This document shows, piece after piece, positions 1 to 23,475 of a stretch of 23,475 nucleotides of DNA. Position numbers and translations under genes: made by a program. Source of the stretch: a virus; the IMG/VR virus record IMGVR_UViG_3300021170_000070, positions 1 to 23,475 of that record. The stretch is one strand, 5' to 3'. Below the pieces are notes generated by a model, which did not search any database, was not told where the DNA came from, and saw only the letters and a program-made list of their open reading frames with translations. The number at the start of each line of letters is the position of its first letter. The stretch's first letter is position 1.

Positions 1-484
1 CGGCCCCAGCAGCGGCCCAAGTAGCTTCTGCATCCTTTCGGACTGCTTGCAGAGTTGGCATTAGTGAAGGACACTGCACGAAGTCCGTGATTTCAGGTAA
101 GACTTCCAATAGTGCGGCTTGATCGTTTAACTTTGCAAGCCGCAACCAAGCCGGAGTATGAACACGGATGAGCCAATCCGCCGCCATTGTAGCGCGACGA
201 TGTTCGACTTCTTTAGTGGATCGCGTTCCTACAAGCTTTGGAATGAGCGGCTTGAGAAGCCGGTCACGTTCTGCGTTGTTCGGGAGCCCGTCATTCCAGG
301 CTACCATGAACGCGGTCAGAACTGGGCAAGTGCATTCCGGGTGGTCGGACCAGGGCTCTCCTGCGACATAGGCGACGGCTTCCATAACGCAAGCTTCAAC
401 GGTACCATTGCCGTTAGGTGGATGAGAACCGTTGTAGAGGGTCTGGACCTTTGCCAGACGCTCTTGATTGACTTGGGCTTCCAT
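1..484 (-). CDS. Hypothetical protein, 3' end cut by window edge
   Basis: An open frame of 161 codons runs from an ATG at 484 to the window edge without a stop. A strong leader (ATAGGAGGAT) sits a few bases upstream, matching the leaders of the other leftward genes. The N-terminal part contains EACVMEAVAYVAGEPWSDHP and ECTCPVLTAF, followed by a helical stretch with KPLIPKLVGT and AADWLIRVHTPAWL. From memory this is a widespread small family of unknown function in actinobacteria and their phages. No catalytic motif is visible. The plus-strand frames across the same bases look like shadows. The protein is the last leftward gene seen, so any downstream partner lies outside the window. Confidence 0.8.
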   Translation of the reverse strand, partial: MEAQVNQERLAKVQTLYNGSHPPNGNGTVEACVMEAVAYVAGEPWSDHPECTCPVLTAFMVAWNDGLPNNAERDRLLKPLIPKLVGTRSTKEVEHRRATMAADWLIRVHTPAWLRLAKLNDQAALLEVLPEITDFVQCPSLMPTLQAVRKDAEATWAAAGA

Positions 485-549
485 TTTTGTATCCTCCTAT
501 TCGGTTACAGAGCTATCTCATCAGGTTATGGCTGCTCAATTCCACAACG

Positions 550-575
550 ACCCCGGTAATTAAGCATACCGGGGT
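550..575 (-). terminator. Intergenic hairpin, 9-bp stem
   Basis: ACCCCGGTA (550-558) and TACCGGGGT (567-575) form a perfect 9-bp stem around an 8-base loop. It lies just after the stop of the leftward gene at 583 and before the leader of the gene starting at 484. No T-run follows on the minus strand, so it may be a processing or stability element and not a rho-independent terminator. Confidence 0.5.
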
Positions 576-582
576 TTCGATT

Positions 583-1223
583 TTAGCGCAGGTATCCTTC
601 CGACCAACAGGCTTGCCAGCCACACTTCCTGCTGTAAGCCCGCTTCAGCTTGGTCATCTCGGCCTTGTTGTCGTCGCAGATTTCCGTCCAGATATCATGC
701 CAGACGATGTTGAAGTCTTGACCCTTCTTGGGTCGCCAAGTCAGGGCGTCGGCTTCGATGATCTCAACCCGCTGTCCCGCGAAAGTAGGTGCAACAAGGT
801 TAATCACGTTTGGAGATTTCTCGATGATGGTAACGCGCTCAACCTCCGGTTTGGTCAAGATTGTCTTGAGGGCGAAACCAAGACCCAGACCATTGAGCAG
901 AACTTTGCCTTCCGCCATCGTGAAAAGGCGGTTGTGTTCGTGAGCTTCGGCCGGGGTGTCGGACATGACTGTGCCTTCGCCCTTGCGGACCAATTTGGTA
1001 TATGTTCCAGGCGGGACGATTCGATGGCTTTGACCATCACGGATTAGGCGTAGGTTGAACAACCCCGCTTCCTGCGCTGTGACTTCGAACTTCTTCACCG
1101 GACCAGTCTCCGCTGATGCCTTCCGGAACGTCAACTTGTGACCAGCCCTTGGGGTGGATTGTGGAGATGGTCTTTTCGGTCCAGGTTTATGCGATGAAGT
1201 TGATTGCCTGTTAGTCTATCCAT
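583..1223 (-). CDS. Spermidine-synthase-like Rossmann protein, two apparent frameshifts
   Basis: The best start is the ATG at 1223, behind ATAGGAGGA, but that frame stops after 30 codons. The conserved body lies in another frame from about 1100 down to 583. Reading ATG frame, then a middle frame with PPKGWSQVDVPEGISGDWS, then VKKFEVTAQEAGLFNLRL, gives one continuous protein if one base is removed near the CCCC run (about 1158-1161) and one near CCGG (about 1098-1101). The body has VLLNGLGLGFALKTIL, VTIIEKSP and DFNIVWHDIW, which fit a class I Rossmann fold of the spermidine synthase or methyltransferase type. A phage family with this layout is known to me but its activity is not. The two shifts look like base-calling errors or a recent pseudogene. 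A TTG start at 1134 is the alternative. Confidence 0.7.
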
Positions 1224-1284
1224 TTTGTATTCCTCCTATTAAGAGTGGCTGGCTCATCAGTGGCGCGATGCCAACCCGCGCCAG

Positions 1285-1306
1285 ACCGGGAAATTGCTCT
1301 CCCGGT
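1285..1306 (-). terminator. Intergenic hairpin, 7-bp stem
   Basis: ACCGGGA (1285-1291) pairs with TCCCGGT (1300-1306) around an 8-base loop. It sits between the stop of the DUF932 gene and the ATAGGAGGA leader of the next leftward gene. No T-run follows it on the minus strand. Confidence 0.45.
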
Positions 1307-1321
1307 TTCGCCTATCGGCAT

Positions 1322-2464
1322 TTATGCAGCCATCGCTAGCTCGCGCCAATCGCTCTTGGCGAGTTCGATGATTTCACCGCCCAGCGCTTCGAGCTGGGAG
1401 GCGCGGTCATAGCTCTCGACATCTTCCGCTGCACGGGTGACGGCCGCGTGCAACCCGTAGCGGTTCAGCGTGCCGGCTTGGATCAGGTGCTTCAAGACCG
1501 CATTGCGCTCGGTCTCCTGCAACCCGAACTTCTTGGCCGTGATCTCAACGACCTTGATCGGGTCGCCTTCGATCTTATCGGCCGTCGCCGCCTTCAGCTT
1601 CTCCACCTGGGCGTCAAACCGGGCAACGTTGAAGGCACCAGAGACGACATCCTTCAACTGCGCCCAGAGCGCGGCGTCCGTCAGCTTCTTGGTGGTGTCA
1701 CTCAGCATGCGGTAGACCTCGTCGCCGAGCTCGTGCCGCCCGCCGATGTGGTATTTGCGCATGGAACGCTCCGTGATCACCATCAGGTTGGAGCACCCTC
1801 CGGTCCAGACCGAAGTCTGTACGTTGAGCGCCCCGGAGCCAACCTCCGAATTGCTCAGCACCAGCGCCGGAGAGACAGTATCGAACCGCTGGTGGCCTCG
1901 GTTGGTAGGTGTCCACTCAACGGGCAGGTCGCGCTTGATCCGCTCATCTACGACCTTGACGTAGAGCTTCGTGTCCGTCACCTGCGTGGACATGACCGCC
2001 ACGCCCATATCGAGCAGCGGCGGGAGGGCCGCTTCCAGCAAGTCCGAGTTGTCCAACGGCCGGTAGCGGTCGCTGAGGAAGCCGCGCGCCTTACCGTCCA
2101 ACGTACGGATCATGCGCGGTTGCGGGTCCTTACGGAACCAGGCGTTGACGTTGATCGCCAACAGATTCGGGTCCTGCGTCCGCATCCGGTCGTAGTACTG
2201 GGCCGGGATCTTGGTATGAGACCCGATCTGGTTGTGGGCGTGGTCGTTGACGCCAACGGAAAGGCGAGTTGCATCTCCCTTTTCGCTGCCGATGATGAGG
2301 GCAAGGTCAGTCCCAACTTTGTCTACAGGGGCCTCCCAAGATGCGTTGGCAGCGGTTGAGGGCACGAGACTGATATGGTCCGTCGCGGCCACGAAGTCGC
2401 GCTTACTCTCTTGCTGACGAACAACCTCGGCGAGAAGCTCTTGTAACGTTCTTCCGGTCTTCAT
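1322..2464 (-). CDS. DUF932-type phage/plasmid protein
   Basis: This 380-residue protein starts at an ATG at 2464, six bases after a strong ATAGGAGGA leader. The order of conserved blocks (an N-terminal MKTGRTLQELLAEV segment, IGSHTKIPAQYYDRM near residue 80, ARGFLSDRYRPLDN near residue 125, then a long helical C-terminus) matches my memory of the DUF932 family, which occurs in phages and plasmids. The function of the family is not established, although it is often suspected to act on DNA or recombination. The length is usual for the family and no frameshift is seen. The long open frame on the opposite strand (1448-2359) is its GC-driven shadow. Confidence 0.8.
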   Translation of the reverse strand: MKTGRTLQELLAEVVRQQESKRDFVAATDHISLVPSTAANASWEAPVDKVGTDLALIIGSEKGDATRLSVGVNDHAHNQIGSHTKIPAQYYDRMRTQDPNLLAINVNAWFRKDPQPRMIRTLDGKARGFLSDRYRPLDNSDLLEAALPPLLDMGVAVMSTQVTDTKLYVKVVDERIKRDLPVEWTPTNRGHQRFDTVSPALVLSNSEVGSGALNVQTSVWTGGCSNLMVITERSMRKYHIGGRHELGDEVYRMLSDTTKKLTDAALWAQLKDVVSGAFNVARFDAQVEKLKAATADKIEGDPIKVVEITAKKFGLQETERNAVLKHLIQAGTLNRYGLHAAVTRAAEDVESYDRASQLEALGGEIIELAKSDWRELAMAA

Positions 2465-2487
2465 GATATTCTCCTCCTATTCAGGAT

Positions 2488-2529
2488 GGTACGGGATCGT
2501 ACCGCGACGCCCTTCCCGAAGAAAGGGCG
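2488..2529 (-). terminator. Two tandem intergenic hairpins
   Basis: GGTACG (2488-2493) pairs with CGTACC (2498-2503) around GGAT. CGCCCTT (2508-2514) pairs with AAGGGCG (2523-2529) around an 8-base loop. Both lie between the gene ending at 2542 and the leader of the DUF932 gene. Neither has a T-run on the minus strand. Confidence 0.45.
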
Positions 2530-2541
2530 CTCCGCTACGGT

Positions 2542-2802
2542 CTACGCACCGGGAAATGGGCTATCCCGACGCCATGGATCGACCACGTAGTCGTCCTTTC
2601 GCACATCATTAACCGCCCATTGCTGGCCATCACGGTAGGCATCAATCCACTTTGACGCCAAATCGATCGAAGTGGTCCGATAAAGAGATGGATTATGCAG
2701 AAAGCGGGGATCAAACACGTCCACTTGACCGCTCAAACCATCTGGTGCAGGACGTACCGTGATTTTATAACCGTTGTAAGTATACATCGCCAATTTCTTC
2801 AT
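2542..2802 (-). CDS. Small hypothetical protein (86 aa)
   Basis: The ATG at 2802 overlaps the stop of the upstream gene as ATGA, with AGGAGG six bases ahead, so the two are probably translationally coupled. The protein begins MKKLAMYTYNGYKITVRP and continues with a short beta-rich segment (GLSGQVDVFDP) and a helix with SKWIDAYRDG. No known domain, signal peptide or membrane segment is visible, and I do not recognise the family. The neighbouring metallopeptidase gives no firm clue to its role. Confidence 0.7.
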   Translation of the reverse strand: MKKLAMYTYNGYKITVRPAPDGLSGQVDVFDPRFLHNPSLYRTTSIDLASKWIDAYRDGQQWAVNDVRKDDYVVDPWRRDSPFPGA

Positions 2803-3257
2803 ACCAACCTCCTGCTGATGTTTAAGGCATACGCCTCGGCTTCGACTTCCCAGGGCAGGCGCTTGTACTCATCATAGCTCTGCGGCTCGCGGTACTGCCT
2901 ACCCTTCCAGACCGATACGCCCCGCACCCGCTTGAGGTCGCCCCGTAGCATTTGCGCTACGTGGACGAGCTCATGGATGAAGGTCTCGATCAGCTGCGGC
3001 GTGTTGAAGCTGAACAGCTGCATCTTTGCCACATTGCCGACCAGGCGGTCCAGCGTCTGGCCCATTTCCGCGTCCACCCGTTGAAAGTAGCCTTGGGGCG
3101 TAGCGAAATTGGAGACCTCAGCCTTCCCTGGCTTGACCTGACAGTGGACTTCGGCAGCGAAGTTGGCGATGCCGAGGGCTTTGGTTGTGACGCGGAACGC
3201 GCGGTTGAGTGTCTTTGCCGTTTCCGGCGCGGACACTCCCTTGAGGACGAGCTTCAT
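2799..3257 (-). CDS. Putative zinc metallopeptidase (HExxH)
   Basis: The protein has 152 residues from an ATG at 3257, chosen because ATAGGAGG lies eight bases upstream; an in-frame start at 3299 has no such leader. Residues 91-102 read ETFIHELVHVAQ, a clear HExxH zinc-binding motif, and LPWEVEAEAYA at 134-144 supplies downstream acidic residues for a third ligand. This is the layout of SprT-like or ImmA-like zincins. SprT-type proteins act on DNA-protein crosslinks and ImmA-type on repressors, but nothing here decides between these. No signal peptide is present, so it should act in the cytoplasm. Confidence 0.7.
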   Translation of the reverse strand: MKLVLKGVSAPETAKTLNRAFRVTTKALGIANFAAEVHCQVKPGKAEVSNFATPQGYFQRVDAEMGQTLDRLVGNVAKMQLFSFNTPQLIETFIHELVHVAQMLRGDLKRVRGVSVWKGRQYREPQSYDEYKRLPWEVEAEAYALNISRRLV

Positions 3258-3304
3258 TCTTTCCCTCCTATCAAAAAGGAAATGGGTGCGTGAGTACACC
3301 GTGA

Positions 3305-3324
3305 ACGGGCTCCGAAGAGCCCGT
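3305..3324 (-). terminator. Intergenic hairpin, 8-bp stem with CGAA loop
   Basis: ACGGGCTC (3305-3312) and GAGCCCGT (3317-3324) form a perfect 8-bp stem. The loop reads CGAA on the plus strand and TTCG on the transcribed minus strand; UUCG is a very stable RNA tetraloop. The hairpin lies between the gene ending at 3336 and the leader of the metallopeptidase gene. No T-run follows. Confidence 0.55.
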
Positions 3325-3335
3325 CTGCGCTGAAC

Positions 3336-3617
3336 TCAGGCTTTTGTCTGTTTTGGGTGTATCCGTTTCCTCGAAGCAAGTCGTTGCTTGAGATCGTCAA
3401 GAATTCCGTAAATCTCGTCGGTCGTGTAAATCACGGAATTGCAAAAAGCTTGCGTTGCATCGCTAAGCTGCTCCCAATCCCGCATGGATAGCGCGTTTAT
3501 TCCCTTCGATAACACCGCAAAATATGCAGGATTACGGGGAGCCTTTTTGACTTTCACGAACCGGAGCAACTCGTCTTCGACGGTTGGCGGTTTCTTCACT
3601 GCTTTAGGTTTCCGCAT
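3336..3617 (-). CDS. Small basic hypothetical protein (93 aa)
   Basis: The ATG at 3617 follows AGGAGGAG by four bases. The N-terminus is basic (MRKPKAVKKPP) and so is the C-terminus (ASRKRIHPKQTKA). Between them is a predicted helical core with ALSMRDWEQLSDATQAFCNS. The next leftward gene upstream starts with a similar MRKPN, and the two lie only 12 bases apart. No known domain is recognised. Binding to nucleic acid is possible from the charge alone, but this is only inference. Confidence 0.7.
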   Translation of the reverse strand: MRKPKAVKKPPTVEDELLRFVKVKKAPRNPAYFAVLSKGINALSMRDWEQLSDATQAFCNSVIYTTDEIYGILDDLKQRLASRKRIHPKQTKA

Positions 3618-3629
3618 TTTCTCCTCCTG

Positions 3630-4019
3630 TTACGGACCACACGGTCCTTTCCTGTAGCCAACGGCCGTCACGTGATAGCCGTGGGTCTCATGGGTGAAAG
3701 CGGCTTCCGTAGCTGTGAAGTGAACGATTGCGTCGTTCATCTGCTCGGGGGTGATGTTCCAGGCGTACTTGATGAAGGCGTTGATCGGGGCCTTCCAGTC
3801 GTCTGGATCTGCTACCAGCTTGAAGAGCTGCTCGCGTTCGGGCTGGAGGGCGTTCTGATCAAGGTCGCGGCCGATATTGCCAAGTTGGGAAGAAATATGC
3901 CGCACACCATTTGCGGCGCTTTCCTCTCCTGCTCCGCGCAACCGGGCCGCAAGAGCTTCCAGTTCGTACGCCAACCGGATCAATCGCTCTCCCGATCGTT
4001 TGATGTTGGGTTTACGCAT
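3630..4019 (-). CDS. Hypothetical protein (129 aa)
   Basis: The start is the ATG at 4019, eight bases after ATAGGAGGA; the longer in-frame start at 4103 runs into the upstream hairpin and lacks a leader. Residues 1-60 form a basic, helix-rich segment (RLIRLAYELEALAARLRG) that may be a coiled coil. The second half contains DWKAPINAFIKYAWNITPEQ and ends in GYRKGPCGP. I do not recognise the family. No membrane segment or catalytic motif is evident. Confidence 0.7.
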   Translation of the reverse strand: MRKPNIKRSGERLIRLAYELEALAARLRGAGEESAANGVRHISSQLGNIGRDLDQNALQPEREQLFKLVADPDDWKAPINAFIKYAWNITPEQMNDAIVHFTATEAAFTHETHGYHVTAVGYRKGPCGP

Positions 4020-4053
4020 TTTTGGTGTCCTCCTATTTTCAAGTTCACCGTGA

Positions 4054-4078
4054 TGCTCTCCTTGTGGAAGGGAGAGCA
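4054..4078 (-). terminator. Intergenic hairpin, 8-bp stem
   Basis: TGCTCTCC (4054-4061) pairs with GGAGAGCA (4071-4078) around a 9-base loop. It lies between the gene ending at 4090 and the leader of the gene starting at 4019. No T-run follows on the minus strand. Confidence 0.5.
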
Positions 4079-4089
4079 CTGCGCTGAAC

Positions 4090-4563
4090 TCAGAACTGAG
4101 CAAACTTCCACCAGTTCTTGACCCACTTTCCGGCCAAGCCTTTCCACTTCATGGCGCGGTCAAGTTCAACCGGCAAGATTGACCGCGTGTCACAGAACTC
4201 ACCGTGGCTGATCGCGACGTAGTGTCCGGTGACATTCACGATGTAAGGCCCGTCGTGGCCGTGCTCGGCAGCGAACTCGCCAAGCGTACAAAGCTTGGCG
4301 CGGGACGCGGCCATCAGTTCCGCCCGGTCCCGCCAGGCGTCTTCTTCGACCACTTTCCAGCCAAGTTGATCCATCGCGCCGAGCATCTCGACGTTATGTA
4401 GGCCCATGATTGGCATGTAGCCGCCGTCAGAGCGCAACTCAGGCCCGCGCTCCTGGCGGATGGCGTCCCGTACCTCTTCCAGGCTTGCGCCAGTAACTGC
4501 GGCTATAGCCGTTGGACCGCAGAACTCACGCCGCGTACCCCGGTATTTGGGGGTGTAGAGCAT
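4090..4563 (-). CDS. Papain-like Cys/His protein of a phage family
   Basis: The ATG at 4563 follows ATAGGAGG by seven bases; an in-frame start at 4623 would run through the hairpin and is less likely. The protein has 157 residues. Residues 8-25 (RGTRREFCGPTAIAAVTG) place Cys15 at the head of a helix, and residues 107-128 include NVTGHYVAIS with His114, then CDTRS with Asp125. This Cys...His...Asp order fits a papain-like or transglutaminase-like fold. I recall phage proteins of this kind without an assigned function. It could be a peptidase or deamidase. It carries no signal peptide. Confidence 0.65.
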   Translation of the reverse strand: MLYTPKYRGTRREFCGPTAIAAVTGASLEEVRDAIRQERGPELRSDGGYMPIMGLHNVEMLGAMDQLGWKVVEEDAWRDRAELMAASRAKLCTLGEFAAEHGHDGPYIVNVTGHYVAISHGEFCDTRSILPVELDRAMKWKGLAGKWVKNWWKFAQF

Positions 4564-4615
4564 TTGTATCCCTCCTATCAATTGAAGCATACTGGTGTTT
4601 AAGCGCACCGCAGGA

Positions 4616-4634
4616 CGCCCCATTTGCAGGGGCG
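4616..4634 (-). terminator. Intergenic hairpin, 6-bp GC stem
   Basis: CGCCCC (4616-4621) pairs with GGGGCG (4629-4634) around a 7-base loop. It lies between the stop at 4707 and the start at 4563 of consecutive leftward genes. No T-run follows. Confidence 0.4.
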
Positions 4635-4706
4635 CAAGGCGCTACGCTCCTAGGCTGTATATTATCTTGTTACGGCATTTCCGCCGTTCCCAGTAGCGGG
4701 CTGGCT

Positions 4707-4889
4707 TTAGTCGTCAAAAACGGCTGCGTCGTCTGTCGTGTGATCGTTGATGAGTGCGGCGATACCAAGAGCACAAACGTCAGCGTCGTGTTTGGTTATG
4801 CCGTACAACGTCCAGTTGCCGAGCTTCACGTCATAGACTTTCGAGCCGTCCGTCAGCGTCTGGGGTACAACATAGATTTGGTACTTCAT
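4707..4889 (-). CDS. Small hypothetical protein (60 aa)
   Basis: The ATG at 4889 follows AGTAGGAGGAC by three bases. The protein begins MKYQIYVVPQTLTDGSKVYD, continues with a beta-rich stretch (VKLGNWTLYGITK) and ends in an acidic tail (TTDDAAVFDD). I do not recognise it. Its 5' leader is notable: a perfect 24-bp hairpin ends only a few bases before the ribosome binding site, which could control translation or stabilise the transcript. Confidence 0.65.
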   Translation of the reverse strand: MKYQIYVVPQTLTDGSKVYDVKLGNWTLYGITKHDADVCALGIAALINDHTTDDAAVFDD

Positions 4890-4903
4890 ATTGTCCTCCT
4901 ACT

Positions 4904-4961
4904 GTTTGAATTGCACCATGGGACGCACCGTTCTGGATGCGTCCCATGGTGCAATTCAAAC
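4904..4961 (-). repeat. Perfect 24-bp inverted repeat in a 5' leader
   Basis: Positions 4904-4927 are the exact reverse complement of 4938-4961, with a 10-base loop (CCGTTCTGGA). The arms begin GTTTGAATTGC and end GGGACGCA. On the leftward transcript the hairpin ends two bases before AGGAGGAC of the gene starting at 4889. It is far longer than the other hairpins of this arm. It could be a transcript-end stabiliser, a translational switch, a cruciform or a protein-binding site. Confidence 0.75.
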
Positions 4962-5295
4962 ATATTTGGGAGGGGCTTAAACCGCGCGTGCAGGCTTATT
5001 GAGCAGAAACGGGTGTTTCAATTACCGTAACCGCTCGCGTGCCTGATACTTCGTGCGTTATCCCTGGACTGGAGCTAAGTGCTTTTGGAAGGCACGCCAC
5101 CGCTGGCGCTCCCTCTCCCGCTGGACTGCCCCCGTGCAACTTTGGCGTTACCGCTACAACCGGGCGCTGGGTGGTCCAGAGGCCATAGAGACTGGGGTAT
5201 CAACGCCCTTCCGCGTTGCCCATCTCTAGCTAGGGCCTGGAGGGTGAGGGCCGGGGGGAGTTTTGGAGGCTCCCGCTTGCGGTCCCTTCCTCTAT
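4962..5295. other. Non-coding stretch between leftward genes
   Basis: No supported gene lies here. The open frame at 5079-5306 has no leader and low-complexity composition. Short palindromes such as GCCACCGCTGGC near 5096 occur. No tRNA arms or known riboswitch motif were recognised on either strand. The stretch lies downstream of promoter-like site A on the minus strand, so it may be an untranslated leader or a small RNA. Confidence 0.4.
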
Positions 5296-5299
5296 GCTT

Positions 5300-5327
5300 A
5301 ATATAGGGGGTATTGCGTAAAAGGCAA
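5300..5327 (-). promoter_or_regulatory. Leftward promoter-like site A
   Basis: On the minus strand, TTGCCT (5327-5322) is followed after 16 bases by TATATT (5305-5300). Nearly the same sequence, including the spacer, recurs at site B (5613-5640), which argues for function. It would drive a transcript toward the gene at 4889 through a leader of about 400 bases. Prediction from sequence only. Confidence 0.5.
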
Positions 5328-5354
5328 GGGGGTGCGGCAAATTATTTTACGCAA
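5313..5354. repeat. 10-bp inverted repeat TTGCGTAAAA
   Basis: TTGCGTAAAA (5313-5322) and TTTTACGCAA (5345-5354) are exact reverse complements separated by 22 bases. The left arm overlaps the spacer and -35 of promoter-like site A, so it may be an operator or a replication-protein site. Related GTAAAA motifs recur at 5371-5376 and 5631-5636. Confidence 0.45.
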
Positions 5355-5365
5355 GTAATACCTGA

Positions 5366-5382
5366 CCCGCGTAAAACGCGGG
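5366..5382 (-). terminator. Hairpin after the gene at 5385-5570
   Basis: CCCGCG (5366-5371) pairs with CGCGGG (5377-5382) around TAAAA. It lies two bases past the stop of the leftward gene. On the minus strand the following bases are AT-rich in patches but lack a T-run, so terminator function is uncertain. Confidence 0.45.
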
Positions 5383-5384
5383 GC

Positions 5385-5570
5385 TCACTCCTCCACCGAG
5401 AAGAGGTCCAGCCCTACGCTCAGGTAGCGCCCGTCGGGGCTGGTATCCTTGGCAGGGCGGCCATTGGGCGGACCCCAGCGCTCCACCATTGCCTTGTGAC
5501 GGGCCTCAGCTTCGGTCTTGGCGGTCACGGTGCGCTCACCGCCCGCGCCCTTGAAGGTGAATTTAGGCAT
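5385..5570 (-). CDS. Small hypothetical protein (61 aa)
   Basis: The ATG at 5570 follows AGGGAGG by six bases. The protein begins MPKFTFKGAGGERTVTAKTE, a short beta hairpin pattern, followed by a helix (AEARHKAMVERWGPP) and a beta-rich end (DGRYLSVGLDLFSVEE). I recognise no named family. It is the first gene on the leftward side and lies directly downstream of promoter-like site B, so it is probably expressed early. A regulatory role is possible but not shown. Confidence 0.65.
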   Translation of the reverse strand: MPKFTFKGAGGERTVTAKTEAEARHKAMVERWGPPNGRPAKDTSPDGRYLSVGLDLFSVEE

Positions 5571-5612
5571 GGAAAGCCTCCCTGGGGTTACGTTAAAAGC
5601 ATACGCTTGCTT

Positions 5613-5640
5613 TATATAGGCGCTCTTGCCGTAAAAGCAA
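5613..5640 (-). promoter_or_regulatory. Leftward promoter-like site B
   Basis: On the minus strand, TTGCTT (5640-5635) is followed after 16 bases by TATATA (5618-5613). It repeats site A almost base for base across both hexamers and most of the spacer. It lies about 45 bases upstream of the gene starting at 5570. Confidence 0.55.
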
Positions 5641-5806
5641 ACCCTCGACCGAAATCATTAGGGCTTTTCGGCTCGGGGTCGGGTCAGGGGTCGATAACCT
5701 CCGGCCCTGAGAGCCTCGCTGGTAAGTTATTCTAGCCGAGGGGTAGCCAAGTAGCGGGGCGAGGGAAGGTCTCTCTACGGGCTTCCCTATCGTCGTAAGG
5801 TTTAGG
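5641..5806. other. Non-coding stretch between divergent promoters
   Basis: No gene is supported between the leftward site B and the rightward promoter-like site at 5807. The stretch is GC-rich with short GGTCG and GGGTC repeats and a GGGAAG/CTTCCC hairpin near 5763-5786. The open frame crossing 5313-5735 spans the sites described here and looks like a shadow. It may contain operator or origin elements that I cannot name. Confidence 0.35.
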
Positions 5807-5835
5807 TTGCCTCGGGGCGAAATCGGAGGTATAAA
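5807..5835 (+). promoter_or_regulatory. Rightward promoter-like site for the replication genes
   Basis: TTGCCT (5807-5812) is followed after 17 bases by TATAAA (5830-5835). Its -35 matches that of the leftward sites. Transcription from about 5842 would give a leader of some 200 bases, filled with hairpins, before the initiator gene. Confidence 0.55.
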
Positions 5836-5862
5836 GGGCCTTGGTCAACTGTTAAAAAGCGT

Positions 5863-5898
5863 GCGGCCCGGTTAAGGGGCTGTATCCCACCGGGCCGC
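5863..5898 (+). repeat. Leader hairpin with 10-bp GC stem
   Basis: GCGGCCCGGT (5863-5872) pairs perfectly with ACCGGGCCGC (5889-5898) around a 16-base loop that can add a GGG/CCC pair set. No T-run follows directly, so it is not a clear terminator. It lies early in the predicted initiator transcript. Confidence 0.5.
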
Positions 5899-5909
5899 CG
5901 TAGAAACCT

Positions 5910-6010
5910 TGCGCTGGTCAAAAACGTAGGGGACGTACTGATCACCATCAGTGGGGGTTCTTATACCCCCGATCAGCGCCCCAGGCAAGCGAAAAGTTTT
6001 GACCAGCGCA
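5910..6010 (+). repeat. Nested 14-bp inverted repeat upstream of the initiator gene
   Basis: TGCGCTGGTCAAAA (5910-5923) is the exact reverse complement of 5997-6010. Inside are CTGATC/GATCAG and GGGGGT/ACCCCC hairpins. The whole unit ends 35 bases before the initiator start. Such a structure could be an operator bound by the initiator, a cruciform at an origin, or a folded leader controlling translation. Confidence 0.6.
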
Positions 6011-6045
6011 TTACATGGTAAAGGCCCAAAGGAGGCCGACCAAAA

Positions 6046-7227
6046 ATGCGCGCTTCGGCTCTACGAAAAGAATATTCGCCTGTAACTTCAACGACTTCGC
6101 CAAAGGCTGCTCCAAGACCGCTCTTCAACGGGGTCAATCTCAACAAGAATTTTCTCAATTACCCTTTGGCCCAAGACCCTAGAACCAGGGCGAAATGGGG
6201 GCGGGACGAAAGTGGTAGATGGACTGCACCACTCCCCAGTGACCCACATATTCAAATCAAAAGCAAGACACAACGATGTCCTTCTGCCCTGGACATGAAC
6301 GTGCTGTTCCAAGTATTGGCGGAAGCGCAACACTCTCACTCCAACAAAATCATCTTCCCCTCCTTTGCGAACTTAGCGCGGCGGGTAGGCCTCAGCCCAC
6401 GAGACACAAATAGGGTAAGGCTCCACAACTCGCTGGATTATCTGCAAGAGCTCTCCCTTGTCTACTCACGGTGGTGGGCTAACGGTCATAAGGGTGTGGA
6501 GGGGAAAGGCCACATCCAACGTACGCTTCCACCACCTTTGGTAAAGGTTACTCTTCCTAAGGGCAGTAACCGGATCGAGATTGTTGTAGAACGAGAATGG
6601 ATCCAACTCAATACGGGGTTCTATGAGCCAACACCGCTACCTCTATCAGGTGAGGCAACCACACAGAGGCTAGAGCTGTTACAATTGAACTCGATGAACA
6701 GCAAACACTTTAGCGATGATGGAACAGAGTTCAACTACAAACATGGAAGACGTGGGCTGACCCGCAAACTGGGTTTGAATCATCATGCTAGAAATCAGGT
6801 GCTGGATAACAGCCTAAGGCGGATGAGTGACTGGTTCAAAGCTCATCAAGGCTCAATGGAGGCTTGGCCTCTAAACGATAAGATTGTGTTTATTAAGCGC
6901 AAACCTAAGGTCCCTAGAAAAAGCGGACCCTCAAGCGGGCCTAAACCGGACCCTCAAGCGGGGGTCCAGAAGCCAGAAACCGGACCCTCAAGCGGGGGCG
7001 ATCTATATACGAAAGAAAGTAAGATACTTACGACTTCAAAGAATGAGCCCGCTTACGCGGCCGAAGAGGACTTCGTCCTTGATGAATTAGGTGAGGACAC
7101 CAACCTTAGAGGATCAATCCTAGCTTGGCCTCAGTCTAGGAAAGACCCTAATCGGTTCGGTCCGTTCCGGGCTTATTCCTATTGTAACCTGCCCGACGAG
7201 ATGATATCAGACCCTTATGCGTATTAG
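6046..7227 (+). CDS. Replication-initiator-like winged-helix protein
   Basis: The ATG at 6046 follows AAAGGAGG by ten bases and gives a 393-residue protein. Residues 82-140 (ALDMNVLFQVLAEAQHS to LDYLQELSLVYSRWW) have the helix pattern of a winged helix-turn-helix, with FANLARRVGLSPRD as the likely turn region. Residues 290-320 form a repetitive Pro/Ser/Gly linker encoded by three direct DNA repeats. The C-terminus is unfamiliar. Position first in the rightward block, ahead of a DnaB-type helicase, and repeats inside the gene fit an initiator of the lambda O or RepA kind. Direct homology was not tested, and a transcriptional regulator remains possible. Confidence 0.6.
   Translation: MRASALRKEYSPVTSTTSPKAAPRPLFNGVNLNKNFLNYPLAQDPRTRAKWGRDESGRWTAPLPSDPHIQIKSKTQRCPSALDMNVLFQVLAEAQHSHSNKIIFPSFANLARRVGLSPRDTNRVRLHNSLDYLQELSLVYSRWWANGHKGVEGKGHIQRTLPPPLVKVTLPKGSNRIEIVVEREWIQLNTGFYEPTPLPLSGEATTQRLELLQLNSMNSKHFSDDGTEFNYKHGRRGLTRKLGLNHHARNQVLDNSLRRMSDWFKAHQGSMEAWPLNDKIVFIKRKPKVPRKSGPSSGPKPDPQAGVQKPETGPSSGGDLYTKESKILTTSKNEPAYAAEEDFVLDELGEDTNLRGSILAWPQSRKDPNRFGPFRAYSYCNLPDEMISDPYAY
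6924..6996 (+). repeat. Three 16-bp direct repeats, candidate origin iterons
   Basis: CGGACCCTCAAGCGGG occurs identically at 6924-6939, 6947-6962 and 6981-6996, with start spacings of 23 and 34 bases. An AT-richer stretch (about 7005-7055) follows. This is the arrangement of the lambda origin, where iterons lie inside the initiator gene next to a meltable region. The alternative is a simple repetitive protein linker. Confidence 0.6.
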
Positions 7228-7264
7228 GCTAGCGGTATGCTTGAAATAAAGAGGGAGAACACAA

Positions 7265-7486
7265 ATGAAGTTTCGAAGTATTGAGAAGACGGAACGTGCT
7301 CGATTTCGTCGTCTTCTGCGGCGCGGGCTTGCTGAGCTCTATTCCATAATTCATGAGAATGGAACCAGGGCCGCGACTAGCCGAGTGTTTTATAAGATGT
7401 TGGCCAATGTCACACCTAAGAAGGCTAAGCCAAAAGCAAGCAAAAGAGACTTCAAGGTATTCCTGGAGGGAATTGAGGAACAGTGA
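7265..7486 (+). CDS. Small basic hypothetical protein (73 aa)
   Basis: The ATG at 7265 follows GAGGGAG by about seven bases. The protein is strongly basic, beginning MKFRSIEKTERARFRRLLRR, with a helical middle and a KKAKPKASKRDFK segment before an acidic end. No named domain is recognised. The stop overlaps the GTG start of the next gene, which suggests translational coupling. Charge and position just after the initiator gene would suit a nucleic-acid-binding helper, but this is inference. Confidence 0.7.
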   Translation: MKFRSIEKTERARFRRLLRRGLAELYSIIHENGTRAATSRVFYKMLANVTPKKAKPKASKRDFKVFLEGIEEQ

Positions 7487-7691
7487 TCTACAAGATCAAC
7501 ACCACCGTCAAGTCCGTGGAGTTCCTGCACCGCAACGTGCGCGGGCGTATGGTGGATAAGGTGGCCGTCATCGATACTGAACCGCTCGGCTGGTTTGCTT
7601 TGAAGGTTCCTGGGAGCGGCTTCATATGGGCGATGAGAAGCCTACTCTCGTCAAGGGTCAGAAGGTCGAGATCACCATCAAGGGGTTGTGA
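7483..7691 (+). CDS. Small hypothetical protein with an apparent frameshift
   Basis: The GTG at 7483 overlaps the previous stop. The frame reads MIYKINTTVKSVEFLHRNV, a beta-rich protein, up to WFALK near 7600. Beyond this it becomes unlike protein, while another frame gives GSWERLHMGDEKPTLVKG and QKVEITIKGL ending in TGA at 7689-7691, immediately before the next ATG. Adding one G to the AAGG run near 7604-7607 joins both halves into a 69-residue protein. A missing base in the assembly is the simplest reason; a real frameshift is the alternative. I do not recognise the family. Confidence 0.6.
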
Positions 7692-8103
7692 ATGATTGAG
7701 AAACATTTTGTGACGTTCTATAGTCCAGGTACATTTGTTGCTGAAACCAGTGAGAGAACCTATAAACTCATGGGATGTAGACCAGGCACAGCAAATGGCG
7801 CATGATATTGTCGAGCGTTACAATGCCACGCCCTATGGTTTCCAGTTTACGACCAGAACGCGTGGGGAGTACGATCTTGATAGTCACGAGAGCGCCCGAA
7901 GCCCTTTCTACCATCTTGGAGGCCGCATCGAGACACTGGCCGACGTGAAGACTAGGAACGACCTGAAGGAGCGCATTCTCGTTTCCAATATGGAATGTAA
8001 TGGTTGGGACAAGATCGTTGTGAACGACAATTCTTGGCGATCAACGCGACCGTTCGGTGCCACAGATATTATTCTTGATTGGAAGCCTAAGATTTGTGTC
8101 TAA
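7692..8103 (+). CDS. Conserved phage protein with an apparent frameshift
   Basis: An ATG at 7692 starts MIEKHFVTFYSPGTFVAETS, but this frame runs out of sense near 7755. The second frame resumes with EPINSWDVDQAQQMAHDIVE and continues through RYNATPYGFQFTTRTR, FYHLGGRIETL and ECNGWDKIVVNDNSW to a TAA at 8103. I recall a phage and plasmid family in which these blocks are joined as one protein. Removing one base near 7752-7760 restores it here. The function is unknown. A translation start at 7735 inside the gene would lose the conserved N-terminus and is unlikely. Confidence 0.65.
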
Positions 8104-8569
8104 ACCTTCAGAACTTAATACCGTGCTTAAGCTCATCCCTAAGCTCAACCCCAAGGAGCAGCTGGAGATCAAGCAGAAGCTAGACTTCCTTTTGCAAGGT
8201 ATCAAGACTCACCCCAACCGCCCGCTTGATGACTGGCTGACTGAAGGTATTGTGACCGAGCTCGTCCGGCGTGGCTTACTACACAAAGGCATGGACTGGA
8301 AGCGGGTTGCGCCTTCTGGGTATCAGCAGCAGTCAGAGTCTATCCGCACGCTACTGAAGGCCGCTACGCGCCGCCCGTTGACCGCTGGCGAGCAGTATGC
8401 TTTGGGTAGGCTAGTTGCCCGTGCGCTAGCCGACTATCTACAGAACACTCCTGGCTTCGGGCTCAAGGTCATGCTACAGAACATCTCCAAGGTGTCTGAA
8501 GCCTTGGAGAATTCCTACCCTGGCTATCTCGTGGCCGGTATGTTGGGCATGTTGATCAAGGTGAAATGA
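8096..8569 (+). CDS. Hypothetical protein (157 aa)
   Basis: The GTG at 8096 overlaps the previous stop by eight bases; an ATG at 8057 lies deep inside the previous gene and is less likely. The protein is mostly helical (LNPKEQLEIKQKLDFLLQG, SIRTLLKAATRRPLTAGEQY) and ends in a hydrophobic stretch (YPGYLVAGMLGMLIKVK), too short and charged to be a sure membrane anchor. No known domain is recognised. It sits between small genes and the helicase, so a replication-linked role is possible. Confidence 0.65.
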   Translation: MSKPSELNTVLKLIPKLNPKEQLEIKQKLDFLLQGIKTHPNRPLDDWLTEGIVTELVRRGLLHKGMDWKRVAPSGYQQQSESIRTLLKAATRRPLTAGEQYALGRLVARALADYLQNTPGFGLKVMLQNISKVSEALENSYPGYLVAGMLGMLIKVK

Positions 8570-8856
8570 TGAGTGGAGGAAGCTTTAACTATCTTTGTTT
8601 TGCTAATGACGTGGAGGAGTTGCTAGCCAAGCGTTCAGATCTTGAGCAGATGGCAGCACAGCTAACTTCTTTTGGGTACAAAGACGCGGCTTTGGAAACT
8701 GAATCAATCTTGGCTTATTTAGAACATGTAGAACGGCAGGTTCAAGCACGCTTGGTTCGGCTTCAAGATGTGTGGAAGGCAGTTGAGTGGAAATGTAGTG
8801 GAGACTACAGTCTCGATCAAGTTGAAGAAGCAATCAAGAAATACCGAGGCGCTTAG
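8569..8856 (+). CDS. MSGGSF-type small phage protein (95 aa)
   Basis: Two adjacent ATGs occur at 8566 and 8569; the second has the better spacing from AAGG (seven bases), and the first overlaps the previous stop. The protein begins MSGGSFNYLCFANDVEELL, an opening that I associate with a small conserved family in phages and bacteria of unknown function. The rest is helical (LEQMAAQLTSFGYKDAALE, TESILAYLEHVERQVQARL), probably a coiled coil. No catalytic motif is seen. Confidence 0.7.
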   Translation: MSGGSFNYLCFANDVEELLAKRSDLEQMAAQLTSFGYKDAALETESILAYLEHVERQVQARLVRLQDVWKAVEWKCSGDYSLDQVEEAIKKYRGA

Positions 8857-8858
8857 GT

Positions 8859-10262
8859 GTGTCCGAGGACACTCTTCCTCCATCTTTACAAGAGAGTCTG
8901 CTCGCGCTCCTTGCCTTCAACGACAAGCAGGGCACGGTAGTCGCGGCGCAGGTTAAGCCCGAACACTTTGACGCTCCCTATCAGGAAATTGCTACTAAGC
9001 TTCTCGCTTACCGTCGTGAGCAGGGCCGCGCACCGGGGCACGCTCACCTGGATGACCTCTTCGGTTGGGCACTGGAACGGGGTGACCGCGCGCCCCGTCT
9101 CCGTAAGCTCCTAGCCGGAATTACCGAGCTCGGCCGGGGCCTCAATGCGGGTTATATTGTTGGCCAGACGCAAAACCATATCAGGCGGCAGTCGATCAAG
9201 TCGGCTGTCATGCGGGCCAGTGAGCTTTATGGAGCTAATACTGAGACGGTTCAGATCGAGCAGGTTCTCTACAATGCCTTGAAGGCTCAGACTCAGGGTA
9301 TCAGTACTGGTACGCGACTGAACGATAGTAACTTCACCTTCCTGGATCGTAAGCCTGTCGATATTCCTCTCGGAATCAAAGAACTGGACCGTATCGATTT
9401 TGGTTTGGCGTACAAGCAGATGCTTTTGTATATTGCTCCCAAAGGTTCAGGGAAAAGCTGGTTATGCGTTCATGTTGGTAAACAAGGCCTTCTCCATCGG
9501 GCTAAGGTGTTGCATATTTCCTGCGAGATGGACGAGGCTACCGTGGAGGGGCGTTACTATCAAGCTCTCTTCGGTGTGGCGCGGCGTCCTGTAGCCTACC
9601 TGCGGACGAAGTTTGAATACGACCAGCTCCGGCGGCTTGTTGGGTGGGAGAGTCAGAGTGTCAAGCCGCGTATGGCGTTTACCGACCCGAATATAAGAAA
9701 GTTCTTGCGCGAGAAGCGTAAGCCGCATGGGTTGCGGTTGGGGTCAATCATCATCAAGGAGTTCCCTTCTGGATCGCTCACGCTCTCGAACTTGCAGTTT
9801 TATCTAGACTACCTGGAATCCATGGAGAAGTTTGTTCCCACGCTCGTGATCATAGACTACCCTGACCTGATGAAGCACGACATGGACAATTTGCGTATCA
9901 GTATTGGACAGACTGTGGTAGGCTTACGGGGTCTAGCTCAACAGCGGAACTTTGCGCTGTTCGCGCCGACACAAGGTGGTCGGGGCTCGTTAGGTGCAAA
10001 GCGGGTGCGGTCGAACATGGTGACCGAGGACATCTCCAAGGTGTTTACGGCAGATAACACCTTGACGTATAGTCAGACCGAAGCGGAGAAGCGGTTGAAC
10101 CTCGCGCGGCTCTATGTAGACCATGCGCGTAGTACGGAAGGGGGGTATGAGATCGTGATCAGTCAAGCGTATTCGATCGGGCAGTATGTCTTGGAATCAG
10201 CGTTGAAGTCTTCCATGTACGATGAACAGTTGCGAGGCGAAGATGGAAACAGCGAAACTTGA
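8859..10262 (+). CDS. DnaB-type replicative helicase
   Basis: A 467-residue protein starts at GTG 8859, three bases after the previous stop. Residues 1-140 resemble the helical DnaB N-terminal domain (SLQESLLALLAFNDKQ is typical). The ATPase domain follows: Walker A APKGSGKSW at residues 193-201, a conserved LHISCEMDEATVEGRYY segment, and a Walker B strand LVIIDYPDLM near 325-334. It would unwind DNA 5' to 3' ahead of the phage fork as a hexameric ring, recruited by the initiator. The length matches DnaB. An archaeal-type or RecA-paralogue NTPase is a weaker alternative. Confidence 0.8.
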   Translation: MSEDTLPPSLQESLLALLAFNDKQGTVVAAQVKPEHFDAPYQEIATKLLAYRREQGRAPGHAHLDDLFGWALERGDRAPRLRKLLAGITELGRGLNAGYIVGQTQNHIRRQSIKSAVMRASELYGANTETVQIEQVLYNALKAQTQGISTGTRLNDSNFTFLDRKPVDIPLGIKELDRIDFGLAYKQMLLYIAPKGSGKSWLCVHVGKQGLLHRAKVLHISCEMDEATVEGRYYQALFGVARRPVAYLRTKFEYDQLRRLVGWESQSVKPRMAFTDPNIRKFLREKRKPHGLRLGSIIIKEFPSGSLTLSNLQFYLDYLESMEKFVPTLVIIDYPDLMKHDMDNLRISIGQTVVGLRGLAQQRNFALFAPTQGGRGSLGAKRVRSNMVTEDISKVFTADNTLTYSQTEAEKRLNLARLYVDHARSTEGGYEIVISQAYSIGQYVLESALKSSMYDEQLRGEDGNSET

Positions 10263-10404
10263 TAAATGTCGCTATTGCTTAAAAGACATTTCACCGTACG
10301 AACCAAAAATAATTTTTGGTATTGATTGGTATCGGAGAAGATGCCTAAGTTGTGCACGCTGGTCCGATTTTAGATTGACTAATGATCCCGCAGTCGGCGA
10401 TTAA
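10243..10404 (+). CDS. Small CxxC zinc-ribbon-like protein (53 aa)
   Basis: The ATG at 10243 lies inside the end of the helicase gene, with GGCGAAG just ahead. The protein has two CxxC pairs, CRYC near residue 8 and CLSC near residue 36, spaced by about 24 residues, which is a plausible zinc ribbon or knuckle. It fills the otherwise empty gap between two helicase genes and overlaps the next start by 23 bases. The overlaps support a real, coupled gene. Its function is unknown. Confidence 0.55.
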   Translation: METAKLDKCRYCLKDISPYEPKIIFGIDWYRRRCLSCARWSDFRLTNDPAVGD

Positions 10405-11977
10405 AGCCTTCCTCAAGGCTCCTCGGGATGATCATCGCTGGCTCAAGGAATTCTCTGACGCTGACCTCGACGCCGCGCTCAAGTCCATCAAGCCGCTACC
10501 TCAGCTAAACCAAGGTTTGCGTAAGAGTCAGAAGGTTGGGTTCCTGCTTGGAGTAGCCTACCCGCAGTTCTGCTTCTGGTACGACATGGGTACTGGAAAG
10601 ACAGTACTTTCCCTGGAGCTCTTGCGCTACTGGTGGGAATGCGGTAAAATACGCCGCGCCTTGGTTTTCGTCACAAGTGACAAAGCCTTTCCAACTTGGG
10701 AGAAGCAGCGTAGCCACTGGAATATAGACATTCCATATATTGCACTTTCACAACCTAGCTCAAAGGAGAAGTGGGAGGCTCTCGAGACTTTCAAGGAAGG
10801 CTTGATCTTCATTACGTACCCGGCCGCTGTAAATATGACGACCTATTGGGTCAAGGGTAAGCGCGGTAAGAAGGGCGGCAAGCCTAAGAATCATATGAAG
10901 TTGGACCCCAAGCTTGTCGCTCAACTAGGTAAGAATGTGGACGCTTTGATCCTGGACGAATCAACACGCGCGGGGCATTTCCACAGTCTTACAACCAAGC
11001 TATGTGCAAAGTTGCGTGAGAACGTTCAGTTCTGTTATGCCCTCGCGGGCCGTCCTTTTGGCCGTGAGCCTATGATGCTCTGGTCGCAACACCACATTGT
11101 GGACGGTGGTGAAACACTAGGTGAGACGCTTGGGTTATTCCGCGCCGCGTTCTATTCTGAGCAGGACAATCCCTGGGACCCAAAAGGTTTTGCCAAGGAT
11201 TACACGTTCAAGAAGAAAATGATGCCACAGTTGATGAGGATTGTGCAGCATCGTTCTATCGCGTATTCGGCGGAGGAGTGCGGGATCAAGTCTAAGTTCA
11301 TTCCGATCATTGAGGAGGTTCGCCTACCTGAGGAGGCTAGCGCGTATTACCGCAAGGTGGTTGATAACATCATTGCGGCGAAGGGCAACCTTCAGGAGAT
11401 GAAGAATGCCTTCATGCGGATGCGGCAACTGTCTTCCGGCTTCCTAGGCTTCCGCAACGATGAGTCTGGCGACCGGGTAGAAATTGGCTTTGCGGAGAAC
11501 CCTAAGCTGGACCGGTTATTGGAATTGATCGAGGAGATGCCTGATGATTCCAAGGCTGTGTGTTTTTATGATTTTACGCACACAGGTAGATGCATTTACC
11601 ATGATTTGAAAGAGGTTGGACACGACCCGATTTGGCTCTGGTCGGGCAATAAAAACTATGCCGCAGACTTGAAGATGTTTATGGGTGATGAGGCCTGCCG
11701 GGTTGCAATCATAAACAACAAGATTGGAGCGTATTCGTTGGATGGTCTTCAGGTGGCTAACTACTGTTTCTTCGTAGAAAGCCCAGTTGGAGTGCTAGAT
11801 CGAGAACAGGCTGAACGGCGGCTGCGGCGGCAAGGTCAGCAGAAGGTTGTGCTTCAGTATGACTTATGTGTAAGAGGCACGTTGGACGGTAAAATCCTTC
11901 AATTCCATCGCGAGGGTGATGATATTCTCGCGGCGCTCCGGGCAAATCCAAAATCGTTATTGGAGGCGTTGAAATGA
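10382..11977 (+). CDS. SNF2-type superfamily 2 helicase
   Basis: This 531-residue protein has the superfamily 2 layout. The Q-like entry QGLRKSQKVGFLLGV is at 44-58, motif I WYDMGTGKT at 66-74, motif II LILDEST at 189-195, and motif VI QAERRLRRQGQ at about 476-486, the last typical of SNF2-like enzymes. A KGKRGKKGGKPKNH basic insertion lies at 158-171. Phages often carry such ATPases next to replicative helicases, where roles in fork restart, recombination or displacement of bound proteins are suggested. The ATG at 10382 overlaps the preceding small gene. The downstream start overlaps its stop as ATGA. Confidence 0.85.
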   Translation: MIPQSAIKAFLKAPRDDHRWLKEFSDADLDAALKSIKPLPQLNQGLRKSQKVGFLLGVAYPQFCFWYDMGTGKTVLSLELLRYWWECGKIRRALVFVTSDKAFPTWEKQRSHWNIDIPYIALSQPSSKEKWEALETFKEGLIFITYPAAVNMTTYWVKGKRGKKGGKPKNHMKLDPKLVAQLGKNVDALILDESTRAGHFHSLTTKLCAKLRENVQFCYALAGRPFGREPMMLWSQHHIVDGGETLGETLGLFRAAFYSEQDNPWDPKGFAKDYTFKKKMMPQLMRIVQHRSIAYSAEECGIKSKFIPIIEEVRLPEEASAYYRKVVDNIIAAKGNLQEMKNAFMRMRQLSSGFLGFRNDESGDRVEIGFAENPKLDRLLELIEEMPDDSKAVCFYDFTHTGRCIYHDLKEVGHDPIWLWSGNKNYAADLKMFMGDEACRVAIINNKIGAYSLDGLQVANYCFFVESPVGVLDREQAERRLRRQGQQKVVLQYDLCVRGTLDGKILQFHREGDDILAALRANPKSLLEALK

Positions 11978-12159
11978 TCCAAGTTACTGTTAACACGTTA
12001 GATGCTCCGAATAAGTGTGGAGTGGAACACGAGTACAGTAACATCCACGGCGATATTGAGGATGTTGTTGCTGCCGCTAAAGTTCTTCACCCAGATTGGT
12101 CGTCTATCCAGGTCATTGAAACTCGGCCTGCTAAGCATAAACTGGAAGACGAGGATTGA
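11974..12159 (+). CDS. Small hypothetical protein (61 aa)
   Basis: The ATG at 11974 overlaps the helicase stop as ATGA, so translation is probably coupled. The protein begins MIQVTVNTLDAPNKCGVEHE, contains an acidic helix (GDIEDVVAAAKVLHP) and ends KLEDED. It is acidic and probably soluble. No family is recognised. The next gene starts one base after its stop. Confidence 0.65.
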   Translation: MIQVTVNTLDAPNKCGVEHEYSNIHGDIEDVVAAAKVLHPDWSSIQVIETRPAKHKLEDED

Positions 12160-12160
12160 A

Positions 12161-12370
12161 ATGCGCCACTCTGAAATCGATAAGCGTGCCAAGCGTAACC
12201 GCCCGCGTCAGTGTCTCTCGGACTATGGATATAATGCGCACAAAGACGCTCCCGCCCGGAAAGGGTCTGTTGTTGAAGCCTTACCGCCTTCTAGTAGCTT
12301 CGTCCCGCTAGCCGATGAATTGGAGCGGGTGTTCCGTGCCGTCCATGGTCCAGACTTCGACTTGCTTTAA
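12161..12370 (+). CDS. Small hypothetical protein (69 aa)
   Basis: The ATG at 12161 lies one base after the previous stop; the longer in-frame start at 12002 overlaps the previous gene throughout. The N-terminus is basic (MRHSEIDKRAKRNRPRQCLS), and the C-terminus contains FVPLADELERVFRAVHGPD. It has no recognised domain. It is the last protein gene before the structured RNA locus. Confidence 0.65.
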   Translation: MRHSEIDKRAKRNRPRQCLSDYGYNAHKDAPARKGSVVEALPPSSSFVPLADELERVFRAVHGPDFDLL

Positions 12371-12386
12371 TCAGGTATTAAAGCAC

Positions 12387-12415
12387 TTGCTTTCTAGTCA
12401 AAGCTCAGGTATGGT
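12387..12415 (+). promoter_or_regulatory. Promoter-like site ahead of the Y RNA cluster
   Basis: TTGCTT (12387-12392) is followed after 17 bases by TATGGT (12410-12415). Transcription would begin near 12421, exactly where the first hairpin starts. The -35 resembles the sites at 5322-5327, 5635-5640 and 5807-5812. The flanking stretch 12371-12420 shows no other feature. Confidence 0.5.
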
Positions 12416-12420
12416 TGCTT

Positions 12421-12487
12421 TGCCTGCGCTGAAGAGTTCAGCTACTTCTTGTAAATGAAAGATGCTGAACTCGCTGCTTGCCAGGCA
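12421..12487 (+). ncRNA. Y-RNA-like hairpin 1
   Basis: TGCCTG (12421-12426) pairs with CAGGCA (12482-12487), and GAGTTCAGC (12434-12442) pairs with GCTGAACTC (12464-12472). Between the helices lies an internal loop of CGCTGAA on the 5' side and GCTGCTTGC on the 3' side. The apical loop has 21 bases. The same internal loop occurs in the two following hairpins, which lie next to a Ro60 remnant. In Y RNAs a conserved stem region of this kind is the Ro60-binding part. It is the smallest and carries no tRNA mimic. Confidence 0.65.
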
Positions 12488-12493
12488 CCTTTG

Positions 12494-12582
12494 CGGAACC
12501 GACGCTGTAGGAAACAGTTGCATCAGCCTTGTAAGCTGTGGGGAAACCCACGCATGCTGTTTCCGCTTCTTGCTCGGTTCCG
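12494..12582 (+). ncRNA. Y-RNA-like hairpin 2
   Basis: CGGAACCGA (12494-12502) pairs with TCGGTTCCG (12574-12582) over 9 bp, and GGAAACAG (12510-12517) with CTGTTTCC (12557-12564) over 8 bp. The internal loop is CGCTGTA opposite GCTTCTTGC, nearly identical to hairpin 1. The apical part holds two small hairpins: CAGC/GCTG with a 7-base anticodon-like loop CTTGTAA (12528-12534), and TGGG/CCCA with a GAAA tetraloop (12543-12546). It starts only six bases after hairpin 1. Confidence 0.65.
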
Positions 12583-12608
12583 TTTGGGTGTTCGGGTCTG
12601 TAGGCTCC

Positions 12609-12764
12609 GCCGATAGCGGGGAGAACGCTGAAGAGAACGGTTACTTCCTTCAGGAGGACGAGGTCGTTGGTTCGAATCCAACCGGCTCCACAGTTTGGGG
12701 CCAGTAGCTCAGGGGTAGAGCGCGTTGTTACCGTTTTCGTTGCTTGCTTCTCCTCGTTATCGGC
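12609..12764 (+). ncRNA. YrlA-type Y RNA with permuted tRNA mimic
   Basis: A 17-bp outer helix joins 12609-12625 to 12748-12764, with two G-T wobbles. An internal loop has CGCTGAA on the 5' side and GTTGCTTGC on the 3' side, then AGAACGGT (12634-12641) pairs with ACCGTTTT (12730-12737). Inside is a tRNA-like fold in permuted order: T-arm GTTGG-TTCGAAT-CCAAC (12666-12682), acceptor 3' strand CGGCTCC (12683-12689), linker ACAGTTT, acceptor 5' strand GGGGCCA (12697-12703), and D-arm GCTC-AGGGGTA-GAGC (12707-12721). Six of seven acceptor pairs form. Bacterial Y RNAs near Ro60 genes are known to mimic tRNA. In those systems the RNA tethers Ro60 to polynucleotide phosphorylase. Confidence 0.75.
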
Positions 12765-12799
12765 CGACTAACGTAACCGTACCCATAAAGGAGCTTATC

Positions 12800-13109
12800 A
12801 TGGCCCGTACGAATGTAGCTGCCCGCAATAAGAACTTCACGCATGAAGGCGGACCTGCCGTCCCGGCGCTCTCGGTTGAGAAGCAGCTATCTGGGTCGTG
12901 CGGTTGACGCAGCTAATACGCTTGGCTACGACCGCATCATTGTGATCTCAGATGAGCAGACGGCCGACCGCGTTTCGGATCCGATCACGAAGAAGGCGTA
13001 CATGATCAATGTTGCCTCCAACAAGCACGGTGTCGGTTATGGCCCCTGGACGCATATCGACGGCTTCTCGGAGCAAGTCCTCCGTTATATCCACGAAGTC
13101 GAATGCTGA
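12800..13109 (+). pseudogene. Ro60 (TROVE) gene with internal out-of-frame deletion
   Basis: The ATG at 12800 follows AAGGAGC and begins MARTNVAARNKNFTHEGGPA, then SVEKQL, the usual opening of bacterial and phage TROVE proteins. Directly after, near 12888, a different frame gives YLGRAVDAANTLGYDRIIVI, SDEQTADRV and NKHGVGYGPWTHIDGFSE, which is the end of the von Willebrand A domain of Ro60. A normal protein has roughly 500 residues; here about 400 in the middle, including the HEAT-repeat RNA-binding ring and the metal-site motif, are absent and the phase is lost. The first frame stops at 12905. The Y-RNA-like cluster lies immediately upstream. Either a real deletion or an assembly collapse is possible. 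Confidence 0.75.
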
Positions 13110-13419
13110 AGTAAAAGATGACTTCCAAACAATAGCCTGGCGCGATTTCATCTTGTGGGCTTGGGAACAACCCGAAATGCGCCAGGCCTTCGAGGAGGCC
13201 ATGGGCTTGAAGGAGTTCAAGCCCGCGACCACCCCGTTGGAAGCTTTGATCGACAAGGTTACGGACTACCCAAATAGTGCTTGGGCGCAGTATGTGACAG
13301 GCTTTTTGGGTTGGGTCACGATCACGCATTGGGGGCTGGAAGAGGCCCCGTTCGCCTTCCAAAAAGATTTTGCTGAAAAGGCTAAGAAAGGGCTTGCTTT
13401 CTATCCAAAGAAGGGGTAG
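13009..13419 (+). CDS. Hypothetical protein, start uncertain
   Basis: The convincing part begins near 13111 (VKDDFQTIAWRDFILWAWEQ) and runs to a TAG at 13419, with KPATTPLEALIDKVTDYPNS and YVTGFLGWVTITHWGLEEAP. The only upstream in-frame ATG is 13009, inside the Ro60 remnant and without a leader. TTG at 13153 and ATG at 13177 are internal alternatives. A GTA codon sits where homologous starts might be expected, so a base change or error may have removed the true start. I do not recognise the domain; a helical, soluble protein is likely. Confidence 0.6.
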   Translation: MLPPTSTVSVMAPGRISTASRSKSSVISTKSNAEVKDDFQTIAWRDFILWAWEQPEMRQAFEEAMGLKEFKPATTPLEALIDKVTDYPNSAWAQYVTGFLGWVTITHWGLEEAPFAFQKDFAEKAKKGLAFYPKKG

Positions 13420-13487
13420 AAAGGGTGGTCTGGTCGGGCTGACTTGTTGTGCGTACCCCGATCTCCTTGTTCTGGGAGGTCGTTCCC

Positions 13488-14522
13488 GTGTTTGACTGGC
13501 TCCGCTTCCTCAATTCGCACGGCATTCCGTACGTAACCTCAGGACCTAACACGTCCAAGGGGCGTCCGGCAATAAAGTGCCCCTATTGTGGCTCAGCCGA
13601 CCCCTCCGAACATCTCAATCTTCATAGAGACGGCCACTGGCGCTGTTTCCGTAACCCACGAGCCCACTCAGGCCGCTCCCCGATCTGGCTTATCCAGGCC
13701 CTTCTCAACTGTTCTCAGGAGGAGGCTAAGCGGCTAGCGGGGGAGGAAGCCTCTCCTCCCCCAGCAGACAACGACCTTGCCGCTCAGGTCGCGAAGAATA
13801 TGAGGTTGGAGCCTACTGCCACCGCGCGCCCGCAGAAGCTGGAGTTTCCGCCCGAGTTCAAGCCTTTGGCTGAGCAAGGCGTCCGCCCGCTTGCGGCACC
13901 GTTTTGGAACTATCTTCTTCAGGACCGTGGGTACACCACGCCGCAGGTTAATTGGCTTGTGTTCAACTACCGGCTTCACTATGCGGTGCGTGGTCCTTAC
14001 CGTTACCGCCTGATCATCCCGATTTATGATGCCGGGGAACGCCTCCAGACCTGGACGGCGCGGTCCATCGTGTCGGGTGAAACGTTGCGATACAAGACCC
14101 TGCCAACTCATCGGGTTGAGGGATACGACTACGATGGCCTGCTGGCGCTCAAGCCCCCCGGCCAGTTGCTCTTAGGGCTTCCACTGCTTCTTCGTGCTCC
14201 AAATCCACAGACGCTTGTGCTTTGTGAAGGTCCATTTGACGCCATGCGTATAACGGCTCTGGGTCGGCAAAAAGGTGTCTATGGTACCTGCCTCTTTGGC
14301 CTGAATATCTCCGAGGTTCAGGTCAGCCTTCTGGACCGGCTGATGTCACGGTTCAATCGGCTGGTACTCTTACTCGACCCCGATGCGCAGTATCTTACGC
14401 TGCGGATCAAGGAACATCTGACGCCACAGGTCGTCACGGTGGGTAAGCTGCCTGAGGGTATAGAAGACCCTGGTGCGCTGCCGGCCGTACAAGGACATGA
14501 ACTAATTCAATCTTGGGTGTAA
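13488..14522 (+). CDS. DNA primase with zinc finger and TOPRIM domain
   Basis: The GTG at 13488 follows GGGAGG by eight bases and gives 344 residues; the longer start at 13449 lacks a leader. A CHC2-like zinc finger is formed by C31, C34, C53 and H60 (KCPYCGS and HWRCFRNPRAH). The TOPRIM region holds VLCEGPFDAMR (244-254) with the catalytic Glu and LLLDPDA (294-300) with the metal-binding Asp pair. It would synthesise RNA primers at the phage fork with the DnaB-type helicase encoded upstream. The protein is shorter than bacterial DnaG, which is usual in phages. The DnaG helicase-interaction domain is not evident. Confidence 0.8.
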   Translation: MFDWLRFLNSHGIPYVTSGPNTSKGRPAIKCPYCGSADPSEHLNLHRDGHWRCFRNPRAHSGRSPIWLIQALLNCSQEEAKRLAGEEASPPPADNDLAAQVAKNMRLEPTATARPQKLEFPPEFKPLAEQGVRPLAAPFWNYLLQDRGYTTPQVNWLVFNYRLHYAVRGPYRYRLIIPIYDAGERLQTWTARSIVSGETLRYKTLPTHRVEGYDYDGLLALKPPGQLLLGLPLLLRAPNPQTLVLCEGPFDAMRITALGRQKGVYGTCLFGLNISEVQVSLLDRLMSRFNRLVLLLDPDAQYLTLRIKEHLTPQVVTVGKLPEGIEDPGALPAVQGHELIQSWV

Positions 14523-14547
14523 ATCCATGCAATAAGGCAGAGGAGGA

Positions 14548-14715
14548 ATGGGTTCTCACAAGCATGGAACCTCCGGCTACCCCAGGGCACGGAATGCACG
14601 TTACAAAGCTATCTGGCAGCTTGATGATTATAAGGAGCAAGAAGAGAACCGGAGAGTGCGGAAGCGGTTCCGACCTAAGCTTAAGAATGTGACGGTACGA
14701 GAACTGTTCAAATGA
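14548..14715 (+). CDS. Small basic protein (55 aa)
   Basis: An ATG at 14548 directly follows AGAGGAGGA and starts a short frame ending in TGA at 14715. It reads MGSHKHGTSGYPRARNARYK, then a charged helix with DDYKEQEENRRVRKRFRPKL. The strong leader and the tight fit between the primase and the next gene support it. It is highly basic, so nucleic-acid binding is possible. I do not recognise a family. Confidence 0.55.
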   Translation: MGSHKHGTSGYPRARNARYKAIWQLDDYKEQEENRRVRKRFRPKLKNVTVRELFK

Positions 14716-14734
14716 AAACCAAGGGAGTAGGACG

Positions 14735-15454
14735 ATGGGCGATAAGATGGATAAGGCCGATCCCTACCTGGACGCAGGCTTGCGGGGTTGGCTAGTCAAT
14801 GCGGTGCATAAACACCATTGGAAGGTGGCATCCTGGTTTGACTTTGATGACCTGCTGCAGGAAGGATATCTCTGCTTTGCGAAGTGTAGGGCGCGGTTCG
14901 AGCCAATGCACCCCGAGTTCGAGGCTCATGACGAGGACCGTAGGCGGTTCATGGCTTACTTCCAGATGGCGTTCAATAACCGCATAACCGACCTGCAGCA
15001 GAACCCGCGCTCCAAGTTGCAGGAAATCGGTTACGCGCAGTTGTCAGACACTCAGGCTGAAGGGATTGAAGCCTGGACCGAGTCCGCCGCCGAGCTCAGC
15101 GATGCTTCTCTGGCTACGCTCCTTGCCAACGCCCCGGCCGAAATTGCGGATATGCTCAAGCAGATCCTGCTCGACGGCGTGGCTGATGTGCCCTACCTGC
15201 GAACCCGGCTGCGTAAAAAGTTCTTGCCTGGTGTGGCAACTCCGCGTATAGTCAAGGGCAAGCGCAAAATCCGAGAGACTACCGAGGAGCACTATGACCG
15301 CTGTCTGGGGCAATCAGGCGTCATCACAAAGCTACGAGACTATTTTCTCGGTGACGAGAGTGATCCTCTGATCGATAAGGCGGTACGTTGCCTTTTTAGC
15401 CAAGGGCAGAGTGCTGAAGTATGTTTGAATAGTCCAGATGCAACTTTGGAGTAG
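14735..15454 (+). CDS. Sigma-70-region-2-like protein
   Basis: The ATG at 14735 follows GGGAG by about eight bases. Residues 36-51 (DFDDLLQEGYLCFAKC) and 71-87 (RFMAYFQMAFNNRITDL) match the core of sigma-70 region 2, in which an aromatic helix recognises and melts the -10 element. A long middle follows, and residues 170-215 contain RIVKGKRKIRETTEEHYDRC, without a clear region 4. It may be a divergent phage sigma factor that redirects host RNA polymerase. Alternatively it is one of the many sigma-like phage proteins of unknown action. The next gene starts six bases after its stop. Confidence 0.6.
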   Translation: MGDKMDKADPYLDAGLRGWLVNAVHKHHWKVASWFDFDDLLQEGYLCFAKCRARFEPMHPEFEAHDEDRRRFMAYFQMAFNNRITDLQQNPRSKLQEIGYAQLSDTQAEGIEAWTESAAELSDASLATLLANAPAEIADMLKQILLDGVADVPYLRTRLRKKFLPGVATPRIVKGKRKIRETTEEHYDRCLGQSGVITKLRDYFLGDESDPLIDKAVRCLFSQGQSAEVCLNSPDATLE

Positions 15455-15460
15455 AAACTT

Positions 15461-16030
15461 ATGTCTACCGTACAAGAAGAGCTCCTCGCGCTGACGAAGG
15501 TGAAGCCCAAAGCTGGGGAGTCCGCTGAAGACTTCACCGTGCGGGTCTTCAAGAAGGCTGATGCCCTGGCCGACGCCGATGCCCAGAACTGGGAAGCCCT
15601 CTCGGATGATGCTCAGGTTTGGGTGAACAAGAATAAAGAGGCGTTGGAAAACGAAACCGAGCTTTATCAGCCGTTGGAATTACCGGAAGCCGAAGACGAA
15701 CCGGAGGAGAAGGCTGAGGAAGCTGCCTCTGGAGAACAGGAGAAAGTTGTGGCTAAGACTGTAAGTAAGAATGGAAAGGTTGCTGCGAAGCCGAAGTCTG
15801 GGAAGTCCACGAAAGTGACTGCTGGTCGTGGTCGCAAGCCGAATATTGGACCTCTGGATGCGAAGATCAAGGTTCTTTCTGAGCCGCCCTTCCGTAAGGG
15901 TACGCTCCGCCAGAAGGTCTTTGCAAAATACAAGCCGGGTATGACTGTGGCTGAGGCGCGTAAGGCTGGGATTCCGTTCAACCACATGAAGTATCATGTG
16001 GATAACGGGTTTATCTCGCTGGGGCGTTAA
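15461..16030 (+). CDS. Phage protein with acidic linker and basic C-terminus
   Basis: The ATG at 15461 follows GGAG by ten bases. Residues 15-60 (KAGESAEDFTVRVFKKADAL and LSDDAQVWVNKNKEAL) form a helical domain that recurs, to my memory, in phage genomes without assigned function. An acidic Glu-rich linker occupies residues 70-95, then a Lys-rich stretch at 105-130, then a C-terminal fold with KYKPGMTVAEARKAGIPFNH, which resembles a small DNA-binding helix-turn-helix. A DNA-binding role is therefore plausible. Confidence 0.65.
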   Translation: MSTVQEELLALTKVKPKAGESAEDFTVRVFKKADALADADAQNWEALSDDAQVWVNKNKEALENETELYQPLELPEAEDEPEEKAEEAASGEQEKVVAKTVSKNGKVAAKPKSGKSTKVTAGRGRKPNIGPLDAKIKVLSEPPFRKGTLRQKVFAKYKPGMTVAEARKAGIPFNHMKYHVDNGFISLGR

Positions 16031-16070
16031 AAGCCCTCCTCTGCGTTTCTCTCAGAGAAGGATGACTGGA

Positions 16071-16826
16071 ATGCTTTTTCCGGAATATGAGCGCACGCTT
16101 GTAGAGCAAGCGGGGATAAAGTGCTATTTGCGGGAGGGGACGTCTGACTTTGATGTCTGGCGGGAGAACATTACTGATGCTGAAATCGCCAAGCATTTGA
16201 TAATCACAGAAGGTCAGAAGTGGCTGGATATTGGAGGTTACATTGGCACCTTCGCGTTGTTTGTATTGCAGCGTAAGGCACAGGTAGTGTCCTTTGAGCC
16301 TTGGGATTTGCATGTGAAGATTTACAAGGAGCACATGCTTTTGAACGGTTTTACTGCTAATATTGTGTCATTAGGCGTGCTGCAGACCCCTCCTAAGTCG
16401 AGGAAGACTGCTCTGATATTGGCAAAGCCTCATCGTAAGGCCGGTAAGCCGTTTATTAATTTGGCTAAGGCGACGGTCATAAATCGGTGGAAGAGTGCGC
16501 ATCCAGCTATTGAAGTTCCGGTAATTTCTTTCAAGGAGGCGGTGCGCCTTGCGGTGAAGGGTTTAGGTAAGACCGGTAGCTGGAATTTGAAAATCGATGC
16601 CGAAGGTCCTGAAGGTGATATTTTGGAATTTGGAGACCTTTCGCTTTTCCAACAGATATTTTTTGAATATCACTATCAGCAGGCTGACCCAACTTACGAG
16701 CGCGCTCCAAGGATAATCAAGCGCCTTGAGGAGTTGGGGTTTGTTGTGAAGTTGAGTAAGCCACTCCACAAGCCGAAGTGGTGGAGTGATACAGCTTTCT
16801 TGTGTTGGGCAAAAAGGAGTTCATGA
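16071..16826 (+). CDS. FkbM-family methyltransferase
   Basis: The start at 16071 is preferred because AAGGA lies eight bases upstream; the ATG at 16062 directly touches its AGAAGG. Of 251 residues, 53-60 (DIGGYIGT) form the SAM-binding loop, 75-77 (FEP) the acidic strand end, and 174-183 ([10 protein letters not shown]) the FkbM signature. The family mostly O-methylates sugars and polyketides. Placement directly before an inositol-phosphate synthase, in the base-modification block, suggests methylation of a hydroxyl on a DNA decoration. This substrate is inference. The stop overlaps the next start as ATGA. Confidence 0.8.
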
Positions 16827-17908
16827 TGGTTGACCCGATTCGAGTTGGCATTGTAGGTGTAGGCAATTGTGCAAATTCCCTACTTCAGGGGCTGCAATAT
16901 TATGCTACTGATGACCTCCCGCGAATGGGGTTGGTGCGGCCAAAGGTTGGCCCATATAGCGTGCGGGATATCAAGGTGGTTGCCGCTTTCGACGTGACGG
17001 AGACCAAGGTTGGAGCCGATTTATCAGAGGCCATTTGGGCGTACCCAAACAGCACGTTTCAGTTTGCGGAGGTTCCTCAGCAAGAGGTAGAGGTTCGGCG
17101 GGGGCCCACCCTTGATGGAATTGGACAGTATATCAAAGGGTGGGTGAAGGAATCGACTCGGCCTCCATGTGATGTGATCAAGGAGCTAGAGGCTGTTAAG
17201 GCCCAGGTTCTAATTAACTATTTGCCTGTGGGCTCTGAAGAGGCAGCTTGGTTCTATGCGAAGACGGCTATGGGAGCGGGTTGTGCCTTTATCAATTGTA
17301 TGCCGACGTTCATCGCGAGTAATCTTCACCGAGCGCAGGAGTTTGAGAAAGTAGGGCTTCCGATCATAGGTGATGATATCAAGTCTCAGGTGGGGGCAAC
17401 AATCGTCCACCGTGTTCTTGCGCAGCTGTTTCGTGACCGGGGTGTTTTATTGGATCGCACGTACCAATTGAATGTGGGCGGGAATGGAGATTTTCGCAAT
17501 ATGTTAGAGCGTGAACGCCTCGTCAGTAAGAAGCTCTCGAAGACGGAGGCAGTTGTCTCCATTTCAGGGGTAGACTTTGCCGGGAAAGATGTCCATATTG
17601 GTCCTTCTGATTATGTGGAATGGCTTGGCGATAAAAAGATTGCGTATATTCGTCTTGAAGGGCGAGGTTTTGGTGGAGCCCCTTTGAACGCCGAGGTAAA
17701 GCTCGAGGTTTGGGATTCACCCAATAGTGCTGGAATAGTGATAGATGCAATTCGCTGTGCAAAGATTGCCTTGGATCGTGGTCAAGGTGGGACTATTGAA
17801 GAGCCTAGTGCGTATTTCATGAAGCGGCCCCCGAAGCAGTATGATGATGACGTCGCGCTGGATATGCTGGAGGCGTACATTACGGGGCTCCCCGTCGCGG
17901 CTGAGTAG
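16826..17908 (+). CDS. Myo-inositol-phosphate synthase homologue
   Basis: The ATG at 16826 has AAGGAG six to seven bases upstream; a second ATG at 16823 is closer. The 360-residue protein matches the compact archaeal/actinobacterial type: NAD-binding [12 protein letters not shown] near 11-22, [15 protein letters not shown] from 182, NVGGNGDF at 216-223, [11 protein letters not shown] at 269-279 with the conserved lysine, and [11 protein letters not shown] at 293-303. The enzyme turns glucose 6-phosphate into inositol phosphate through oxidation, aldol closure and reduction. All visible signature segments are kept, so it should be active. A role in making a DNA-modification precursor is inferred from the neighbours. 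A part in inositol supply to the host is the alternative. Confidence 0.85.
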
Positions 17909-19420
17909 ATGCGTCTGACTTTCACCACGGAAGAGCACTGGAAGTTCCTTTCCGAATTCGCGCGTTGGGAGTGTAAGGCTGGAGGGCCTGACCCGCATAT
18001 GGTGCTCTCAGGAGAAATGAGTAAGCATCTTCCATTGGAGGAGCGGCTCTGGCGTGGAGGGTGTTACATAGCGGTCTATAATTCTCCATACGCCGAAGTC
18101 CTTTGGCGTATGTGGGATTGGGAGAGGATTCAGAAGACTAAAGAAGCTGAGCTCTTCAACTGGCTGACGGCTAATTTCAAGCGCATCACGATGCGGCGTG
18201 AGCGACGATGTGTCCGCCGCCCTGATTGGATGACGGAGTACCTCCAAGGCTATGCACGATTTGTGGTTACGCTTCCGGAGTTGATAGATTCCCTTGATGG
18301 CTCTCCGGAAGAGAATTTCGAGCTCGTCTGGGATGCAGTATTGACTGTCACTCGGCTTGGGCGCTATGTTGCTATTAAGCTTTTGGAATACTACCGCCGT
18401 TATTGTGGAGCTGATGTTAGACACCCAGATATCCGTCCGGCTGGAGGGATTTCGCCTCGTGAGATGCTTGGTTATCTTTGGCCCGATTATCCTCAGGTTG
18501 CTGAGCATGACGATTCGCCGGAAGTCTTGGCTCTCGTCAACAAGCTTGTATGTATCACGCAGAAGCGATTGTTGGATGAGTTCGGTGTAGATCTTGATAT
18601 GTTTCAGTTGCAGGTTATGCTCTGTGATTATAAACAATCTTGGAAGGGCTTGCGGCAGTATCCAGGGCGCTCGATCGATTCTGAAATGGTTTATGCATTG
18701 AAGATGGAGCAGGAGTGGAATACAACTTCTGAGATTTGGCCTATCCGTAAGAGGCTTTTCCCGCATGAGCATTTGGGTGAGTTGCAGGGTTGGGACGTGG
18801 TACGGAAGGATGTAGCCGAGGTTCTTGGGACGCAGGGGTATACTTGGACCGACCTGAAGTATGACTATAAGGCGACAAAAGATCTTTCCAACCCAGTCAA
18901 GCGATTCAAGTTACCAACGATGGTTGTGCACGAAAAAGGTGTCTACGAGATCTTGCCTGATCAGCTTTACCAAGCCGGAAATTGGAAACGGTATGATTTA
19001 GCTGGTTGTAAGGCGAGGATCCAGCAGTTCGGCTTGACGGGTGTGGTCAACCTTTGGCAGGAAGACCTCCGGTTGGAAAAGCTCTTCAAATGGTATCGTC
19101 ACACACCAATTCCGGATGGAGCTAGTTTCCCAGAGGAAGACCTAGCTGATCTAGTCCAGGAATTGATTGAGCATTTGCAAGGTGGTGGGCGAGTTCTGGT
19201 CATGTGTCATGCGGGTCGTAACCGTTCCGGGCTTGTTTCTGCGCTCGTGGTGCGAAAGTTTTTAGGCTGTTCGGGCCAGCAGGCTCTGCAATGGGTCAGA
19301 GCGGCCCGCCCGCGCGCCGTAGCGAATGAAGCCTTTGAAGGGTACCTGGCTGGATTGGGCGCTCAGCGGGCTGTTAGAGCCGTCCCTATACAGGCTCCAA
19401 GGCCGGGGTATTTGTTTTGA
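17909..19420 (+). CDS. aGPT-PPlase-like base-modification domain fused to dual-specificity phosphatase
   Basis: The ATG at 17909 directly follows the previous stop. Residues 1-300 carry GGCYIAVYNSPYAEVLW, TRLGRYVAIKLLEYYRRYCG, RPAGGISPREMLGYLWPD and QYPGRSIDSEMVYALK. I recall this pattern from the alpha-glutamyl/putrescinyl thymine pyrophosphorylase clade 2 proteins of hypermodifying phages. Residues 355-485 form a dual-specificity phosphatase domain with CHAGRNRSG at 433-441, giving the C-x5-R loop (Cys433, Arg439). A fused phosphatase could remove a phosphate or pyrophosphate from a modification intermediate. The stop overlaps the next start as TTGA. The C-terminal domain call is firmer than the N-terminal one. 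Confidence 0.7.
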   Translation: MRLTFTTEEHWKFLSEFARWECKAGGPDPHMVLSGEMSKHLPLEERLWRGGCYIAVYNSPYAEVLWRMWDWERIQKTKEAELFNWLTANFKRITMRRERRCVRRPDWMTEYLQGYARFVVTLPELIDSLDGSPEENFELVWDAVLTVTRLGRYVAIKLLEYYRRYCGADVRHPDIRPAGGISPREMLGYLWPDYPQVAEHDDSPEVLALVNKLVCITQKRLLDEFGVDLDMFQLQVMLCDYKQSWKGLRQYPGRSIDSEMVYALKMEQEWNTTSEIWPIRKRLFPHEHLGELQGWDVVRKDVAEVLGTQGYTWTDLKYDYKATKDLSNPVKRFKLPTMVVHEKGVYEILPDQLYQAGNWKRYDLAGCKARIQQFGLTGVVNLWQEDLRLEKLFKWYRHTPIPDGASFPEEDLADLVQELIEHLQGGGRVLVMCHAGRNRSGLVSALVVRKFLGCSGQQALQWVRAARPRAVANEAFEGYLAGLGAQRAVRAVPIQAPRPGYLF

Positions 19421-19813
19421 TTCTCAATCTCAGATCTACAAATGGAGGAGGAAAAAGCACGCTCGTTCGGGGTGTCTTAGACCGCTTCCCGTCGCGCCCT
19501 ATATACGGTATTCTTGGCCCGCGTAAGCCTGAGACCTATCAGCTCAACCTCTCTAGAAACCGCTCGCTCGTGGGGAAAGGATTCGGTCTGTCTGTTTTTG
19601 GATACGTCTTTTGAAGAGTGTGTTGTTGCGGTCAAGCAGCGCCGGTCTGAGCGCGAGGATGGACGTGAGTTCAAGCTGAAGAATATTACGCAAGCCTACA
19701 AGGGATTTCAGCGGGTTCGTAGAACTTTAATACAGGAAGATGTGGTTCGCTGCATGGACATTTCCAGGCAGAATGGTTTGCAGGTAATCCTCCAGTTATT
19801 AGAGGAAGCATGA
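19417..19813 (+). pseudogene. P-loop kinase with internal deletion, paralogue of the next gene
   Basis: The frame starts at TTG 19417 with MILNLRSTNGGGKSTLVRGV (Walker A) and IYGILGPRKPETYQLNL, closely matching the start of the following gene. It then loses its partner sequence near 19550 and stops at 19614. A second frame carries WGKDSVCLFLDTSFEECVVA and the family C-terminus to 19813. Compared with the neighbour, about 70-75 residues of the middle are missing and the phase is lost. This may be a decayed tandem duplicate or an assembly collapse between similar sequences. If intact it would be a nucleotide or 5-hydroxymethyluracil kinase. Confidence 0.7.
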
Positions 19814-20382
19814 TTTTGAACCTTAGGGGCAATCATGCTTCGGGAAAGACGACCGTTGTGCGTAAGCTCTTGGCACATTTTCCTTCCAAGCCAATATTTG
19901 GGGCTCTCGGTCCGAGAATGCCGGAAGCATATTTATGCGAGACTGGGCGCTGTCCGTTCTATATTCTCGGCCCTTATAATGTCCCGGGGATGGCGGGGTG
20001 TGATTATGTCACGATGCGGGGAATGGCTTTGATGCTTGAGCTTTTGGACAAGTATGTGTCCAAGGGTGATATTCTCTATGAAGGTGTGCTTCTTTCGGTC
20101 AGGATCTTGGCTCCGACTATTGGTAAGTGGTTACTGGAACACAAAGACGATGTGCGTATTCTGATCTTGGATACAACCTTGGAGCAGTGCCTTGCGGCGC
20201 TGAAGGAACGGCAGGATAAGTCTGCGTATCGTCCGGGAAAGGATGATACGTTGCTCCAGGTTCAGCAGCGGCAGTTCGAACGGGTGAAGAAGCATTTGCA
20301 GGGGCAAGGCTTCGGTATTGAGTATGTGTCACGGGACAAAGCGGTTAAGAGAATCATCGAATGTCTGAAGCAGCCCCACTGA
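19810..20382 (+). CDS. P-loop kinase, candidate 5-hmdU DNA kinase
   Basis: The ATG at 19810 overlaps the previous stop. The 190-residue protein has Walker A GNHASGKTT at 7-15, ILGPYNVPGMAGCDYVTMRG near 52-71, LYEGVLLS near 89-96, and a LILDTTLEQCLAALKERQ strand-helix unit near 117-134. This is a nucleotide-kinase-like family common in phages. In thymidine-hypermodifying phages, 5-hydroxymethyluracil in DNA is activated by a P-loop kinase before the transferase acts. Its coupling to the base-modification genes supports that role. Phosphorylation of free hydroxymethyl-dUMP is the alternative. The stop lies inside the next gene. Confidence 0.65.
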   Translation: MILNLRGNHASGKTTVVRKLLAHFPSKPIFGALGPRMPEAYLCETGRCPFYILGPYNVPGMAGCDYVTMRGMALMLELLDKYVSKGDILYEGVLLSVRILAPTIGKWLLEHKDDVRILILDTTLEQCLAALKERQDKSAYRPGKDDTLLQVQQRQFERVKKHLQGQGFGIEYVSRDKAVKRIIECLKQPH

Positions 20383-21239
20383 TTGAATGGGTAGCCGCGC
20401 GGGAAGCCTTACGCAAATGTAAGGAGTCTGGTGCTCCGCCGCCGTGGACAACAGATCCAATATTGCAGCAGTACAGGTTTACGAATATTCGGAGAAGAGA
20501 CGACCGCGTCAGTCGCTGGCTTCGACAGAACGTTCTAACTGAAGCACATTTAAACCAAGGCTTCGCGTCTTTCATAGAGTTTACGGCATTCTGCCGATGG
20601 TGCAACTGGCCACCTACGATTGCTGTAATTATGCAGGAAGGTTTGTATCATCCTGTGCAGAAGATTGATTGGAAGGCGGTTGCGAGATGTATGGACCGTT
20701 TCAAGAAAGAACATAAGAAGTGTTGGACTTCGGCATATATGGTGATTGGTCCGAAAGGATCCAACAAGTCAAAAGCTCACTTTATTGCAACGAAAGTTGT
20801 TGGTAAAAGCATTGGTGGAGCTCTTGACCGAATTGAGAAAGCTCTCCAGACTAAACAGCGTCGAGAAGTATGGTTAGTTTTGATGAGCCTGATGGGTTGG
20901 GGAAGTTTCATGTCTGGGCAGGTGGTTGATGATTGGTCTTGGACACCGTTACTCGCTGGTGCGCAAGACGAGAATCTTTGGGCTCCGCAAGGCCCAGGGT
21001 CTATTCGGGGGTTCAATCGGCTGAAAGGACTCCCGCTCAAGACTTGCCATAAGGAAGAGGAGTGGTGTGCTCAGCTTCAAGTTTGGCGACAACAAATAAT
21101 AGACGCGCTCGGTTCTGAATTTTCAGACTTGTCACTGATGGACGTTCAAAATACACTTTGCGAGTATTCGAAATATAGCAAAACCCAGTTGGGTGAAGGC
21201 CGACCGCGTTCCAGGTACAAGCCGGAGACTGCGTTTTGA
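20361..21239 (+). CDS. HhH/aGPT-PPlase-type DNA base hypermodification protein
   Basis: The ATG at 20361 overlaps the kinase gene by 22 bases. The 292-residue protein shows TDPILQQYRFTNIRRRDDRV (31-50), WGSFMSGQVVDDW (180-192), GPGSIRGFNRL (211-221) and DVQNTLCEYSKY (261-272), ending in a basic GEGRPRSRYKP. These blocks are the hallmark of the helical proteins called aGPT-PPlase clade 3 or the helical domain associated with 5-hmdU DNA kinase, which are related to helix-hairpin-helix DNA glycosylases. They are thought to replace the pyrophosphate on activated 5-hydroxymethyluracil with another group. Which group is used here is unknown. Confidence 0.75.
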   Translation: MSEAAPLIEWVAAREALRKCKESGAPPPWTTDPILQQYRFTNIRRRDDRVSRWLRQNVLTEAHLNQGFASFIEFTAFCRWCNWPPTIAVIMQEGLYHPVQKIDWKAVARCMDRFKKEHKKCWTSAYMVIGPKGSNKSKAHFIATKVVGKSIGGALDRIEKALQTKQRREVWLVLMSLMGWGSFMSGQVVDDWSWTPLLAGAQDENLWAPQGPGSIRGFNRLKGLPLKTCHKEEEWCAQLQVWRQQIIDALGSEFSDLSLMDVQNTLCEYSKYSKTQLGEGRPRSRYKPETAF

Positions 21240-21754
21240 CCCGCGATGAAGTCTTTGCTACACCGCGTTTGGCAGGGCAGGTACAGAGGTATCATACGTG
21301 GAGTATGCACCGACAGCAATCGGTTGGCGAGCATACTTGGCAGACTATGCGAATTTATTGGCAGATTTGGGGGCCACTTCCGCCCGACGTTTGTACGCAT
21401 TTGATTTGGCATGATGCTGGGGAGCTTGTTCTTGGTGACTTGCCCTTCCCGGTCAAGAAGAACAACCCGCGTTTGAAGCATGAGTGTGATGTGATTGAAA
21501 GGCAAGCCTTAGTTAAAATGATTGGAGGCAATATTGAAGACCTTATCATTTTGTCTGAAGAGGAAAAGCATCGGGTCAAGATTTGCGATCTGATTGATAT
21601 GCTAGAGATGGGGCAGACTGAGTTCAAGATGGGCAATCAGTATGCTCTTCCTATCATCAACGACGTGCGTTCTGAACTTGGAAAGTGCTTAGTGAATTTC
21701 AGTCATACCGAGCGCGAGAAAATCATGTATTATGTCGAGAGGTTTGCGTCGTGA
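21236..21754 (+). CDS. HD-domain 5'-deoxynucleotidase
   Basis: The TTG at 21236 overlaps the previous stop as TTGA. The 172-residue protein has the HD-domain ligands in order: His33 in SVGEHTW, His59-Asp60 in LIWHDAGELVLGD with Glu63 and Asp68, and a late Asp in KICDLIDMLEM (118 or 121). It resembles YfbR-type enzymes, which dephosphorylate deoxynucleoside monophosphates. In hydroxymethyluracil phages an enzyme of this kind can lower dTMP so that thymine is not incorporated. That role is inferred from the neighbours. The stop overlaps the next start as GTGA. Confidence 0.8.
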   Translation: MTRDEVFATPRLAGQVQRYHTWSMHRQQSVGEHTWQTMRIYWQIWGPLPPDVCTHLIWHDAGELVLGDLPFPVKKNNPRLKHECDVIERQALVKMIGGNIEDLIILSEEEKHRVKICDLIDMLEMGQTEFKMGNQYALPIINDVRSELGKCLVNFSHTEREKIMYYVERFAS

Positions 21755-22803
21755 AAGTCTTACACGTCCGGAATGTTAACCAAGCTTTACAGGAAGGCTT
21801 GAAATACCTCTATGAGCATGGCGTTCGTGAGGATAGCCGCGCCGGCCCCGTACTAGTCTCTCCGGTTCCGGTGACGACGGTCTATTCTCATCCGCAAGAG
21901 CGTGTGTTGTTCTCTGCTGCCCGCGATGCTAACCCAGTATTTCATTTGATGGAAAGCCTGTGGCTTTTGGCTGGTAGGAACGATGCTCGGTGGCTGGATC
22001 AATTCGTGCATGATTTCTCTTTGCGATTTGCTGAAGAGGATGGCACACTTCACGGAAGTTATGGATATAGGTGGTTGCATCATTTTGAAATGGAAGGTGG
22101 AGGACATCCTAATCCGAGAATGCCAAATCAGTTGAGCATGATTGCTTCTATGCTCACGAAGAACCCGCAGGATCGTCAAGCTGTGTTGACCATGTGGGAC
22201 CCCGTATCTGATCTGGGTATCCCGGTTCGTGACAAGCCTTGTAATACGCATTGCTATTTTAGAGTTCGAAGAATTCACTACTTATCAGATAATTCGGATA
22301 ATAGAGTTCTTGACATCACCGTCTGCTGTCGATCAAACGATTTGATTTGGGGGCTTGCCGGTTCAAATGCTGTGCAGTTCGCGTTTTTGCAGGAGTATCT
22401 CGCAGCGCGAATTGGTGTGGGCGTCGGAACTTATTATCAAATCAGCAACAATTTTCATGCCTATCTGGATGTATTGGATAAGCTTGAAGGCAAGGCAATT
22501 CTTGAGGAAGGTTATACCAAGGACTACCCTGGCGAGGTCGTCCCGCTTGTAAAAGACCCAAACCGCTTTGATACAGACCTTCATCGGTTCTTTGCTGAAG
22601 GGTGTGTTGCAGCGCACACGAACGGTTATGCCAACCCGTTCTTTACCAACATCGCGGTGCCGCTCTATTGGGTGCACCGGAACTGGAAGGTGAAGAATAT
22701 CAAGACTGCGCTGGCGCTCTTGGAGACGGTTCAAGACTCGGATTGGAGACTATCTGCCGAGCAGTGGATTTCACGACGTATGAGTAAGAAGGCAATGAGG
22801 TGA
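21751..22803 (+). CDS. dUMP hydroxymethylase-type thymidylate synthase homologue
   Basis: GTG at 21751 overlaps the previous stop and gives 350 residues; the longer frame from 21685 lies inside the HD gene. The thymidylate synthase fold is clear: NPVFHLMESLWLLAG at 61-75, the nucleophile Cys164 in DKPCNTHCYF, RSNDLIWGLAGSN at 194-206 and YYQISNNFHAYL from about 228. Asn206 takes the place of the uracil-reading Asn of thymidylate synthase, where dCMP hydroxymethylases have Asp, so dUMP is the likely substrate. It could make 5-hydroxymethyl-dUMP or dTMP; the modification genes favour the first. Confidence 0.8.
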   Translation: MKVLHVRNVNQALQEGLKYLYEHGVREDSRAGPVLVSPVPVTTVYSHPQERVLFSAARDANPVFHLMESLWLLAGRNDARWLDQFVHDFSLRFAEEDGTLHGSYGYRWLHHFEMEGGGHPNPRMPNQLSMIASMLTKNPQDRQAVLTMWDPVSDLGIPVRDKPCNTHCYFRVRRIHYLSDNSDNRVLDITVCCRSNDLIWGLAGSNAVQFAFLQEYLAARIGVGVGTYYQISNNFHAYLDVLDKLEGKAILEEGYTKDYPGEVVPLVKDPNRFDTDLHRFFAEGCVAAHTNGYANPFFTNIAVPLYWVHRNWKVKNIKTALALLETVQDSDWRLSAEQWISRRMSKKAMR

Positions 22804-22811
22804 GGCTTCCG

Positions 22812-23276
22812 ATGCCGGCTAATGACGAACGGGTTCCTAAACATTATCGTTCGGATGGGTATATTCATTGGGATCTGATTATCGAAACACACACAGAATA
22901 TCTTGCGGCGAACGCAACAAAGTACATTTCGCGTTGGCGTAAGAAGAATGGCCTCCAAGATTTACAGAAGGCGGTGCACTATATCGATAAGTTGATTGAG
23001 TCAGCAAAGTTGGGGTTTATTGAGTCTCCTATGCGCGTATTGCCTGAGATAAATGAACCCGATTTTGCAGAAGTTGCGAAGTTCTGTTTGGCTAACAATC
23101 TTTCGGAGCGAGAGCAAATTGCGGTTACGGAATTGATTTTATGGAGGAACACCGACGATTTGGAAAATGCTAGGGATACGGTGAATTTATTGATTGAAGA
23201 AGCTCAATCCAAACCCGTCCCCGCAACTGACTCTAACAAACATGCCGACCGCGCTAAGGACCCAACAGGATGGTAA
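22812..23276 (+). CDS. DUF3310 protein
   Basis: The ATG at 22812 has TGAGG six bases upstream; a GTG at 22800 overlapping the previous stop is the alternative. The N-terminal half contains VPKHYRSDGYIHWDLI and NATKYISRWRKKNG followed by LQDLQKAVHYIDKL, the pattern of DUF3310, a small domain frequent beside phage nucleotide-metabolism genes. The second half is helical (NEPDFAEVAKFCLANNLSE) and the tail is polar. The function of the family is not established. Confidence 0.8.
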   Translation: MPANDERVPKHYRSDGYIHWDLIIETHTEYLAANATKYISRWRKKNGLQDLQKAVHYIDKLIESAKLGFIESPMRVLPEINEPDFAEVAKFCLANNLSEREQIAVTELILWRNTDDLENARDTVNLLIEEAQSKPVPATDSNKHADRAKDPTGW

Positions 23277-23279
23277 AGT

Positions 23280-23475
23280 ATGAAGCTTGAACGTAAGGAG
23301 CTTATTGCCGCGCTTGAACGTGTCAAGCCCGCGCTCCAGACTTCGGGTTCCATCCCCGCGTTGAAGCATATCTGGTTGGACGGTAAGTATCTCTATGCCT
23401 ACAATGGTGCATTAGGTATCCGTATTGCCTGGCCTACGCAGTTACAACCTTGTGGTATTCCTGGTGGTGTTCTGC
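23280..23475 (+). CDS. DNA polymerase sliding clamp, cut by window edge
   Basis: The ATG at 23280 lies three bases after the previous stop. The visible 65 codons read MKLERKELIAALERVKPALQ, then IPALKHIWLDGKYLYAYNGA and LGIRIAWPTQL. This is the opening of a beta-clamp domain as found in phage sliding clamps. It would tether the replicative polymerase to DNA. Its presence here suggests that polymerase genes follow to the right. Confidence 0.75.
   Translation, partial: MKLERKELIAALERVKPALQTSGSIPALKHIWLDGKYLYAYNGALGIRIAWPTQLQPCGIPGGVL

Follow-up and report, generated by a model that had tools for sequence, protein, structure and literature searches.

Why would a phage carry an inositol-phosphate synthase within what looks like a DNA-modification operon? 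The question is raised by a sequence of 23,475 nucleotides from an uncultured bacterial virus (hereafter the window, i.e. the whole stretch analysed; IMG/VR record IMGVR_UViG_3300021170_000070), in which eight genes with overlapping or abutting ends occupy positions 16062–23276 of the + strand. A preliminary description had named here a dUMP-hydroxymethylase-type enzyme, an HD nucleotidase, a P-loop kinase, two base-modification proteins, an inositol-phosphate synthase and an FkbM methyltransferase, and domain and PDB matches located all of them. Letter for letter, the window is contained in a longer contig (IMGVR_UViG_3300050821_001302; 54,786 bp) that also codes for portal, terminase and head proteins; the two probably represent the same phage, hence not independent copies. 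A megablast search of part of the window against phages gave no match. We estimate the probability at roughly 0.6 that the genes form a thymidine-hypermodification operon whose adduct would derive from inositol, not from an amino acid.

To our knowledge, the thymidine hypermodifications described so far for this pathway are made from amino acids or polyamines. The 5-hmdU route of thymidine hypermodification is covered in PMC6449724. The chassis of thymidine hypermodification is recognised in the window because its TS-family protein, candidate kinase, helical partner and HD protein are common to M6 and relatives. The thymidylate-synthase-family (TS) protein (21751–22803; the GTG at 21751 is probably the start, from alignment with M6) scores 72.5 bits with PF00303 (cut-off 24.3; 4e-20) and 3e-93 with phrog_5131, and is predicted by this family membership to be of the dUMP-hydroxymethylase type; its closest cultured relatives are those of M6/YuA-type Pseudomonas phages (~43–46% identity). 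The P-loop kinase (19810–20382), a candidate 5-hmdU DNA kinase, stays under the PF18748 cut-off (18.8 bits, cut-off 27; 0.0012) and matches phrog_800 (8e-10). An HMM built from its relatives matches M6 gp054 (2e-35), to which the window kinase aligns at 25%. HMUDK_hel, the helical partner of the 5-hmdU DNA kinase (20361–21239; PF18723, 137 bits, cut-off 25, 8e-40), is a homologue of M6 ORF055 (29.8%) and was present in 14 of 27 records, above the cut-off in 12. Just before the kinase, tblastn with the intact protein uncovered a decayed tandem copy of its gene (19417–19813; residues 1–47 and 112–163), in which the P-loop start and the C-terminal part lie in different frames and the middle is gone; the parent contig has identical letters. 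Neither this copy nor the DSP domain discussed below had been named in the preliminary description.

The HD protein (21236–21754; PF12917, 46.3 bits, cut-off 25.9, 5e-12) is a YfbR-like 5'-deoxynucleotidase; its identity as DatZ was dropped because the PDB match to YfbR is better (4e-5 versus 0.033). The idea of a Z genome was also rejected, since a phrog_1211 gene of the parent contig, named 2-aminooxy adenylosuccinate synthetase, keeps the motif GDEGKG, whose Asp is missing from PurZ, and fits ordinary PurA (2.5e-19) better than 6fm1/6fko (~2e-4), which we take to be phage PurZ structures. A DUF3310 protein (22800–23276; PF11753, 5e-10) is the last gene of the run.

The synthase (MIPS/Ino1; 16826–17908, ATG start at 16826) is bacterial, of actinobacterial type, and is intact at the level of its sequence. 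It scores 117.5 bits with PF01658 (cut-off 27; 4e-34) and matches PDB 1gr0, the inositol-3-phosphate synthase of Mycobacterium tuberculosis, over its full length (E 3e-133). Among 90 viral MIPS and the best 80 bacterial ones of the matches listed, 13 of 16 inspected positions among the active-site lysines and their surroundings are invariant; K236, K292 and K313 vary. Unlike the M. tuberculosis enzyme, the window MIPS is phage-borne, lies inside a DNA-modification operon and falls below the equivalog cut-off of TIGR03450 (mycothiol_INO1; 493 bits versus 638). Its ancestry is mixed and points to no host.

The next gene (17909–19420) encodes an ADDT-family DNA transferase (~aa 1–340; PF18724, 39.1 bits, cut-off 26.2, 9e-10) fused to a DSP-type phosphatase (~aa 370–480). 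The first part is likely the transferase of the pathway because its predicted structure (pLDDT 87) matches PaMx11 gp46 (PUGT, the 5-phosphomethyl-dU glycinyltransferase; 8z2m, 8z2n), with Z 16.9 over 241 residues for 8z2m and 9.8 for the next entry. Profile comparison agrees on the fold (E 4e-6), and ERR, G-x5-K-like and C-x-x-K stretches shared by gp46 and the new ADDTs were recognised by eye; however, identity to the window ADDT is 13%, and in the window a DSP follows. The new ADDT subfamily has invariant stretches of its own (DIRP, SPR and YPGRSxDSEL). The DSP domain, likely the phosphatase of the pathway, carries the letters CHAGRNRS (C-x5-R signature CHAGRNR) and has DSP matches in the PDB; with DSPc (PF00782) it reaches 29.2–32.8 bits, under the cut-off of 33.5 (9e-7). 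Fifteen of the 16 DSPs tested match DSPc at E<=0.01, and C and R are invariant across 16 aligned members. The fusion was seen in two non-redundant loci, the window and L152.

The window shares with the M6 and PaMx11 clusters a TS-family protein of hydroxymethylase type, HMUDK_hel, an HD protein, an ADDT-fold transferase, a nearby PolA gene and, as a candidate, the P-loop kinase, whereas MIPS and DSP are additions of the window type. The transferases themselves are very distant, M6 gp051 matching none of 71 new ADDT loci by tblastn. Amino-acid-tailoring genes of M6, PaMx11 and RHph_TM26 (six queries, tblastn 1e-5) were found in none of 25 MIPS loci and none of the 71 ADDT loci; because tailoring genes of the M6/PaMx11 type were not found, we file the window type as a new variant of thymidine hypermodification, apart from the amino-acid type. 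In the TET/JBP-associated clusters of Gordonia, Rhodococcus and Mycobacterium phages, aGPT-Pplase2-type proteins match the window ADDT weakly (tblastn), and in the single such locus examined, that of Gordonia phage CaiB, the MIPS and DSP HMMs gave no match. Among the papers that our literature search listed, none linked inositol to phage DNA hypermodification.

We then consider relatives, for which the preliminary description had raised the prospect that the synthase is never linked to these genes. The reverse was found: the gene set recurs in many viruses, and, once redundant copies were removed, 20 of 21 viral loci with a window-type MIPS had ADDT, DSP and kinase at no more than 3.5 kb from it, in support of an operon of the thymidine-hypermodification kind with MIPS as a part. 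None of the three was near MIPS in 80 bacterial loci (best 80 among the matches listed; flanks up to 6 kb). The linkage exceeds chance, by Fisher tests that ignore relatedness, and the HMMs for kinase, DSP, ADDT and HAD were made from the very loci that they then counted. Of the transferases adjoining viral MIPS, 19/21 match PF18724 and 2/21 match aGPT-Pplase3. Single-sequence searches with MIPS or ADDT-DSP had yielded one and two contigs, so that profile searches were required. A survey of the ADDT subfamily in 71 viral loci, seeded with MIPS-linked ADDTs only, sharing contigs with the MIPS-based set and including the parent contig and several short fragments, showed DSP in 70 and MIPS in 30 (59 and 28 of 60 non-redundant loci; MIPS in 21 of the 40 loci flanked by 4 kb or more on each side). 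The MIPS and ADDT frames abut or overlap in 22 of the 30 (gap <100 bp between open frames). Since MIPS was found in only 30 of the 71 ADDT-DSP loci, DSP goes with ADDT more closely than with MIPS and is not bound to inositol alone, which weakens the case for a role confined to inositol phosphate, and the transferase may take another donor. Neither DSP nor MIPS was detected in 11 deposited phage loci with other ADDTs.

MIPS was recruited to the module more than once, because a tree with window-type MIPS as a single clade is rejected (AU p 0.0017); the 13 label changes on the MIPS tree may be an overcount, truncated contigs being scored as unlinked. Among the matches listed, a MIPS search of genome contigs gave only bacterial loci lacking the other operon genes. 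An ADDT profile search of genome contigs produced 36 pattern matches, none of them confirmed as a relative, and therefore no host is named.

In a more distant set, to which the cultured Caulobacter phage Cr30 belongs, MIPS is combined with a TET/JBP oxygenase, an ADDT, a small HAD-like phosphatase and a P-loop kinase. In Cr30, as in the window, MIPS is close to ADDT (two genes away; E 2e-54), with the HAD-like phosphatase and P-loop protein nearby. Cr30 differs in having the oxygenase and an ordinary-type thymidylate synthase where the window has a protein of the dUMP-hydroxymethylase type; moreover, a glycosyltransferase-like gene lies between its MIPS and its ADDT, and its ADDT branch is closer to Ackermannviridae-type proteins. 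An independent Pfam check found PF18724 in 15 of 48 records of this set, Cr30 included; among its 43 non-redundant loci, 29 have the phosphatase and 13 an ADDT at no more than 3.5 kb from MIPS. The HAD assignment of these small proteins relies on visual inspection of motifs and on similarity to PHROG 415 (1e-7), the regular expression DxD[G/N/S]T fitting 0/37, which carry DxDGV instead. In Mendera, MIPS occurs without ADDT, as in other loci, and neither PF18724 nor PF00303 was found. (The ADDT phage lists held 100 and 345 records and the MIPS list 18; overlap was checked individually for Mendera and Cr30.)

A possible pathway can be drawn from these families. The TS-family protein would hydroxymethylate dUMP while the HD protein lowers competing nucleotides, so that 5-hydroxymethyl-dU enters DNA, where the P-loop kinase and its helical partner would convert it to 5-phosphomethyl-dU. 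MIPS would turn glucose 6-phosphate into inositol phosphate. ADDT might then accept inositol or inositol phosphate where its relative takes glycine, one of the hydroxyls acting as the nucleophile, so that thymine would carry a cyclitol in ether linkage, and the fused DSP might strip phosphate from donor or product. Most tentatively, the ring could be O-methylated by the FkbM-family protein (16062–16826; start ATG at 16062 or 16071), which matches PF05050 at 25 bits (cut-off 22.7) and is ~2 bits short of the TIGR01444 cut-off (35.4 versus 37.7). Such a gene is rare, lying within 3.5 kb of MIPS in 3 of the 21 loci of window type and in 8 of the 43 remaining viral loci; methylation, if it occurs, would therefore be an optional decoration. 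The likely purpose would be to shield phage DNA from host nucleases. More broadly, we give slightly better than even odds to the proposal that phages of several lineages ether-link myo-inositol or a derivative to the 5-methyl carbon of thymine by means of MIPS, a phosphatase and an alcohol-accepting ADDT-fold transferase, with repeated MIPS recruitment and two sources of 5-hydroxymethyl pyrimidine (dUMP hydroxymethylase in the window type, TET/JBP oxygenase in the Cr30 type).

An alternative is that ADDT attaches an amino acid, like its counterparts in M6 and PaMx11, and that MIPS is a neighbouring auxiliary metabolic gene serving the lipid, thiol or osmolyte metabolism of the host. PF18724 owes its name to amino-acid transfer, the closest structure solved is that of a glycinyltransferase, 41 of the 71 ADDT loci show no MIPS, and MIPS is of bacterial type, that of a Menderavirus being treated in PMC9025141 as a gene acquired from bacteria. 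We nevertheless find this unlikely, given that MIPS adjoins ADDT in nearly all window-type loci and was gained more than once, that none of the tested tailoring genes accompanies it, that a DSP is present that other ADDT loci lack, and that Cr30-like phages show the same MIPS-ADDT pairing with a TET/JBP oxygenase. A somewhat more serious possibility, still a doubtful one, keeps inositol as the donor and makes DSP an editing enzyme that clears unused phosphate from 5-phosphomethyl-dU in DNA, free inositol being made by a host or other phage phosphatase. DSP does accompany ADDT whether or not MIPS is present, forms a fusion with the transferase in both loci mentioned above, and in L032 and L020 coexists with a HAD-family hydrolase adjoining MIPS, i.e. 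two phosphatases. Against this, the 11 other-ADDT loci, which by family also proceed via a phosphorylated base, have no detected DSP, and the phosphatase-like gene of the distant set goes with MIPS even when no ADDT is near (29 versus 13 of 43).

The remaining alternatives concern the product. Inositol might be joined by a phosphodiester or retain its phosphate, so that the base would be anionic and DSP would serve for trimming or proof-reading; this we regard as rather improbable. The MIPS product is indeed phosphorylated, and the genes annotated near window-type MIPS (ten-protein samples) included no classical inositol monophosphatase, but in the glycinyltransferase relative the base phosphate is the leaving group (according to the 8z2m title) and a conserved phosphatase argues for phosphate removal. 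Least probable to us is conversion of the MIPS product into another cyclitol, e.g. an oxidised or amino one, before or after transfer: L012 and L025 have a radical SAM-SPASM gene between MIPS and ADDT, and such a gene occurs at 12 of 71 ADDT loci, yet at just 2 of the 30 bearing MIPS and nowhere inside the window.

If inositol is indeed the donor, cyclitols would join the natural modifications of DNA as a new chemical class, neutral, hydroxyl-rich and possibly methylated, and the ADDT fold would be a general platform for joining nucleophiles to 5-phosphomethyl-dU. Phage MIPS genes, regarded in one paper as acquired bacterial genes (PMC9025141), would gain a function, and Cr30, as a cultured phage carrying both MIPS and ADDT, makes the idea open to direct test.

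The DNA between positions 16062 and 23276 is occupied by a single run of plus-strand genes, whose neighbouring ends abut or overlap by a few bases. According to family models, these genes code for an FkbM methyltransferase, an inositol-phosphate synthase (MIPS), a 503-residue fusion of an amino-acid:DNA transferase (ADDT) with a cysteine-type phosphatase (DSP), a P-loop kinase, an HMUDK helical protein, a YfbR-like HD protein, a phage dUMP-hydroxymethylase-type protein of the thymidylate synthase (TS) family and a DUF3310 protein. The preliminary description had proposed a thymine-hypermodification operon that includes MIPS and FkbM; this gene run is indeed present, and its linkage is broader than could be known at that stage. 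The whole window is contained, letter for letter, in a 54,786-bp IMG/VR contig (L007), which also carries sliding-clamp-like, PolA, clamp loader, portal, terminase and head genes and belongs to a tailed phage. The PolA gene (L007:7507-10098) encodes a family A DNA polymerase whose N-terminal region matches uracil-DNA glycosylases; 5-hydroxymethyl-dU is expected in the DNA of this phage. Outside the window, an adenylosuccinate-synthetase-like gene (L007:147-1235) bears the phrog_1211 label of the 2-aminooxy form; its product retains GDEGKG and is closer to ordinary PurA.

The transferase scores over the cut-off of the ADDT family PF18724. Its AlphaFold2 model (pLDDT 87) superimposes on the PaMx11 5-phosphomethyl-2'-deoxyuridine glycinyltransferase with Z 16.9 over 241 residues (next entry, 9.8); Foldseek alone gave E 0.03 at probability 1.00, a profile search of PDB sequences found an ADDT entry (E 0.015) and profile comparison gave E 4e-6. 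The C-terminal domain of the fusion bears the DSP signature and its profile retrieves DSP structures, the single window domain lying just under the Pfam cut-off. The kinase also scores under the Pfam cut-off, and a profile of its relatives matches M6 gp054 (2e-35); gp054 and its relatives are candidate 5-hmdU DNA kinases, labelled terminase small subunit in several deposited records. Between the fusion and the intact kinase lies a decayed tandem kinase copy (19417-19813), in which the middle is absent and the P-loop start and C-terminal end align with the intact kinase in two separate frames. Since two loci (L010 and L011) have two intact tandem kinases, a duplicate has probably been lost in the window. 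The helical protein matches PF18723 (137 bits) and the TS-family protein matches phrog_5131 (3e-93), with 46% alignment identity to its M6 counterpart.

Linkage was analysed around viral MIPS genes found with a profile of three phage MIPS, using the best 80 of 109 relatives. Dereplication at 97% MIPS identity and addition of Mendera and Cr30 left 21 loci with MIPS of the window type and 43 with more distant MIPS. Among the best 80, with HMMs built from the same loci that were then counted, ADDT, DSP and kinase were each found within 3.5 kb of MIPS in 20/21 window-type loci, whereas flanks of up to 6 kb around the 80 bacterial MIPS most similar to that of the window contained none of these genes (0/80). 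The expectation that the synthase would be tied to modification genes in relatives is therefore borne out. TS (13/21), the helical protein (7/21) and HD (2/21) were less frequent at this distance in the same set, and the commonest order is MIPS-ADDT-DSP-kinase-TS. A Pfam scan of single proteins agrees: 19/21 transferases match PF18724 and 2/21 aGPT-Pplase3, and 15/16 small phosphatase proteins match DSPc. L031, the one window-type locus outside the 20, has a QueC-like gene in place of the set. FkbM is uncommon within 3.5 kb of MIPS (3/21 window-type and 8/43 distant loci, best 80 of 109 viral relatives). In two loci (L012:9668-10633 and L025:3478 onward) a radical SAM-SPASM gene lies between MIPS and ADDT, possibly for a further change of the ring, and at L079:9108-10037 a gene of a TET-associated glycosyltransferase family immediately precedes MIPS.

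The window MIPS is full length, with M. tuberculosis Ino1 as nearest PDB entry (E 3e-133) and up to 63% identity to bacterial proteins among the matches listed. Across 90 viral and 80 bacterial sequences, 13 of 16 inspected positions in the active-site region are invariant, the others being K236, K292 and K313. In a tree of 92 MIPS, window-type viral proteins are interspersed with those of Actinomycetota, Pseudomonadota, Chloroflexota and one archaeal MAG; at least four changes are required on well supported branches, and an AU test rejects a single clade for the 28 window-type rows with ADDT linkage (p 0.0017). MIPS has thus entered ADDT clusters, or passed between phages and hosts, on more than one occasion, which favours a shared function over hitch-hiking.

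PF18724 was also sought in 50 records, comprising 48 distant ones (15 positive, best 80 of 109 viral relatives), L020 (positive) and L031 (negative). The 15 include the cultured Caulobacter phage Cr30 (E 2e-54), where about 10 kb hold a Tet_JBP oxygenase, ADDT, a glycosyltransferase-like gene, MIPS, a small HAD-like protein and a P-loop protein. The oxygenase is annotated 'putative SNF2' (KF301602, 59353-60681), and the sole PF00303 match in Cr30 is a strong thymidylate synthase. Tet_JBP was found in 11 of 25 records checked, with and without ADDT: ten with PF18724 and Cr30. In 29/43 distant loci a gene for a small HAD-like protein is found no more than 3.5 kb from MIPS, versus 13/43 for ADDT (best 80 of 109), so that in this set a phosphatase accompanies MIPS itself. 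In further distant loci, Mendera among them, QueC- and QueE-like genes take their place. Viral MIPS occurs with a QueC-like gene (cluster c22) in 12 loci (L003, which is Mendera, L031, L045, L054, L059, L062, L063, L067, L068, L082, L083 and a twelfth), many of which also have QueE- and GTP-cyclohydrolase-like genes; inositol may be connected with 7-deazaguanine modification here. A paper on a Menderavirus (PMC9025141) counts its MIPS among presumably bacterial genes. On large contigs such as L041, L050, L060 and L061, FkbM comes after MIPS, and the loci also hold a TS-family gene, dUTPase and two phrog_17781-type proteins, one weakly matching HMUDK_hel; the Pfam scan found no PF18724 in these four.

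A reverse scan seeded with MIPS-linked ADDTs yielded 71 viral loci, which contain DSP (70 loci), kinase (53), TS (38), MIPS (30), TET/JBP (18), radical SAM (12) and FkbM (10). Removal of near copies leaves 60 loci (DSP 59, MIPS 28), and among the 40 loci flanked by 4 kb or more on each side DSP occurs in 39 and MIPS in 21. DSP and kinase accompany MIPS at every one of its 30 loci, and TS does so at 25. ADDT, DSP and kinase thus form the core set, to which MIPS is attached in about half. The many ADDT-DSP loci without MIPS are the main result against a DSP acting strictly on inositol phosphate; such loci may draw on host inositol, use another donor or be incomplete. DSP, MIPS and the small HAD-like phosphatase cluster gave no match in 11 deposited loci with other ADDTs (M6, PhiW-14, P26218, RHph_TM26, CaiB, Vibrio 1.244.A, SH-Ab 15599, Ab18, CN1, ECML-4 and MW202655), 9 of which have detectable TS, kinase, helical protein or HD. 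A gene annotated polynucleotide kinase/phosphatase precedes the RHph_TM26 ADDT, so a phosphatase-like neighbour is not exclusive to the new type. Tailoring proteins (M6 gp049, gp052 and gp053; PaMx11 gp47 and gp48; the RHph_TM26 FAD oxidoreductase) retrieved their respective relatives among the deposited loci, and tblastn at 1e-5 matched them neither in 25 MIPS loci of the window type nor in the 71 ADDT loci. The new system differs in this from M6/PaMx11-type thymidine hypermodification, of which the amino acid is the hallmark.

In the proposed pathway, by family assignment, the TS-family protein would hydroxymethylate dUMP, 5-hmdU in DNA would be phosphorylated and MIPS would make inositol phosphate. 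The ADDT-fold protein, whose solved relative acts on 5-PmdU, is modelled as the transferase, with inositol or inositol phosphate as the putative nucleophile; DSP may dephosphorylate before or after transfer, and FkbM could O-methylate. Phage ViI joins serine through the serine hydroxyl, a precedent for an alcohol nucleophile in this pathway. A literature search, not extending to the key pathway papers, found none linking inositol with phage DNA hypermodification. An inositol adduct on phage DNA is the best-supported reading, with a probability of about 0.6.
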